Source: Candidatus Blautia faecipullorum (GTDB lineage Bacteria; Bacillota; Clostridia; Lachnospirales; Lachnospiraceae). Taken from it: a stretch of 64,000 nucleotides of DNA. Location of the stretch: the NCBI GenBank assembly GCA_019115125.1, contig DXEG01000060.1:107501-171500 (forward strand), given 5' to 3'. Made by a program: the position numbers and the translations under genes. The notes under the pieces were generated by a model that had not been told where the DNA came from, did not search any database, and saw nothing but the letters and a program-made list of their open reading frames with translations. Shown piece after piece: positions 1 through 64,000 of the stretch (the first letter of the stretch is position 1; every line of letters starts with the position of its first letter).

Positions 1-78
1 TATTGGGACTATCGTATCTGCAGTAACTGTGGGAAAACTTGTGTCCCTGATCAACCATCATGTAACGCTCGTACATAA
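1..78 (+). CDS. possible C-terminal end of a truncated gene
   Basis: An open frame runs in from the window edge and stops at TAA 76-78. Its last 25 residues contain four cysteines (CSNCGKTC then PSC), a spacing that could bind metal. A second frame is also open to position 118 and encodes a hydrophobic then basic tail, so the sequence alone does not settle which frame, if either, is used. A small hairpin (TTAGCTG 89-95 with CAGCTAA 101-107) follows. No family is recognised. Confidence 0.2.
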   Translation, partial: YWDYRICSNCGKTCVPDQPSCNART

Positions 79-272
79 AATACATAGATTAGCTGTAAAC
101 CAGCTAAATTGATATTATATTGAACACTTTACGCGCCAGATGCAAACCGAAGCAGACAATCAGAATTCCACATGCATATCTGACTGCATCCACAGTAGAA
201 TGTTTGTATTATAGGAAAGTTTATATATTGCGCCTTAAAACAAATTAGATCACTATCTATAATATAATAAAT

Positions 273-320
273 ATCCCTCTCTGTTATTGAACTCACGAAC
301 AGAGAGGGATTATTTTTATA
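273..320. terminator. bidirectional intrinsic terminator
   Basis: A perfect 13-bp inverted repeat (ATCCCTCTCTGTT 273-285 and its complement 298-310) is followed on the plus strand by TTATTTTTAT and on the minus strand by an A/T-rich run. It sits 40 bp past the stop of the minus-strand gene at 360-629 and can also stop plus-strand transcription from the left edge. Apart from this hairpin nothing is visible between 119 and 359. Confidence 0.75.
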
Positions 321-359
321 GTGCGCTAATAAAGAGGCAGACTTACAAATGAATAATAC

Positions 360-629
360 TTACTTCTTTTCCTTAGTAATCAAATACATAGCATTTTCAT
401 AATCATCCATATTTACGATTATTTCATATAAAAGCGTCTCTTTACTGTTCCAGTTTCCTCCTAAACTTCTGGTCACTCCCAAATGCCCCATATAAGAATT
501 ATGCTGAAGATCTGTTGTTTTGTATTTATAAGGAATTTTATTGTGATCCAACAAATCTCTTATAAACCCAAACTCTTTCATAGAAGTTCCCTGATATACA
601 GTTTTTTGATTCAAAAATTCCTGAAGCAT
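360..629 (-). CDS. small DUF2007-like protein
   Basis: This 89-residue soluble protein resembles small DUF2007-type (putative signal-transducing) proteins: a conserved block around residues 18-40 (GFIRDLLDHNKIPYKYK), a central loop with tyrosine and glycine, and a C-terminal strand-helix (YEIIVNMDDYENAMYLI). The start is supported by a strong AAAGGAGG site 6 bp upstream on the minus strand. Its biochemical role is unknown. It lies downstream of the MerR-type gene in the same direction and a terminator follows it. The family assignment rests on overall pattern only and is tentative. Confidence 0.7.
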   Translation of the reverse strand: MLQEFLNQKTVYQGTSMKEFGFIRDLLDHNKIPYKYKTTDLQHNSYMGHLGVTRSLGGNWNSKETLLYEIIVNMDDYENAMYLITKEKK

Positions 630-776
630 TGTTGTTTCCTCCTTTCTTTAACAATCTTGCTGCATCGCCTTCAGTCAATGATCCATCTCACTATACACTT
701 CCTTCAAGTGCTCTCCAAAACACAAAAGTTCTCTCATTTCGCCTTTGTGACTTCGCTCATAAAGATTCTCACTCTT

Positions 777-1040
777 TCACTGCTCCGGACACATAATTGC
801 TTTTATCTCTGGGATAGATTTACCTACTTCTCTTAAACGTTTGATTTCTAATATCCTCCGTTCCGTCTCTTCCCGCCTGTATCTTCTTGTAAGATTCTCC
901 TCAGCCTGTTCAAATGGAAGCATACCTTCCTCTGTATAAAATTTCAGCGTACTGTACCTGACCTCTGTCAGTCTCACCAGTTCACCAATTGTTACATATT
1001 CTGATTTCTGGATCACTTCCATACTTCTTTGTCTTGCCAC
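777..1040 (-). CDS. small MerR-family transcriptional regulator
   Basis: At 87 residues this is little more than a MerR-type winged-helix DNA-binding domain: the helix-turn-helix with YVTIGELVRLTEV and YSTLKFYTEEGML (residues 15-40), then an arginine-rich wing and a recognition helix (RILEIKRLREVGKSIPEI). There is no effector-binding domain or C-terminal cysteine cluster. The start is GTG at 1040-1038, with AAAAGGA about 8 bp upstream. Full MerR regulators have a dimerisation helix and a ligand domain, so this is either a stand-alone minimal form or the DNA-binding part of a larger system. Its target is unknown; the adjacent GPP34-like gene is an obvious candidate. Confidence 0.75.
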   Translation of the reverse strand: MARQRSMEVIQKSEYVTIGELVRLTEVRYSTLKFYTEEGMLPFEQAEENLTRRYRREETERRILEIKRLREVGKSIPEIKAIMCPEQ

Positions 1041-1207
1041 TTAAATCATCCTTTTCTTTATCGAAAAATAATTTTCTAAATACCGGGACGCTCTTTTGTC
1101 ATTCCTCATATTTTTATAAATACCAGAATCACAAATCTACAATGCAGAATCAGTGTACAATAAAAATTTTCCTATTGCACACTGACAATACCTTAAACTC
1201 TGTTGTA

Positions 1208-1267
1208 ACAGTTCTAAGGTTATCATAAATAAATGTAAACACTTATTTATGATAACTTACGAACTGT
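1208..1267. repeat. 60-bp near-palindrome between MerR and GPP34 genes
   Basis: A perfect 14-bp inverted repeat (GTTATCATAAATAA 1219-1232 and its complement 1243-1256) is nested inside outer arms ACAGTTC (1208-1214) and GAACTGT (1261-1267). It starts 5 bp beyond the stop of the GPP34-like gene and lies upstream of the MerR-type gene. It could be an operator for the regulator, a terminator (there is no clear T-run), or a small palindromic element; its ACAGTTC ends match those of the dispersed element described at 63402-63481. Confidence 0.6.
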
Positions 1268-1272
1268 CATTT

Positions 1273-1932
1273 TTAACTATACATTACCATAAGTACCGTC
1301 ATAACAGCCATCATATTTTCTATATGATCTATCATTTCTTTTATCATCCGGCCATCCTCAGAACTTACAATCTCCTTCATTCTGTTTTTCATTTCCTTTC
1401 TCTCATAATCAGAGAAATATTTTTTGATGATTTTCGCTTTTTCCAGCAGAAGAACAAGGGCGGCGATATCCTCTGTAACCTCGCCTTCTTCTAAAAGCTC
1501 AGACCTTACCATATCAATCACATAATGAATAGCTTCTGTCGTAGGTATATAACATTTTCTTTTACCAAAAAAACCTGCTTCCTTTTCATCCGCAAGGCCC
1601 ACTTCCGAAAGAGATCTGCCCACTGAATTCATTAGTTCCGCAAGATTTTTATCTGTAAAATTGTATGAATACTCTTCTACTATCTTCTCTATTTTTACTG
1701 GTCTCGGCTTATTTACAAAATCATACAGAGGTTCTAATTCTTTTATCCTCTCCGGGAGTTCTGCCGTCACTTTCACTCTCTTATTCTCAATTTCAATACA
1801 CTCTTCCAGCTTCATCTCCAGTAAACCGGCGGCAATAAAGCAAATAATTCTCTCTGTACTAAAACCGGATATTTTTCCTTTTTCGTTTAAAGCACAAATC
1901 ATATACTCCTGTGTAACAGTCAAATCCTTCAT
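1273..1932 (-). CDS. GPP34 (GOLPH3-like) family protein
   Basis: Residues 1-60 carry the hallmark of bacterial GPP34 proteins: an N-terminal TVTQEYMICALNEKGKI segment followed by a helix (ICFIAAGLLEMKLEECIEIE) and a basic turn. In eukaryotes this fold (GOLPH3/Vps74) binds phosphatidylinositol-4-phosphate; bacterial roles are undefined. The protein is 219 residues, within the usual range, with no signal peptide or membrane helix. I chose the ATG at 1932 because AGGAGG lies 7 bp upstream; a start 36 bp further upstream has no ribosome binding site. It probably acts at the membrane-cytoplasm interface, but this is inference. Confidence 0.75.
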   Translation of the reverse strand: MKDLTVTQEYMICALNEKGKISGFSTERIICFIAAGLLEMKLEECIEIENKRVKVTAELPERIKELEPLYDFVNKPRPVKIEKIVEEYSYNFTDKNLAELMNSVGRSLSEVGLADEKEAGFFGKRKCYIPTTEAIHYVIDMVRSELLEEGEVTEDIAALVLLLEKAKIIKKYFSDYERKEMKNRMKEIVSSEDGRMIKEMIDHIENMMAVMTVLMVMYS

Positions 1933-2048
1933 CTTATTATCCTCCTGAATTTTATATATTTTTTGCATACAGCTTCACTAAAAGCTTTACCCTCTTCTTA
2001 CAAAATTCTGATCCTGAGCTCTCTAAACCAAAATTCCATAATAATCCT

Positions 2049-2087
2049 TTACTACTTACTACTTACTACTTACTACTTACTACTTAC
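2049..2087. repeat. 7-bp microsatellite (TTACTAC)n
   Basis: Five and a half perfect copies of TTACTAC occur in a row, upstream of the GPP34-like gene (start 1932). The period of seven makes it a potential slippage site, but it is outside any reading frame and about 110 bp from the start codon, so any effect would be on promoter spacing or mRNA structure. Confidence 0.9.
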
Positions 2088-2149
2088 AATACATGCAAAA
2101 CATAATTTTGTCAATACCCATTAATAATTTTCTATTTTTTAGAGTAACA

Positions 2150-2304
2150 TTTCAGCCATACAGTGATTGGGAAGCATAAAACATGCCTGCATGTTTTTGC
2201 GAGCGGACATCTGTATAAGCTGAGCGCACGTTTATGAGTAAAACAGTGGTGTCAACCACAGTAAGCACACAGTGCGGTTTTACGAATGGCGCGGTCTGAT
2301 CTGT
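2150..2304 (+). repeat. dispersed structured inverted-repeat element, copy 1
   Basis: About 155 bp nearly identical to the element at 39409-39570, in the same orientation. It shows the same two arms: hairpin A (CATACAG...CTGTAT around AAACATGC/GCATGTTT) and arm B (GTAAAAC...GTTTTAC around a GTGGT/ACCAC hairpin and a GCAC/GTGC hairpin). The terminal inverted repeats are eroded here (TTCAGCC versus GTCTGATCTG). No open reading frame is carried. It looks like a MITE- or REP-like element; no family name can be assigned from sequence alone. Confidence 0.8.
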
Positions 2305-2779
2305 CACTTTTTATATACCGGCTTAATATACAAACTTATTTCCAATTTTATATTTTTTAATTGATAATTAGTTTAAAAAAGTCATTTTTTTATTCAGCTA
2401 TTCCATTGATTACTTTTACAGGAGAAAAAATCTGTTTTTATAAATATTTTTTCATCATTTTAATATAATGCACTTCTTAGTCGATATTTATTTTATAATA
2501 TCTGGATAAAAAGTAAGAGATCACACTGTACTTATATATAAACGGATAAATTAGTTATAAACAATAAATCACAAGAAAATAAATCGCATGATCTTCATTA
2601 TTCCAGAATATTTCGCATAATTATGAGAGCACAAAATAAAAAATCAATTCATCTGATATTTTTTTGATATCCCGGAGTCAGATTACTTAAACTATTTGTA
2701 AACAGGCCGATGTCAAGGATTATTTCCGGGATTACCGGATGTTTGGGAATATTCACCCCCGCTTATCCCGGACAGATTT
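2305..2779. other. AT-rich intergenic region without a recognisable gene
   Basis: No convincing coding frame is present on either strand. The stretch is strongly AT-rich up to about 2650, then contains CCGGGAT/ATCCCGG inverted segments. A possible promoter (TTGATA 2664-2669, 18 bp, TAAACT 2688-2693) could give a long leader for the downstream threonine aldolase gene. Confidence 0.5.
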
Positions 2780-2838
2780 CTTACTTCAATGATGCCTTAC
2801 TTCAATGATTGCGCAATCTCTTCTTTATATGCTAAAAT
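2780..2838 (+). promoter_or_regulatory. promoter with tandem 14-bp direct repeat upstream of the threonine aldolase gene
   Basis: CTTACTTCAATGAT occurs twice (2780-2793 and 2796-2809) with a 16-bp period, the second copy ending where a plausible -35 (TTGCGC 2809-2814) begins. An 18-bp spacer leads to TAAAAT (2833-2838). Tandem half-sites abutting a weak -35 are typical of activator binding sites. The regulator is not identifiable. Confidence 0.5.
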
Positions 2839-2841
2839 AAA

Positions 2842-2962
2842 TTCACCTGCTCTCCATAAGAGCATCCGGTTATTACCGGCGTCGGTGTACGCTGACGTTA
2901 TAAAAACTGCGGAAAAGGAAGCTTTTCAGGTGAAATTCCTCTCTCCGCAGATAAGAGGTGAA
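2842..2962 (+). promoter_or_regulatory. candidate structured, possibly switching, 5' leader
   Basis: TTCACCTG (2842-2849) pairs perfectly with CAGGTGAA (2927-2934), enclosing three local hairpins: GCTCT/AGAGC (2849-2863), CCGGT/ACCGG (2866-2879) and a 7-bp stem at 2880-2897. Two alternatives compete: CTGCGG (2907-2912) with CCGCAG (2945-2950), which would break the closing stem, and TTCACCT with AGGTGAA (2956-2962), which covers the ribosome binding site. No known riboswitch consensus (TPP, glycine, SAM, T-box and others) is recognisable. If transcription starts just after the -10 at 2833-2838, the first two or three bases of the 5' strand would be missing. Confidence 0.4.
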
Positions 2963-2964
2963 TG

Positions 2965-3990
2965 ATGTTATATTTTGAAAACGATTATTCAGAGGGCGCC
3001 CATGAAAAAATTCTTCAGCGTCTGACTGATACCAACATGGAACATTTATCCGGCTACGGCGCGGACCCTTATTGTTCCTCCGCAAAAGATAAAATACGTT
3101 CTGCCTGCCAGTGTCCGGACGCGGATATTTATTTTCTATCAGGCGGTACACAAACGAACCAGATCGTCATCTGCAGTATGCTCAGACAGTATGAAGGCGT
3201 ACTCTCTGCCTCTACCGGACATATCGGCGTCCATGAAGCCGGAGCCATAGAATATACAGGACATAAGGTTTTGGAGCTTCCCCAGAAGGACGGAAAAATA
3301 ACCGCCTCCGCCCTCTCTTCTTATCTTGAAAATTTTTATGGCGACGCCAATCATGAGCACATGGTTTTTCCGGGAATGGTTTATATTTCTCACCCTACAG
3401 AATACGGCACGCTCTATTCAAAAGAAGAATTGGAATCGGTTTCTCAGGTATGCCGGGAATACCACATTCCTCTCTATATGGACGGCGCGCGGCTGATCAC
3501 TGGTCTTGCCTGCCCGGAAAAAGATCTTACCTTACCAGATATCGCCCGTTTATGCGACGTCTTTTATATCGGCGGTACGAAGGCCGGCACCCTCTGCGGA
3601 GAGGCCGTCGTCTTCACAAAACAGAATACTCCCGCGCACTTCATGACCACCGTAAAGCAGCACGGAGCTTTACTGGCAAAGGGACGGCTTCTGGGAATCC
3701 AGTTTGATACTTTATTTACGGATCAGCTTTATCAGGAAATTGGAAAAGCAGCCATAGAAACCGCTTCCATTCTGAAAAAAGGCTTTCAGGAAAAGGGTTA
3801 TCAACTATATAACGACTCCCCTACAAACCAGATTTTTGTAATTCTGGATGATGAAAAAATGGAAAAGCTGAAAAAAAATGTCGTTTTCAGCTTTTGGGAA
3901 AAGCCTGATAATACACATACAATCGTAAGATTTGCTACAAGCTGGGCGACGAAAAAAGACGAAATCAAACAACTTCTTTCCCTGTTATAG
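2965..3990 (+). CDS. threonine aldolase / beta-eliminating lyase family, PLP-dependent
   Basis: A fold-type I PLP enzyme of the low-specificity threonine aldolase family, which cleaves L-threonine or allo-threonine to glycine and acetaldehyde. Visible signatures are FLSGGTQTNQ (cofactor-phosphate region), a histidine in STGHIGVHEAGAIEYTGHK, the Asp-Gly-Ala-Arg motif in YMDGARLITGL and the Schiff-base lysine in FYIGGTKAGTLCGE. Length (341 residues) is normal. The start could be ATG 2962 or ATG 2965; the second has better spacing from AGAGG. It stands alone, facing the replication origin (head-on), behind an unusual structured leader, so its expression is likely controlled. Exact substrate specificity cannot be read from sequence. 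Confidence 0.88.
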   Translation: MLYFENDYSEGAHEKILQRLTDTNMEHLSGYGADPYCSSAKDKIRSACQCPDADIYFLSGGTQTNQIVICSMLRQYEGVLSASTGHIGVHEAGAIEYTGHKVLELPQKDGKITASALSSYLENFYGDANHEHMVFPGMVYISHPTEYGTLYSKEELESVSQVCREYHIPLYMDGARLITGLACPEKDLTLPDIARLCDVFYIGGTKAGTLCGEAVVFTKQNTPAHFMTTVKQHGALLAKGRLLGIQFDTLFTDQLYQEIGKAAIETASILKKGFQEKGYQLYNDSPTNQIFVILDDEKMEKLKKNVVFSFWEKPDNTHTIVRFATSWATKKDEIKQLLSLL

Positions 3991-4084
3991 CATTGTAAAA
4001 AAGATAATTTTAGCGTATAATAAAGTCAGCGCTGAAAACGTGATATTTTTAATTTGTGGGAATATATTATATTTTTGATAAAAT

Positions 4085-4150
4085 ATCATGACCAGAGCCG
4101 GAAGGTCAGAAATCCGATTCAGGGCTTGCCCGCAGAAGGATTTTTTGTCT
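4085..4150 (+). terminator. hairpin with T-run in the leader before the hydrolase gene
   Basis: GACC/GGTC (4090-4106) is followed by a longer stem, AAATCC 4110-4115 with GGATTT 4138-4143, with an inner GGGC/GCCC, and then a run of Ts. It may end transcription of the threonine aldolase gene. Because a TAAAAT-like -10 lies just upstream (about 4079-4084), it could also be a promoter-proximal attenuator for the hydrolase gene. The rest of 3991-4267 shows nothing else. Confidence 0.5.
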
Positions 4151-4267
4151 TAGTATACGCCAAAAAACAAGTAAACAGCTACTAAAAACGCTTCGGTCTA
4201 AAAGTGGTCATAATGTCTTTCAGCTTATCATCATGTCATCACCGAACATTGGAACAGGGGGTCAGAA

Positions 4268-5221
4268 ATGAAAAAAGATAAAAATAAATTGGTCACCTTC
4301 GTTATATTATTTTCTGTTGCAACGTTTATTATTCATATCATAAATAAAATCGTCGCCGCCTCAGCATCTCTGAAGGAAATGCTGGACACAGACCGGAGAA
4401 ACTACTATAAATGGCGTTTCGGAGAGATTTATTATACAAAAAGAGGAAAGGGATCTCCGATCCTCCTTATTCATGATCTTCTCCCCGGCGGCTCAGGATA
4501 TGAATGGAGCAAAACAGAAGACGCGCTTTCTCTTGAACACACCGTTTATACCATCGATCTTCTTGGCTGCGGACGTTCCGAAAAACCAGGTATAACCTAC
4601 ACGAATTTTGTATATGTGCAGATTATCTGCGACTTTATCAGAAATGTGATCGGAGAAAAAACAGACGTGATCGCCAGCGGTTTTTCCGGCTCCTTCGCGG
4701 TAATGGCCTGCCGCAATGAACGCAGTCTGTTCAACAAAATTGTGCTGGTAAACCCGCCTTCTCTCAGCAGCCTGAAGCAGATGCCCGGCAAAAAAGAGAA
4801 GCTGCTTAAATATTTCCTTGAGATACCTGTATTTGGAACCCTGGTTTACCATATCGCGGTTTCCAGAGAAGCGGTTCAGAATTTCTTTATTGAAAACATC
4901 CTTTTTGATCCCTTCCATCCGGATCAGAACTTTATCGACGCTTATTATGAAGCCTCTCACAGAGGCGGAAGCCAGGCCAAGGCGGTCTACGCCAGCAAGT
5001 CCTCCAGGTATATGAACATCGATATTGTCCACAGCCTGAAAAATATCGACAACAGTATTTTTATTATTGAAGGCTCTGCGGAAGCAAACGCAAATTCCAT
5101 CATAGAGGATTACCAGAGCGTAAATCCATCTATAGAATCCGCTGTTCTTTCGGGAACCAAGCATTTTCCTCACATGGAGGATCCCGAGCGTTTCCTCGAG
5201 CAGACAGGAATCTTTCTTTAA
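4268..5221 (+). CDS. membrane-anchored alpha/beta hydrolase
   Basis: A 317-residue protein starts with a basic tail and one hydrophobic segment (residues 8-30), so it is probably held at the membrane. The alpha/beta hydrolase core follows: LIHDLLPGGSGYEW (oxyanion region, with HD in place of the usual HG), DLLGCGRSEKP, the nucleophile elbow GFSGS near residue 140, and a C-terminal catalytic histidine in GTKHFPHMEDPERF. The substrate is unknown; such proteins include esterases, haloperoxidase-like and lipid hydrolases. It is a single gene, with GGGGTCAG upstream as a weak ribosome binding site and a strong terminator behind. Confidence 0.85.
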   Translation: MKKDKNKLVTFVILFSVATFIIHIINKIVAASASLKEMLDTDRRNYYKWRFGEIYYTKRGKGSPILLIHDLLPGGSGYEWSKTEDALSLEHTVYTIDLLGCGRSEKPGITYTNFVYVQIICDFIRNVIGEKTDVIASGFSGSFAVMACRNERSLFNKIVLVNPPSLSSLKQMPGKKEKLLKYFLEIPVFGTLVYHIAVSREAVQNFFIENILFDPFHPDQNFIDAYYEASHRGGSQAKAVYASKSSRYMNIDIVHSLKNIDNSIFIIEGSAEANANSIIEDYQSVNPSIESAVLSGTKHFPHMEDPERFLEQTGIFL

Positions 5222-5229
5222 AACTAACT

Positions 5230-5272
5230 GGACGGAGAATGTGCGCTGCACATTCTCCGTCCGCATTTTATT
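5230..5272 (+). terminator. strong intrinsic terminator
   Basis: A perfect 15-bp stem (GGACGGAGAATGTGC 5230-5244 and complement 5248-5262) with a 3-base loop is followed by GCATTTTATT. It ends the hydrolase gene. Confidence 0.85.
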
Positions 5273-5334
5273 ACGCCGACAATATATAAAAGATTTTTCT
5301 TTTAAACATTTCTGCCGCCTGTCAGGATTATAGC

Positions 5335-5378
5335 TGCAAAAATGGGATGCTGCATGATATCACAGCATCCCATTTTAA
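5335..5378. terminator. bidirectional terminator of the ABC operon
   Basis: A 10-bp perfect stem (TGGGATGCTG 5343-5352 with CAGCATCCCA 5363-5372) is flanked by TTTTAATT on the plus side and by TTTTTG on the minus side. It lies just after the stop of the DUF4340 gene at 5390 and separates convergent genes. Confidence 0.8.
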
Positions 5379-5389
5379 TTTACTCCGTC

Positions 5390-7357
5390 TTACTGCTCTT
5401 CATTTCCGGATGAAGAATTTCCGTCAGCTTCCTCCTCACTGGAATTCTCTGATTGTTTTGTATCAGACCCTGTATCCTCCGATTTCTTTGCATCAGCTCC
5501 TGCTTTCTCCGATTCCCCTGTATCAGATACTGCATTCTCCGATTCATTTATATCAGACTCATCTGTACCGGAGTCTGTTTCCGATTCCTCTCCCGCTTCG
5601 ATCATTTCCTGATAAGAGGCTTCCAGATCGCGGACGTTCATCTTGTTTACAAGATATACTTTACCGTCTGTCTCAGCGGCATAGAAATTGGCGTCGTACT
5701 CATAATATTCAACCACCATCTTTCCGCCGTCCATATCTGTGAGAGTAAATGTATAGACGGGATCCTCCTCCGGTTCATACGCTTCTGTCAGTCTTTCCTG
5801 ACCGGCCATATTAATGAGCTTATTATAGAAAGAGGTAAAGTCCGTTTCCTCCATCTCTTTTCCATCCAGCTCATAGGAGTACGTGGTGGTTTCCTCCCCG
5901 TCTTCATCCTCCTCCGTCTCTCTGATCACCTGAATCTGGTGAGCGCCGTCCTGAGCCTTAATTTCTACATGATCCAGATCATTTTCGGAAAGATAACTTA
6001 CTGTAAGATTATAGAAGTCTTCCACAGTATTATCAAGAATATCGGCAAGAGAATCCTCTGTTATGGTGTATACCTGAGCGCTGTCGTTTACCTTTACATA
6101 ACGGCTGCCCTCTGTCTCGTCTCCCACATAGATCACCAGCTCTTTATCTACTGTGACCGTCTCGGGTTCCTCTTCCTCTGAAGCAGCATCTTCATCCCCT
6201 GAAGCTTCTGTGCTTTCCGCTTCATCCGAAGCAGCATCTTCTGTCTCAGAGTTATCTTCATCCTCTGACGCTTCTTCACTTCCCATCTCTTCTTCGCCGC
6301 TTCCTTCTCCAGAAACTTCTTCCGCTTCTGCCTCTGCTTCTCCAGAAACTTCTTCCGCTTCTGCCTCTGCTTCCCCAGAAACTTCTTCCGTTTCTGTCTC
6401 TCCTTCTCCAGAAACTTCTTCCGCTTCTGTCTCTGCTTCCCCAGAAACTTCTTCCGCTTCTGCCTCTGCTTCCTCGGAAGTCTCCTCTGCCGCGTCTTCC
6501 TCCTCAGATACCTCTGTATCGTCCGTATCCGCCTCTATTTCCTCTTCTTCTGTATATTTTGCGGTAATTACCGCATATGGGTCGTCAAAGCCGTATTTGG
6601 CGCCGTCTGTGCAGTTATAATCCACAAAGTCTCCGTACATCAGGGCGCCGATGGCGGAGGTGACGGTTCCTGCTTTTGTGGTATCCGCTTTTTCAGTTTC
6701 CTGTCCGTCTGAGACATTCCATCCCAGGGTAGCGCTGTCCTGGCTCAGCTCATACCCGTTCTCCTTTTCCACCTTCACTTCCGTGATCGTGGATGAGGTT
6801 ACGGCAGGGAAGGTATCTGCCTCAGCAAAATCATAAACAGAATTCATAAACGGATCTATCGAAGACGCGGCCACAAGATAAATTTTTTCATCATCTGATT
6901 TTCTGATATAGTACTGGCTTGTGGAATCATTCTTCATTCCAATCTGGATAACCGTCTCCTCACCTTCCTCTGTGGTAAGAGTAATTTCATTATCCGGTTC
7001 ATCCAGGTCATATTCGCTTAAATCCTCTGCCTCAGAAAGCTCCTGATCCGCCGTCAGATCTGAAATTCCGCTGACAGCGCCGGAAACAGTATCCTGATCC
7101 AGAGGAAAGTCCGGCTCATCCTTTTTCGTCCAGGAATCGTCCTCTTTTTCCAGAATAACTTCCTCGCCGTCATCTGAAAGAAAAGCCACGGCAGACACAT
7201 CGTCTGAATTTATATCTACTGCCTGTACGCTCTCGTCAGCTTCCGCCGCTTCCTTTTCTTCCTGTGAGGATACATAGGATCTCACTCCCACATAGGCGCC
7301 GGAAAGAACGCCAAGCGCCGCTATGGAGGAGATCAGTTTTACAGTCTTTTTCTTCAT
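5390..7357 (-). CDS. DUF4340-domain membrane protein with acidic repeats
   Basis: A 655-residue protein with one N-terminal membrane helix (about residues 6-25) and DUF4340-type repeats outside it, recognisable from VAFLSDDGEEVILEKEDDSWTKK and ITLTTEEGEETVIQIG (residues 50-140). The middle (about 270-400) is a highly acidic insert with five 11-residue EVSGEAEAEAE-like repeats; a second folded part follows and the tail is again Ser/Glu-rich. DUF4340 proteins are routinely encoded with GldG-like proteins and ABC-2 transporters; their function is unknown. I place the start at ATG 7357: GGAGAAAGG precedes it and it overlaps the upstream stop (TAATG), implying translational coupling. A start 24 bp further upstream lies inside the neighbouring gene. 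Confidence 0.85.
   Translation of the reverse strand: MKKKTVKLISSIAALGVLSGAYVGVRSYVSSQEEKEAAEADESVQAVDINSDDVSAVAFLSDDGEEVILEKEDDSWTKKDEPDFPLDQDTVSGAVSGISDLTADQELSEAEDLSEYDLDEPDNEITLTTEEGEETVIQIGMKNDSTSQYYIRKSDDEKIYLVAASSIDPFMNSVYDFAEADTFPAVTSSTITEVKVEKENGYELSQDSATLGWNVSDGQETEKADTTKAGTVTSAIGALMYGDFVDYNCTDGAKYGFDDPYAVITAKYTEEEEIEADTDDTEVSEEEDAAEETSEEAEAEAEEVSGEAETEAEEVSGEGETETEEVSGEAEAEAEEVSGEAEAEAEEVSGEGSGEEEMGSEEASEDEDNSETEDAASDEAESTEASGDEDAASEEEEPETVTVDKELVIYVGDETEGSRYVKVNDSAQVYTITEDSLADILDNTVEDFYNLTVSYLSENDLDHVEIKAQDGAHQIQVIRETEEDEDGEETTTYSYELDGKEMEETDFTSFYNKLINMAGQERLTEAYEPEEDPVYTFTLTDMDGGKMVVEYYEYDANFYAAETDGKVYLVNKMNVRDLEASYQEMIEAGEESETDSGTDESDINESENAVSDTGESEKAGADAKKSEDTGSDTKQSENSSEEEADGNSSSGNEEQ
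6306..6475 (-). repeat. 33-bp tandem repeat inside the DUF4340 gene
   Basis: About five imperfect copies of a 33-bp unit encode EVSGEAEAEAE-like 11-residue repeats. The unit length is a multiple of three, so copy-number changes would keep the reading frame and alter only the length of the acidic linker. Confidence 0.85.
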
Positions 7358-8841
7358 TATGCCTTTCTCCTTTTCAGCCATACGCCAAAACCAACTACCA
7401 GAAACGCTCCCGGAATCAGTCCAAGCACGCAGATCTTCCAGAAGCTTACATCGTAAGCCGTCAGTGTCAGATAAGAAACCTCCAGGCTCTTAGACGGTAT
7501 AGAGATCGCAGAAGCTTCGTCAGTGCTGCACATCCAGTTCAGAGATTCTGTGATCATCTGCTCGTTTCCGCCGGATACCATCTGGTTGATCTGACTGTCC
7601 ATGAGATTTGCCGTGGAATAATAAATAATCTGTGTTGTTTTGTCGTCGTCTACCTGCTCCGTGATGCTCACTCCGAGATCAAAGGGCCCTTCAATATCCT
7701 CATCCGTTTTTTCCAGAGTGTCGGTATTTACATTCACCTTTGAGTAAGCGCTGTCCGATGTAGTCAGAAGACTCTCGATGGTAAGAGTATCTCTCACATT
7801 CTCAAGCTGACGGATTCCCTGGGCGTAGGGCGCGAGTACATAATAGCCCTGGGAGGCAAAATCAGAAACAGGCTCCGCGCTGTTTACGGTTGGAACCAGA
7901 TAATAAGGCATCTGCATAGCGTAATGCTGCATATCACCCTCAAGAACGATTCCTTCTACTCTTTCTACGCCGTAGTTTTCCAGCACGGCGTCAAAATTGT
8001 CCATGGATTCCTCCGTATAATCAGAGAATATCATAGCCTTTCCGCCGTTCTCCAGATATTCGATAATGGCGTCTCTCTCATCCTCTGAAATATCCGTAGA
8101 AGGAGAATTGATCATCAGGCAGTCCGCATCCTCGGGAACGCTTTCTTCCGTAAGAAGATTGAGGGATTTGATCTCAATATTCGCCTTCTCAATATCCTCC
8201 TGAAGAGTGGAATCCAGCTCTTTTTCTCCATGCCCGTCCAGAGTATAAAGCACCGGAAGGTTCTCGGAAGCAACATAGGAAATGGCGCTTGTGATCTGTC
8301 CCTCCCCGTCGAATCCGCTGGTGGTGTAGCTGTAGGTATTATAGTCAACAGAGCTTTCATAAATATTATTATAGTCCACCACCTTGCTTCTGTCCCCGCA
8401 GACTACGATCAGACTGTTGGAGGACACCTCGTCGCTGGTATACTCAGAAGTGAATTTCGGGTTTACAACAGGATCCTTTGTCTCTACTTTGATATGGTCG
8501 GACTCATCCTCGTATTTTTCCAGCAGCTTCGAAACCACCTCGTCCTCTGAGCCGCTTTGGGCGATCTGATAGATCGTGACGTCCTTATCCAGCCCGCTGA
8601 GAAAATCCTTCGTCTGCTCCCCGATGCTGAAAAGCTTCTGGTCGCTGACGTCAACTTCCGTATATTTCGTCGGCAGCGTGCCCACGATCATATTGATCAC
8701 GATCACGATAACTACGAAAACAACGCTGATCGCCACACTGTAGGAACCGTTTTTCAGAGCCTTCTTGTTAATTCCTCTCTTCTCGCGTTTCTTTTCTTTT
8801 TTTGCTGATTTTATGTTCTTAAATTTCCCGGTCAATTTCAT
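7357..8841 (-). CDS. GldG-like ABC transporter auxiliary protein
   Basis: A 494-residue protein with a basic N-terminus, a membrane helix at residues 35-55 (VAISVVFVVIVIVINMIVG), a large extracytoplasmic domain and a C-terminal helix followed by KRRKA. The sequence DVSDQKLFSIGEQTKDFL is typical of the GldG / uncharacterised ABC-type transport domain, and the central region has a Rossmann-like pattern (DCLMINSPSTDISEDERDAI, GGKAMIFSDY). In Bacteroidetes GldG works with GldF and GldA in gliding motility; in Firmicutes this combination is common and its substrate is unknown. Placed 12 bp downstream of the permease gene and overlapping the DUF4340 gene by one base. Confidence 0.87.
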   Translation of the reverse strand: MKLTGKFKNIKSAKKEKKREKRGINKKALKNGSYSVAISVVFVVIVIVINMIVGTLPTKYTEVDVSDQKLFSIGEQTKDFLSGLDKDVTIYQIAQSGSEDEVVSKLLEKYEDESDHIKVETKDPVVNPKFTSEYTSDEVSSNSLIVVCGDRSKVVDYNNIYESSVDYNTYSYTTSGFDGEGQITSAISYVASENLPVLYTLDGHGEKELDSTLQEDIEKANIEIKSLNLLTEESVPEDADCLMINSPSTDISEDERDAIIEYLENGGKAMIFSDYTEESMDNFDAVLENYGVERVEGIVLEGDMQHYAMQMPYYLVPTVNSAEPVSDFASQGYYVLAPYAQGIRQLENVRDTLTIESLLTTSDSAYSKVNVNTDTLEKTDEDIEGPFDLGVSITEQVDDDKTTQIIYYSTANLMDSQINQMVSGGNEQMITESLNWMCSTDEASAISIPSKSLEVSYLTLTAYDVSFWKICVLGLIPGAFLVVGFGVWLKRRKA

Positions 8842-8853
8842 TTTCCCAACCTC

Positions 8854-9717
8854 CTAATTCCAGCGTCTCTTTACAATAGACTGAATGGTCAGGAAGACGC
8901 ACACAGCTATTACAGAAATAAAATACAAAATTCCGTTTATATCAAAAATTCCGTTGGCAAAGTTGTCAAAATGACCGCTGATATTAAATACCTGAAGAAC
9001 CTTCTGGATTCCGCCTGCGAAAAATTCTGAGTTCACCAGGTAGAAAACTGCCAGAACCGCTTCTCCCGCCACGCAGACAACGGCGGAAATCAGGAAATTC
9101 TTGATCATCGTATATATGATGATCGACGCCGCCAGTATCAGAAGCCCGAAGGTAATGCAGGTAGACAGCGCTCCCTCGGAAAAGAAGGAGGAAATACCGT
9201 TCATCATATAAAAGGCGAATAACAGGACAAAGGTCAGCACCGCCGCGATCACCTGGCTCTCTGTAAGAGATGAAATAAACACGCCGATCGCCAGATTGGC
9301 GCATCCCAGAAGAAAGAATCCAAGGATGGCGGTGTAAGCCATTCCCAGAGAGACCGTTCCGAATTTCGTCATCAGAAGCGGATACAGGCAGATGATCGCC
9401 ATAGGAATCGCAAAAACAGTTACCAGCGCCAGATATTTGCCCATTACGATTTTTTCCACAGAAACAGGCGACGTAAGAAGAAGCTGGTCTGTTTTCTGTT
9501 TTCTTTCCTCAGCAAGTACTCTCATGGTAAGGATCGGTACGCTGATCAGGAACACAAAGGTCAGAGCGCTTAACGTATATTCAAATTTAGGATAAGCGGC
9601 GCTTAGCTGGTATGCGGAAAAATAAATTCCTGTCAGCAGCAGTATAAAAAAGATAAAAATGTATCCGATCATGGATGTCAGATAGCTTCTCAATTCTCGT
9701 TTATAAACGGCTGTCAT
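8854..9717 (-). CDS. ABC-2 type (GldF-like) transporter permease
   Basis: A 287-residue integral membrane protein with six predicted helices, beginning with YKRELRSYLTSMIGYIFI, the usual opening of GldF-type permeases, and continuing with PILTMRVLAEERKQKTDQLLLTSPVSV, the amphipathic coupling segment of ABC-2 permeases. It forms the membrane channel for the ATPase encoded immediately upstream. The two genes overlap by four bases (ATGA at 9714-9717), so they are translationally coupled. Confidence 0.9.
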   Translation of the reverse strand: MTAVYKRELRSYLTSMIGYIFIFFILLLTGIYFSAYQLSAAYPKFEYTLSALTFVFLISVPILTMRVLAEERKQKTDQLLLTSPVSVEKIVMGKYLALVTVFAIPMAIICLYPLLMTKFGTVSLGMAYTAILGFFLLGCANLAIGVFISSLTESQVIAAVLTFVLLFAFYMMNGISSFFSEGALSTCITFGLLILAASIIIYTMIKNFLISAVVCVAGEAVLAVFYLVNSEFFAGGIQKVLQVFNISGHFDNFANGIFDINGILYFISVIAVCVFLTIQSIVKRRWN

Positions 9718-10781
9718 TGTTCTCCCCCCTCTTTCTGAAATGCGGTATCTGTATCCTGTTCTTCCGCGGGAGCTTCATTCCTTTTTTCTTCTCCAGCAGT
9801 TTCCTTCTCCCCGTCTTTTCCTTCAAAGGAAGCCTTATTCTCTTCGTTCTCATCTCCTGTCAGCTCAAGGAATATCTCTTCCAGAGATACCTTCCTGGAC
9901 TGCATTTCCAGAATCGGGAAACGGTTCTCCGCCATTTTATAGAATACATTCTCCCGGATATCTACATTCTCTTCTGTGGAGAGCTTCACGCTCCATCCCT
10001 CCTGATTCTTCGCGCTGTCCACGGCAATATCATTTACGCCGGGAATTTCAGCGAGAATCTGACGGATCCGCGCCTTCTCGCCCTTTACAATAAGAGAAAG
10101 GTTATTGGAGCCTGCCGCCAGCTTTCCAAGATTTTCCGGCGTGTCGCTGGCAACCAGCCTGCCGTGGGAAATGATCAGTACATAATCACAGACTGCGCTT
10201 ACCTCGGAAAGTATATGAGAGCTTAAAATCACCGTATGCTTTTTTTTGAGGTTTTTTATCAGGTCTCTGATCTCTATGATCTGTTTCGGGTCAAGCCCTA
10301 CCGTAGGCTCATCCAGAATGATCACATCCGGATATCCCAGAATGGCCTGAGCCAGTCCCACTCTCTGACGATAGCCTTTCGACAGATTTTTTATCAGACG
10401 GTTTTTCATATCTGTAATTTTCACAGTATCCATGACCTCTTCGATCATTTCGTTTCTTTTGTTTTTGGGAATTTTCTTCAGATCTGCCGCGAATTTCATA
10501 TATTCCAGAACAGTCATATCGAAATAAAGAGGGGGCTGTTCCGGAAGATAACCGATACATTTTTTCGCTTTTTCCGGCTCTTCAAGAATATCATGTCCAT
10601 CTATGGATACGGTTCCCTCTGTGGAAGCGATATAGCCGGTAATAATATTCATGGTCGTAGACTTTCCCGCGCCGTTGGGGCCCAGGAAACCATAGATTTT
10701 TCCTTTCTCTATTTTAAAGGAAAGGTGGTCAACTGCCGTATGATCTCCATAACGCTTGACCAGATTGTTTACTTCAATCAC
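9714..10781 (-). CDS. ABC transporter ATP-binding protein (GldA-like)
   Basis: A classic ABC ATPase: Walker A GPNGAGKST, Q-loop region YLPEQPPLYFDMTV, signature LSKGYRQRVGLAQA, Walker B VIILDEP and the switch histidine in VILSSHILSEV. After the 220-residue ATPase core there is a C-terminal domain and then an acidic/basic tail (residues about 310-355) rich in Glu and Lys. I choose the GTG start at 10781 because GGAGGAG lies 6 bp upstream; an open frame extends 56 codons further but has no homology or ribosome binding site. First gene of the operon. Confidence 0.9.
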   Translation of the reverse strand: MIEVNNLVKRYGDHTAVDHLSFKIEKGKIYGFLGPNGAGKSTTMNIITGYIASTEGTVSIDGHDILEEPEKAKKCIGYLPEQPPLYFDMTVLEYMKFAADLKKIPKNKRNEMIEEVMDTVKITDMKNRLIKNLSKGYRQRVGLAQAILGYPDVIILDEPTVGLDPKQIIEIRDLIKNLKKKHTVILSSHILSEVSAVCDYVLIISHGRLVASDTPENLGKLAAGSNNLSLIVKGEKARIRQILAEIPGVNDIAVDSAKNQEGWSVKLSTEENVDIRENVFYKMAENRFPILEMQSRKVSLEEIFLELTGDENEENKASFEGKDGEKETAGEEKRNEAPAEEQDTDTAFQKEGGEQ

Positions 10782-10806
10782 AAAATTCTCCTCCTTTTCT
10801 ATAGCA

Positions 10807-10884
10807 GAAGATGTTTCCGGGAGAAACAGAGATAGGGGGTACCCGGAAACATCTTCCTTTTGAGCGGATATTTTGTATCCGCTC
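10807..10884 (-). promoter_or_regulatory. structured leader region of the ABC operon
   Basis: Two inverted repeats lie between rsmG and the ATPase gene. One is a perfect 15-bp pair, GAAGATGTTTCCGGG 10807-10821 with its complement 10842-10856; the other is a perfect 9-bp stem, GAGCGGATA 10862-10870 with TATCCGCTC 10876-10884. The first lies about 26 bp upstream of the GTG start, immediately before the ribosome binding site. The second may act as rsmG terminator. Further up (10905-10945) TCACAA-type hexamers repeat three times on the minus strand, a possible regulator site. Confidence 0.55.
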
Positions 10885-10998
10885 TTTGAATATTCTATGA
10901 AAAAGTTGTGATAAAAATAGGATAAATTTGTGATGATTTTGTGAAACACTGCATAAAAAATCTGACATATGGTGATTTGTAACAGTTCTACCCCCTCT

Positions 10999-11718
10999 TT
11001 ACAGGGGCTCCTTCAGGGGAGTTCCCGCTTTTCTGGGATATCGGGAAGGGCAGGACCCTGTTTTTTCGATCACTACGAGAGAACGCTGGATCTCAGAGCC
11101 CGGCAGGGAGAAATACAGGATGTCCTTTATTTTCCCGCCCAGTATTTTCACCGCCTTTTCCGCCTGTTTTACCTCCTCCTGCACAGTGCCTGATTTGTAG
11201 GAAATAAAGCAGCCTCCCTTTTTTACATAGGGCAGGCAGTACTCGGACAATGTGGCAAGATTGGATACCGCCCTTGACACGCATAGATCGAAGGATTCTC
11301 TGTACTCCTTATTTTTTGCGTATTCCTCCGCTCTCCCATGGACTGCGGCAATATTGCTGAAATCCAAAAGCCGGAAGGTTTCCTCCAGGAAATTCACCCT
11401 CTTTTTCAGCGAATCCAAAAGGCAGGCGTTCAGATGCGGAAAAGCGATCTTCAGAGGAATTCCGGGAAATCCCGCCCCTGTTCCCACATCTATGACACGG
11501 CTGACTTTGGACATATCCGCCGCCTTTACACAGGCGAGGCTGTCCAGAAAATGCTTCACCAGAACCTCCTGAAACTCCGTGATCCCGGTTAAATTCATAA
11601 CTTTATTCTTTTCTATGAGAAATTCATAAAAATCTGTAAACTGTTTTTTCTGAGTATCGTCCAGCTCGATTCCCAACTGGCCGCACCCCTGTTCCAGTAT
11701 ACTTAAATCATATTCCAT
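10999..11718 (-). CDS. rsmG: 16S rRNA (guanine-527-N7)-methyltransferase RsmG
   Basis: RsmG (GidB) methylates G527 of 16S rRNA using S-adenosylmethionine. The 239-residue sequence has the typical N-terminus (QKKQFTDFYEFLIEKNKVMNLTGI), the SAM-binding motif DVGTGAGFPGIPLKIAFP, and CVSRAVSNLATLSEY. It is the last gene of the rpmH-to-rsmG operon, starting 48 bp after mnmG, as in many Firmicutes. In many relatives parA/parB follow; here they do not. Confidence 0.95.
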   Translation of the reverse strand: MEYDLSILEQGCGQLGIELDDTQKKQFTDFYEFLIEKNKVMNLTGITEFQEVLVKHFLDSLACVKAADMSKVSRVIDVGTGAGFPGIPLKIAFPHLNACLLDSLKKRVNFLEETFRLLDFSNIAAVHGRAEEYAKNKEYRESFDLCVSRAVSNLATLSEYCLPYVKKGGCFISYKSGTVQEEVKQAEKAVKILGGKIKDILYFSLPGSEIQRSLVVIEKTGSCPSRYPRKAGTPLKEPL

Positions 11719-11766
11719 TCTTCCCTATTTCCTCCATGTATGATACTATTCCTGACTCTGTTTCCT

Positions 11767-13692
11767 TTACTGTTCACAGGATTTTGTTTCATCCCTCCCG
11801 GAACCGTGTTTCTTCCCATACTGCTCAAGATAGACCAGCAGGACGGAAATATCCGCCGGAGACACGCCGGAGATTCTTGACGCCTGCCCGATGGATACCG
11901 GACGGAAGGCTTCCAGCTTCTGTCTGGCCTCAATGCGCAGACTTCCAACCTGTTCATAATCAAGCGCCTCAGGGATCTTCTTTGCCTCAAGCTTTTTGAA
12001 CTGCTCCACCTGCTTCATCTGCCTCTTAATGTAGCCTTCATATTTCAGATGAATCTCCACCTGCTGCTTTACATCCCAGGGAAGCTCCGGACGGCCCGCG
12101 TCCACAGGAGCCAAGTCCTCATAAGTTAGCTCAGGCCTGCGGATCAGCTCGGCCACAGTGGTTCCTGATTTCAAAGGAGTGCTTCCCTTTTCTTCCAGAA
12201 GCTTCTGCACCTGCGGCGTTCCTCCCACAGAGGCATGTTCTGTTCTTTTTATTTCATCTTCAATAGCTTTTTCTTTTTTCAGGATTCCCTGGTAGGTTTC
12301 CTCATCGATCAGTCCAGCCTCATATCCTTTCTTCCTGAGACGGAGATCCGCGTTGTCCTGCCTCAGCAGGAGACGATATTCCGCACGGCTTGTCATCATC
12401 CGGTAAGGCTCGTGGTTTTCCTTTGTCACAAGATCGTCTATGAGAACGCCGATATATGCCTCTGAACGGTCCAGGATCATCATTTCCCGGCCCTTCAGCT
12501 TCATGGCGGCGTTGATCCCCGCGATCAAGCCCTGAGCGGCCGCTTCCTCGTAGCCGGAGCTGCCGTTAAACTGTCCGGCGCTGAACAGACCTTTTATTTT
12601 TTTGAATTCCAGCGTAGGATAAAGCTGCCTCGGATTGATACAGTCATACTCGATGGCGTACGCGTTTTTTACGATCTTCGCGTTTTCCAGTCCCGGAACG
12701 GAATGGTACATGGCGTCCTGGACATCCTCCGGCAGAGAGCTGGACATCCCTCCGATATACATTTCATTTGTATAAAGGCCCTCCGGCTCGATAAATACCT
12801 GATGACGGCTTTTGTCCGCGAAGCGCACCACCTTATCCTCGATAGAAGGGCAGTATCTGGGCCCTGTTCCCTCGATCACGCCGGAATAGAGAGGCGAGCG
12901 GTCAAGATTATTCCTGATGATCTCGTGGGTCTTTTCGTTGGTATAAGTCAGCCAGCAGGATTTCTGTTCAATCTGCACATCCTCCGGATCCGTGGAAAAG
13001 GAAAACGGAACGACTCTCTCATCTCCGAACTGTTCCTCCATCTTAGAATAATCAATGGTATTTCCCGCGATTCTCGCGGGAGTACCTGTCTTAAATCGAA
13101 AAATCTCAATTCCAAGCTCTTTCAGGGAGTCCGTAAGATAATTCGCCGCCTTCAGGCCGTTGGGACCTGTGGCGTTGCTCACATCCCCATAGATACAGCG
13201 GGCCTTGAGATAGGTTCCCGTACAGAGGATCACCGCACCGCACCAGTAAACAGCCCCGGAATACAGCTCCACTCCTTTGATCTCTCCATTTTCCGCAAGC
13301 AGTCTTGTCACTTCTCCCTCCCGGATCGTCAGTCTCTCCTGATTCTCCAGGGTTTTTCTCATCTCCGTACTGTAGGCCTGCTTGTCCGCCTGAGCCCTCA
13401 GAGAATGAACGGCAGGACCCTTGGATTTATTCAGCATCTTTGACTGAATAAAGGTTTTATCTATATTTTTCCCCATTTCTCCTCCCAGGGCATCCAGCTC
13501 TCTTACCAGATGTCCCTTGGAGCTTCCCCCTATATTAGGATTACAGGGCATCAGAGCGATGCTGTCCACGCTGACCGTAAACATCACCGTCTCCAGACCA
13601 AGCCGCGCGGCGGCCAGAGCCGCCTCACAGCCTGCGTGGCCGGCTCCTACCACCACCACGTCGCAGCTTTTTTCCAGCCTCTTCTTATCCAT
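11767..13692 (-). CDS. mnmG: tRNA uridine 5-carboxymethylaminomethyl modification enzyme MnmG
   Basis: The FAD-binding partner of MnmE in making cmnm5-uridine at the wobble position of certain tRNAs. The dinucleotide-binding motif [20 protein letters not shown] is at the N-terminus; further signatures are [24 protein letters not shown] and the C-terminal [11 protein letters not shown]. The length, about 641 residues, is normal. The start is ATG 13692 (AGGAGG 9 bp upstream) rather than the TTG six bases earlier, which is too close to that site. Confidence 0.96.
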
Positions 13693-13774
13693 TGCCAATT
13701 ACCTCCTGAACCCGCTTTCCTTTTTTATCCATTAAAACATATCCGCGGCGATATATCCACATCACAGCTCTTAT

Positions 13775-13822
13775 GTTAAGGAGCTTATCCACTACTGTTC
13801 ACAGTTTTCCACATAAATGCAG
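13775..13822. other. DnaA-box-like sites between mnmE and mnmG
   Basis: TTATCCACT (13786-13794) and a TTTTCCACA sequence (about 13807-13815) match the DnaA consensus TTATNCACA with one mismatch each. They lie about 5 kb from the main cluster, so they may be auxiliary binding sites or chance matches. Confidence 0.3.
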
Positions 13823-13833
13823 CTTTGTTACTC

Positions 13834-15207
13834 TTACTTCCCTACACAAAACCTTGAAAAAATTTCATTTACAAGATCCTCTCCCACAGATTCTCCGATA
13901 ATCTTTCCAAGACTTTCATAGGCGTTCATAAGATCTATGGAAAAGAAATCCTCGCTCATTCCGGCATGAATACTGTTCTTCACCATATCCAGGCTTTCAA
14001 GGGCTTCCTCAAGGGCCGCTTTATGTCTTGCGTTCGTGATATAAACCTCATTATCAAAGGAAATCTCTCCCTGGAAAAACATATCCCTGATAGTATGCTC
14101 CAGTTCCTCAATTCCCGTTTCCTCCACTACAGATACAGGAATAACGGGGCTGCCTGTTTTTTCCTTTAATTCCGCTATATCCGCCACAGCTTCCAGATCT
14201 GTTTTATTGTAGATCACGATACTCTTTCTTCCGGAAAGCAGCTCCATGATCTCTCCGTCGTTTTCATCCAGCGGAGTGGAGGAATCCACCACATAAAGAA
14301 GCAGATCCGCCCCCTCCGCCATTTTTTTCGCCTTTCCTACTCCGATTTTTTCCACGACATCTTCCGTCTCTCTGATTCCCGCCGTATCAATGATGCGGAG
14401 GCTGATCCCGTGAAGAGAGATGTATTCTTCCAGAGTATCTCTCGTAGTTCCCGCAATATCGGTTACGATAGCTCTGTCCTCTCCCACCAGGAAATTCAGA
14501 AGAGAGGATTTGCCCGCGTTGGGCTTTCCAAGAATTACTGTTTTGATTCCTTCCTGGATCATTCTTCCATCATCAGCGGATTTCAGAAGCTTTTCTGTTT
14601 TTTCGTACTCCTCTTCCACTACTTTATCCAATTCCTCCGGATATCCCTCCAGACTGATATGCTCCGGGTCATCCAGGGCGGATTCTATATAAGCGATATG
14701 ATAGATCAAAACGCTTCTGATCTCCTTTACCGCCCTCAGAACAGATCCCTTTAGCTGTTCCACAGAGCTTTTCAGGGCGGCGGAGCTTTTCGCCTGAATC
14801 ACATCCATCACCGCCTCCGCCTGAGAAAGATCAAGTCTTCCGCTCAGGAAGGCTCTCTTTGTAAATTCTCCCGGCTCAGCGATCCGCGCTCCGTTTTTTA
14901 GAACTGTCTCCAGTACCCTTTTCATAGCGTACACTCCGCCGTGACAGTCGATCTCTACTGTATCCTCTCCGGTGTAGGTTCCCGGAGCCTTCATTACCAT
15001 CACCAGAACCTCGTCCACGATCTCGTCTCCATTATAGATATAGCCATAATGAATGGTGTGGCTTTTCACTTCTTTTATTTTCTTTTTTCCATTCTTCGAT
15101 CGGTAAATACTGGAAATGATATCCATAGCCTCCGGACCGCTCATACGAACAATTCCGATTCCGGACGCGCTCATAGCCGTAGAAATCGCGGCAATCGTTG
15201 TTCCCAT
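13834..15207 (-). CDS. mnmE: tRNA modification GTPase MnmE
   Basis: MnmE (TrmE) pairs with MnmG to modify wobble uridine. The N-terminal formyl-THF-binding domain begins TIAAISTAMSASGIGIVRMSG; the inserted G domain shows GKPNAGKSSLLN (G1), DIAGTTRDT (G2), DTAGIRET (G3) and NKTD (G4). The protein ends FCVGK, carrying the conserved catalytic cysteine. 457 residues, full length. It lies upstream of mnmG in the same operon. Confidence 0.97.
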   Translation of the reverse strand: MGTTIAAISTAMSASGIGIVRMSGPEAMDIISSIYRSKNGKKKIKEVKSHTIHYGYIYNGDEIVDEVLVMVMKAPGTYTGEDTVEIDCHGGVYAMKRVLETVLKNGARIAEPGEFTKRAFLSGRLDLSQAEAVMDVIQAKSSAALKSSVEQLKGSVLRAVKEIRSVLIYHIAYIESALDDPEHISLEGYPEELDKVVEEEYEKTEKLLKSADDGRMIQEGIKTVILGKPNAGKSSLLNFLVGEDRAIVTDIAGTTRDTLEEYISLHGISLRIIDTAGIRETEDVVEKIGVGKAKKMAEGADLLLYVVDSSTPLDENDGEIMELLSGRKSIVIYNKTDLEAVADIAELKEKTGSPVIPVSVVEETGIEELEHTIRDMFFQGEISFDNEVYITNARHKAALEEALESLDMVKNSIHAGMSEDFFSIDLMNAYESLGKIIGESVGEDLVNEIFSRFCVGK

Positions 15208-15317
15208 AACTACTCCTCAATCCTATATAATGCAGCAAGGTATTTCCTGATCAGGATGTCAAAAAATACCAGGCGAATTTTCTGTGCTTCGTGCTCTCAC
15301 AATTCTGCCTGTGATAC

Positions 15318-15426
15318 AAAAAATGTTATTCCGGTAAAAGCACACGCCAACCACGCGTTATTCACGCTTTCACCTAGAATAACATTTTTATGTCTCTTCC
15401 GGTACCCTGTGTACAGGATACCGGAA
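15318..15426 (-). other. inverted repeats between jag and mnmE
   Basis: The 230-bp gap between jag and mnmE holds two hairpins. A compact one at 15397-15426 pairs TTCCGGTA with TACCGGAA around CCTGT/ACAGG. A larger one has arms AAAATGTTATTC (about 15320-15331) and GAATAACATTTT (15377-15388) with T-runs on both outer sides. On the minus strand the second reads as a terminator after jag, which would limit read-through into mnmE. Confidence 0.55.
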
Positions 15427-15438
15427 AACCTGTTCTGT

Positions 15439-16407
15439 TTAATATTTCTTTAATTTTACAACCACATGACGATAAGGTTCTTCACCCTCGCTGATGGTTT
15501 CCACAAATTTGTTTCCCTGCAGAGAGGAATGAATGATCCTTCTCTCATAAGGATTCATAGGCTCAAGAACTACCGGTTTTCTTGTTTTCTTTACCTTATA
15601 GGCGATTCCCCTGGCAAGATTCTCAAGAGTCTCTTTTCTACGTCTTCTGTAATCCTCTGTATCCAGCTTTACGCGGATATAGGAAGCTTTTCCTTTATTA
15701 ACGACGAGGCTTGTCAGATACTGCAGAGAATCCAGAGTCTGTCCTCTTTTTCCGATGAGGATTCCCATATCGTCGCCCTCAAAATTTACCTCCAGACAGC
15801 CGTCCTTTGTATTATATTTTGAGGTGATCTCCACTTCCCCAAGCTCCATGGAACCAAAAACGTCTCTCAGAAATACAAATGCTCTGTTTTCAATATCCTT
15901 GATCTCTTCCGGATCTGTGACAATTTCAATTTCCCTTGAGGGCTTTGCCTGTTTTTCCTTTACCGGTCTTTCTTTGAATTCCTTCGGTGCTTTTTCTTTG
16001 GCCGGCTTTTCTCTCACCGGCTTCGGCTGCCTCTCCTTAGATGCTTTCGTATCCTTTGCTTCTTTCTGCGCTTTTGCGTTTTCCTGCTTCTCCTGCTTTG
16101 GAGCAGCTTTGGAATTCTGTTTCTGAGAAGCTTTCTGGGCAGGTTTCGGCGCCTCTTTCTTCTTTTCTTCTTTAAAGGATTCAATTTTTACCGAGTCAAC
16201 AATCTTCTCAATTTCTTCATCCTCGGATGCTTCCTTCAGTTTGCGAACCTTAATGATCGCCGGTTTGCTTCCAAATCCAAAAAAACCGGAGCTTCCCTCT
16301 GTAATCACCTGAATATCCAACTGATCGCTGGAAACACCTAACTCAATACATGCTTTTGTAATCGCTTCATTCTTCGTTTTTGCCGAAAACTGAATATACT
16401 CATCCAT
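15439..16407 (-). CDS. khpB: RNA-binding protein KhpB (Jag)
   Basis: KhpB/Jag binds RNA together with KhpA and influences cell elongation and division. Domains: Jag_N (residues 1-50, IQFSAKTKNEAITKACIELG), a long Lys/Glu/Pro/Ala-rich linker (about 70-165), a KH domain with MGILIGKRGQTLDSLQYL, and a C-terminal R3H domain (RRRRKETLENLARGIAYKVK ... PMNPYERRIIHSSLQ). 322 residues; the linker accounts for the extra length over smaller homologues. It lies 21 bp after yidC. Confidence 0.95.
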   Translation of the reverse strand: MDEYIQFSAKTKNEAITKACIELGVSSDQLDIQVITEGSSGFFGFGSKPAIIKVRKLKEASEDEEIEKIVDSVKIESFKEEKKKEAPKPAQKASQKQNSKAAPKQEKQENAKAQKEAKDTKASKERQPKPVREKPAKEKAPKEFKERPVKEKQAKPSREIEIVTDPEEIKDIENRAFVFLRDVFGSMELGEVEITSKYNTKDGCLEVNFEGDDMGILIGKRGQTLDSLQYLTSLVVNKGKASYIRVKLDTEDYRRRRKETLENLARGIAYKVKKTRKPVVLEPMNPYERRIIHSSLQGNKFVETISEGEEPYRHVVVKLKKY

Positions 16408-16428
16408 GGTGAACCCCTCCGTTCCTTC

Positions 16429-17715
16429 CTATTTCTTCTTATTCCTCTCGTTAAAGTCTCTTACCATATTGGCCTTTGCCGTGATGCTTCCCGGTTTCGC
16501 CTCGGACGCCCTGCGGTAAGATTCCTCTACCTTTTTCGTGCGTTCCGATTCGTCGGTACCACTGTTTCCTTTTTCAATTCTGTTTATGTTCTTCACACTC
16601 TGATGAGCCTGATTTGTAATTTTCTGAGGAGGAAGACCTGCCTTTTCTCTCTTCTTCTCCATCTTTTTCATATTCTGGCTGACCAGCTCGTCAATATCGA
16701 TCTTATTCAGATGACGGTTGATAAGAAGCTGCTGGATACTTCTGACAACGGCGCTGGAAATCCAGTAAATACCAAGACCTACCGGGAAGGTAAAGCAGAA
16801 TACCGCCGACATGATCGGCATAACCGTATTCATGGTCTTCATGGAATTCGCCATAGAATTATTGGCGTTGTCGTCTGTGTTCTGAGCCGCCGCCTGGGGC
16901 ATCAGCTTTAAGTTCAGCATCTGTGTCGCCCAGGAAAGCAGAGGGATCATAATAGCCGCTATAACGAGAACAATAGATCCTGTTTTAATATAGTTCCAGG
17001 GCTGCTCCGCGATATTCAGAACGCCGAAGGTCTGCATACTCTGAATACTGCCTGCCGTTTTATCGATCAGATCGGAAAATCCTGAAAATTTACTCATATC
17101 TCCCAGTTTTTCCCACTGATCGGGAGAAAGGGCATAGAGAAAGCTGACAACGGAATCCGCCGTAGCCTTATCATTCTCCATAATAAGTCTGACTCTCGTC
17201 ATCTTATTGTCCGTGATAAAATCCTGGATCAGATTGGTATAACCGCTTACCCCGATGATCTGCGTCGCCAGACCGTCGAAGAGATTCTTAACGCTTCCTA
17301 CATATGCGGGAATATTCTGGATAACATCCCACAGGGACCACAGGATCGGAAGCTGGATAAGAAGCTGAACGCAGCTTCCTGTGGGTGAAACTCCGTATTT
17401 CTGATAAACAGCGGACGTTTCCTCCTGCATCTTCTGCATGGACGCCTGATCCTTTTTGCCCTGATACTTCTTCTGGATTTTCTGAAGCTCCGGAGACATA
17501 ACAGAAGTCAGCTTGGAGAACTTCTGCTGCTTGATCTGCAGAGGCGTCATAAACAGATAGATCAGAATACTAAAAATAATGATACAAAGACCCAGATTCT
17601 GGATTCCGAATAATCCGTCCAGTACTTTGTAAATGCCGTTCATGATCCATCCCATTACCACGGAAATCTGACCGATGATCGGCGTACTGCTCTTCGTAGC
17701 TAATATCATTTCCAA
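16429..17715 (-). CDS. yidC: membrane protein insertase YidC
   Basis: YidC/OxaA inserts membrane proteins with or without SecYEG. The five-helix core is visible: GLCIIIFSILIYLFMTPLQI with the following QQKFSKLTSVMSPELQKIQKKYQGK loop, SCVQLLIQLPILWSLWDVI, and a last helix pair ending in FTFPVGLGIYWISSAVVRSIQQ. The C-tail (from about 345) is basic, as in ribosome-binding YidCs. There is no lipobox cysteine, unlike Bacillus SpoIIIJ. The frame opens at TTG 17715, 9 bp after AGGAGG; an ATG two codons later is the alternative. It follows a 49-bp tandem repeat. Confidence 0.95.
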   Translation of the reverse strand: MEMILATKSSTPIIGQISVVMGWIMNGIYKVLDGLFGIQNLGLCIIIFSILIYLFMTPLQIKQQKFSKLTSVMSPELQKIQKKYQGKKDQASMQKMQEETSAVYQKYGVSPTGSCVQLLIQLPILWSLWDVIQNIPAYVGSVKNLFDGLATQIIGVSGYTNLIQDFITDNKMTRVRLIMENDKATADSVVSFLYALSPDQWEKLGDMSKFSGFSDLIDKTAGSIQSMQTFGVLNIAEQPWNYIKTGSIVLVIAAIMIPLLSWATQMLNLKLMPQAAAQNTDDNANNSMANSMKTMNTVMPIMSAVFCFTFPVGLGIYWISSAVVRSIQQLLINRHLNKIDIDELVSQNMKKMEKKREKAGLPPQKITNQAHQSVKNINRIEKGNSGTDESERTKKVEESYRRASEAKPGSITAKANMVRDFNERNKKK

Positions 17716-17720
17716 TTTTC

Positions 17721-17905
17721 ATTTCCTCCTAAATGCCGTTGTTTTTGGCATAACGGTATCCTCTTGAGAATTTCCTTATTATTACCATTCATTTTGGCAT
17801 AACAGTATCCTCCTGAGAATTTCCTTATTATTGCCGTTCCTTCCGGCATCATGGTATCCTCTTGAGGATTTCCTCCTAAATGCCGTTCCTTCTGGCATCA
17901 TGGCA
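17721..17905 (-). repeat. 49-bp tandem repeat at the yidD-yidC junction
   Basis: Almost four degenerate copies of a 49-bp unit; the GGCA core recurs at 17747, 17796, 17845 and 17894, exactly 49 bp apart. The last copy overlaps the yidD stop and the first contains the ribosome binding site of yidC. On the minus strand units carry GGAGGAAA or a decayed version of it. A short frame of about 39 codons starts with the ATGA that overlaps the yidD stop and runs through the repeats, but nothing supports it as a gene. Confidence 0.85.
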
Positions 17906-18107
17906 CCGGATCATATCCGCCGCGGGAAAAAGGATTGCATCTCAAAATCCTCCATAAGGCCAGCAATCCTCCCTTAAAAGCGCCATATTTTTGAATTGCC
18001 TCTAAACCATACTGAGAACATGTGGGAATATAAGGACATTTCGTTCTCTTCATCGGCGACAAATATTTTTGATAGAGACGTATCATCTTAATCAGAAATC
18101 TTTTCAT
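17898..18107 (-). CDS. yidD: membrane protein insertion efficiency factor YidD
   Basis: A 69-residue YidD homologue with the family signature RLYQKYLSP...[23 protein letters not shown] and [20 protein letters not shown]. It assists YidC-dependent insertion at the inner leaflet. I use ATG 18107, preceded by AGGTGA 5 bp upstream; a GTG nine bases earlier is also in frame. It overlaps the end of rnpA by 20 bp, a common arrangement. Confidence 0.95.
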
Positions 18108-18447
18108 TTCCTTCACCTGCTATATGGTGTTTTCCCGCAAGGTGCAAAAGAGCGCTTTCTATCTCCCGATAGCTTCTGTCCTTTGCTGACGGCCTCGCGA
18201 TCACAACAATATCCAAACCTGTATGAAATATTATTTCGTTTAACCGATAACTCTCTCTGATCAATCTGGTGACTCTGTGGCGTACCACACTATTCCCTAC
18301 TTTTTTACTTACTGATATTCCCAAACGATTCCTATTGTACTGATTTTTCAGTACATACATCACCAGATACCGATTTGACAGTGATGTTCCATGTCTGTAT
18401 ACCTGTTGAAAATCTCTGTTTTTCTTTAAGGACTCTGAATATTTCAT
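18088..18447 (-). CDS. rnpA: ribonuclease P protein component
   Basis: The protein subunit of RNase P, which helps the catalytic RNA cleave tRNA 5' leaders. The signature [29 protein letters not shown] is intact (residues 41-68). 119 residues, full length. It lies between rpmH and yidD, the standard order. Confidence 0.96.
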
Positions 18448-18591
18448 CGAATCCCCCTTCTTGATTCTCCTGCAGAATCCTGCCAGCCTTACCTTTCTGA
18501 AGCTCCCATATAAAATACTTCTTCAGCAAAGCCCCGCTGATCCTGATGAGACAAATTAAATTATAGAAGAAAAGACCACATAACTGCGGTC

Positions 18592-18726
18592 TTATGCTGA
18601 TAATTTCTTTCTTCCTTTTAATCTTCTTGCAGCTAATACTTTACGGCCGCCCTTTGTGCTCATGCGGGCTCTGAAACCGTGAACCTTCGCTCTTGATCTT
18701 TTTTTCGGCTGAAATGTCATTTTCAT
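18592..18726 (-). CDS. rpmH: 50S ribosomal protein L34
   Basis: A 44-residue, very basic protein beginning [20 protein letters not shown] and ending KGRKKLSA, the universal L34 pattern (including [15 protein letters not shown]). GGAGG lies 9 bp upstream of the ATG. A hairpin with a wobble pair follows between it and rnpA (AAGACC 18570s/GGTCTT near 18591) with a T-rich tail, which may give partial termination. Confidence 0.97.
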
Positions 18727-18790
18727 AGGTAAAGCACCTCCTTTATCTATTTTCGATTGTTATTGAACTTTCTCATAGAACATCATTTCA

Positions 18791-18819
18791 ATTATATTCA
18801 TAAACACCTGGTTCGTCAA
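18791..18819 (-). promoter_or_regulatory. sigma-A promoter of the rpmH operon
   Basis: On the minus strand TTGACG (18819-18814), a 17-bp spacer and a perfect TATAAT (18796-18791) precede rpmH by about 65 bp. It drives rpmH-rnpA-yidD-yidC-jag and possibly further genes away from oriC. Confidence 0.85.
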
Positions 18820-18869
18820 GCAAAAAACACAATTTTCCATGGAAAAATAAAGCAAAATAAATATCAACA

Positions 18870-19145
18870 CTATGATGTGGATAAAAGTAGTTGACGTAAT
18901 GTTATCCACATTTTGTGGATAACTTGTGGATAACTTATAAGTTTCCTAAAAATTTGTCCACAAATTTCGACTTATTTTTTCACATTATGTTTAAAAACCC
19001 CTTTATTCTACAATGTTTTGACTGTGGAAAAGATTTTACACTATCCACGTGGGCAGTTTTCCACTTTTTCTTATGTTATGTAAACTTACGAGGGCTTATC
19101 CATATCTCCCACATTATCCACATGTGGATAACTGTGGATAACATG
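18870..19145. other. oriC, left DnaA-box cluster (rpmH-dnaA)
   Basis: Perfect DnaA boxes TTATCCACA or its complement occur at 18876-18884, 18902-18910, 18914-18922, 18925-18933, 19114-19122, 19123-19131 and 19133-19141, with one-mismatch boxes in between (18954-18962, 19023-19031, 19041-19049). The region is AT-rich and non-coding, lies between the divergent rpmH and dnaA genes, and is the classic Firmicutes origin position. The boxes probably also autoregulate dnaA. Confidence 0.92.
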
Positions 19146-19179
19146 AACTGCGGCGGTAACAGAAATCTTCAATTAGGCA

Positions 19180-19206
19180 TTGCGAAAAAACGTGATTTAT
19201 TATAAT
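19180..19206 (+). promoter_or_regulatory. probable dnaA promoter
   Basis: TTGCGA (19180-19185) and TATAAT (19201-19206) with a 15-bp gap; a TAATAT two bases on gives the optimal 17-bp spacing. It lies 70 bp before dnaA and 40 bp after the last DnaA box of the cluster, consistent with DnaA autorepression. Confidence 0.55.
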
Positions 19207-19274
19207 ATATAAAAGGATATTTATGTCTTTCAGACTCAAAAATAGATACAAGTAAGGAACCGGGAGAGCAAAAC

Positions 19275-20648
19275 ATGGACAAAGTAATAGAAAAATGGGA
19301 TGAAATTCTGCAGATCGTAAAAGTAGAATACGACGTTGCTGACGTTGCTTTCAATACATGGCTGAAGCCTTTGAAAGTATACGAAGTAAGGGATAATGTT
19401 GTCACAATCCTTGTTCCTTCAGAACAGATGGTTTTAATTAATATCATCACAAAAAAATATAAGCTTCCTCTCCAGGTGACAATCTGCGAAGTAGCCGGTC
19501 TGGAAAGCTGTGAGATCAAATTTATACTTCCGGAAGACGTTCCGAAAAAAGAAAATTCTTCTTATGATAATGCGTCTTCCTCCGTATCTCTCCGCGACCA
19601 GCGGTGCGAAGAGGCGCATCTGAATCCAAAATATACTTTTGATTCCTTTATTGTGGGAAGCAACAACAAGTTCGCTCAGGCCGCGGCCCTTGCAGTCGCG
19701 GAATCTCCCGGAGATACCTACAATCCTCTTTTTATTTACGGAGGCGCGGGACTGGGAAAGACTCACCTTATGCATTCTATCGCTCATTATATCATTGAGC
19801 ATGATGAAAACAGCAAGGTTCTTTATGTTACCAGCGAGGAATTTACAAACGAGCTGATCGAAACGATCCGAAACGGAAATAATTCCGCAATGTCTAAATT
19901 CCGTGAAAAATATCGGAATATTGACGTACTTCTTGTAGACGATATTCAGTTTATTATAGGAAAGGAATCTACTCAGGAGGAATTTTTCCATACGTTCAAC
20001 AGTCTCCACGGAGCCAAAAAGCAGATTATCATATCCTCGGATAAACCTCCTAAGGATATGGAAATTCTGGAAGAGCGCTTCCGTTCAAGATTTGAATGGG
20101 GTCTGATCGCGGATATTACGCTTCCGGATTATGAGACCAGGATGGCGATCCTTCACAAAAAGGAAGAGCAGGAAGGATATAATATTAATGAAGATGTAAT
20201 TAAATATATAGCCACGAATATTAAATCCAATATCCGTGAGCTGGAGGGCGCCTTCAACAAGGTAATGGCAAGCTCCAAGCTGGAAAAAAAGGAGGTAACT
20301 CTTGAACTGGCGGAACAGGCATTAAAAGATATTATTTCCCCTGACCAGCAGAAGATCATCACTCCTGAATATATTATTTCCGTAGTTGCCGAGCATTATC
20401 ACGTTACTGTGGCCGATCTCTGCGGCAATAAAAGAAGCTCAAAAATCGTTGCTCCCAGACAGATTGCCATGTACCTGTGCAGGGATATTATCGATACCTC
20501 CCTTAAGACCATCGGCAAGCACCTTGGCGACCGGGATCATACCACAGTTATGCACGGGATAGAAAAAATAGAAAAGGAAATTCAGTCCAACGATAACCTG
20601 AAGAATTCCATTGAGACCCTGAAGAAAAAAATTAATCCACAGGGCTGA
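19275..20648 (+). CDS. dnaA: chromosomal replication initiator protein DnaA
   Basis: DnaA binds the TTATCCACA boxes and melts the origin. Domain I is at 1-80, a short linker follows, then the AAA+ domain III with Walker A GGAGLGKTHLMHS, Walker B VLLVDDIQFI, and the DNA-binding domain IV with the DnaA signature (CRDIIDTSLKTIGKHLGDRDHTTVMHG). 457 residues, full length. Start ATG 19275 has GGGAG upstream. It is the first gene of the dnaA-dnaN-yaaA-recF cluster. Confidence 0.98.
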   Translation: MDKVIEKWDEILQIVKVEYDVADVAFNTWLKPLKVYEVRDNVVTILVPSEQMVLINIITKKYKLPLQVTICEVAGLESCEIKFILPEDVPKKENSSYDNASSSVSLRDQRCEEAHLNPKYTFDSFIVGSNNKFAQAAALAVAESPGDTYNPLFIYGGAGLGKTHLMHSIAHYIIEHDENSKVLYVTSEEFTNELIETIRNGNNSAMSKFREKYRNIDVLLVDDIQFIIGKESTQEEFFHTFNSLHGAKKQIIISSDKPPKDMEILEERFRSRFEWGLIADITLPDYETRMAILHKKEEQEGYNINEDVIKYIATNIKSNIRELEGAFNKVMASSKLEKKEVTLELAEQALKDIISPDQQKIITPEYIISVVAEHYHVTVADLCGNKRSSKIVAPRQIAMYLCRDIIDTSLKTIGKHLGDRDHTTVMHGIEKIEKEIQSNDNLKNSIETLKKKINPQG

Positions 20649-20830
20649 TCGGTTTATCCACATACTGAATCCATAGTTTTACACTACTTTATACAGTTTG
20701 AAAGTCTTTAATTTTCAAGCTTCAGAGCACTTTTTCACATATTCACAGCCCCTAAGGCGGCTACGGCGGATTTCTTTTATATTTATATATTTAAAGGCGG
20801 TTTTCAAACAGAAAGGAAGTTATACACAAC
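20649..20830. other. oriC, right part: DnaA boxes and AT-rich segment (dnaA-dnaN)
   Basis: A perfect DnaA box at 20654-20662 and TTATACACA at 20820-20828 (overlapping the dnaN leader) flank an AT-rich stretch at 20769-20795 (TTTTATATTTATATATTTAA), a plausible DNA unwinding element. A bipartite origin around dnaA is known for Bacillus. Which side is melted cannot be determined from sequence alone. Confidence 0.7.
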
Positions 20831-21946
20831 ATGAAAATTATCTGTTCCAAATCCAATTTATTAAAAAGCGTCAACATCTCGCTGAAAGCAGTTCCTTCTA
20901 AAACAACCATGCCTATTTTGGAATGTATTCTGATAGACGCGACAACAAGTCAGATCAAGTTTACCACCAACGATATGGAGCTTGGAATCGAAACAATCGT
21001 AGAAGGACAGATTTCTGAAAAAGGAATGATCGCCCTTGACGCAAAGATTTTTTATGAAATTATCAGAAGGCTTCCTGAAAATGATGTTACGATCAGTACG
21101 GACAGCAATTATGTAGCGACGATCACCTGTGAAAAAGCAAAATTCACGATTCCCGGAAAAGAAGGAGAGGATTTTGCTTACCTTCCCGTTATTGAACGCG
21201 ACGAGTCCCTGACGATTTCTCAGTTTACTTTGAAAGAAATGATCCGTCAGACGCTGTTTTCTATTGCTGTGAATGACAATAACCGTTTAATGACAGGAGA
21301 ACTTTTTGAGATAAAGGATAATTGTCTGAAAATAGTGTCTCTGGACGGCCATCGTATATCCATTAGACGCATGCCTCTTAAAAGAGAATATTCTGACAAA
21401 AAGATTGTCGTTCCAGGAAAGACACTGAATGAAATCAGCAAGATTTTATCAGGAGAGGTGGACGAACAGGTCAGTATTTATTTCACAAAAAATCATATTC
21501 TCTTTGAATTCAATCAAACAATGGTTGTTTCCAGACTTATCGAAGGGGAATATTTCAGGATAGACCAGATGCTGTCAAATGACTATGATACAAAGCTCAG
21601 TATCAATAAAAAAGAATTCCTGGACTGTATCGACAGAGCTACGCTGCTTGTCAGAGAAGGAGAAAAGAAGCCTATCGTTATTGAGATCACCGATGACAGG
21701 ATGGAGCTGAAGATCGATTCCTCCATGGGTTCCATGAATGAAGAAATTGATATTGTAAAAGACGGAAAGGATATTGTGATCGGATTTAATCCCAAATTCC
21801 TTATTGACGCTTTGAAGGTAATTGACGACGAAACGATCCATATGTATCTTATGAATCCGAAAGCGCCGTGTTTTATCAGAGACGACGAGGAGAGCTACAC
21901 ATATTTGATCCTTCCGGTAAATATCAGCCAGAATCAGGTAAGATAA
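20831..21946 (+). CDS. dnaN: DNA polymerase III beta subunit (sliding clamp)
   Basis: The ring-shaped clamp that tethers the replicative polymerase. The N-terminus MKIICSKSNLLKSVNISLKA and the sequence LDGHRISIRRMPL are typical, and the C-terminal clamp motif YLILPVNI is near the end. 371 residues, normal. A GAAAGGAAG site lies upstream. Confidence 0.97.
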   Translation: MKIICSKSNLLKSVNISLKAVPSKTTMPILECILIDATTSQIKFTTNDMELGIETIVEGQISEKGMIALDAKIFYEIIRRLPENDVTISTDSNYVATITCEKAKFTIPGKEGEDFAYLPVIERDESLTISQFTLKEMIRQTLFSIAVNDNNRLMTGELFEIKDNCLKIVSLDGHRISIRRMPLKREYSDKKIVVPGKTLNEISKILSGEVDEQVSIYFTKNHILFEFNQTMVVSRLIEGEYFRIDQMLSNDYDTKLSINKKEFLDCIDRATLLVREGEKKPIVIEITDDRMELKIDSSMGSMNEEIDIVKDGKDIVIGFNPKFLIDALKVIDDETIHMYLMNPKAPCFIRDDEESYTYLILPVNISQNQVR

Positions 21947-22020
21947 GGGAGGTAAGTTTTGAAGTAAACTTCCAAATCTGCCATTATTGGTGCAGCCAGT
22001 GCGCCATGAAAGGAGAAACA

Positions 22021-22227
22021 ATGGACATCACCATCAGAGATGAATTTATCAAGCTTGGACAGGCTTTGAAGCTTGCCGGAGTAGTGGATGACGGCGTGGA
22101 GGCCAAATACGCTATTCAGGAGGGCCGGGTCAAGGTGAATGGAGAGACGGATCTCAGAAGAGGCCGGAAGGTTTATGAAGGAGATGTCATTTCATTTGGA
22201 AATGAAGAAATAAAAGTGACCAGGTAG
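22021..22227 (+). CDS. yaaA: S4-domain RNA-binding protein YaaA
   Basis: A 68-residue protein composed of one S4-like domain (FIKLGQALKLAGVVDDGVEAK ... GRVKVNGETDLRRGRKVYEGD). The gene between dnaN and recF in Firmicutes encodes this protein (YaaA/RlbA), thought to bind RNA or the ribosome. AAAGGAG lies 6 bp before ATG 22021; the longer in-frame extension upstream overlaps dnaN and lacks a binding site. It ends 3 bp before recF. Confidence 0.93.
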   Translation: MDITIRDEFIKLGQALKLAGVVDDGVEAKYAIQEGRVKVNGETDLRRGRKVYEGDVISFGNEEIKVTR

Positions 22228-22230
22228 TAT

Positions 22231-23316
22231 ATGTATATTGAATCTATACAATTAAAAAATTTCAGAAATTATCGCGACCTGGAACTTAATCTTGACCAGG
22301 GAACAAATATTTTTTATGGAGATAACGCCCAGGGAAAAACCAATATCCTGGAATCTGTGTATCTCTGCGGAACAACGAAATCCCACAGAGGGAGCAAGGA
22401 CAGGGAAATTATCCGTTTCGGAGAAGAAGACGCGCATATCCGGATGATGGTCAGAAAAGATGAGCTGTCCTACAAGATCGATATGCATCTGAGGAAAAAT
22501 AAGGCCAAGGGAGCTGCAGTAAACGGGCTTCCCATACACAAGGCGCGAGAATTATTCGGTATTGTAAATCTTGTGTTCTTTTCTCCGGAGGATCTGAATA
22601 TCATAAAAAACGGTCCCGCTGAAAGAAGAAGATTTCTGGATCTGGAATTGTGCCAGCTTGATCAGATCTATCTTACGGATCTTGCGGGATATAATCATAT
22701 CGTGAATCAGAGAAACAGGCTTTTGAAGGATATGTATCTGAATCCTGGGCTTAAGGATACTCTTGAAGTCTGGGATATGCAGATGGTTCAATATGGGAAA
22801 AAGATCATCAGAAAGAGACAGGAGTTTGTGGAGGAGCTGAATTCCGTAATCTGTGAGATTCACAAAAATCTTACAGGCGGAGAGGAGATTCCTGAGGTAA
22901 TCTATGAACCCAGCGCGCAGGCGGATTCTTTTGAGGAAATACTTTCAAAGAACAGGGAGAGGGATATGAGGATGAAAATGACATCCTCAGGCCCCCACAG
23001 AGACGATCTCTGTTTTCTTGTAAACGGGATCGACATCAGAAAATACGGTTCTCAGGGCCAGCAGAGAACCGCGGCTCTTTCTTTGAAGCTGTCTGAGATC
23101 TATCTGGTGAAGAAAAAAATAAAGGATACCCCGGTTCTTCTTTTGGATGATGTGCTTTCGGAGCTGGATGGAAACAGGCAGACGTATCTTCTGGACAGTA
23201 TTCATGACATACAGACGCTGATCACCTGTACCGGGCTGGACGATTTTGTCAGTCATCAGTTTCACATTAACAAGGTATTCCGGGTTATAAAAGGAGAGGT
23301 ATTTAATCCTGTTTAA
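22231..23316 (+). CDS. recF: DNA replication and repair protein RecF
   Basis: An SMC-like ATPase that loads RecA at single-strand gaps. Signatures: Walker A GDNAQGKTNILES, the GSQGQQRTAALSLKLSEI signature and Walker B PVLLLDDVLSELD. 361 residues, full length. In many Firmicutes gyrB follows directly; here it does not (gyrB lies at 57 kb). Confidence 0.97.
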   Translation: MYIESIQLKNFRNYRDLELNLDQGTNIFYGDNAQGKTNILESVYLCGTTKSHRGSKDREIIRFGEEDAHIRMMVRKDELSYKIDMHLRKNKAKGAAVNGLPIHKARELFGIVNLVFFSPEDLNIIKNGPAERRRFLDLELCQLDQIYLTDLAGYNHIVNQRNRLLKDMYLNPGLKDTLEVWDMQMVQYGKKIIRKRQEFVEELNSVICEIHKNLTGGEEIPEVIYEPSAQADSFEEILSKNRERDMRMKMTSSGPHRDDLCFLVNGIDIRKYGSQGQQRTAALSLKLSEIYLVKKKIKDTPVLLLDDVLSELDGNRQTYLLDSIHDIQTLITCTGLDDFVSHQFHINKVFRVIKGEVFNPV

Positions 23317-23332
23317 TAAATGATAAAGTATT

Positions 23333-23361
23333 TTGACAAGGTCTATGGCATATGTTAAACT
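23333..23361 (+). promoter_or_regulatory. sigma-A promoter downstream of recF
   Basis: TTGACA (23333-23338), 17 bp, TAAACT (23356-23361). It lies about 20-30 bp before the TPR/P-loop gene, so the transcript would have almost no leader. Confidence 0.65.
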
Positions 23362-23391
23362 TGTTTTAATTATGGAAAGTTGGTGAAGATA

Positions 23392-26133
23392 TTGGATAAA
23401 GCGGAATTTCGGATCAGAATGGAAGAAATTAACCGCCTTGTAGAAAAAAAGGACTACAAGGAAGCGATGGAGGTTGTGGACAGTATTGACTGGCGCCGGG
23501 TAAAAAACGTCCATAACTTATGTACTGTAGGCGAACTTTATGCTGCCAATAAGAGATATGAGGACAGTAAGGAAATTTTCCTTCTGGCTTATCACAGAGC
23601 TCCTATTGGCAAAAATATTTTGTACAGGCTTATTGAAGTATCTCTGAGAATGAAGGATATCGACGAGGCCACGGAATTTTATGAGGAATATCTTGAGGTT
23701 GCTCCCAACGACAGCACCCAGTATATTCTGAAATATAAAATCAGCAAAGCAAAGCAGGATCCTCTTGCCGATCAGATCAAAATTCTGGAGGATTACAAGG
23801 AGAGAGAATTTACAGAGCGATGGTCTTATGAGCTCGCGAAGCTGTATTATCAGAACGGGGATACGGAGAAATGCCTGGATCTCTGCAATGAGATGGTTCT
23901 CTGGTTCAGTGACGGAAAATATGTAATGAAAGCTCTGGATCTGAAGAACAGAATGGGCAAGCTTACAGGTGAGGAAAAGGCGAAATACGAGCAGCAGTTT
24001 GTTCCGAATCTCATGACTGTGGATGAAGCGGGAGAGAAAAAGGAACGGCAGGAAGAAGAAGCGGATAAAAAGGACAGTGTTTCCTACGAGGATGAGGAGC
24101 CGGTCATTGAGACGGTTCATATTGATGAGCGGGACGTAAACAGCGCGGAAAGTCTTCAGGAAAAAATTTCCAAGGGAATCCGTGATATCTTTAACGGCAG
24201 AAAGAAAGAATCAGAGGATGATCTTACAAAAGAAGAGGAAGAGATGAAGAAGGAAGAAGTTCCGGAAGAGATGATCAGGGATATTTCTTCCTCTGACGAA
24301 GCTGAGGATGTGCCATATCTGGAGCCCGAGGAAACTGCTTCAGGTGAAGATCAGAATATTCAGGATGAGATTCAGGAAGAGGACGTTACTGAGGATATTC
24401 CAGAAGAAGACGTCGCTGCCGAAATAGAAAAAGAGATGAATGTAAAGGTTCCGGAGCTTGAAATACCGGAATCTATGAAAAATCTTGGAATTGAAAATCC
24501 GCTTCATAAGGATATTCCAAAGGCTCCGGATATTGTTCTTCCAAAAGCAGCGAAGGAAATTCTGAAATCAGACAGTGATTTTAATTTTAATCTGGAAGAT
24601 ACGATTCTGGCCGCGGCTACTGCTCAGGGAATTGAAATTCCGGATGGAGACGATACGCAGGAAAAAGCTTCTGTTGAAGAAAAAGAAGAGATTCCAGAAA
24701 ATGACGAAGACTATATGACCGAGGAGGATCTTCGCAGCGCGGAGGAAGAGTTCCTGAACGGCCCTGCTTCTAAAAAAACTGAAAAAGAACATTCCGCTGA
24801 CAAAAACCCGGAAGGATATTATGACGATCCCCAGGGAGACTTCGATGAAGAGTACGAGGATTCCGACAGCTCTGATGATATTTTCTACGGCGACGGTCAG
24901 GATGAGGACGAATTCTATGAGGATGATGAAGTCTACGGAGATGAATTCAGCGAGGAAGAGAATTCGGAGGAAGAGGAATTTTACGACGACGAGCAGGACG
25001 ACGAGGACGAGTTTCCTGAGGAATATGAGGAAGAAGACGAGGCGGAAGAAGAGTTCTCAGATGATTTCGAGGAGGACGAATTTGAGAATATCGACGACTA
25101 TGAAGAAGACGACGAACTGGACGAGCTTCCCGTGGTCAGCCGCAGGCCTCTTGAAAAACCCGAGAGAAAATATGCCGCTCAGAATACAGCCGCAATAAAG
25201 AAACCGGCAAAAAACAGAAAGACGGTATTCGCGGAGGAAGAGCAGGAGAGAAAACCTGTCAGAAAAGCAGCTCCGGTGAGAAGGCCGGAAAGAAATCTTT
25301 CAGAAGAGGAAAAACTGGAAAGGTTTGTGGATTCTCTGAATCCGGAGAAGGAAGGCATAGAAATTATTCCGAGAAAGAAAGAGCTTACGGATTATGAGAA
25401 GAAGCTGTTTACATATCTTGCCAAGGTTCCGGGCTTAAGAGAACAGATTCTTTCAGCTCTCTGTGACGTACAGACGGCGGCGTCGGATAAAACGTCAAAG
25501 TCAGGCAATATTATTGTTATGGGCGGCCGTGAGACAGGAAAGACGAGACTGATTTCAGCGCTGATCCCCGCAATATGTAAAGAGCTGAATCTGGAAGCAT
25601 CCAAGGTTGCCTATGTATTCGCGGATCAGATCAATGGTAAGAATATCGCGGAGATCGTTCATAAGATGTCTGGAGGATTTCTTGTGATCGAGAATGCTAA
25701 CCGGCTGAAAAAAGAGACTGTAAACCAGTTGAATAAAGCGATGGAATTCAGGACAGACGGAATGATCGTCATTCTTGAGGATGAAAAGATCGGCATGAGA
25801 AAGCTTATGGCAAGATTCCCGAAATTTACGTCCAAGTTTACTTCTCTCATCAACATACCGGTGTTTACCAATGACGAGCTTGTAAATTTCGCTAAGGTAT
25901 ATACAAGAGAAAACGGATATACTATCGACCAGATGGCGATGCTGACTCTTTATAATCTGATCAGCACCAATCAGAAGGATGACCAGCCTATGAATGTGGG
26001 CGCCGTTAAGGAAATCATCGACAACGCCATCGCGAAATCAAAGGGAGGCATCCGTAAACTGAAACGCAATATATCTAAAAAGAGAACGAATCCGGACGGA
26101 TATGTGGTTCTCTATGAAAGAGATTTTAACTAG
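23392..26133 (+). CDS. large TPR and P-loop protein with acidic central region
   Basis: A roughly 913-residue cytoplasmic protein of three parts. The N-terminal 200 residues are TPR-like helical repeats (YKEAMEVVDSIDW, KRYEDSKEIFLLAYHRAP, DIDEATEFYEEYLEVAPND). Residues about 215-640 are very rich in Glu and Asp and probably disordered. The C-terminal 260 residues form a P-loop domain resembling an AAA+ module: Walker A GGRETGKT, then FLVIENANRL where a Walker B would be (acidic Glu only), and MIVILEDEK. It ends in a basic tail. No ATPase family is confidently recognised. TTG 23392 is used; GTG 23383 and TTG 23380 are also possible and the ribosome binding site is weak. Confidence 0.85.
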   Translation: MDKAEFRIRMEEINRLVEKKDYKEAMEVVDSIDWRRVKNVHNLCTVGELYAANKRYEDSKEIFLLAYHRAPIGKNILYRLIEVSLRMKDIDEATEFYEEYLEVAPNDSTQYILKYKISKAKQDPLADQIKILEDYKEREFTERWSYELAKLYYQNGDTEKCLDLCNEMVLWFSDGKYVMKALDLKNRMGKLTGEEKAKYEQQFVPNLMTVDEAGEKKERQEEEADKKDSVSYEDEEPVIETVHIDERDVNSAESLQEKISKGIRDIFNGRKKESEDDLTKEEEEMKKEEVPEEMIRDISSSDEAEDVPYLEPEETASGEDQNIQDEIQEEDVTEDIPEEDVAAEIEKEMNVKVPELEIPESMKNLGIENPLHKDIPKAPDIVLPKAAKEILKSDSDFNFNLEDTILAAATAQGIEIPDGDDTQEKASVEEKEEIPENDEDYMTEEDLRSAEEEFLNGPASKKTEKEHSADKNPEGYYDDPQGDFDEEYEDSDSSDDIFYGDGQDEDEFYEDDEVYGDEFSEEENSEEEEFYDDEQDDEDEFPEEYEEEDEAEEEFSDDFEEDEFENIDDYEEDDELDELPVVSRRPLEKPERKYAAQNTAAIKKPAKNRKTVFAEEEQERKPVRKAAPVRRPERNLSEEEKLERFVDSLNPEKEGIEIIPRKKELTDYEKKLFTYLAKVPGLREQILSALCDVQTAASDKTSKSGNIIVMGGRETGKTRLISALIPAICKELNLEASKVAYVFADQINGKNIAEIVHKMSGGFLVIENANRLKKETVNQLNKAMEFRTDGMIVILEDEKIGMRKLMARFPKFTSKFTSLINIPVFTNDELVNFAKVYTRENGYTIDQMAMLTLYNLISTNQKDDQPMNVGAVKEIIDNAIAKSKGGIRKLKRNISKKRTNPDGYVVLYERDFN

Positions 26134-26157
26134 AACAGAATAAAGGAAGTAGAAATT

Positions 26158-27030
26158 ATGACCAGACCTTATCTTGGAAATCCGAAAAATACCATTGAAG
26201 TTCTTCAGAAGTATGGATTTGTTTTCCAGAAAAGGTTTGGTCAAAATTTTTTGATCGATACCCATGTTCTGGAAAAGATCATAAAGGCCTCCGAAATCAC
26301 AAAAGATGATTTTGTGCTGGAGATTGGTCCGGGAATCGGCACGATGACGCAGTATCTTGCCGAAGCGGCGGGTCAGGTGGCGGCTGTGGAAATAGACAAC
26401 GCCCTTATTCCGATTCTGGAGGATACTTTGAAAGAGTGGAACAATGTGACGGTGATCCATGGAGATATTCTGAAAACAGATATTCAGAAGCTTGCCATGG
26501 AAAAGAATCAGGGAAGGCCGATCAAGGTTGTGGCGAATCTTCCCTACTACATTACAACGCCCATTATTATGGGACTGTTTGAAAGTCATGTCCCTGTGGA
26601 ATCTGTTACGGTGATGGTCCAGAAGGAAGTGGCGGACCGTATGCAGACCGGCCCCGGATCAAAAGACTATGGCGCGTTGTCTCTGGCGGTTCAGTATTAC
26701 GCCAGGCCGGAGATAGTAGCAAATGTACCGCCTAATTGTTTTATGCCGAGACCAAAGGTGGGAAGCGCGGTGATCTGCCTCAGAAAATATGAGGAGCCGC
26801 CGGTGCAGGTAAAAAATGAAAAGCTGATGTTCCGCCTGATCAGAGCATCCTTTAATCAAAGGAGAAAAACTCTTGTAAACAGTCTGAAAAATTCTCCGGA
26901 GCTTTCGTATTCAAAAGAGCAGGTGGAGCAGGCAATAGCGGAATGTGGTTTTTCGCAGAATATAAGAGGGGAGGCTCTCGCATTGGAGCAGTTCGCGGCA
27001 CTTGCGAACGCTCTTGCGGATATTGGCTGA
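26158..27030 (+). CDS. rsmA: 16S rRNA (adenine-1518/1519-N6)-dimethyltransferase RsmA
   Basis: KsgA/RsmA dimethylates two adjacent adenines near the 3' end of 16S rRNA. Signatures: FGQNFLIDTHVLEKI, SAM motif VLEIGPGIGTMTQYL, and the catalytic ANLPYYITTPIIM. 290 residues. It begins 24 bp after the preceding gene and is probably co-transcribed. Confidence 0.97.
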   Translation: MTRPYLGNPKNTIEVLQKYGFVFQKRFGQNFLIDTHVLEKIIKASEITKDDFVLEIGPGIGTMTQYLAEAAGQVAAVEIDNALIPILEDTLKEWNNVTVIHGDILKTDIQKLAMEKNQGRPIKVVANLPYYITTPIIMGLFESHVPVESVTVMVQKEVADRMQTGPGSKDYGALSLAVQYYARPEIVANVPPNCFMPRPKVGSAVICLRKYEEPPVQVKNEKLMFRLIRASFNQRRKTLVNSLKNSPELSYSKEQVEQAIAECGFSQNIRGEALALEQFAALANALADIG

Positions 27031-27102
27031 CGGATTTCGTCAGGGACGGAAAGATCAGGATTTTCCGTGAGCTGATGATCCGGGAACATATGAAAGACAG
27101 AT

Positions 27103-27138
27103 AAAAAGCATCCGGTGGCTGGTCGGATGCTTTTTACT
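27103..27138 (+). terminator. strong intrinsic terminator after rsmA
   Basis: A perfect 12-bp stem (AAAAAGCATCCG 27103-27114 with CGGATGCTTTTT 27124-27135) ends in a T-run, 73 bp after rsmA. Confidence 0.92.
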
Positions 27139-27401
27139 TTCTATTTATTAAATTTAAAAGGAAGGAGAGTTGATTACCCTTGCAGGTAATCAACATATGA
27201 AAAAGAAAATTATAAAAATAATGTTGGCTGTATTATTTTTATGATGTTAGTATATCCGAAAATTATGAGAGTTTCATGTTTAACTTATGAAAAAAAAGTG
27301 AACGAATATCAAAAGTTTTATGAATTACAGAAAACTGGTAAAAACTGCAGACATAAAAAAAGCACTGTTCACAAAAATTTTACAGTATTATTTTTTTTAT
27401 A
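27139..27401 (+). other. intergenic region with a hairpin and a 15-codon signal-like frame
   Basis: A GGAGAG site is followed by a perfect 10-bp hairpin (GTTGATTACC 27169-27178 with GGTAATCAAC 27185-27194) and immediately by ATG 27197, opening a 15-codon frame (MKKKIIKIMLAVLFL) that looks like a bare signal-peptide start and then stops. The adjacent +1 frame stays open through 27462 but ends in promoter sequence. This may be the remnant of a secreted or lipoprotein gene, or a tiny membrane peptide; neither is supported further. Confidence 0.3.
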
Positions 27402-27410
27402 TGTTATAAT
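27402..27410 (+). promoter_or_regulatory. extended -10 promoter
   Basis: TG-T-TATAAT (27402-27410) is an extended -10 with only a weak, poorly spaced -35 (TTTACA 27379-27384). A purine-rich start and AGGAGG about 45 bp downstream lead into the secreted protein gene. Confidence 0.65.
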
Positions 27411-27468
27411 GTGGGACGTACCTAAGGAAATATTGATTTTGTTATATTTATTCAGGAGGTAAAAGAAA

Positions 27469-27930
27469 ATGAAAATAAAGAAATTAAGTGCGTTGATCCT
27501 CGCGGGAGTTCTTTCCTGTACAGCGCCGGCTGCGGCATACGCTTCAGATTCAGCAGACGCCGCGGTAAGTCAGGCTGTTGATATTCTTTCCGAGAGCGGA
27601 GTAGACGAGCTTCTCTCTGATCCGGATACTGTTGTGGAGCTGATCGTTGCGGCGAAGGATACACTGGGACAGGTGGATGTTACGGATGATCAGATTTCAA
27701 GCGCTCTCGATACCGCGGCTTCCAGCCTGGGAGTATCTCTTTCCGATTCTGAGAAGAGCACGCTGATAAAGCTGTATCATCAGTTCCAGGATATGAATAT
27801 TGATGAAGAACAGCTCAGAAGCCAGATAACAAAAGTATATGATAAGCTGGAAAGCCTGGGAATCACCAAGGAGGATGTGAAGGGAATTCTTGGTAAACTT
27901 GTGGATGTTGTGAAAAATATCCTTAATTAA
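27469..27930 (+). CDS. small secreted helical protein (DUF1002-like)
   Basis: A 153-residue protein with a clear signal peptide (MKIKKLSALILAGVLSCTAP ... AYAS, cleavage near residue 25). The mature part is helical and acidic; its second half (SDSEKSTLIKLYHQFQDMNI, QITKVYDKLESLGITKEDVKG) recalls the C-terminal part of DUF1002 proteins. There is a Cys in the signal region but no good lipobox, so secretion rather than lipid anchoring is expected. Function unknown. AGGAGGT lies 9 bp upstream of the ATG. It is transcribed alone. Confidence 0.8.
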   Translation: MKIKKLSALILAGVLSCTAPAAAYASDSADAAVSQAVDILSESGVDELLSDPDTVVELIVAAKDTLGQVDVTDDQISSALDTAASSLGVSLSDSEKSTLIKLYHQFQDMNIDEEQLRSQITKVYDKLESLGITKEDVKGILGKLVDVVKNILN

Positions 27931-28311
27931 AATTAATAGTTATATATTGTTATAAAAAGTGTACAAAAAACATAAAATTCGTCTTGATGCATCATGTTGT
28001 ATTTTTATAAAAAAAATGATATTAGAAGGATAAAATTGTGCAAATGCACGAAAAGTTCATTTTTTGTTCATAATATATTCATAAAATATTGCTATGATAT
28101 CTGTAGTTCGAAAGAACGATGCTATGACGATGTAATGTTCTTCATTACACATAAATTTTTTCATAATAATTGCCCCGGTAAACCACTGCCGGGGCACTCC
28201 TCGTTTTATGGGGTTCGCTGCAGTTTACCCAGGGCGCGGCATCGTTTATCTTTTCTTTCCGCTTTCTTAAAATTCTCATAAAATTCCCGGTGATTATAAG
28301 AGTTGTATCAG
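27931..28311 (+). other. intergenic region with several hairpins, possible small RNA
   Basis: No coding frame is convincing. Hairpins in series: GTGC/GCAC (28039-28050), GTTC-GAAA-GAAC (28106-28117), TGTAATG (28131-28137) with CATTACA (28143-28149) followed by a T-run, and TGCCCCGG (28171-28178) with CCGGGGCA (28189-28196). A TATGAT (28093-28098) lies just before the second. The third hairpin with its T-run reads like a terminator. The last could terminate the secreted-protein transcript. Confidence 0.4.
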
Positions 28312-28340
28312 TTGTCAGTAAAATGGAAATCTGGTAAAAT
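28312..28340 (+). promoter_or_regulatory. sigma-A promoter of the S1-domain gene
   Basis: TTGTCA (28312-28317), 17 bp, TAAAAT (28335-28340). The gene starts 48 bp downstream with AAAGGAG before it. Confidence 0.7.
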
Positions 28341-28387
28341 GTGATAAAATTGATAATATATTTAAAAGATAAAAGGAGCCGCATATT

Positions 28388-29296
28388 ATGACAGAATCAA
28401 TGAGAGATTATGAAAAAGAGCTTGAGGAATCCATGAAAAAAATAGAAGAAGGGGATATCCTTACAGGGACTGTGATCAGTGTGGACGAAAAAGAAGTAGT
28501 TCTGGACCTGAAATACTATGCAGAAGGAGTCATTCCGGCTGAAGATTACAGCAGAGAGCCGGGATTCAGTCTGAAGGAGGAAGTACACCCGGGAGACGAG
28601 GTATCCGCCACTGTGATCAGAAAGGACGACGGAAACGGCAATATCCTTCTTTCCAGAGTGGAGGCCGCGGACGTACTTGCCTGGGACAAGCTGAAGGAAT
28701 ATAAGGAAACAGGAGAAGCTCTCGACGTAGTAGTAAAGGGAATCACCAATGCGGGCGTGATCGCTTATGTGGAGGGTGTCAGAGGCTTTATCCCCGCGTC
28801 AAAGCTTGCCCTGAATTATGTGGAGGATACGGAAGCATATCTGAATAAACCGCTTCAGGTTCAGGTGATCGATATGGACAAAGAAAGCAAAAAGCTGATC
28901 CTTTCCGCAAGGGAGCTTCTGAGGGAGAAAGCGGAGGAAGAGCGTAAAAGAATGGTTTCCAACGTACAGGTTGGTCTGGTGACGGAGGGAGTAGTGGAAA
29001 GCCTTCAGCCGTACGGCGCTTTTGTAAACCTTGGAAACGGGCTTTCCGGTCTGGTCCATATCTCTCAGATCTGTGAAAAAAGAATTAAAAAGCCGTCAGA
29101 GGTGCTTGCGGTGGGCGATAAAGTAAAGGTAAAGGTAACTGCTGTAAAAGAAGGAAAACTTAGCCTCAGCATGAAAGAGGCATCCGATCTGATGGCGAAA
29201 GAGATTGAAGAGGAGGAAATTTACGAGGCTCCGGACGCAGGTCAGGAAGCCACCACTTCTCTTGGTTCTCTTTTTGCGAATATTAAATTAAACTGA
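28388..29296 (+). CDS. S1 RNA-binding domain protein (ribosomal protein S1-like)
   Basis: A 302-residue protein with three S1 domains: residues about 20-90 (ILTGTVISVDEKEVVLDLKYYAEGVIP), 105-170 (LDVVVKGITNAGVIAYVEGVRGFIPASKL) and 190-265 (VQVGLVTEGVVESLQPYGAFVNLGNGLSGLVHISQI). This matches the short S1-like proteins of Firmicutes (YpfD type), which bind mRNA or ribosomes but are shorter than E. coli S1. A small hairpin (GATCCT/AGGATC) follows the stop. Confidence 0.92.
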   Translation: MTESMRDYEKELEESMKKIEEGDILTGTVISVDEKEVVLDLKYYAEGVIPAEDYSREPGFSLKEEVHPGDEVSATVIRKDDGNGNILLSRVEAADVLAWDKLKEYKETGEALDVVVKGITNAGVIAYVEGVRGFIPASKLALNYVEDTEAYLNKPLQVQVIDMDKESKKLILSARELLREKAEEERKRMVSNVQVGLVTEGVVESLQPYGAFVNLGNGLSGLVHISQICEKRIKKPSEVLAVGDKVKVKVTAVKEGKLSLSMKEASDLMAKEIEEEEIYEAPDAGQEATTSLGSLFANIKLN

Positions 29297-29382
29297 TCCT
29301 TTATATCAGGATCACAAGGAGAGAAATCCGATTCATGCCCGCGGAGCAAACCGCGGCATCTCAGTATGAGAAAGGGGAAGGA

Positions 29383-31053
29383 ATGAAAAAACAGGAAAAA
29401 ATCTTCGTTATCGGACATAAAAATCCTGACACGGATTCTATTTGTTCAGCTATTGCTTACTGTGATATTAGAAACAGAACCTTTCAGAACAAAAAATATG
29501 TTCCCAAAAGGGCGGGACAGATCAATGAAGAGACGGAGTACGTCCTGAACCGTTTTGGGATTCAGCCTCCGGGATATCTCAGCAATATAGGTACCCAGGT
29601 AAAGGATATGGATATCAGGGAAAGTCCTGACGCGGATAAAAGCATGTCCTTAAAAAATGCCTGGGATATCATGCAGCAGAACAGCATCGTGTCCCTTCCC
29701 ATCAGAGATAAGGAAGGATATCTTGAGGGACTGATCACCATTGGAGATATAGCGAAAACCTACATGGACACCACGGACAGCTACCTGCTGTCCAGGGCGA
29801 AAACCCAGTACAGGAGAATCGCGGAGACACTGTGCGGAGAAGTAGTAGAAGGAAACGAGCATGGATATTTTGCGGAAGGCAAGGTGCTTGTGGGAACCGC
29901 GGATCCTGGTATGCTGAAGGAATATGTAAAAGAAAATGATATGGTCATTCTCGGCAACCGGGAGGAGGATCATCTTCAGGCCATTGAACAGAATGTAAGC
30001 TGTATCATTGTTGGAATGGGGATCAAGATTACAGAGAACGTGCTGAAGCTTGCCCATAAAAAAAATATTGTGGTAATCTCCTCGCCTCACGATACCTTCA
30101 CGATTTCCAGACTGATCAACCAGAGTATACCGGTGAAGTATATTATGAAGACGGATAATCTTGTAACCTTCCATACAGAGGATTATACGGACGATATCCA
30201 GGAGATCATGATCAAGCACCGTCACCGTGCCTTTCCTGTGATCAATCAGAGAGGAAAATGCGTGGGTACGATATCCAGGCGGAATTTTCTGGATATGCAC
30301 AGAAAAAAGGTGGTTCTGGTAGATCACAATGAAGAGAGCCAGGCGGTTGATAATATTGACAAGGCAGATATTCTGGAGATCATTGACCATCATAAGCTGG
30401 GATCTCTGCAGACTATGCAGCCGATCAGCTTCAGAAACGAGCCTGTAGGCTGTACGGGAACGATCATGTATCAGATTTACGGGGAGCAGAAGCTTGAAAT
30501 TCCTCAGAAGATCGCAGGGCTTCTCTGCGCCGCGATCATTTCCGATACGCTGATGTTCCGTTCTCCTACCTGCACGCTCCAGGATAAAATGGCCGCGGGC
30601 GCTCTTGCTCTGATCGCGGATATTTCCATTGAAGAATTTGCAAAGGAAATGTTCAGGGCGGGAAGCAATCTCAAGGATAAATCTCCGGAGGAGATCTTTT
30701 ACCAGGATTATAAGAAATTTATCGCGGAGGGCGATATTACCTTCGGCGTAGGACAGATCAGCTCCATGGATGAGGAGGAGCTGAAGGTGATCAAGAAGAA
30801 GCTTCAGCCGTTTATGGTCAGCGAATGTGGGCGTCATGGAGTGACAAGGGTGTATTTCATGCTTACCAGTATTATGAGCCGGTCCACAGAGCTTCTGTTT
30901 TATGGAGAGGGAAGCCGGGAAATGGCGGAAAGCGCCTTTCAGATGGAACCGGGGGATGATTCCTTTAACCTGAAGGGAGTGGTATCCAGAAAGAAACAGT
31001 TGATTCCCGCGTTAATGGAAGCCGCTCAGATGATGTCCTCCGATTATGCATAA
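29383..31053 (+). CDS. family II inorganic diphosphatase with CBS and DRTGG domains
   Basis: A Mn-dependent pyrophosphatase of the regulated CBS type. The DHH domain is split: the N-terminal FVIGHKNPDTDSICSAIAYCD supplies metal ligands, then a CBS pair (about 70-130 and 245-305) encloses a DRTGG domain, and then DHNEES, EIIDHHKLG and the DHHA2 domain follow (residues 300-556). In the family, adenine nucleotides bind the CBS domains and control activity. The ATG at 29383 follows AAGGGGAAGGA; an upstream ATG at 29335 would add 16 residues but a GC-rich hairpin (CCGCGG/CCGCGG) lies within that stretch. Confidence 0.92.
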   Translation: MKKQEKIFVIGHKNPDTDSICSAIAYCDIRNRTFQNKKYVPKRAGQINEETEYVLNRFGIQPPGYLSNIGTQVKDMDIRESPDADKSMSLKNAWDIMQQNSIVSLPIRDKEGYLEGLITIGDIAKTYMDTTDSYLLSRAKTQYRRIAETLCGEVVEGNEHGYFAEGKVLVGTADPGMLKEYVKENDMVILGNREEDHLQAIEQNVSCIIVGMGIKITENVLKLAHKKNIVVISSPHDTFTISRLINQSIPVKYIMKTDNLVTFHTEDYTDDIQEIMIKHRHRAFPVINQRGKCVGTISRRNFLDMHRKKVVLVDHNEESQAVDNIDKADILEIIDHHKLGSLQTMQPISFRNEPVGCTGTIMYQIYGEQKLEIPQKIAGLLCAAIISDTLMFRSPTCTLQDKMAAGALALIADISIEEFAKEMFRAGSNLKDKSPEEIFYQDYKKFIAEGDITFGVGQISSMDEEELKVIKKKLQPFMVSECGRHGVTRVYFMLTSIMSRSTELLFYGEGSREMAESAFQMEPGDDSFNLKGVVSRKKQLIPALMEAAQMMSSDYA

Positions 31054-31096
31054 ATAGATTTTTGTATGCGGAGTTATAGTATGATTGGAGGAGAAA

Positions 31097-31681
31097 ATGT
31101 CGAAACAGAGCTGGAAACCTGGAAATATGCTGTATCCGCTGCCGGTGGTTATGGTAAGCTGTTCAGATGGAAAGGGAAAAGATAATATCATTACAGTGGC
31201 CTGGGCGGGTACTGTCTGCACCAATCCGCCCATGGTTTCTGTGTCCATCCGTCCTGAGCGCTATTCCTATCATATGATCCGGGAGACAAAAGAATTTGTA
31301 ATAAACCTTACCACGGAGGAGCTGGCGTTTGCTGTGGATTACTGCGGCGTAAAATCCGGAAAGGATATAGATAAATTTAAAGAAACCGGCCTCACCAGAG
31401 AGAAGGCGGATATCGTGAACGCGCCTATGATCAGAGAAGCGCCCGTATCTATTGAATGTCGCGTGACAGATATCCTGGAGCTTGGATCTCATCATATGTT
31501 TCTTGGAGAGGTGGCTGCCGTTCATGCAGATGAAGCCTATATGGATGAAAATAACCGGTTTGATCTGAACAGGGCCAGGCCTATCGTATATTCTCATGGG
31601 GAATATCTGGGTACCGGAAAAAAATTAGGCACCTTTGGCTACAGTGTAAAAAAAGTAAAAAAACCCGGAAAAAAGCGTTAA
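31097..31681 (+). CDS. flavin reductase-like FMN-binding protein
   Basis: A 194-residue split-barrel flavoprotein. Its signature is the N-terminal MLYPLPVVMVSCSD and NIITVAWAGTVCTNPPMVSVSIRP, the FMN-binding face, followed by VINLTTEELAFAVDYCG. Members reduce flavins or act as stand-alone FMN proteins; the electron acceptor is unknown. ATG 31097 is preceded by GGAGGAG at ideal spacing. The C-terminus is basic (KKVKKPGKKR). Confidence 0.88.
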   Translation: MSKQSWKPGNMLYPLPVVMVSCSDGKGKDNIITVAWAGTVCTNPPMVSVSIRPERYSYHMIRETKEFVINLTTEELAFAVDYCGVKSGKDIDKFKETGLTREKADIVNAPMIREAPVSIECRVTDILELGSHHMFLGEVAAVHADEAYMDENNRFDLNRARPIVYSHGEYLGTGKKLGTFGYSVKKVKKPGKKR

Positions 31682-31762
31682 AACCCAAAAGGATTGCAGA
31701 ATCCGGCGTTTTATGATAAAATTTGGTAGAACGGCAGTAAAACTGTTACTATTGGAGGCTAT

Positions 31763-32266
31763 ATGAATAATCTTATATTGATAGGAATGCCCGGAGCGGG
31801 AAAAAGTACGATTGGAGTCATTCTTGCAAAGGTGCTGGGCTATCAGTTCCTGGATTCCGATATCCTGATTCAGAAACAGGAAAAAAGAAAGCTTCATGAG
31901 ATTATAGATCAGGAAGGATATCATGGATTTCAGAAAATTGAAAATCGTGTTAATGCTTCCATAGACGCAGAAAATACGGTGATCGCAACAGGAGGAAGCG
32001 TGGTTTACTGTGATGAGGCCATGAGGCATCTGAAATCTGCGGGAACGGTTATTTATCTGAAATTATCTTTGAAGTCTTTATCGCGCCGTCTGGGAAATCT
32101 CAAAGGACGAGGCGTTCTTTTGAAGGAAGGACAATCGTTAAGGGATTTATATGAAGAGAGAGCTAAATTGTATGAAAAATACGCGGATATTGTAATTGAT
32201 GAAGAAGGGAAAGATTTGGAAGCAAGTCTGCAGGCAGTTTTGGAAACACTAGGGGAGAAAGAATAA
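31763..32266 (+). CDS. shikimate-kinase-like P-loop kinase, divergent active site
   Basis: A 167-residue NMP-kinase-fold protein of the shikimate kinase family: Walker A GMPGAGKSTIG, the metal/substrate DSD motif, ATGG, a lid arginine in GRGVLL and RAKLYEKYAD. In typical AroK the substrate-binding segment reads GE..FR; here it is GYHGFQKIE, so the shikimate-binding Arg is Gln, and the GGG motif is reduced to GG-S. It is a stand-alone gene with no aro neighbours. It may phosphorylate another small hydroxylated substrate or be a relaxed kinase; naming it AroK outright is unsafe. Confidence 0.8.
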   Translation: MNNLILIGMPGAGKSTIGVILAKVLGYQFLDSDILIQKQEKRKLHEIIDQEGYHGFQKIENRVNASIDAENTVIATGGSVVYCDEAMRHLKSAGTVIYLKLSLKSLSRRLGNLKGRGVLLKEGQSLRDLYEERAKLYEKYADIVIDEEGKDLEASLQAVLETLGEKE

Positions 32267-32313
32267 AAACTGCAGCAGGAAACAGGGAGCGGAAGCAGGA
32301 GAGAAATTTTTTA

Positions 32314-32341
32314 TTTACAAATGGGAAAAATGTGCTATAAT
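32314..32341 (+). promoter_or_regulatory. promoter of murA
   Basis: TTTACA (32314-32319), 16 bp, TATAAT (32336-32341). The roughly 95-nt leader that follows contains AATTATTT/AAATAATT arms around a GC-rich centre, a possible hairpin just before the AGAGGTG site. Confidence 0.7.
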
Positions 32342-32439
32342 ACGGAATTGAACATTTTATAGGGAAAGCCATTACAGCAATAAATTATTTCTGGCGTACG
32401 CTTCGGCTTACGGAGTAAAAATAATTATAGAGGTGCTTT

Positions 32440-33732
32440 ATGGAACAGTATGTAATTAAAGGAGGCAATCCGTTGGTTGGAGAGGTTGAGATCGGCGGCG
32501 CGAAGAATGCGGCCCTTGCGATCCTTTCCGCATCCATTATGACGGATGAGACCATATTAATTGAGAACCTGCCCGACGTAAGAGACATCAATGTATTATT
32601 GGAAGCGATTGCCGGTATTGGCGCTCAGGTTGAGCGAATTGACAGATCAACCGTTAAGATCAACGGATCTACGATCACAGACATCAGTGTTGACTATGAA
32701 TATATTAAGAAGATACGTGCGTCCTATTATCTTCTGGGAGCTCTGCTTGGCAAATATAAACATGCGGAGGTTCCTCTTCCGGGAGGATGCAATATCGGAA
32801 GCAGGCCTATAGACCAGCATCTGAAAGGCTTCCGCGCCCTTGGAGCGTCTGTAAATATCCTTCACGGAGCGATTGTAGCGGAAGCTGAGAATCTCCATGG
32901 AAGCCATATTTTCCTTGATGTGGTTTCTGTAGGAGCGACCATTAATATTATGATGGCGGCGTCTCTGGCTCCGGGACGCACAATTATTGAAAATGCGGCC
33001 AGAGAGCCTCATGTAGTAGACGTTGCCAATTTCCTGAACAGTATGGGAGCGAATATCAAAGGCGCCGGTACGGATGTGATCCGCATCAAAGGCGTGGAGA
33101 AGCTCCATCGTACAGAATATCCCATTATCCCGGATCAGATCGAGGCGGGAACCTTTATGTTCGCGGCCGCGGCCACAGGCGGAGACGTAACAGTCAAAAA
33201 CGTCATCCCCAAGCATCTGGAGGCAACCACCGCCAAGCTGGAAGAAATCGGCTGTGAGGTGGAGGAATTTGACGATGCCGTGCGGGTGCGCGCAGGCAAG
33301 AGACTTCACAGAACTCATGTAAAAACGCTTCCTTATCCCGGGTATCCGACAGATATGCAGCCTCAGATCGCGGTAACTCTTGCTCTCGCGGAGGGAACAA
33401 GCATTGTGACTGAGAGTATTTTTGAAAACCGCTTCAAATATGCGGACGAGCTTTCCAGAATGGGAGCGAATATTAAAGTTGAAGGCAATTCCGCTATCAT
33501 TGACGGCGTGAGAAAGCTTACCGGCGCAAGAGTCAGCGCACCGGATCTCCGGGCGGGAGCAGCCCTTGTGATCGCGGGACTTGCGGCAGAGGGCGTCACG
33601 GTAGTGGACGATATTGTTTATATCCAGAGAGGATATGAGAATTTTGAAGAAAAGCTGAGAAGCCTGGGAGCGGAAATAGAAAAGGTTTCCAGTGAAAAGG
33701 AAATCCAGAAATTCCGTCTTCGTGTGGGATGA
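32440..33732 (+). CDS. murA: UDP-N-acetylglucosamine 1-carboxyvinyltransferase MurA
   Basis: The first committed step of peptidoglycan synthesis: enolpyruvyl transfer from PEP to UDP-GlcNAc. Signatures: GGAKNAALAILSASI at the N-terminus, the catalytic cysteine in LPGGCNIGSRPIDQHL (fosfomycin target), and GYPTDMQPQIAV. 430 residues, full length. A single gene with its own promoter. Confidence 0.96.
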   Translation: MEQYVIKGGNPLVGEVEIGGAKNAALAILSASIMTDETILIENLPDVRDINVLLEAIAGIGAQVERIDRSTVKINGSTITDISVDYEYIKKIRASYYLLGALLGKYKHAEVPLPGGCNIGSRPIDQHLKGFRALGASVNILHGAIVAEAENLHGSHIFLDVVSVGATINIMMAASLAPGRTIIENAAREPHVVDVANFLNSMGANIKGAGTDVIRIKGVEKLHRTEYPIIPDQIEAGTFMFAAAATGGDVTVKNVIPKHLEATTAKLEEIGCEVEEFDDAVRVRAGKRLHRTHVKTLPYPGYPTDMQPQIAVTLALAEGTSIVTESIFENRFKYADELSRMGANIKVEGNSAIIDGVRKLTGARVSAPDLRAGAALVIAGLAAEGVTVVDDIVYIQRGYENFEEKLRSLGAEIEKVSSEKEIQKFRLRVG

Positions 33733-33753
33733 TAAGTTTTATCAAAGATATGC

Positions 33754-33782
33754 TTGACAATTATACAAAATAAGTATATTGT
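33754..33782 (+). promoter_or_regulatory. sigma-A promoter of metK
   Basis: TTGACA (33754-33759), 17 bp, TATTGT (33777-33782), placed about 30 bp before the SAM riboswitch. Confidence 0.8.
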
Positions 33783-33811
33783 ATGTTTTGCAGTAATTTA
33801 ATAGAAACAGC

Positions 33812-33963
33812 CTTTTATTCAGAGTGGTGGAGATACAAAGGATCTGTGAAGCCACGGCAACCCCTCCGGTGAGGAAGGTGCCAACCTGAGCGAGTGATCG
33901 AACAATAAGAGGACTGATTGAAAGAGATATTCAGACAGTCCGATTATTCGGGCTGTTTTTTTA
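33812..33963 (+). ncRNA. SAM-I (S-box) riboswitch with terminator, controlling metK
   Basis: The conserved core is clear: AGAGTGGTGGAG, GAAGCCACGGCAACC and GGAAGGTGCCAACCTG, closed by P1 between CTTTTATT (33812-33819) and AATAAGAG (33904-33911). The expression platform is a terminator, ACAGTCCGA (33935-33943) with TCGGGCTGT and a T-run ending about 33963. GGACTG (33911-33916) can pair with CAGTCC (33936-33941) as the antiterminator when SAM is absent. High SAM thus turns off the SAM synthetase gene. Confidence 0.95.
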
Positions 33964-33999
33964 CATATGAATGGATTACAGAAAGAAAAGGAGAAGAAC

Positions 34000-35178
34000 A
34001 TGGAGAAAATTTTATTTACATCAGAATCTGTTACGGAAGGCCATCCGGATAAAATCTGCGACGCTATTTCCGACGCTGTTCTTGACGCTCTTATGGAGCA
34101 GGATCCTATGAGCCGGGTTGCCTGCGAGACATCCATCACCACGGGTCTTGTTCTGGTAATGGGAGAGATTACCTCAAAGGGATACGCGGATATTCAGAAA
34201 ATTGTAAGAGATACTGTCCGTGAGATCGGATATACCCGCGGAAAGTACGGCTTCGACGCAGATACCTGCGGCGTGATCACTGCCATTGACGAACAGTCAG
34301 CGGATATTGCTCTCGGAGTGGACAAGGCTCTGGAGGCGAAGATGGGCGAGGACGAGATTGACGCCATTGGAGCGGGAGACCAGGGAATCCAGTTCGGATT
34401 TGCTTCCAATGAGACAGAGGAATATATGCCCTATGCCATCAATATGGCTCATAAGCTTGCCCGCCGGCTTACAGAGGTCCGCAAGAACGGAACTCTGAAA
34501 TATTTAAGGCCGGACGGAAAGACGCAGGTAACAGTGGAATATAATGAAGAGGGAAAGCCCTTCCGTATTGACGCGGTGGTATGCTCTACCCAGCATGATC
34601 CCGACGTTACCCAGGAGCAGATCCATGAGGATATCAAAAAATATGTGCTGGATGCTGTGATCCCCGCGGATATGGTAGATGAAAATACAAAATATTTTAT
34701 CAATCCTACAGGACGTTTTGTGATCGGAGGACCTCACGGGGACAGCGGGCTTACCGGAAGAAAGATTATCGTTGACAGCTACGGCGGATACGGACGTCAC
34801 GGCGGCGGAGCTTTTTCCGGCAAGGACTGCACCAAGGTAGACCGTTCCGCAGCCTACGCGGCCCGTTATGTTGCGAAAAATATCGTCGCGGCAGGTCTTG
34901 CCGACAAGTGTGAGATCCAGCTTTCCTATGCCATCGGCGTCGCGCAGCCTACATCTATCAACGTTGAAACATTTGGAACAGGAAAGCTTTCTGATACAAG
35001 GCTTGTGGAAATTATCCGTGAAAACTTTGATCTCCGTCCGGCGGGAATCATCCGTATGCTGGATCTGAGAAGGCCGATCTACAAACAGACGGCTGCTTAC
35101 GGACATTTCGGACGTACAGATGTGGATCTTCCCTGGGAGCATCTTGATAAAGTAGACACACTGAAAAAATATCTGTAA
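34000..35178 (+). CDS. metK: S-adenosylmethionine synthetase
   Basis: MetK makes SAM from methionine and ATP. Signatures: [32 protein letters not shown], and the loop [16 protein letters not shown]. 392 residues from ATG 34000, which is preceded by AAAAGGAG; an in-frame ATG 33 bp upstream overlaps the riboswitch terminator tail. Regulated by the SAM riboswitch directly upstream. Confidence 0.97.
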
Positions 35179-35276
35179 TATTTGGAAAAATATCAGAGGG
35201 TTCCGAAGAATTTTTCATGATTTAATAGAAAATTTAGACATAGGAATCTGAGGGTATGTTATAATAAACGCATAGA

Positions 35277-35310
35277 CGGACGATATATTCCGTCTGTGCG
35301 TTTTTTTTGT
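35277..35310 (+). terminator. intrinsic terminator after metK
   Basis: A 14-bp stem with a G-T pair (AACGCATAGACGGA 35277-35290, complement 35289-35302 region) is followed by eight Ts. A TG-T-TATAAT lies directly upstream (about 35258-35266), so a very short transcript could also start here. Confidence 0.85.
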
Positions 35311-35415
35311 ATCATTAGAAACAACTTGTTGCGTTAATGTATGAAAGTATTGATTTTCCTATGATACAACAATGATCCCAACCTTGATTATCAGAATGAG
35401 AAAAGAGGATATTTC

Positions 35416-36561
35416 ATGAAGCTGCGGACCAGGATTTTGGTAGGATTCCTGATGGTGATTCTTATGCCGCTTCTTTTGCTGGCGGCCACCTTATATGGCT
35501 TTCGGGAGTCACAGATAAGGAATTCTGAAAAAACCCAGATTGAAGAGAGTAAAACATATGACATTTCCATAGCGGATTCCTCTTCCGGGGAGGTAAGCTT
35601 CCAGATCATGACGAAGGATCTTTTTGTGACGGCTCTTGTGATCCTGGTTTTTACCAGCGTATCCGTAGGTCTCTGGATTTACAGAAGCATTGCGGCTCCC
35701 CTTTTAAAATTAAGAAGAGCCACCCAGAATATAAAAGAAGGCAATCTTGATTTTGTGCTGGAAGTGGAGGGGGATGATGAATTTTCAGAGCTGTGCAGGG
35801 ATTTTGAGGAAATGCGCAGGCGTCTGAAGGAATCGGCAGAAGAAAAGCTGGTTCTCGACAAGGAAAATAAAGAACTGATCAGCAACATTTCTCACGATCT
35901 GAAAACCCCCATTACCGCCGTAAAGGGCTATGTGGAGGGAATCATGGACGGAGTGGCGGATACCCCTGAAAAGATGGACCGTTATGTCAGGATTATTTAT
36001 AATAAAACGAATGAAATGGATCATCTGATCAATGAGCTTACCTTCTATTCAAAAATTGATACCAACAGAATCCCATATGTATTCAGTAAATTAAATGTGG
36101 ACGATTATTTTGCCGACTGCGCGGAGGAAGTGGGACTTGAGCTGGAGACAAGAGGGATCCAGCTTTATTACGCCAACTATGTGGACAAGGACGTCCTCGT
36201 GATCGCCGATGGAGAACAGATCCGGAGAGTCATCTACAATATTGTCAGCAACGCGATCAAATACATGGACAAAGCAAAAGGAGTCATACAGATCCGTGTG
36301 AAGGATGTGGGGGATTTTATTCAGGTAGAGATTGAAGACAACGGAAAGGGGATCGCGGCGAAGGATCTTCCAAATATTTTTGACCGGTTTTACAGAACCG
36401 ACGTATCCCGTAATTCCTCAAAAGGAGGCAGCGGTATCGGCCTTTCTATTGTCCGCAAGATCCTGGAGGATCACGGCGGGAAGGTATGGGCTACCAGCCG
36501 TGAGGGGATCGGCACGATTATGTATTTTGTTTTGAGAAAATATCAGGAGGTACCAATGTGA
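35416..36561 (+). CDS. sensor histidine kinase, HAMP-containing
   Basis: A 381-residue two-pass membrane kinase. Helices are at about 8-28 and 72-92, with only about 40 residues between them, so the external loop is too small for an ordinary ligand-binding domain. HAMP (IAAPLLKLRRATQNIKEGNL), HisKA with phosphorylated His in NISHDLKTPITAVKGYVEG, and the ATPase with N box IYNIVSNAIKYMDK, DNGKGI and GGSGIGLSI follow. It probably senses the membrane or an envelope partner. It overlaps the start of its response regulator. Confidence 0.93.
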   Translation: MKLRTRILVGFLMVILMPLLLLAATLYGFRESQIRNSEKTQIEESKTYDISIADSSSGEVSFQIMTKDLFVTALVILVFTSVSVGLWIYRSIAAPLLKLRRATQNIKEGNLDFVLEVEGDDEFSELCRDFEEMRRRLKESAEEKLVLDKENKELISNISHDLKTPITAVKGYVEGIMDGVADTPEKMDRYVRIIYNKTNEMDHLINELTFYSKIDTNRIPYVFSKLNVDDYFADCAEEVGLELETRGIQLYYANYVDKDVLVIADGEQIRRVIYNIVSNAIKYMDKAKGVIQIRVKDVGDFIQVEIEDNGKGIAAKDLPNIFDRFYRTDVSRNSSKGGSGIGLSIVRKILEDHGGKVWATSREGIGTIMYFVLRKYQEVPM

Positions 36562-37250
36562 TGAGTAAAATACTGATTATAGAGGATGAGGAAGCGATCG
36601 CGGATCTGGAAAAGGATTATCTGGAGCTCTCCGGATTCCAGGTGGAGATCGCGAACAGAGGAGATACGGGGCTTCATAAGGCGATGAATGAAGAATACGA
36701 CCTGATCATTCTGGATCTGATGCTTCCGGAGGTAGACGGGTTTGATATCTGCAGGCAGATCCGTCAGGAAAAAAATACGCCGATCATCATGGTGTCCGCC
36801 AAAAAAGACGATATCGACAAGATCCGCGGTCTGGGTCTTGGGGCGGATGATTACATGACGAAGCCCTTCAGTCCCAGCGAGCTTGTGGCGCGGGTGAAGG
36901 CACATATGGACAGATATAATCGTCTTGTAGGGTCAAGCGCCGCGAAGAATGACATCATTGAGATCAGAGGCATTAAGATTGACAAGACGGCGAGAAGAGT
37001 GTGGGTGAACGGAGAAGAAAAGACTCTTACCACAAAAGAATTTGATCTTCTTACCTTCCTTGCGGAAAATCCCAACCGTGTTTTTACCAAGGACGAGCTT
37101 TTCCGGGAAATCTGGGCGATGGAATCTGTTGGAGATATCGCTACGGTTACCGTCCACATCAAGAAAATCAGAGAAAAAATAGAATTTAATACAGCGAAGC
37201 CTCAGTATATTGAGACGATCTGGGGCGTGGGCTACCGATTTAAGGTTTAA
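36561..37250 (+). CDS. OmpR/PhoB-family response regulator
   Basis: A 229-residue regulator: receiver domain with acidic pocket EDEE, phosphoacceptor Asp in LIILDLMLPEVDG and Lys in MTKPFSPSEL; then a winged-helix DNA-binding domain (LTTKEFDLLTFLAENPNRVFTKDELFREIWAM ... TVTVHIKKIREKIE). ATG 36561 overlaps the kinase stop (TGATG); GTG 36558 is an alternative, both behind AGGAGG. The pair is transcribed kinase first, which is the less common order. Confidence 0.94.
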   Translation: MSKILIIEDEEAIADLEKDYLELSGFQVEIANRGDTGLHKAMNEEYDLIILDLMLPEVDGFDICRQIRQEKNTPIIMVSAKKDDIDKIRGLGLGADDYMTKPFSPSELVARVKAHMDRYNRLVGSSAAKNDIIEIRGIKIDKTARRVWVNGEEKTLTTKEFDLLTFLAENPNRVFTKDELFREIWAMESVGDIATVTVHIKKIREKIEFNTAKPQYIETIWGVGYRFKV

Positions 37251-37256
37251 GAAATG

Positions 37257-37311
37257 ACAGCGCCGGTAAACGCAGGATGAAGGGATCCTGTACATACCGG
37301 CGCTGTTTTTA
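37257..37311 (+). terminator. intrinsic terminator of the two-component operon
   Basis: ACAGCGCCGGTA (37257-37268) pairs perfectly with TACCGGCGCTGT (37295-37306), with an inner CAGGAT/ATCCTG stem, followed by TTTTTAT. Confidence 0.93.
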
Positions 37312-37425
37312 TATCATAATGCCATGATATGAAACGATCAAAGTGAGATTCTGTCTTATTTTACATAAGAAACAAGATAAAATACGATAAAACAATAAAA
37401 AGTACTAAAAAATAATAAAAAATGA

Positions 37426-37454
37426 TTGACATATATAGCGAAAATTGATATACT
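37426..37454 (+). promoter_or_regulatory. sigma-A promoter of the oligopeptide transporter operon
   Basis: TTGACA (37426-37431), 17 bp, TATACT (37449-37454), about 180 bp upstream of the binding-protein gene. The long AT-rich leader (37460-37630) shows no recognised riboswitch. Confidence 0.8.
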
Positions 37455-37633
37455 TATTCCAACAAAATCAGATTAAGTGTTTTTTATGAGTATGCAAAGG
37501 GGCATGTTATTTAATTAATTTCTAACTATACACTGCAAAAATGCAAAAAATAAGAAATACTTTTTTTGTACCCTTAATCTCAAAAGAATTTGTAACAAGT
37601 AAACAAATAAAACACGGAAAAGGAGAGAGATTT

Positions 37634-39247
37634 ATGAAAAATCGCAAAAAAGTTCTCGCAGCCCTTCTGGCAGGCGCAATGACGCTGTCTATGGGCACAA
37701 CCGCGTTTGCTGCAGAGGCAGAAGACGGCTATGCAGTGAAGGCTACCAACACAGAGGCGAAAGCGCCGGACAATGATCTGGTGATCGCTATCGAGGGAAG
37801 CGTAAGCTCCATGGATCCGGCCAACATTCCGGATACAAGCGCTATCTCCGCAACACGCGGATGCTATGAGATGCTTGTATATTTCAACGAGGACAGGGAG
37901 CTTGAGGGTCAGCTCGCGGAATCCTGGGAGGTTTCCGACGATTCTCTTACATATACCTTCCACCTTCGTGAAGGCGTGAAATTCCATGACGGAACAGATT
38001 TTAACGCGGAAGCTGTTAAGGCAAACTATGACCGTGTTCTTGACGCGGATAATAATCTCCGCCAGAGAAGAAACTTTGTAGTTACAGCAGAAGACGGAAC
38101 TGAGACTCCCCGTGTAGAGAGCGTGGAATGTCCGGACGACTATACCGTAGTATTTAAGCTTGCGAACGCATGGTCTCCGTTTATCAACCGCATGACTCAG
38201 TTCTGTATCATCAGCCCGGCCGCTCTTGAGGAGTACGGCAACGACGTTATGAACCATCCGGTAGGAACCGGCCCCTTCATCTGTACAGAATGGGAAGAGG
38301 GAGATCACACCTCTTTCGAACGCAATGAGGATTACTGGGGAGAAAAGGCTTCCGTAGACACTGTTACGATCAAGGAAGTGCCGGAGGCAGGTTCCCGTAC
38401 AGCGATGCTTCAGACAGGCGAGGCAGATATGGTTTATCCGATGCCCGCAGACCAGATCGAAGCGATCAAGAGCAACGACGATATCAACGTTATGACCGCG
38501 GATTCCAATATCATGAGATATGTAACTCTGAATATGGATCTTCCGGAGCTTTCCGACGTTAAGGTTCGTCAGGCTATGAACTACGCCATTGATAAGGACG
38601 CTTATATCCAGGTTATGTATGCCGGAAACGGCAAGCCCGCTACTTCTGTAGTTCCGTCCATCATCAACGGATATCAGGAGCAGGAAGCTTATACCTATGA
38701 TGTAGAAAAAGCAAAAGAGCTGATGAAGGAAGCAGGATATGAGGATGGATTCAAGCTTACACTGTGGGGCGACAATTCTACTCAGGAAATCAAGGGTATG
38801 ACCTTTGTTTCACAGCAGCTCGCGCAGATCGGCATTGAAGTAGAGGTTGTTCCTATGGAGCCAGCTACCGTCAGCGATAAGATCTATGTAGACAAAGAGG
38901 AAGCTGAGATCAATATGTGGTATGTAAACTGGTCCGCATCTGATTTCACCATGGACGGTTCTCTCCGTTCCCTGCTTTACAGCACTATGTGTCCGCCTAC
39001 CAGCGCCAACACAGCATACTTTAATAATTCAGAATTTGACAGTCTCCTGGATGAGGGTCTTGCTACTGCGGACGAAGCGGAGCAGGCGGAGATTTACGGA
39101 CAGGCTCAGGCTATCGCGTGGGAAGAGTGCCCGTGGCTGTTCCTTGGAAACGATCAGCTTCTGTATTCTACCAAGTCTTATCTCTCCGGCGCTTACGTTG
39201 CTCCGGACGGCGCGTTTAACTTTGCGAACGCGGTACTTGCTCAGTAA
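37634..39247 (+). CDS. extracellular solute-binding protein, family 5 (oligopeptide type)
   Basis: A 537-residue substrate-binding protein. The SBP_bac_5 pattern is clear: SVSSMDPANIPDTSA, LAESWEVSDDSLTYTFHLREGVKFHDG, NHPVGTGPFICTEWEEGD and VRQAMNYAIDKDA. The signal peptide (MKNRKKVLAALLAGAMTLSM ... AFA) ends with an Ala-X-Ala site and has no lipobox cysteine, unusual for a Gram-positive binding protein, which is normally lipid-anchored. ATG 37634 has AAGGAGAG upstream. It is the first gene of the operon; a strong hairpin after it could raise its level relative to the permeases. Substrates in this family are peptides, glutathione or nickel; genomic context favours peptides. Confidence 0.92.
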   Translation: MKNRKKVLAALLAGAMTLSMGTTAFAAEAEDGYAVKATNTEAKAPDNDLVIAIEGSVSSMDPANIPDTSAISATRGCYEMLVYFNEDRELEGQLAESWEVSDDSLTYTFHLREGVKFHDGTDFNAEAVKANYDRVLDADNNLRQRRNFVVTAEDGTETPRVESVECPDDYTVVFKLANAWSPFINRMTQFCIISPAALEEYGNDVMNHPVGTGPFICTEWEEGDHTSFERNEDYWGEKASVDTVTIKEVPEAGSRTAMLQTGEADMVYPMPADQIEAIKSNDDINVMTADSNIMRYVTLNMDLPELSDVKVRQAMNYAIDKDAYIQVMYAGNGKPATSVVPSIINGYQEQEAYTYDVEKAKELMKEAGYEDGFKLTLWGDNSTQEIKGMTFVSQQLAQIGIEVEVVPMEPATVSDKIYVDKEEAEINMWYVNWSASDFTMDGSLRSLLYSTMCPPTSANTAYFNNSEFDSLLDEGLATADEAEQAEIYGQAQAIAWEECPWLFLGNDQLLYSTKSYLSGAYVAPDGAFNFANAVLAQ

Positions 39248-39342
39248 TTCCCGCGGGAGTGATGAGAAGTAAAATAACAGAATAAAAACTGGGGCGACAG
39301 GCGCCGCAGCATTCACAACAGGACAATGAAGTTCTGAATCAT

Positions 39343-39397
39343 AACTGCCGTTCAGCCGTCTGTGAACCATTCACAGATGAGCGGACGGCAGTTTTTA
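39343..39397 (+). terminator. partial terminator / processing hairpin inside the transporter operon
   Basis: AACTGCCGT (39343-39351) pairs with ACGGCAGTT (39385-39393 region) around TCTGTGA/TCACAGA and ends in TTTTT. Located between the binding-protein and permease genes, it probably gives excess binding protein, a usual pattern. Confidence 0.75.
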
Positions 39398-39408
39398 CAG
39401 TTTATAGG

Positions 39409-39570
39409 TATCAGTTCAGCCATACAGAGGCCGGGAAGCATAAAACATGCCTGCATGTTTTTGTGAGCGGACATCTGTATGAGCTGAGCGCCCGTTTATG
39501 AGTAAAACAGTGGCGTCAGCCACAGTAAGCACGCAGTGCGGTTTTACGAATGGCGCGGGCTGAACTGATA
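39409..39570 (+). repeat. dispersed structured inverted-repeat element, copy 2 (complete)
   Basis: 162 bp bounded by perfect 13-bp terminal inverted repeats (TATCAGTTCAGCC 39409-39421 and complement 39558-39570). Inside are hairpin A (CATACAG 39421-39427 with CTGTATG 39475-39481, inner AAACATGC/GCATGTTT) and arm B (GCGCC 39488-39492 with GGCGC; GTAAAAC 39502-39508 with GTTTTAC 39541-39547; inner GTGGC/GCCAC and GCAC/GTGC hairpins). The whole can fold as a cloverleaf. It carries no gene and lies between the binding protein and the first permease, 22 bp before its start codon. Confidence 0.85.
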
Positions 39571-39591
39571 TGTTTACAGGGAGGTAAAAGA

Positions 39592-40512
39592 ATGGGTCGG
39601 TATTTTATTAAGCGTTTACTCAGCGCTATTCCTCTTTTGCTGGTAATTTCATTTCTGGTATTTATGTTCATACATATGATCCCCGGCGATCCGGCCAAAT
39701 TGATCGCGGGTCAGGATTCCACAAAAGAAGAGGTTGAGGTTGTAAGACAGCAGCTTGGACTGGATCAGCCGCTGCTGAAGCAGTACGGTCAGTATATGAA
39801 GGGCCTTGTCACAGGTGATCTTGGCAATTCCATCAGAAACGGAAAATCTGTTGTGGAGACCATCGCTCCCAGAATGAAGCCGACGATCATGCTGACTGTT
39901 TCCGCCATGATCTGGGCTACGATCATCGGTGTGGCTCTTGGCATCATTTCCGCCGTATTCCATGGCAGGATCCTGGACTATGTAGGTATGATCATCGCTA
40001 TTTCCGGTATTTCCGTACCAAGCTTCTGGCTGGGTCTGGAATTGATCCAGGGATTTTCGGTAGCTCTGAACTGGCTGCCTACAGGAGGGCTTGATTCCTG
40101 GCAGAGCTATATTCTTCCCTCGCTTACTATGGGAGCGGGAATCATGGCGATCCTGGCGCGTTTCACCCGTTCCTCCATGCTTGAGACCATGAGGGAGGAT
40201 TATGTGCGTACAGCCAGAGCCAAGGGACTTACAGAATCTCTCGTGGTTATGCGCCATGCTTTTAAAAATTCTCTGATCGAGATTGTCACAGTTGCAGGTC
40301 TTCAGATCGGCGGTCTTCTTTCCGGTTCTGTAATGGCGGAAACCGTATTCTCCATTCCGGGACTTGGACGTCTTCTGGTAGACTCCATCAATTTCCGTGA
40401 TTATAAGGTAGTGCAGGCATTGCTTTTGTTCTTCGCGGCAGAGTATATTTTTATCAATCTGATTGTGGATGTACTCTATGGCGTGATCAACCCGAAAGTA
40501 CGTTATGATTAG
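39592..40512 (+). CDS. oligopeptide ABC transporter permease (DppB/OppB type)
   Basis: A 306-residue membrane protein beginning GRYFIKRLLSAIPLLLVISFLVF, with the family's cytoplasmic EAA-like loop RTARAKGLTESLVVMRHAFKNSLIEIVT. Six helices. GGGAGGT lies 8 bp before ATG 39592. It forms a heterodimeric channel with the next gene product. Confidence 0.94.
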   Translation: MGRYFIKRLLSAIPLLLVISFLVFMFIHMIPGDPAKLIAGQDSTKEEVEVVRQQLGLDQPLLKQYGQYMKGLVTGDLGNSIRNGKSVVETIAPRMKPTIMLTVSAMIWATIIGVALGIISAVFHGRILDYVGMIIAISGISVPSFWLGLELIQGFSVALNWLPTGGLDSWQSYILPSLTMGAGIMAILARFTRSSMLETMREDYVRTARAKGLTESLVVMRHAFKNSLIEIVTVAGLQIGGLLSGSVMAETVFSIPGLGRLLVDSINFRDYKVVQALLLFFAAEYIFINLIVDVLYGVINPKVRYD

Positions 40513-40523
40513 GAGGAGAGAAG

Positions 40524-41426
40524 ATGGCACAGACAAATATGAATACAGACAAAAATAAATTTGCTGCTGCTGAAGAGCTTCCAAAGGCGAAGAGTAAAAC
40601 GAAGGAATTTATAAAAAAATTTCTGAAACGTAAAACAGCAGTGATCTCACTTGTTTTTATTATCTTTATTATTTTAATGGCTGTAATTGCTCCCTTCGTA
40701 GTTCCCTACGCGCCGGACCAGCCGGATTATACAAGTCTGCTTCAGGGGCCCAGCTCCACGCATATCTGGGGAACGGACGAGTTCGGACAGGACGTATTCA
40801 GCCGTCTGATGGTAGGCGGAAGGCTTTCGCTTTCCTGCGCGCTGATCGCTACCATCGTAGGTACCGCTGGGGGGGTTATTCTGGGTCTGATCGCGGGCTT
40901 TTACGGAGGATTCATTGATTCTCTGATCATGAGATGCTGCGATGTGCTTTTCGCGTTTCCTGATATCCTTCTTGCTATCGCCGTTGTCGCGATCATCGGA
41001 CCGGGTATGATCAACGTTATGATCGCGGTTGCCGTATTTACCGTACCGTCCTTCGCCAGGATCATACGAAGCGCAACCATCTCTGTAAAGCAGTCGCTCT
41101 ATGTGGAGGTGGCCCGTTCTCTGGGATGTAAGAACAGCCGGATCCTGTTTGTCCATGTTTTCCCGGGAACTATCCAGTCCATGATCGTAAACTTTACCAT
41201 GCGTATCGGTACCGCGATCCTGGCGGCTTCCTCGCTGAGCTTTCTGGGATTCGGAGCAAACGTTACGGAGCCTGACTGGGGAGCCATGCTTTCCTCCGGA
41301 CGTAACTACCTGAACACAGCGCCTCATATGGTACTGTTTCCCGGTATCCTGATTTTCCTTACCGTTCTCGCTTTCAACCTTTTGGGAGACGGTTTGAGGG
41401 ATACTCTGGATCCGAAGATGAACTAG
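40524..41426 (+). CDS. oligopeptide ABC transporter permease (DppC/OppC type)
   Basis: A 300-residue permease with the OppC_N start (KFLKRKTAVISLVFIIFIILM), HIWGTDEFGQDVFSRLMVGGRLSL and the EAA loop ARSLGCKNSRILFVHVFPG. It begins 11 bp after the previous gene and is followed 13 bp later by the first ATPase. Confidence 0.95.
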   Translation: MAQTNMNTDKNKFAAAEELPKAKSKTKEFIKKFLKRKTAVISLVFIIFIILMAVIAPFVVPYAPDQPDYTSLLQGPSSTHIWGTDEFGQDVFSRLMVGGRLSLSCALIATIVGTAGGVILGLIAGFYGGFIDSLIMRCCDVLFAFPDILLAIAVVAIIGPGMINVMIAVAVFTVPSFARIIRSATISVKQSLYVEVARSLGCKNSRILFVHVFPGTIQSMIVNFTMRIGTAILAASSLSFLGFGANVTEPDWGAMLSSGRNYLNTAPHMVLFPGILIFLTVLAFNLLGDGLRDTLDPKMN

Positions 41427-41439
41427 GGAGGGAAAAGCC

Positions 41440-42420
41440 ATGTCAGAAAAATTATTGGAAGTAAAAAATCTCCGCACAGAGTTTAAAAGAGATAAAACAT
41501 GGGTTACGGCCGTAAATAATGTTTCCTTCTCGATCAATAAAGGAGAGATCCTGGGACTTGTTGGAGAGTCAGGATGCGGCAAGTCGGTAACTTCTCTGTC
41601 AGTGATGCGCCTTCTGGCCAGAAACAGTAAAATTTCCAACGGAGAAGTGATCCTCAACGGACATGATCTTTTAAAAGAGGATAAAAAGGGAATGAGAAAG
41701 GTCAGGGGCCGTGAAGTGGCCATGATCTTCCAGGAGCCTATGAATTCCCTGAATCCATGTATGAAAATTGAAAAGCAGCTTACGGAAGCCATCCTTCTTC
41801 ATAACGATTTTTCAAAGGAACAGGCTCACCAGAGGGCTGTGGACGTACTGAAATCCGTAGGTATCCCTGAGCCGGAAATGACTCTGAGAAGCTATCCTCA
41901 CCAGCTTTCCGGCGGTATGTGCCAGCGTGTGATGATCGCTATGGCCATGTCCTGCGAGCCGGAGCTTCTCATCGCGGATGAGCCGACCACGGCTCTGGAC
42001 GTAACGATCCAGGCCCAGATCCTTGAATTGATGGAGGACATCAGGGAGAAGAAAAACACAGGAATCCTTATGATCACTCATGACCTTGGCGTTGTCGCTG
42101 AAATGTGCAGCCGGGTGGTGGTTATGTACGCGGGAAGGATCGTGGAGGAGGCCTCCGTGGAGGAGCTTTTTGCGGATCCCAAGCATCCGTATACACAGGG
42201 CCTTATCGCATCCGTGCCGAAGCTGGGAAGCGGAGTGAGCTCACTGCCGTCAATTCCGGGAAGCGTTCCGGATCTTTCAGTAATGCCGAAGGGCTGCAAA
42301 TTTGCCCCGAGATGTAAATACGCGACGGATATCTGCCGCGAGCAGGAGCCGGAGCTTCAGGTTTCGGGAAGCCGCCGGTGCAGATGTCATCATACCAATA
42401 AAATTGGAAAGGAGGCGTAA
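41440..42420 (+). CDS. oligopeptide ABC transporter ATP-binding protein (DppD type)
   Basis: A 326-residue ATPase: Walker A GESGCGKS, signature [14 protein letters not shown], Walker [14 protein letters not shown], switch [10 protein letters not shown]. The C-terminal oligopeptide-transporter cysteine region [20 protein letters not shown] is present, typical for peptide transporters. Confidence 0.95.
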
Positions 42421-42425
42421 AAGCT

Positions 42426-43409
42426 ATGGGCGAAAAACTTGTATCAGTAAAAAATATTTCAAAAACATTCGCCGCGAGTAAGGGGATGTTTTCTAAGAAA
42501 AAATTCGTTCATGCGGTAAACGACGTATCCTTCGATATTATGACCGGAGAGACCTTTTCTCTGGTAGGAGAATCCGGATGCGGAAAATCAACAACCGGAA
42601 AGCTGATCGATCATCTGATCACTCCTGATACCGGAGAAATATGGTTTGACGGAAAAGAAATATCAAAAATATCTCAGAATGAAATGCGGCCTTTAAGGTC
42701 AGATATCCAGATGGTATTCCAGGATCCTTACGGCTCCCTGAATCCTAGAATGAAGGTACAGGATCTGATCGGGGAGCCTCTTCTGATCCATACGAACATG
42801 ACGGCAGGGGAAAGACTGAAAAAGGTACACGAGCTTCTTCAGGTCGTAGGTTTAAGCCCCTCTCACGGAGAACGTTATCCTCATGAATTCTCCGGCGGCC
42901 AGAGACAGCGTATCGGCATCGCGAGAGCTCTTACGGTGAATCCCAAGCTGATCATCGCGGACGAGCCTGTATCCGCCCTGGATGTTTCCATTCAGGCCCA
43001 GGTATTGAATCTTCTGCAGAGACTGCAGGAAGAATACAATCTGACATACCTTTTCATTTCTCATGACCTTAGCGTTGTGGAAATGATCTCCGACAGGATC
43101 GGGGTTATGTATCTGGGAACGATCGTGGAGACGGCGGACAAAAAGGAGCTTTATGCTCATCCGAAGCATCCCTATACAAGAGCGCTTCTTTCGGCGGTTC
43201 CGATTCCGGATCCGGAGCAGAAATCAAAGCGCATCATCCTTCAGGGAGACCTTCCCAGCCCCAGCAATCCGCCCAGCGGATGTCTGTTCCATACGCGCTG
43301 CCCGCACTGTACCGAGAAGTGCAGAAGCCAGCGTCCGGAGCCGGTTGAGGTAACCCCGGGACACGTTGTGAAATGTCATTACCCTGATCTCAGTGAGAAC
43401 ACGATATAA
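42426..43409 (+). CDS. oligopeptide ABC transporter ATP-binding protein (DppF type)
   Basis: A 327-residue ATPase: [13 protein letters not shown], signature [37 protein letters not shown], and the terminal [22 protein letters not shown]. Completes a five-gene transporter with the preceding genes. It starts 5 bp after the DppD-type stop. Confidence 0.95.
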
Positions 43410-43451
43410 ATCGGGTATTTTTTGATATAACCATGAAACAGGAGACACATT

Positions 43452-44762
43452 ATGTATACGTTTGACAGAGAGACTTACAACAGGAGAATGGAATGGTATC
43501 TTGACGCCCGGTTCGGTATGTTTATCCATTGGGGACTCTATTCCATCGCCGCCAGAGAAGAATGGCTGAGAAGCACAGAAGAGATCACAAAAGAGGATTA
43601 TATGAAATATTTTGAGGAGTTTGATCCCTCAGACTATGATCCGAAGGCCTGGGCCCGCGCCGCGAAAGAAGCAGGTATGAAATATGTGGTTTTGACGGCA
43701 AAGCATCATGACGGATTCTGTCTTTTCGACAGCCAGTATACAGAATTCAAATCTACAAACACAAAATTAGGGCGCGACATTGTAAAAGATTTTGTGGAGG
43801 CAGTACGGGAGGAAGGATTAAAGGTAGGCCTTTATTTCACGTTGATCGACTGGTATCATGACGACTATCCCCATTATGGAGACAGACATCATCCTATGAG
43901 GAATAATCCTGCATATAAGAATGACGGGCGTAATTTTGATAATTATCTTACCTATATGCATAATCAGATCCGCGAAATATGCACCAACTACGGAAAACTG
44001 GATCTCTTATGGTTTGATTTTTCCTATGACGATATGAGGGGAGAGAAATGGAAGGCTACGGAGCTTATGAGCATGGTGCGCTCCCTTCAGCCGGATGTGA
44101 TCATTGACAACCGTCTGGAATGCAGCGGCGAAGGGTACGGTTCTCTTGCGGAATGCCGTCCCACTCCTTATCACGGGGATTTCGTAACTCCTGAAAAAAT
44201 GATCCCGCCAAACGGTATACAGGATGTGGAAGGAAACGATATCGCGTGGGAATCCTGTGTGACTATGAATAATCACTGGGGCTATTGTGTGACGGATCAC
44301 TTTTTTAAACCGGCTTCCATGCTTATCAAGAAGCTGGTGGAGTGCGTATCAAAAGGCGGAAATATGATCCTGAACGTAGGGCCGGACGCAAGAGGCGTGA
44401 TACCGGAGGAATCCATGGAGATCCTGAAGGAAATCGGAAAATGGATGAAGAAAAACGGCGAAAGTATTTATGGATGCGGAAAAACCCGGATTCCCAAGCC
44501 GGATTACGGGCGTGTGACCGGAAAAGGAAATCATTTATATTTTCATCTTTTTGAAAATACCATCGGGCCGGTTCCCCTTCTTGGAGTGCCGAAGGACCGC
44601 CTGAAAGGGATCCGCTATCTTGCCACAGGAGCGGAGGCGCCGGTATCTACAAGCTGGGTGCACAGCGATTACCCGGATATTGTATTTGCTGATCTTGGAG
44701 AAGATCCGGTATTGCCTGACCAGACAGACACAGTACTAGATGTGATTTTGACAGAAGAATAA
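43452..44762 (+). CDS. alpha-L-fucosidase, glycoside hydrolase family 29
   Basis: A 436-residue GH29 enzyme, removing terminal L-fucose from glycans. Signatures: RFGMFIHWGLYSIAAREEW near the start, VLTAKHHDGFCLFDS, and the nucleophile Asp in GKLDLLWFDFSYDD. There is no signal peptide, so it acts inside the cell on imported fucosylated oligosaccharides or glycopeptides. It is 42 bp after the transporter operon in the same direction, which ties substrate import to this enzyme. Confidence 0.93.
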   Translation: MYTFDRETYNRRMEWYLDARFGMFIHWGLYSIAAREEWLRSTEEITKEDYMKYFEEFDPSDYDPKAWARAAKEAGMKYVVLTAKHHDGFCLFDSQYTEFKSTNTKLGRDIVKDFVEAVREEGLKVGLYFTLIDWYHDDYPHYGDRHHPMRNNPAYKNDGRNFDNYLTYMHNQIREICTNYGKLDLLWFDFSYDDMRGEKWKATELMSMVRSLQPDVIIDNRLECSGEGYGSLAECRPTPYHGDFVTPEKMIPPNGIQDVEGNDIAWESCVTMNNHWGYCVTDHFFKPASMLIKKLVECVSKGGNMILNVGPDARGVIPEESMEILKEIGKWMKKNGESIYGCGKTRIPKPDYGRVTGKGNHLYFHLFENTIGPVPLLGVPKDRLKGIRYLATGAEAPVSTSWVHSDYPDIVFADLGEDPVLPDQTDTVLDVILTEE

Positions 44763-44764
44763 AA

Positions 44765-44800
44765 GCAGCCGTCCGGCTGGCTGAACGGCTGCGTATAAAA
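44765..44800. terminator. hairpin between fucosidase and regulator genes
   Basis: GCAGCCGT (44765-44772) pairs with ACGGCTGC (44785-44792). The T-run lies on the minus-strand side, so termination of the plus-strand operon here is doubtful; it could be an mRNA processing or stability hairpin. Confidence 0.4.
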
Positions 44801-44831
44801 GATGTCCTCTGGGAATATAAAGGAGGTACCT

Positions 44832-45593
44832 ATGTTTACAGAAGAAAGGCATGTTGCTATTGAGCAGTGCCTGCAGCAAAAGGGAAAAGTAAAGGTAAAA
44901 GAGCTCAGCGAGCAGTTTCAGGTGTCGGAGGACTGTATCCGAAAAGATCTGAAAGCTCTGGAAAATGCCGGGAGACTGAAGCGTACCTATGGAGGAGCTA
45001 TTCTTTCTCAGGATTATCCTCTTGAGAGGGATGTGATCGACAGGCGCAACTACCATCTGGATAAAAAGAAAATCATCGCGGAGAAGGCCCTGGGCCTGAT
45101 CAAAAGCAACGAGACGATCTTTCTGGATATTTCCACCACGAATATTGAGCTGGCTAAGCTTTTGGCTGAATCCAGAATGAGAGTCGTAGTTGTAAGCAAC
45201 ATGATCGATATTCTTCAGATACTGGTGAAGAATCCGCTGATCTCTGTGATCGGAACCGGAGGGATCATGTATCAGACAGTGAATGGTTTTATGGGCGCGG
45301 CTACCATAGAGGTGATCAAGCAGTACAGCTTTGACAGAGCGTTTCTGGGAAGCTGCGGGGTGGATATGGTGGATCTTTCGGTAACGACCCTGGGAGTTGA
45401 GGACGGACTGACGAAAAGATCCGTCGTCCAGAGCAGCAGGCACAAATATGTTGTAATGGAAAAAGAAAAATTTTATTTTAATGATTCTTATAAGTTCGCT
45501 CATTTTGACGATATCAGCGGGATCATAACGGACGAATATCCGGACAGCACCATCGTCAGCACACTGGAGGCGTCCGGAGTAAAGCTTATCTGA
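44832..45593 (+). CDS. DeoR-family transcriptional regulator
   Basis: A 253-residue sugar-operon regulator: DeoR helix-turn-helix (ERHVAIEQCLQQKGKVKVKELSEQFQVSEDCIRKDLKALENAGRLKRTYGGA) followed by the phosphosugar sensor domain (NETIFLDISTTNIELAKLLAE, VIGTGGIMYQTVNGFMG, FLGSCGVD). AGGAGGT precedes ATG 44832. It likely controls this locus in response to an amino-sugar or deoxysugar phosphate. Confidence 0.92.
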   Translation: MFTEERHVAIEQCLQQKGKVKVKELSEQFQVSEDCIRKDLKALENAGRLKRTYGGAILSQDYPLERDVIDRRNYHLDKKKIIAEKALGLIKSNETIFLDISTTNIELAKLLAESRMRVVVVSNMIDILQILVKNPLISVIGTGGIMYQTVNGFMGAATIEVIKQYSFDRAFLGSCGVDMVDLSVTTLGVEDGLTKRSVVQSSRHKYVVMEKEKFYFNDSYKFAHFDDISGIITDEYPDSTIVSTLEASGVKLI

Positions 45594-45618
45594 CGGAGAA
45601 CTGTAATGGAGGCACAGA

Positions 45619-47037
45619 ATGGTAAACTTAGTTCATAATTGCAGTAAAAAAGCAGAGGCAAAATTCATTGGGGAATCGGCGCCGGAGCTCAATCATCTGT
45701 CCGGCGCGGCAAGAACAGTTTTTCAGGGAGAATATCTTCAGACGGCAGTAATGCCACGGGAAGACGACAGAATTCTTCTGCTTGTGGGAACCGGAAAGCC
45801 GGGAAGAGAAAAAATCCATTTAAAGGAAATGGGGGCGGCTGCGGCAAAAGCCTTTCTTGACGCCAAGATCTGTGAATTTTCACTGGATGTTTCCGGTATT
45901 GTGGAGGAGTACGGCGTTGCAGCCTTAAGTCATGTAACGGAGGGCGCCGTTCTTGGTACATACCGGCAGAAACAATTTAAAAAAGAAGCTGACAGAGAAT
46001 ATATCATAGAACTCTGCGGCGTTCCCGAAGAACATTTTCAGGAAGCGGAAAAGATCGTTCAGGAAACTCTGGTGATCACTCATGGAATCTGCTTTGCCAG
46101 AGATATGGTGAACCTTCCGGGCAATCATCTGCGTCCCTCTGATTTTGCGGCGGAGATTCTGGAATTTGTAAAGGATACGGAGATAGAAGCGGAGGTTCTG
46201 GACAGGGATAAGCTGAAGGAAAAGGGCTTTGAAGCTCTTCTGGGAGTGGGAGACAGCAGTGAATTTCCTCCCTGTCTTACCGTTCTGCGGTACAGAGGAA
46301 AACCGGAAAGTGAAAAGATCACTGCTCTCGTAGGAAAAGGAGTCACCTGTGATACCGGAGGCTACTGTCTGAAGCCCGGAGATTCCATGCTGGGGATCAA
46401 GGGGGACATGGCGGGAGGAGCCGCAGTGGCCGGAGCTGTTTATGCCCTGGCGAAAAATCATGCCGGAGTGAATGTTACAGCGGTCATCCCCATGTGTGAA
46501 AACCGTATTTCCAAGGGCAGCCTTCTTCCGGGAGATGTGATCGGATCCTATTCAGGAAAAACCATCGAGATCGCGAATACAGACGCGGAAGGAAGACTGA
46601 TCCTGGCGGACGCTGTGTCCTATGCGGTTCGGGAAGAAGGGGCTTCCGAGATCCTGGATATTGCCACCCTGACAGGAGCGGTGGTCAATATGTTCGGATT
46701 TACAGTGGCCGGCGTGGTCTGCGACTGCGACGAGCTGTTCCGGCGCTTCCGGGAGGGCTATACCTGCGCCGGAGAGAGATACTGGAGAATTCCTTTTTAT
46801 GAGGAGCACGAAAAAATGATCGAGAGCAGGATCGCGGACGTGCGGAATATGAGCAGCGGCGGCTGCGGCACTGTTACCGCCGGACTGTTTATCCGGGAAT
46901 TCGCGGAAAAGAGGCCCTGGATACATCTCGATATCGCGGGAACGGCATGGGTGAACGATCCTGTTTTCGCCTTCCAGTCTGTCGGAGCTACAGGAGCCGG
47001 CGTGTCCTCCATTTACCGTTTTCTGTGTAAAGAATGA
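45619..47037 (+). CDS. M17 leucyl aminopeptidase
   Basis: A 472-residue cytosolic metallo-aminopeptidase that trims N-terminal residues from peptides. The metal/active-site motifs VGKGVTCDTGGYCLKP, GIKGDMAGGAAVAGAVYAL and NTDAEGRLILADAVSYA are intact. It fits with the upstream oligopeptide transporter: imported peptides would be hydrolysed here. Confidence 0.94.
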   Translation: MVNLVHNCSKKAEAKFIGESAPELNHLSGAARTVFQGEYLQTAVMPREDDRILLLVGTGKPGREKIHLKEMGAAAAKAFLDAKICEFSLDVSGIVEEYGVAALSHVTEGAVLGTYRQKQFKKEADREYIIELCGVPEEHFQEAEKIVQETLVITHGICFARDMVNLPGNHLRPSDFAAEILEFVKDTEIEAEVLDRDKLKEKGFEALLGVGDSSEFPPCLTVLRYRGKPESEKITALVGKGVTCDTGGYCLKPGDSMLGIKGDMAGGAAVAGAVYALAKNHAGVNVTAVIPMCENRISKGSLLPGDVIGSYSGKTIEIANTDAEGRLILADAVSYAVREEGASEILDIATLTGAVVNMFGFTVAGVVCDCDELFRRFREGYTCAGERYWRIPFYEEHEKMIESRIADVRNMSSGGCGTVTAGLFIREFAEKRPWIHLDIAGTAWVNDPVFAFQSVGATGAGVSSIYRFLCKE

Positions 47038-47067
47038 CAGTATTTTCAGAGCGAGAAAGGAAAAGAG

Positions 47068-47823
47068 ATGGATAACTTTATATTAGAGGCCTGCGTGGAT
47101 TCTGTGGAATCCGCTATGGCCGCAGTCAGAGGAGGCGCTACCCGTCTGGAATTGTGCGGAAGTCTTGTGATCGGCGGAACAACGCCGAATCCCTGGCTTT
47201 TTAAAGAAATACGCAGACTTTCGGATATTCGGATCCACGCCCTCATTCGTCCGAGATTCGGGGATTTCTGTTATACGGACGAAGAATTTATTCTGATCAG
47301 AGAGGCTGTCAGGGAATACCGCCGTCTGGGAGCAGAGGGGGTCGTGATCGGAAACCTTAATCCTGACGGCACGCTGAATATGGAACAGATGAAGATTCTC
47401 ATGGAGGAAGCGGGAGATATGTCCGTAACTCTGCACAGGGCCTTCGACGTCTGCGCGGACCCTTACGAGACCATGGAACAGGCGGTCTCTCTTGGAATTG
47501 ATACCATACTTACCTCCGGGCAGAAAAATGTATGCACCCTTGGAACGGATCTTCTGAGAGAGCTTGTGAAGAAAAGTGAAGGAAGAATCGTGATCCAGGT
47601 GGGAAGCGGAGTAAACGCGGACGTAATTGCGGAGGTATATCCGAAAACACACGCGAGAGCATATCACATGTCCGGAAAAGTAACTCTGGACAGCTCCATG
47701 ACCTACCGTAAGGAGGGTGTGAATATGGGCCTTCCGTCTATCAGCGAGTATGAAATCTGGAGGACAGACGAGGAAGCTGTCCGCAGGGCCAGACAGGTTC
47801 TGGAAAAACTTCAGGGAGAGTAA
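47068..47823 (+). CDS. cutC: CutC family protein (copper homeostasis / TIM barrel)
   Basis: A 251-residue CutC protein: EACVDSVESAMAAVRGGATRLELC at the start, IHALIRPRFGDFCYTDEE, and VTLHRAFDVCADP. The family was named for copper tolerance in E. coli, but its fold is a TIM barrel and the biochemical role is uncertain. Many Lachnospiraceae and Streptococci keep it next to glycan-degradation genes, which is the case here. It precedes the transglutaminase-like gene by 3 bp. Confidence 0.93.
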   Translation: MDNFILEACVDSVESAMAAVRGGATRLELCGSLVIGGTTPNPWLFKEIRRLSDIRIHALIRPRFGDFCYTDEEFILIREAVREYRRLGAEGVVIGNLNPDGTLNMEQMKILMEEAGDMSVTLHRAFDVCADPYETMEQAVSLGIDTILTSGQKNVCTLGTDLLRELVKKSEGRIVIQVGSGVNADVIAEVYPKTHARAYHMSGKVTLDSSMTYRKEGVNMGLPSISEYEIWRTDEEAVRRARQVLEKLQGE

Positions 47824-47826
47824 AAT

Positions 47827-50331
47827 ATGGGAGAATTTCTGAAAGAAAACAGGGAACGGATCATAGAGGGATATAAAAAAACGGCTGAAAAGTTTCCGGA
47901 TCTGTTGAAAGAGATCAGCGGAAAAATCGAAAGCCTGGACGTGGATACCGCCCTGGCAATGAAATATCTGTATATGACGATGCCCTTCAGCGACATAGGA
48001 AATTATTCCTTTGAGACTTACCTCGATTATGCCGGAAACGGAGTAAGTCTCTGGAAGGAGTATGAGGCCGTAAGAAATCTGCCGGAGCTTCTTTTTTTGA
48101 ATTATGTGCTTTATCACAGAGTCAACGAGGAGGAGATCGCTCCCTGCAGGAAGCTGTTCCGGTCTGAGATCAGCAGTTTTATAAAGGAAAACGGGGAAGC
48201 CGGAATACTGGAAGAGGGAGACAGAAAGGCCTGCGCCATTGAAATCAACTACTGGTGCGCCCAGGAAGCCACCTACCATTGCACGGACGACAGAACCCTG
48301 TCCGCTCTTGCCGTGTACAGAAGAGGAAACGGGCGATGCGGAGAGGAATCCGTATTTACAGTGAACGCTATGAGGAGCGTGGGAATTCCCGCCAGACAGG
48401 TTTACGCGCCGAAATGGTCCCACTGCGACGACAATCATGCCTGGGTGGAAATCTGGCATGATGGTTCCTGGTATTTTCTCGGGGCCTGTGAGCCGCTGCT
48501 TCTGAATAACGGATGGTTTACCAACGCCGCTTCCAGAGCGATGATGGTTCATTCCAGATGGTTCGACACGGTTCCTTCCGGTGAGGAAGAAATCGGAAAA
48601 GAAGGAATGGTCACTATGCTCAACGAGCTTTCCAGATATGCGGAGACCGAGGAGATCACAGTGGAGGTGCTGGATACGGAGGGAGCTCCTGTAAAGGGGG
48701 CGGAGATTTTCTTCCAGGTTCTGAATTATTCAGAATTCGCTCCCATTGCTTCAGGAATCACGGATGAGAACGGTCTGTGCAGACTTACCACAGGCCGAGG
48801 AAGCCTGGCGGTTCAGATCGTATGCGGCGATTGGTGGGATTGTATTTTTGCCGATACAAGAGCAAAGACCCGCTATACAATAACGGCAGGGGAAAACCGG
48901 ATCCAGGAAGAAGCCTGGATCCAGACGGATATGACAGCTCCTGTGGATACTCCTGTAAATCCTTCCGTGATCACGCCGGAGGAAAAAGCACTGAGAGACG
49001 TCCGCCTGAAAAAAGCGTCCGCTAAGAGAACTGCCAAAACAGAAAACTGGGAGAATCCGGAATGTGAAAAATTCCTCAGCGGAATTTCAGGGGAGGATGT
49101 GCCGGACGGGGATACTGCCGGAACTCTCCGCCAGGAGCTTCTGGAGACTCTCACAGAAAAGGACAGGACAGATCTCCGGGCGGATATTCTGGAGGAGCAT
49201 CTGCAGTACGCTCTTCCCTATGAAGAAGATACAGAGCAGTCTTTGTTTGTATCCTGGGTTCTGAATCCCAGAATTGACGACGAGGTGCTGATGAGATACA
49301 GAGAAGCTGTGGAAGAAAGCTTTTCTGAAGAAGAAAAGGCCGGGTTCCGTGAGAATCCGTCCCTGATCTGGAAGGCTGTAGATCAGAGGATCCTTTCTAT
49401 TCCGGAAGGAGAAAGGGAGAGTGTGATCACAACGCCTCAGGGTTGTCTGAAAACAGGAATCGGAAGCGTTCGCTCCAAAAAGATTCTGGCCGCTGCAATC
49501 GCCAGAACCCTTGGGATCCCCGCAAGACTGAATCCTGAGGACCGTTCTGTGGAATATTGGAGAGACGGCGCTTTCGTTCCCATGGTTCCGGGAGCTGTTA
49601 AGAACTGCCGCCTGAATATCACGTCGGGGGACGATACCCAGTGGAAATATTTTCAGAACTGGACTGTCGGGAAGCTGGAAAACGGAAGATTTGTCTCTCT
49701 TCGTCTGACAGATTCTCTGTGGAAGGACGGGGCTTTGAAGCTAGAGCTGGAAGAGGGCTTCTATCGCGCGGTTACCTCCAACAGACTTCCTAACGGAAAT
49801 ATTTTCGCGTATATGTATCATTTTTCCATAAAGCCGGGAGAAGAAAAAGAGCTTTCACTTCTTCTGAGAAAAGCGGATCTCAAGGATATGCTGGAGAATA
49901 TCGCTCTTCCTGAATTTGAGCTTGGAAGAGACGAGAAGAGAACGGAAACAGTCAGAGCCTCGGAGCTGACAGAAGAGGGCAGACATATTCTGTTATTCCT
50001 GGAGGAAAGCAAGGAGCCCACGGAACATATACTGAATGAGATGATGGAACAGAAAGAGGCCTTTCAGTCTCTTGGATCCAAAATTATTTTTGTAGTGAGA
50101 ACCAGCGAGGCGCTGAAGGATCCTACCATCAGCAAGGCTCTGTCTCAGCTTCCGGAGGTGCAGGTATATTACGGTGATTTTGAGGAGCAGATCGAGCTTC
50201 TCGGAAGAAGGATGTATGTGGATCATGAAAAGCTTCCCCTGATCATCGTTACCAGCGGAAGGCTGAACGGAATTTACGCCACCAGCGGATATAATGTCGG
50301 AACAGGAGACATGCTTCTCAGATTAATGTAG
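47827..50331 (+). CDS. large transglutaminase-like protein with thioredoxin-like C-terminus
   Basis: An 834-residue protein without a signal peptide. Residues about 150-225 form a transglutaminase/protease-like core: the catalytic Cys in RGNGRCGEESVFTVNAM, then His in DDNHAWVEIWHDGSWYFLG and the following acidic residue. A carboxypeptidase-regulatory-like (Ig) stretch follows (about 280-350), then a second possible transglutaminase-like region (about 550-600, GSVRSKKILAAAIARTLGIPARL, with Ser in place of Cys), and a C-terminal thioredoxin-like domain (about 720-834) lacking a CXXC. It could cleave peptide or amide bonds in glycopeptides; substrate unknown. Confidence 0.85.
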   Translation: MGEFLKENRERIIEGYKKTAEKFPDLLKEISGKIESLDVDTALAMKYLYMTMPFSDIGNYSFETYLDYAGNGVSLWKEYEAVRNLPELLFLNYVLYHRVNEEEIAPCRKLFRSEISSFIKENGEAGILEEGDRKACAIEINYWCAQEATYHCTDDRTLSALAVYRRGNGRCGEESVFTVNAMRSVGIPARQVYAPKWSHCDDNHAWVEIWHDGSWYFLGACEPLLLNNGWFTNAASRAMMVHSRWFDTVPSGEEEIGKEGMVTMLNELSRYAETEEITVEVLDTEGAPVKGAEIFFQVLNYSEFAPIASGITDENGLCRLTTGRGSLAVQIVCGDWWDCIFADTRAKTRYTITAGENRIQEEAWIQTDMTAPVDTPVNPSVITPEEKALRDVRLKKASAKRTAKTENWENPECEKFLSGISGEDVPDGDTAGTLRQELLETLTEKDRTDLRADILEEHLQYALPYEEDTEQSLFVSWVLNPRIDDEVLMRYREAVEESFSEEEKAGFRENPSLIWKAVDQRILSIPEGERESVITTPQGCLKTGIGSVRSKKILAAAIARTLGIPARLNPEDRSVEYWRDGAFVPMVPGAVKNCRLNITSGDDTQWKYFQNWTVGKLENGRFVSLRLTDSLWKDGALKLELEEGFYRAVTSNRLPNGNIFAYMYHFSIKPGEEKELSLLLRKADLKDMLENIALPEFELGRDEKRTETVRASELTEEGRHILLFLEESKEPTEHILNEMMEQKEAFQSLGSKIIFVVRTSEALKDPTISKALSQLPEVQVYYGDFEEQIELLGRRMYVDHEKLPLIIVTSGRLNGIYATSGYNVGTGDMLLRLM

Positions 50332-50377
50332 CCGGAAAAAAATATAAATGATAAAAATAAAAAGGGGGATTACAGTT

Positions 50378-51109
50378 ATGAAACTCTACTGCGGGAAAGA
50401 TTATAAAGAGATGAGCCGTATCGCGGCGAATATTATTTCAGCACAGGTCGTTCTGAAGCCGGACTGTGTGCTGGGCCTTGCCACGGGATCTACTCCTGTG
50501 GGAACCTATGAGAAGCTTGTGGAGCGGTACAAAGAAGGAGATCTTGATTTCTCTCAGGTAACCAGCGTAAATCTTGACGAGTATAAAGGTCTTTCCGGCG
50601 ATAATGACCAGAGCTACCGTTATTTTATGAATAAGAATCTGTTCGATCATGTAAATATTGATAAGAACAGAACCTATGTGCCAGATGGTCTGGAACCGGA
50701 CAGCGATAAGGCAAGCAGAGAGTACGACGAGATCATTGAAAGCGTGGGCGGCGTAGATCTTCAGCTTCTGGGGATCGGCCACAACGGACATATCGGCTTC
50801 AATGAGCCGGCGGATGAATTCTGCAGGGGAACGCACTGCGTAGATCTGGCGGCAAGTACTATTGAAGCAAATAAGCGTTTCTTCGAAAAAGAAGAAGACG
50901 TTCCCCGTCAGGCATATACTATGGGAATCGGTACCATTATGCGCGCGAGGAAGATCCTGCTTTTGGCTTCCGGTGAGGATAAGGCGGAGATCATTGCCAG
51001 GGCCCTTACAGGACCTGTAACGCCGAAGGTGCCGGCTTCCATCCTTCAGTTCCACAATGATGTAACTGTAGTCTGCGACGAGGCGGCCTTCAGTAAAATG
51101 AAATTTTAA
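50378..51109 (+). CDS. nagB: glucosamine-6-phosphate deaminase NagB
   Basis: NagB converts glucosamine-6-phosphate to fructose-6-phosphate and ammonia, feeding amino sugars into glycolysis. Signatures: GLATGSTPVGTYEKL, SVNLDEYKGL, GIGHNGHIGFNEP. 243 residues from ATG 50378 with GGGGG upstream. It closes the glycopeptide locus. Confidence 0.96.
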   Translation: MKLYCGKDYKEMSRIAANIISAQVVLKPDCVLGLATGSTPVGTYEKLVERYKEGDLDFSQVTSVNLDEYKGLSGDNDQSYRYFMNKNLFDHVNIDKNRTYVPDGLEPDSDKASREYDEIIESVGGVDLQLLGIGHNGHIGFNEPADEFCRGTHCVDLAASTIEANKRFFEKEEDVPRQAYTMGIGTIMRARKILLLASGEDKAEIIARALTGPVTPKVPASILQFHNDVTVVCDEAAFSKMKF

Positions 51110-51119
51110 TCTTTCTGTG

Positions 51120-51148
51120 TTGTACTTGTAATATTTCCCTGCTATACT
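51120..51148 (+). promoter_or_regulatory. promoter of the decarboxylase operon
   Basis: TTGTAC (51120-51125), 17 bp, TATACT (51143-51148), 11 bp after nagB's stop. Confidence 0.65.
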
Positions 51149-51236
51149 GGCGAATATAGAAGATATCAGAGTCAAACAGACAAAATCCACTGGAAGTTTG
51201 AATCCACGCCATGTCTGCATGGCAGAGGGGAATTTT

Positions 51237-52685
51237 ATGGAAAGATTGTATAAGAAACTAGAAGAATATGGAAAAACGGATTACTACCCCTTCCACATGC
51301 CGGGGCATAAAAGGAATCCCCTGTCTGTGGCAGGGGATTTTCCTGTTGAAAAAGATATTACAGAAATTGACGGATTTGATAATCTCCATCATCCCGAGGG
51401 TATCCTGAAGGAGGCCCAGGACGCCGCGGCCCGGCTGTATGGGACGGAGGAGAGCTTTTACAGTATTAACGGAAGCACAGGAGCGATTCTGGCGGCGGTT
51501 TCGGCGGCAGTGAGAAAAGGCGGACATATTCTGATAGCCAGAAACTGTCACAAGGCGGTATACCACGCGGCCTATCTCAGAGAACTGCGGGTTTCCTATA
51601 TTTATCCACAGGAAGACAACAAATTGGGGATAAACGGAGGAATTTCCGTTCAAAATGTGGAAAGATGTCTTCAGGAGAGCAGAGATATAGAAGCGGTGCT
51701 TATCACCTCGCCTACTTATGACGGAATTGTCTCTGATGTGAAGAAGATTGCCGAAACTGTCCACAGCTATGGGATCCCTCTCATAGTTGACGAGGCTCAT
51801 GGGGCTCATTTCGTATTTTCGGATTATTTTCCTGTTTCCGCAGTGAAGCTTGGAGCGGATGTTGTGATCCACAGTGTTCATAAAACGCTGCCCGCCATGA
51901 CCCAGACGGCTCTGCTCCACAGATGCAGCTCCAGAGTGGACAGAAATCTGCTGATCCGTTTTCTCGGAATTTACCAGAGCAGCAGTCCCTCCTATGTTCT
52001 TATGAGCAGTATCGATGCCTGCATGGAAAAATTACAGAGAGACGGAAAAGAGATGTTCCGGGAATTTACCAGGAATCTGGAGCATGCCAGGCAGCGTCTT
52101 TCCAGATGCGTCCATATCCGTCTGATCACGCCGGAAACCGGAGAGGAAATGAAAATCTATGATTACGACCGGTCAAAGCTCATACTTTCCACCCTGCACA
52201 GCACTTTGAACGGAAGACAGCTCCACCAGATCCTGCGGGAGGAATTCCATCTTGAAATGGAGATGGAGGCGGAGAATTATGTGCTTGCACTCACTGCCGC
52301 CGGGGACAGGGAGGAAGGATTTCAGCGTCTTTGCAGCGCGGTTGAAGAAATTGACCGCAGGGAGTCGTTAAAGGATAAGAAGACAGTGAAAATAGAAGGT
52401 ACGAAAAACGCGGAGCTGAATGCTCTTATGAAAATTTCGCACGCAATGGACGCTTCACGGGAGAGATGCCCTCTGGATGAAAGTATAGGCCGGATTTCTG
52501 TGGAATTCGCTTATCTTTATCCGCCCGGAACGCCCCTGATCGTACCCGGAGAACAGATTACTGGACTTTTTGTAAAAAATGTGAGAAGATACCTGGAAGA
52601 AGGATTCGAGCTTCAGGGACTCAGCGATCTGTCCAACCGTACGATCTGCGTCCTTGCCAATGACGTAACCGAGGCGTCCCGGTGA
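51237..52685 (+). CDS. Orn/Lys/Arg decarboxylase family protein (YaaO-like)
   Basis: A 482-residue fold-type I PLP enzyme of the arginine/lysine/ornithine decarboxylase family. Signatures: PFHMPGHKRNP, NGSTGAILAAVSAAV, VDEAHGAHF and the Schiff-base Lys in VIHSVHKTLPAMTQTALLH. The location, before a kinase and holB, matches yaaO of Bacillus. ATG 51237 is preceded by GAGGGG; the frame extends upstream to a TTG without a binding site. Substrate among Lys, Arg and Orn cannot be told. Confidence 0.9.
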   Translation: MERLYKKLEEYGKTDYYPFHMPGHKRNPLSVAGDFPVEKDITEIDGFDNLHHPEGILKEAQDAAARLYGTEESFYSINGSTGAILAAVSAAVRKGGHILIARNCHKAVYHAAYLRELRVSYIYPQEDNKLGINGGISVQNVERCLQESRDIEAVLITSPTYDGIVSDVKKIAETVHSYGIPLIVDEAHGAHFVFSDYFPVSAVKLGADVVIHSVHKTLPAMTQTALLHRCSSRVDRNLLIRFLGIYQSSSPSYVLMSSIDACMEKLQRDGKEMFREFTRNLEHARQRLSRCVHIRLITPETGEEMKIYDYDRSKLILSTLHSTLNGRQLHQILREEFHLEMEMEAENYVLALTAAGDREEGFQRLCSAVEEIDRRESLKDKKTVKIEGTKNAELNALMKISHAMDASRERCPLDESIGRISVEFAYLYPPGTPLIVPGEQITGLFVKNVRRYLEEGFELQGLSDLSNRTICVLANDVTEASR

Positions 52686-52809
52686 GGAAAACGCCTCAGA
52701 CAGCAGGTAAGCGTATGTCTGGACTGCAGCGAAAACGATCCAATAAAGAAATTTACAGGAAACGGCGGACAGAGGCCGGGAAGAGAAATATCCGGAAAGG
52801 TACAGCAGT

Positions 52810-53397
52810 ATGGGAAAAATTTTTTATATTATGGGAAAAAGCGCGTCAGGGAAAGACAAGATATACTCTATGCTTATAGAAAATAAAGAGCTTGGGCTTC
52901 AAAAGCTGGTGCTTTATACAACCCGCCCAATCCGCCATGGAGAAGAAAACGGAAGAGAATATTACTTTACAGGAAACGACAGGCTTGAAGAATTCAGGGC
53001 GGCAGGCAGGCTGATTGAAAGCCGCTCCTACAACACCGTTCACGGAATATGGACTTACTTTACAGCGGACGACGGACAGACAGATTTGGAGAAAGCTGAT
53101 TATCTGGGAATCGGTACTCTGGAATCCTACTGTAAGATGAAGGAGTATTACGGGGAAGAAAACGTGCTGCCCGTTTACATCCAGGTAGAGGACGGAGAGC
53201 GGCTGAAAAGGGCACTGATAAGAGAACAGAAACAGGAAAATCCAAAATACGCGGAAATGTGCCGCCGCTTTCTGGCTGATCAGGAGGATTTTTCAGAGGA
53301 GCATATTCAGGAAGCCGGGATAAAGACCAGATTTGAAAACGACAATCTTGATAATTGTGTCAGAAATATTATAAAATATATAAAATCTGTGACATAA
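52810..53397 (+). CDS. guanylate-kinase-like P-loop kinase
   Basis: A 195-residue protein related to guanylate kinase: P-loop GKSASGKD, YTTRPIRHGEENGREYYF (GMP-binding arginines and Tyr-Tyr), and a lid RALIREQKQ. The P-loop reads GKD, whereas typical Gmk proteins have GK[ST]. It takes the position where tmk normally lies before holB. It may be a nucleotide or other small-molecule kinase; a standard gmk elsewhere would make this a paralogue. Confidence 0.8.
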   Translation: MGKIFYIMGKSASGKDKIYSMLIENKELGLQKLVLYTTRPIRHGEENGREYYFTGNDRLEEFRAAGRLIESRSYNTVHGIWTYFTADDGQTDLEKADYLGIGTLESYCKMKEYYGEENVLPVYIQVEDGERLKRALIREQKQENPKYAEMCRRFLADQEDFSEEHIQEAGIKTRFENDNLDNCVRNIIKYIKSVT

Positions 53398-53428
53398 GCA
53401 AAAATAGATACTATTCGCAATTAAAGTA

Positions 53429-53437
53429 TGTTATAAT
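53429..53437 (+). promoter_or_regulatory. extended -10 promoter of holB
   Basis: TG-T-TATAAT (53429-53437) precedes holB by about 70 bp; a weak -35 is possible. Confidence 0.55.
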
Positions 53438-53505
53438 GAGAGAAAGTAAGCGAACAAAGATTCGTTTTACATAAAAAACAACAAAGATAAGCGAGGTGAT
53501 TCTGA

Positions 53506-54495
53506 ATGATTGGTTTCAATGAGATTATCGGGCACGAGGAGATTATCAGACATTTAAAGAATGCAATGAAAACGGGAAAGATTTCTCATTCCTATATATT
53601 TACAGGGCGGCCGGGATCCGGCAAAAAGCTTCTTGCCGCCACATACGCCATGACCCTTCAGTGTGAAGCGGGGGGAACAGAGCCATGTCAGAAGTGCGAT
53701 TCCTGTAAGAAGGCGCTGGGGAAGAATCATCCGGATATTATATATGTAAATCACGAAAAACCGGGAACAATAACCATTGATGAGATCAGAGAGCAGTTGA
53801 TCTCAGACGTTGCGGTCAAGCCTTACTGCAGTCCTCATAAGATCTATATCATTCCGGATGCGGAGATGATGACGGTACAGGCTCAGAACGCCCTTTTGAA
53901 AACTATAGAGGAGCCGCCGGAATACGCGGTGATCATGCTGCTCGCCAGCAATGTGGACGTGCTGCTCCCGACGATCCAGTCCAGGTGTGTGAGACTTGAT
54001 CTGAAGGTAGTGGACGACAGTCTTGTGAAGCAATATCTGATGGAGCGTCTCCATGTACCGGATTATCAGGCGGAGATCGACGCATCCTTTGCTCAGGGAA
54101 GCATTGGAAAGGCAAAAGAGGCGGCCACCTCCGAGGAATTCTCCAAGATCACGGAGAATGCCCTGAAGATTTTGAAATATGCCAACACCATGGAGGTCTA
54201 TGAGCTGGCGGACGAGATCAAGAATCTGTCCGGTGAAAAACAGAGTATCGGAGATTATCTTGATATTTTCCAGTTCTGGTTCAGGGACGTGCTGATGTTT
54301 AAGGCGACCAGAGAGATTGACAACCTGGTATTCAAGCAGGAAATTAATTTTATAAAGGAACAGGCAAGCCAGCGCTCTTACGAGAATCTTGAGAAGATCC
54401 TGGAAGCTCTGGAAAAGACGAAGGTCCGTCTCCGGGCAAACGTAAATTTCGAGCTGGCGCTTGAACTGCTGTTCCTGACTATCAGGGAGAGATAG
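53506..54495 (+). CDS. holB: DNA polymerase III delta-prime subunit
   Basis: A clamp-loader AAA+ protein. Walker-A-like GRPGSGKKLLAATYA, a four-cysteine zinc module (C-x8-C-x2-C-x2-C, QCEAGGTEPCQKCDSC), and the sensor region AQNALLKTIEEPPEYAVI, SRCVRLDLK. 329 residues. One base separates it from ricT. Confidence 0.95.
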   Translation: MIGFNEIIGHEEIIRHLKNAMKTGKISHSYIFTGRPGSGKKLLAATYAMTLQCEAGGTEPCQKCDSCKKALGKNHPDIIYVNHEKPGTITIDEIREQLISDVAVKPYCSPHKIYIIPDAEMMTVQAQNALLKTIEEPPEYAVIMLLASNVDVLLPTIQSRCVRLDLKVVDDSLVKQYLMERLHVPDYQAEIDASFAQGSIGKAKEAATSEEFSKITENALKILKYANTMEVYELADEIKNLSGEKQSIGDYLDIFQFWFRDVLMFKATREIDNLVFKQEINFIKEQASQRSYENLEKILEALEKTKVRLRANVNFELALELLFLTIRER

Positions 54496-54496
54496 A

Positions 54497-55411
54497 ATGA
54501 CAAAAGTTGTAGGTATCAGATTTCGTAACGTAGGAAAAATTTATTATTTTAATCCCAGAGGCTATAAGATGAAAACCGGAGACCACGTGATCGTGGAGAC
54601 CGCCAGGGGGATCGAGTACGGACGCGTGGTGCTGGGGCCCAAGGAGGTCCAGGACAACGAGGTGGTGCACCCTCTGAAGGAGGTGCTCCGTGTAGCCACT
54701 CCTGAGGATGATGAGAGAGAGGCACAGAACCGTATCAAAGAAAAGGACGCCTTTAAGATCTGCCAGAAAAAGATCCGGGAACATGGTCTTGAAATGAAGC
54801 TGATCGACGCGGAATACACCTTTGACAACAATAAGGTTTTATTTTATTTTACCGCTGACGGAAGAATTGACTTCCGCCAGCTTGTAAAGGATCTTGCGGC
54901 GATTTTCAAAACAAGGATCGAGCTCAGACAGATCGGCGTCAGAGATGAGACGAAGATTCTGGGAGGGATCGGAATCTGCGGCAGGTGTCTCTGCTGCCAT
55001 ACTTATCTGACAGAGTTCGCGCCTGTATCCATCAAGATGGCCAAGGAACAGAATTTATCTCTGAACCAGACGAAGATTTCCGGCGTCTGCGGCAGACTGA
55101 TGTGCTGTCTGAAAAACGAGCAGGAAACCTATGAGGAGCTGAACAAAAAGCTTCCCGGAACAGGAGATACGGTTACGCTTCCCGACGGCCTTCAGGGAAC
55201 GGTACACAGTGTAAACGTACTGAGGCAGCAGGTGAAGGTGATCGTGGAGGTCAACGACGAAAAAGAAATTCAGGAATATCCGGTAAGCGAGCTGAAATTC
55301 CGTCCAAGAAAGAAAAAAGTCAAGGTTTCTGAAAAGGAAATGAAGGAATTAAAAGAACTGGAAGATAATGAGGGAGATTCCAAGTCTCATGGAAAAAGAT
55401 CCGCGGAATAA
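54497..55411 (+). CDS. ricT: PSP1 domain protein RicT
   Basis: A 304-residue PSP1-family protein. RicT (YaaT) with RicA and RicF forms an Fe-S complex that controls RNase Y cleavage in Bacillus. The cysteine-rich core GIGICGRCLCCHTYL and SGVCGRLMCCLKNE is complete. The C-terminus is rich in Lys/Glu. It overlaps the next gene. Confidence 0.94.
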   Translation: MTKVVGIRFRNVGKIYYFNPRGYKMKTGDHVIVETARGIEYGRVVLGPKEVQDNEVVHPLKEVLRVATPEDDEREAQNRIKEKDAFKICQKKIREHGLEMKLIDAEYTFDNNKVLFYFTADGRIDFRQLVKDLAAIFKTRIELRQIGVRDETKILGGIGICGRCLCCHTYLTEFAPVSIKMAKEQNLSLNQTKISGVCGRLMCCLKNEQETYEELNKKLPGTGDTVTLPDGLQGTVHSVNVLRQQVKVIVEVNDEKEIQEYPVSELKFRPRKKKVKVSEKEMKELKELEDNEGDSKSHGKRSAE

Positions 55412-56141
55412 TCTGATCAAACCTGGGGAAAGGCTGGACGATCTGCAGAACGGATACTTTGTGATCCAAAATCCGGACAAGTTCTGTTTCGGCATGGACG
55501 CGGTCCTTTTATCCGGGTTTGCCAAAATTAAAAAAAATGAAAAGGTTCTGGATATGGGAACCGGGACAGGTATCATTCCCGTGCTTCTGAAGGCGAAGAC
55601 AGAGGGCGGACATTTCACCGGTCTGGAAATTCAGGAGGAGTGTGCGGATATGGCGGGGCGGACTGCCGCCTATAACGGGCTGGGATCGGACATTGACATT
55701 GTCTGCGGCGATATAAAGGAGGCTGCTGAGATTTTCGGAGCAGCTTCTTTTCATGTGGTTACCTGCAATCCGCCCTATATGATCGGAACTCACGGCCTGA
55801 AAAATCCTCACATGGCAAAGGCAATCGCCAGGCATGAGATCCTGTGTACCCTGGAGGATGTGGTAAGTCAGGCCGCGAAGGTTCTTACGGACCGGGGACG
55901 GTTTTATATGGTCCACCGGCCCTTTCGTCTGGCGGAAATTTTTCAGGTGCTGACAAAATATAAGCTGGAGCCCAAGCATATGCAGCTAGTATATCCTTTT
56001 AAGGACAGAGAGCCGAATATGGTGCTGATCGAAGCCCTGAAAGGTGGAAATCCCAGACTTCAGGTGGACCCTCCCATGATCGTATACGAGAAGCCGGGAG
56101 TTTATACAGAGCAGATACTTAAGGTTTACGATATGATTTAA
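55389..56141 (+). CDS. trmN6: tRNA1(Val) (adenine-37-N6)-methyltransferase-like protein (TrmN6)
   Basis: A SAM-dependent methyltransferase with VLDMGTGTGIIPVLL and the amino-methylase NPPY motif (VVTCNPPYMIG). The N-terminal block GERLDDLQNGYFVIQNPDKFCFGMDAVLLSGFA is typical of TrmN6/YfiC (YabB in Bacillus). ATG 55389 (behind GGGAG) is preferred; ATG 55368 is an alternative. The gene overlaps ricT and precedes rsmI, as in Bacillus. Confidence 0.9.
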   Translation: MEKDPRNNLIKPGERLDDLQNGYFVIQNPDKFCFGMDAVLLSGFAKIKKNEKVLDMGTGTGIIPVLLKAKTEGGHFTGLEIQEECADMAGRTAAYNGLGSDIDIVCGDIKEAAEIFGAASFHVVTCNPPYMIGTHGLKNPHMAKAIARHEILCTLEDVVSQAAKVLTDRGRFYMVHRPFRLAEIFQVLTKYKLEPKHMQLVYPFKDREPNMVLIEALKGGNPRLQVDPPMIVYEKPGVYTEQILKVYDMI

Positions 56142-56183
56142 GACTGCCGTCTGTTTTTTATGAATTGGGAAAAGGAGAGCTTC

Positions 56184-57023
56184 ATGAGCGGAACATTATA
56201 TCTTTGCGCGACGCCGATAGGGAATCTGGAGGATATCACTCTGAGAGTTCTGCGTATTTTGAAAGAGGTGGATCTGATAGCGGCGGAGGACACCCGGAAC
56301 AGTATTAAGCTTCTGAATCATTTTGAGATCAGAACCCCTATGACAAGCTATCATGAGTATAACAAGATAGAAAAGGCATACTCTCTAATTGAAAAGCTGC
56401 AGTCGGGTCAGAATGTCGCTTTGATCACCGACGCGGGCACGCCGGGGATTTCCGACCCGGGGGAAGAGCTGGTAAGGATGTGTTATGAGGCGGGGATCGA
56501 AGTGACTTCTCTTCCCGGCCCGGCGGCATGTGTGACGGCGCTGACATTATCCGGTCTTCCTACCAGAAGATTTGCTTTTGAAGCCTTTCTTCCTATGGAA
56601 AAAAAAGAGCGCAGGGAGGTTCTGGAGGAGCTGGTGAAGGAGACGCGTACCATTATCCTGTATGAAGCGCCTCATAAGCTGACCAGAACGCTGAAGGATC
56701 TGCGGGATGTGCTTGGAAACCGCAGAATAACGCTCTGCCGGGAGCTGACCAAGAAGCATGAGACTGCTTTTCGCACAACCATAGAGGAGCTGCTGGCATA
56801 TTATGAGGATCAGAAGCCTCTCGGAGAGTGTGTTCTGGTGATAGAGGGCAGAAGCAGACAGGAGCTGAGGGAAGAAGAGGAGGCGTCCTGGGAAACGATT
56901 TCTGTTGAAGAGCATATGGAGCTGTACGAGAAGGAGGGAATGTCCAGAAAAGACGCCATGAAGCAGGTGGCGAAGGACAGAGGCGTATCAAAAAGAGAGA
57001 TTTATCAGATGCTTCTTTCATGA
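56184..57023 (+). CDS. rsmI: 16S rRNA (cytidine-1402-2'-O)-methyltransferase RsmI
   Basis: RsmI methylates C1402 of 16S rRNA. Signatures: LYLCATPIGNLEDITLRVLR, AAEDTRNSIKLLNHF, ALITDAGTPGISDPG, LPGPAACVTALTLSG. 279 residues from ATG 56184, preceded by AAGGAG; an ATG 24 bp earlier lacks a site. Confidence 0.96.
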   Translation: MSGTLYLCATPIGNLEDITLRVLRILKEVDLIAAEDTRNSIKLLNHFEIRTPMTSYHEYNKIEKAYSLIEKLQSGQNVALITDAGTPGISDPGEELVRMCYEAGIEVTSLPGPAACVTALTLSGLPTRRFAFEAFLPMEKKERREVLEELVKETRTIILYEAPHKLTRTLKDLRDVLGNRRITLCRELTKKHETAFRTTIEELLAYYEDQKPLGECVLVIEGRSRQELREEEEASWETISVEEHMELYEKEGMSRKDAMKQVAKDRGVSKREIYQMLLS

Positions 57024-57075
57024 TCACCGCGAAGCCGGTCTTCAGAGCGGACATTTATATAATATCTGAGTTTAG

Positions 57076-57113
57076 AGCTTTCCGAAACCTGTTGGGTTTC
57101 AGGGAGGCTTTTT
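57076..57113 (+). terminator. intrinsic terminator after rsmI
   Basis: AGCTTTCCGAAACC (57076-57089) pairs, with one bulge and G-T pairs, with GGTTTCAGGGAGGCT (57094-57109 region), followed by TTTTT. Confidence 0.75.
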
Positions 57114-57171
57114 ATGTTGTAACTTTTTTCAGAATTTTTTGCTAAATTTAATAGCGGAGAGAATGTTTTTG

Positions 57172-57180
57172 TGCTATAAT
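57172..57180 (+). promoter_or_regulatory. extended -10 promoter of gyrB
   Basis: TG-C-TATAAT (57172-57180) with weak upstream TAGCGG. The leader to gyrB is about 140 nt and shows no recognised regulator. Confidence 0.6.
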
Positions 57181-57182
57181 AA

Positions 57183-59249
<2,067 letters not shown>

Positions 59250-59260
59250 GAGAATAAAGA

Positions 59261-61849
59261 ATGGAAGACAATATTTTTGATAAAGTCCATGAGGTAGACC
59301 TTCAGAAAACCATGGAAAAATCTTATATTGATTATGCCATGAGCGTGATCGCTTCCCGTGCCCTGCCGGATGTGAGGGACGGTCTGAAGCCTGTGCAGAG
59401 ACGTGTTCTCTATTCCATGATCGAGCTGAACAATGGTCCGGATAAGCCTCACCGTAAATGCGCCCGTATCGTAGGTGATACCATGGGTAAATATCATCCT
59501 CATGGGGACAGCTCTATTTACGGAGCACTTGTAAATATGGCTCAGGACTGGTCTACCAGATACCCTCTGGTGGACGGACACGGAAACTTTGGTTCTGTGG
59601 ACGGAGACGGAGCGGCTGCCATGAGGTATACAGAGGCCCGTCTCAGTAAGATTTCCATGGAGATGCTGGCGGATATCAATAAGAATACAGTTGATTTCCA
59701 GCCGAACTTTGACGAGACAGAGAGAGAGCCTGTGGTTCTTCCCTCCCGTTATCCCAACCTTCTGGTGAACGGAACGTCAGGCATCGCGGTAGGCATGGCT
59801 ACCAACATCCCTCCTCATAACCTCAGAGAGGTGATCAACGCAGTCGTTAAGATCATTGACAACATTATTGAGGAACAGAGGGAGACCACCATGGAAGAAC
59901 TCCTGGAGATCGTAAAGGGACCTGATTTTCCTACAGGGGCCACGATCCTGGGAACACGGGGAATTGAAGAGGCTTACCGAACCGGAAGAGGAAAGATCCG
60001 GGTGCGCGCTGTGACCAATATCGAAACTCTTCCAAACGGAAAATCCCGTATTATCGTTACGGAGCTTCCTTATCTGGTAAACAAAGCCCGTCTGATCGAG
60101 AAGATCGCGGAGCTTGTCCGGGATAAAAAAATTGACGGTATTACAGATCTGAACGATCATTCCAGCAGGGAAGGTATGCGTATCTGTATTGATCTTCGCA
60201 AGGACGCCAATGCGAATGTGGTTTTAAACCAGCTTTATAAGCACACGCAGCTTCAGGATACTTTCGGAGTCATTATGCTCTGCCTTGTTTCCACTAAGGG
60301 AAGCCTTGAGCCTAAGGTGCTGAATCTTTCTGAAATGCTGAAATATTACCTGGCCCATCAGGAGGATGTAGTTACCAGAAGGACAAAATATGATCTGAAC
60401 AAGGCTCAGGAGAGAGCTCATATTTTGGAAGGTCTTCTGAAGGCTCTGGATAATATAGACGAAGTGATCCGGATCATCAGGGGATCACGGAGCGTTCAGA
60501 TTGCGAAGCAGGAATTGATGGACCGCTTTGAGCTGACGGACGTTCAGGCCCAGGCAATCGTGGATATGCGTCTCCGCGCTCTCACCGGCTTGGAACGTGA
60601 GAAGCTGGAAGCGGAATACGCGGAGCTGATGGAAAGAATCCGCAAATTAAAAGCAATTCTCTCAGACAGAAACCTTCTTCTCCGAGTGATCAGAGAAGAA
60701 ATTCTGGCAATTTCTGAGAAATACGGGGATGAAAGAAGAACATCCATTGGTTTTGACGCCTATGATATATCCATGGAGGATATGATCCCAAAAGAAAACA
60801 CAGTCATTACCATGACGAAGCTTGGATATATCAAGCGTATGACGGTGGATAATTTCCGCAGCCAGAACCGGGGCGGCAAGGGAATCAAGGGTATGCAGAC
60901 CATAGAGGACGATTATATCGAAGAGCTGATGATGACCACCACCCATCATTATGTGATGTTCTTTACAAATACGGGACGGGTGTACCGGCTGAAAGCTTAT
61001 GAGATCCCGGAGGCAGGAAGGACTGCCAGGGGAACGGCGATCATTAATCTCCTTCAGCTTATGCCGGACGAACGGATCACGGCGGTAATTCCTATTAATA
61101 AATTCGAAGAGGGACAATATCTGATGATGGCCACCAGAAACGGCCTTGTCAAGAAAACGCCGATTCAGGAATATGCCAACGTGCGTAAGATCGGTCTCGC
61201 GGCGATCTCGCTCAGAGAGGACGACGAGCTGATAGAAGTGAAGTTTACGAATAATAAGAAGGACGTCATCCTTGTAACCAAATACGGCCAGTGTATCCGG
61301 TTCAGAGAAACGGATGTGAGAAGCACCGGAAGAGTTTCCATGGGCGTAAGAGGAATCAACCTTCTGGATGGCGACGAGGTTGTCGCCATGCAGTTGAACT
61401 CCCAGGGACATTATCTCCTGGTAGTATCGGAGAACGGTATGGGCAAGAGAACCTCCATCGGTGAATTTACCTGCCAGAACCGGGGCGGCAAGGGTGTGAA
61501 ATGCTATAAGATCACAGAAAAGACCGGTAACGTGATCGGAGCTAAGGCCGTGAATGAAGAGAATGAAATCATGATGATCACCACAGAGGGAATTATCATC
61601 CGTCTGCAGTGCTCTGATATTTCTATTCTTGGAAGGATCACTTCCGGAGTGAAGCTGATCAATCTTTCCGAGGGAATAACGGTGGCAAGCTTCGCGAAGG
61701 TAAGAGAAAAGGAAGACGACAGATCTCTGGGAGAAAACGCGCAGGAAGCCGCGGAGGAGAGTTCTGCGGAACCGGAAGCGCCGGAGGAAGGCGTTGAGGA
61801 ACCGGAAGCCGCAGAGAAAGATTCAGAGGACAAACCATCAGAGGAATAA
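59261..61849 (+). CDS. gyrA: DNA gyrase subunit A
   Basis: The DNA-cleaving subunit. Signatures: [19 protein letters not shown], the catalytic Tyr in [13 protein letters not shown], and the GyrA box QNRGGKG (near 535), with beta-pinwheel blades in the C-terminal domain. 862 residues with an acidic tail ([20 protein letters not shown] region), slightly longer than usual. It starts 11 bp after gyrB. Confidence 0.98.
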
Positions 61850-61871
61850 AAGGGTATACAGGTAATTAATT

Positions 61872-62531
61872 ATGGAGAAAAAAGAAACCGTCAGACATAC
61901 TGGAAATAAAAGACGGAAACCATCAAAAAAGAAGACGGCAGGGATAAAACTGAAATTACCCGGCAAACTTCCGGATATCCGGGCAATTCTGGGAGCGGCT
62001 GTTATTATTGTACTGGTCATAGTTCTGGTACTTGCTTTCAGAGGATGCGGCGTCAGCCATAAAACGCCTGAAAAAGTAGTGAGAGCTCTCGTAGAATCTT
62101 ATGTAAACGGTGATGAGCGTAAAATCAGAAACTGCTATGGGGTGAAAAAGGCGGACGATAATCTCCAGAAAGAAATTACTGCCACTATTAATTATTTTCA
62201 GGCATACAGTCCGAAAAAAGTAGAAACAGACGACTGCGGCGTTATTTATGAAGACGGAAATTATACATATGTATATATTGTGTACAGCCTTATTCAGGAT
62301 AATGAGCAGTCCTATCCCTGTATCAGCACTTATATGACAGAAAAGAAAGATAATAAGTACTATGTGCTTCCTCCTTCGGAAATCACGGATGAACTGAGTA
62401 TGCAGGCTGCGGAGCAATACGCCTCCTTTATGCAGACGGATGCGTATAAGGATTATGTGACGGCATATGAAACCTTCACAAAGAAAAATCCGGGATATGA
62501 AGAAAAGATCGCTTCAAAACTAAACTCATAA
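61872..62531 (+). CDS. membrane-anchored protein of unknown function
   Basis: A 219-residue protein: basic N-terminal 35 residues (about 12 Lys/Arg), one membrane helix (about 38-60, ILGAAVIIVLVIVLVLAFRG) and an extracellular domain of about 155 residues starting KTPEKVVRALVESYVNGDERK, which resembles a small NTF2-like or lumazine-binding-like fold. It follows gyrA by 22 bp. No known function. Confidence 0.85.
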   Translation: MEKKETVRHTGNKRRKPSKKKTAGIKLKLPGKLPDIRAILGAAVIIVLVIVLVLAFRGCGVSHKTPEKVVRALVESYVNGDERKIRNCYGVKKADDNLQKEITATINYFQAYSPKKVETDDCGVIYEDGNYTYVYIVYSLIQDNEQSYPCISTYMTEKKDNKYYVLPPSEITDELSMQAAEQYASFMQTDAYKDYVTAYETFTKKNPGYEEKIASKLNS

Positions 62532-62557
62532 AATCTGTGAAGGAGTAAAGACGGGAT

Positions 62558-63280
62558 ATGAAAAGAATTATCATGATGATACTGAGAAATCTTCCGTTTG
62601 TTCCTTTTGCCTGGTGCAGACTATGTTGGTATGCTTCTCATGTGGACAGGTATACGGAAGAAAAACGCTATGCTTTATTGAAAATGATCGACAGAAGAGC
62701 GAATATAGGTGGAAATATCACGATTGACGCCTATGGGACGGAAAATATCCCAAAAGAAAACGGCTTTATTTTCTATCCGAATCACCAGGGATTGTATGAC
62801 GTGCTGGCTATTCTGGATGCGTGCCCGGTACCTTTCTCGGTGGTAGCGAAGCAGGAGATAGGGAACGTGCCCTTTTTAAAGCAGGTATTTGCCTGCATGA
62901 AAGCGTTTGTGATTGACCGGGAGGATATTAAACAGTCCATGCAGGTTATCATTAATGTGACAAAGGAAGTAAAAAACGGGCGGAATTATCTGATCTTCGC
63001 GGAGGGGACCAGGAGCAAAAACGGAAATCATCCTCAGGAATTTAAAGGGGGAAGCTTTAAGGCGGCAATGAAAGCAAAATGTCCTGTGATTCCGGTGGCT
63101 CTGATCGACTCCTATAAATCCTTCGATACGGGTTCCACGGCGCCCCTGACGGTTCAGGTGCATTTTCTGGAGCCGATTCCCTATGAGGAGTATAAGGATA
63201 TGAAATCCACAGAAATTGCCGCTGAAGTAAAAAGAAGAATTGAAAAGACCATCAAAGAAAACGGCGGGTGGGAATCATAA
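62558..63280 (+). CDS. plsC: 1-acyl-sn-glycerol-3-phosphate acyltransferase
   Basis: A 240-residue PlsC-type acyltransferase transferring an acyl chain to lysophosphatidic acid. The catalytic NHxxxxD motif (FYPNHQGLYDVLAIL), the FVIDREDIKQS block and the FAEGTRSKNGN motif are present. A membrane-associated N-terminus. Confidence 0.92.
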   Translation: MKRIIMMILRNLPFVPFAWCRLCWYASHVDRYTEEKRYALLKMIDRRANIGGNITIDAYGTENIPKENGFIFYPNHQGLYDVLAILDACPVPFSVVAKQEIGNVPFLKQVFACMKAFVIDREDIKQSMQVIINVTKEVKNGRNYLIFAEGTRSKNGNHPQEFKGGSFKAAMKAKCPVIPVALIDSYKSFDTGSTAPLTVQVHFLEPIPYEEYKDMKSTEIAAEVKRRIEKTIKENGGWES

Positions 63281-63285
63281 AAAAG

Positions 63286-63331
63286 ACTTCCGTGTATGTG
63301 TTGTTAATGACAGATGCACGGAAGTTTTTTG
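63286..63331 (+). terminator. intrinsic terminator after plsC
   Basis: ACTTCCGTG (63286-63294) pairs with CACGGAAGT (63317-63325), followed by a T-run. Confidence 0.9.
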
Positions 63332-63401
63332 TTAAATTTCTCTACTCTCTTTTTACAAGAGCGCACATGGTAGATAAAGAGGGTAATATAATTATTTGTA
63401 A

Positions 63402-63481
63402 CAGTTCAGCTCATACAGATGTGCACTCGCAAAAACATGCAAGCATGTTTTATGCTTCCCGTTTACTGTATAGCTGAACTG
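63402..63481 (-). repeat. dispersed structured inverted-repeat element, short inverted copy 3
   Basis: An 80-bp palindromic unit, bounded by CAGTTCAGC and GCTGAACTG, whose reverse complement matches the first half (hairpin A) of the element at 39409-39570, including GGGAAGCATAAAACATGC. It lacks arm B. It lies between plsC and tRNA-Ser. Confidence 0.8.
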
Positions 63482-63514
63482 AAATAATTATTTTAAATAA
63501 ATGTAAAAAACAGG

Positions 63515-63543
63515 TTGACAATGTAAAAATCGTTATGTATAAT
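63515..63543 (+). promoter_or_regulatory. promoter of tRNA-Ser
   Basis: TTGACA (63515-63520), 17 bp, TATAAT (63538-63543), a perfect consensus about 60 bp upstream of the tRNA. Confidence 0.9.
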
Positions 63544-63605
63544 AAACAATGCGTTTCAGATAAAAACGCCTTCAAATTTCATATATAATTATGAATTCGG
63601 AGTCC

Positions 63606-63693
63606 GGAGAAGTACTCAAGAGGCCGAAGAGGTGCCCCTGCTAAGGGTATAGGTCGGGTAACCGGCGCGAGGGTTCAAATCCCTCCTTCTCCG
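63606..63693 (+). tRNA. tRNA-Ser (anticodon GCU)
   Basis: 88 nt. Acceptor stem GGAGAAG with CTTCTCC and discriminator G; the anticodon loop CTGCTAA has anticodon GCT; a long variable arm (TAGGTCGGGTAACCGGC) and GGTTCAAAT T-loop are typical for class II tRNA-Ser. CCA is not encoded. Confidence 0.96.
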
Positions 63694-63725
63694 TTTTGAA
63701 ATTTTAAAAAATTTCAAATTACCTA

Positions 63726-63754
63726 TTGACAATCGATGCAGATTGTGGTAAATT
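63726..63754 (+). promoter_or_regulatory. rRNA-type promoter P1
   Basis: TTGACA (63726-63731), 17 bp, TAAATT (63749-63754), followed by TAAGCTGTCT (63758-63767), a sequence repeated after the second promoter. Confidence 0.75.
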
Positions 63755-63840
63755 ATTTAAGCTGTCTAACAGATGCGAAACTACAAAATATCGTAAAAGT
63801 TTGAAAAACATATTGATTCAAAAAAATCAAAAAAAAGATG

Positions 63841-63869
63841 TTGACAAACAAGAAAAGATATGGTAAAGT
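63841..63869 (+). promoter_or_regulatory. rRNA-type promoter P2
   Basis: TTGACA (63841-63846), 17 bp, TAAAGT (63864-63869), followed at the same distance by TAAGCTGTCT (63873-63882). Confidence 0.75.
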
Positions 63870-64000
63870 AAGTAAGCTGTCTGAGAGACAGAAACCTTGA
63901 TAACTGAACAGTGAGACACATACGATTCTCGAAAATTCTAAAATTTTTATTTTTGGATTCGAACGGTTAATAAACCAACAACAGTAAAAGGGATAGGTAA
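63870..64000 (+). other. leader of an rRNA operon running out of the window
   Basis: The CTGTCTGAGAGACAG hairpin and CCTTGATAACTGAACAGTGA, a sequence normally found just before rRNA genes in Firmicutes, indicate that a 16S (or other) rRNA gene begins beyond position 64000. No rRNA sequence itself is in the window. Confidence 0.65.

Follow-up and report, generated by a model that had tools for sequence, protein, structure and literature searches.

A probable IS66-type MITE with a folded body distantly related to Rfam family RF01699 in Candidatus Blautia faecipullorum

What is the folded, gene-less sequence that lies just upstream of the start of a permease gene in Candidatus Blautia faecipullorum, and how has it come to be there? 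The window, i.e. the whole stretch of 64,000 nucleotides that was analysed, contains it at 39408-39571. An initial annotation had described two folded arms enclosed by perfect 13-bp terminal inverted repeats, and these were found in the sequence as claimed (39409-39421 and 39558-39570). The flanking duplication moves the borders of this copy one base outward, which gives a 14-bp repeat with a mismatched outermost base. The features of the element and of its further copies in the window are:

39408..39571, + strand: full element copy of 164 bp, consisting of terminal repeats, arm A and arm B
39408..39421, + strand: left terminal inverted repeat, GTATCAGTTCAGCC; family consensus GTAACAGTTCAGCC
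39558..39571, - strand: right terminal inverted repeat
39400..39407, no strand: left target-site duplication, GTTTATAG
39572..39579, no strand: right target-site duplication, GTTTACAG, alike to GTTTATAG in 7/8 positions
39421..39481, + strand: arm A, a long hairpin whose pairing is kept while its sequence differs across the copies of different species
39489..39555, + strand: arm B, a stem ATGAG...CGAAT that encloses two hairpins and whose sequence is better conserved
2144..2307, + strand: second full copy, with flanks TTTTTAGA/TTTTTATA
about 63398..63485, - strand: arm-A-only short copy, degraded at the end that is left in the orientation of the element

The near-full second copy that the annotation had placed at 2150-2304 is indeed present, its coordinates corrected to 2144-2307, and the compensatory pair reported between the two full copies (GTGGC-GTCA-GCCAC in the 39408 copy, GTGGT-GTCA-ACCAC in the 2144 copy) was confirmed. 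In being short and gene-less, with 14-bp inverted ends, the 164-bp element has the build of a MITE. The window also holds a SAM riboswitch (RF00162, 71.7 bits) at 33812-33911.

The element is dispersed. In its own genome (3.50 Mb, 67 contigs) blast returned 42 raw matches, 28 of them of at least 150 bases, and about 40 elements are left after removal of duplicates, namely one overlapping opposite-strand match and a pair on contig C19 that is probably a single interrupted copy. The search for further genome copies that had been proposed as a test was thus positive, and these copies support the earlier description of a dispersed element without a gene that would need help in trans. The 14-base end pattern, with at most one mismatch allowed, occurs 89 times in the same genome, versus 0 times for a reversed control. 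Among 145 genomes (a tally that, like all others over this set, counts the own genome too) blastn matched six, two of which (G005 and G029) on 31-35 bases only, and the covariance model R1, under strict filters, matched eight; G000, G043 and G066 hold at least 20 scored R1 matches each. An exact arm-B pattern recovered at least 98 stretches from public genome contigs, and among the matches listed 50 are titled Mediterraneibacter or [Ruminococcus] torques. The plasmids searched gave no match. The sole phage record that was matched, the unannotated 4.2-kb MT839594.1, has half an element (the arm B side) at its start (3-86, 90.5% identity). At G075:C3:77376-78020 (L294) four R1 matches stand in tandem, two of them also matched by the Rfam family RF01699.

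The borders of the copies carry the mark of insertion. For 34 full copies from three genomes, the identity between the two flanks peaks only at 8 bp, at 0.614 versus 0.342 for mismatched pairs of flanks; a match of at least 7/8, with a boundary slop of up to 2 bases per side permitted, was found in 13/34 copies versus 19/1122 mismatched pairs. A wider set was drawn from other contigs and comprises 73 full-length rows out of 100 matches, after exclusion of 27 partial, truncated or odd-length rows. The 72 of these 73 that entered the duplication analysis again give a peak at 8 bp (0.592 versus 0.335), and a match of at least 7/8, here without slop, in 22/72 copies versus 35/5112. The two sets overlap in one row, as L200 of the wider set and L090 of the first are one and the same place. 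The element therefore has the fixed-length target-site duplication, of 8 bp, that is expected of a MITE. An empty site was found as well: in genome G007 (L276) the stretch that precedes the same permease gene runs on without interruption. Judged by eye, the element is absent from the permease site in all 11 relatives whose upstream region could be aligned (11/11), and R1 gave no match at E<=1 in the permease loci of these 11. Mobility of the element is well supported. In G043 a clear duplication has been kept in none of the five copies tested, and the copies of that genome may be old.

Several variants have lost an arm. Perfect 8-bp duplications flank L083 and L086 (arm A only) and L082 (arm B only), as well as L085, which is 133 bp long and has a different interior. 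No exact duplication was seen at the arm-loss variants L087 and L084. The arms look dispensable for insertion. In some copies an arm could have been lost after insertion; L085, however, has a different body. In L084 and L085 28-bp palindromes are present that equal two terminal repeats placed back to back, the one of L085 lying within its 133-bp element.

Which enzyme could supply the help in trans? In the own genome an IS66-type transposase gene (L075) sits between the ends GTAACAGTTCAGCA and GTAACTATTCAGCC, of which the left is 1 base and the right 2 bases off the consensus. Its product scores 88.6 bits against PF03050 (DDE_Tnp_IS66), over the cut-off of 23.1, and 154.4 bits against the NCBIfam IS66 model NF033517, below the cut-off of 180. 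Four further contigs have the left 129-130 bases of L075, free of mismatches, at their edges, each time beside different neighbours. An IS66-type element of G023 (L252), with a transposase 67% identical to that of the own genome, is the complete insertion sequence of a relative: it has perfect GTAACAGTTCAGCC ends, identical to the 14-bp consensus of the family, and 8-bp repeats AAATTTTG. The IS66-type element L253 of G020 (transposase 53% identical) has ends GTAACAGTTCAGAT and 8-bp repeats CTTCACTT. Duplications of 8 bp, as expected for IS66, were thus found at L252 and L253, and none was seen flanking L075; a perfect sharing of ends with an autonomous element was found only for L252, in a genome other than that of the host. 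Two results count against a partner of this type: under strict filters R1 had no match in G020 and G023, which hold the closest transposase relatives, and a search of G043, G066, G075 and G076 for relatives of the transposase found none at E<=1e-40. Derivation of the element from non-coding parts of IS66-type elements was considered and rejected, as R1 finds nothing inside those examined; its single match at L075 belongs to a distinct copy that lies beyond the insertion sequence.

Elements of the IS200/IS605 type are not known to produce a target duplication or to have terminal inverted repeats. The 8-bp duplications and inverted ends consequently reject such a partner, which had been one of two suggested. 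The other, a DDE enzyme with the same ends, is favoured: since the consensus ends match those of the IS66-type L252, with its 8-bp repeats, the likely partner is IS66-like. The ISBst12 group is not known to have accessory genes. This group appears as an IS66 subgroup in a listing in PMC8024623, and a table column, DR (bp), in PMC3281130 gives 8 for two captured IS66 elements of Paracoccus. The element shares terminal repeats of the form GTAACAGTTCAG.. and 8-bp duplications with the single-transposase elements of IS66, and differs from them in that it carries no gene. At the level of sequence, its assignment to the IS66 kind by ends and duplications is well supported, and by the same features a single-gene transposase of the IS66 family, acting in trans, would recognise the GTAACAGTTCAGCC ends and insert the element, making the 8-bp target duplication.

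Why, then, would such a passenger be so strongly folded? The 39408 copy folds better than its shuffled versions (z -5.9, with 0/200 as good); folding of the 2144 copy is weaker (z -2.3, 5/200 as good). In the 34 copies, many of which are closely related rows, changes on both sides were found in 11/54 pairs versus 3.6 after shuffling and 4-7 for slid controls, so that the further covarying pairs that the annotation had recommended looking for do exist. A broader comparison used 47 representatives, i.e. 36/37 clusters of the wider set plus 11 rows hand-picked from A1, with similarity taken as the alignment score, gap penalties included, divided by length. Arm A has a mean pairwise similarity of 0.59 (lowest 0.33) and folds with z<-2 in 47/47 (40 mononucleotide shuffles each); its own halves pair at a mean of -28.3 kcal/mol, versus -15.1 kcal/mol for half-swapped chimeras. 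Arm B folds with z<-2 in 29/47 and has a similarity of 0.85, a conservation that is partly by construction because most of its loci were picked by the exact arm-B pattern. Mismatches of the G.T kind exceed those of the A.C kind in arm A (30 versus 12 distinct contexts, p 0.008), as counted in 102/107 sequences, with two that have no recognised loop and three that have no anchor excluded. The same ratio is 9:9 in arm B, 26:31 in the terminal repeats and 6:6 in arm A of RF01699 (47/50 sequences of that family). As the excess is confined to arm A of the element, action of an RNA is plausible, and selection on RNA is weakly shown.

Pairing could also be maintained without selection on the fold, by template switching (quasipalindrome correction), in which replication takes one hairpin half as the template for the other, so that both halves change in step. 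In line with such a process, matching changes at the two ends of the element are seen in some copies within the terminal repeats, a DNA site (columns 4/162: UA in 5/34 copies, GC in 1/34). Template-switch correction should, however, erase mismatches, and the purine mismatches of arm A that have lasted (A/G in 33 distinct contexts versus C/T in 2) count against it. Unpaired features persist as well: the majority of the 47 representatives keep the CUUG-like loop and the ATGAG motif. For the CGAAT side this is in part a product of the selection, since CGAAT belongs to the pattern by which most rows were picked. We consider template switching unlikely as the cause of the pairing, and infer that selection keeps a folded single strand in the copies that spread, RNA being rather more likely than DNA.

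The annotation had proposed that the element tunes expression of the operon in which it lies, and in its broadest form this would make it a regulatory RNA of the host that has spread mainly through its usefulness to adjacent genes. Strong folding and the position just upstream of the permease start would fit this, as would the MITE-like repeats bcr1-bcr3 of Bacillus cereus, which PMC3446304 describes as high-copy, intergenic and often part of transcripts, and which by that description the present element resembles. The same paper, however, names only bcr3 as correlated with decay rate, the copies of the present element occupy varied contexts, and its absence from all 11 aligned relatives leaves the permease operon without it. 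The hairpin upstream is similar, by eye, in relatives that lack the element and is therefore not part of it. As for orientation, next to co-directional neighbours 9 are sense and 9 antisense in the 34-copy own/near set, and 8 sense and 27 antisense among 60 of the 73 copies of the wider set, as judged with a crude ORF finder and with shared ancestral insertions included. Orientation was set aside as evidence. Tuning of the operon thus found no support, and a spread through usefulness to neighbouring genes is very improbable compared with transposition of an IS66-type MITE. In another species the same intergenic region upstream of the permease (L283) contains a different short element, with ends GTAACTATTCAGC...GAACAGTTAC.

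The body of the element has a distant counterpart in Rfam, RF01699 (Clostridiales-1), a family of gut bacteria, which is listed in Weinberg et al. 2010 (PMC2864571) as a probable RNA that is probably not cis-regulatory. Both have the same order of arms, first a CUUG-loop arm and then an ATGAG...CGAAT arm, and a closing terminal repeat; both occur as dispersed copies, and intermediates match both models. The element differs in its ends, in duplications of 8 bp instead of 5 bp, in a score below the gathering score, and in lacking the third arm of RF01699 (GGATTG...CAATCC), 34 positions of the model having no counterpart. Copies of the window family score 18.5-23.8 bits against RF01699, below the gathering score of 48; E was 0.002-0.059 in short searches and about 0.008 when the whole genome was searched. 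Equally high scores were obtained on L090 with several unrelated models of miRNA hairpins, with E down to 0.0027, and the direct scores alone therefore prove little.

The link rests instead on bridge elements. L303 matches RF01699 over its full length (46.9 bits, E 1.7e-7) as well as R1 (E 4.9e-8), and so does L304 (41.3 bits, E 5.4e-6, full length; R1 E 2.6e-7); the RF01699 scores of the bridges span 27.9-46.9 bits. In 7/10 loci scanned, RF01699 matched at E<=0.1 at the places matched by R1. The bridges of G030 are 192-bp elements with ends GTTACTATTCAC and 8-bp duplications, readable in 3/4 (two 8/8, one 7/8), and both models match the same places in them, as they do in an element of G076 with ends ..ACAGTTCAGCC. 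Conversely, R1 gave no match at E<=5 in 31 of 36 RF01699 loci, and in the other five its matches, two of them with E<0.1, all overlap the RF01699 element on the same strand.

The likeness might also have arisen by convergence, between MITEs of separate origin, each with a fold of several arms. The low direct scores, the performance of the miRNA models on one copy, the many RF01699 loci unmatched by R1 and the missing third arm all speak for it. Intermediates that match both models, over the full length of RF01699, the conserved order of the CUUG-loop and ATGAG...CGAAT arms, and the fact that all five R1 matches fall on the RF01699 element and its strand speak against it, and we regard convergence as quite unlikely. 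The kinship between the element and RF01699 has good support through the intermediates, and common descent would explain it.

RF01699 elements themselves look mobile. The loci L202-L274 have inverted ends TGAT...GGGTCAAAAG; among 52 loci examined, a script pattern found the distal end in 22, and in some of the other 30 it was recognised by eye. Flank identity peaks at 5 bases (0.818 versus 0.596), the duplications being mostly T...A, and the 5-bp duplication is exact in 12/22 rows, which correspond to 11/20 unique places (L213 equals L255, and L206 equals L265), versus 26/462 in the control. For these 5-bp elements the ends were found, and the search for an autonomous partner identified no transposon. 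RF01699 matches occur in 66/145 genomes, in 54 of them over the cut-off, and in 0/14 control genomes.

Taken together, the element is very probably a non-autonomous transposon of the IS66 kind, a MITE, with a body that would be a folded module distantly related to RF01699; the same module would also be carried by elements that have other ends, among them a class with 5-bp duplications. More tentatively, and in our estimate slightly short of probable, the RF01699 core may be a portable folded passenger that has repeatedly gained different transposon ends (those of the IS66 type, which go with 8-bp duplications and come in at least two forms, and those of another type, which go with 5-bp duplications), so that the fold and not the ends is inherited, and that benefits its carriers, perhaps as a transcript. 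Among the titles and abstracts searched, none reported mobility of RF01699 or a comparable IS66 MITE. The findings suggest that an Rfam 'sRNA' family consists, at least in large part, of mobile elements. Moreover, a similar core with different ends, together with arm-loss variants that have their own duplications, constitutes a natural experiment on the question why the body of a transposon keeps its fold.
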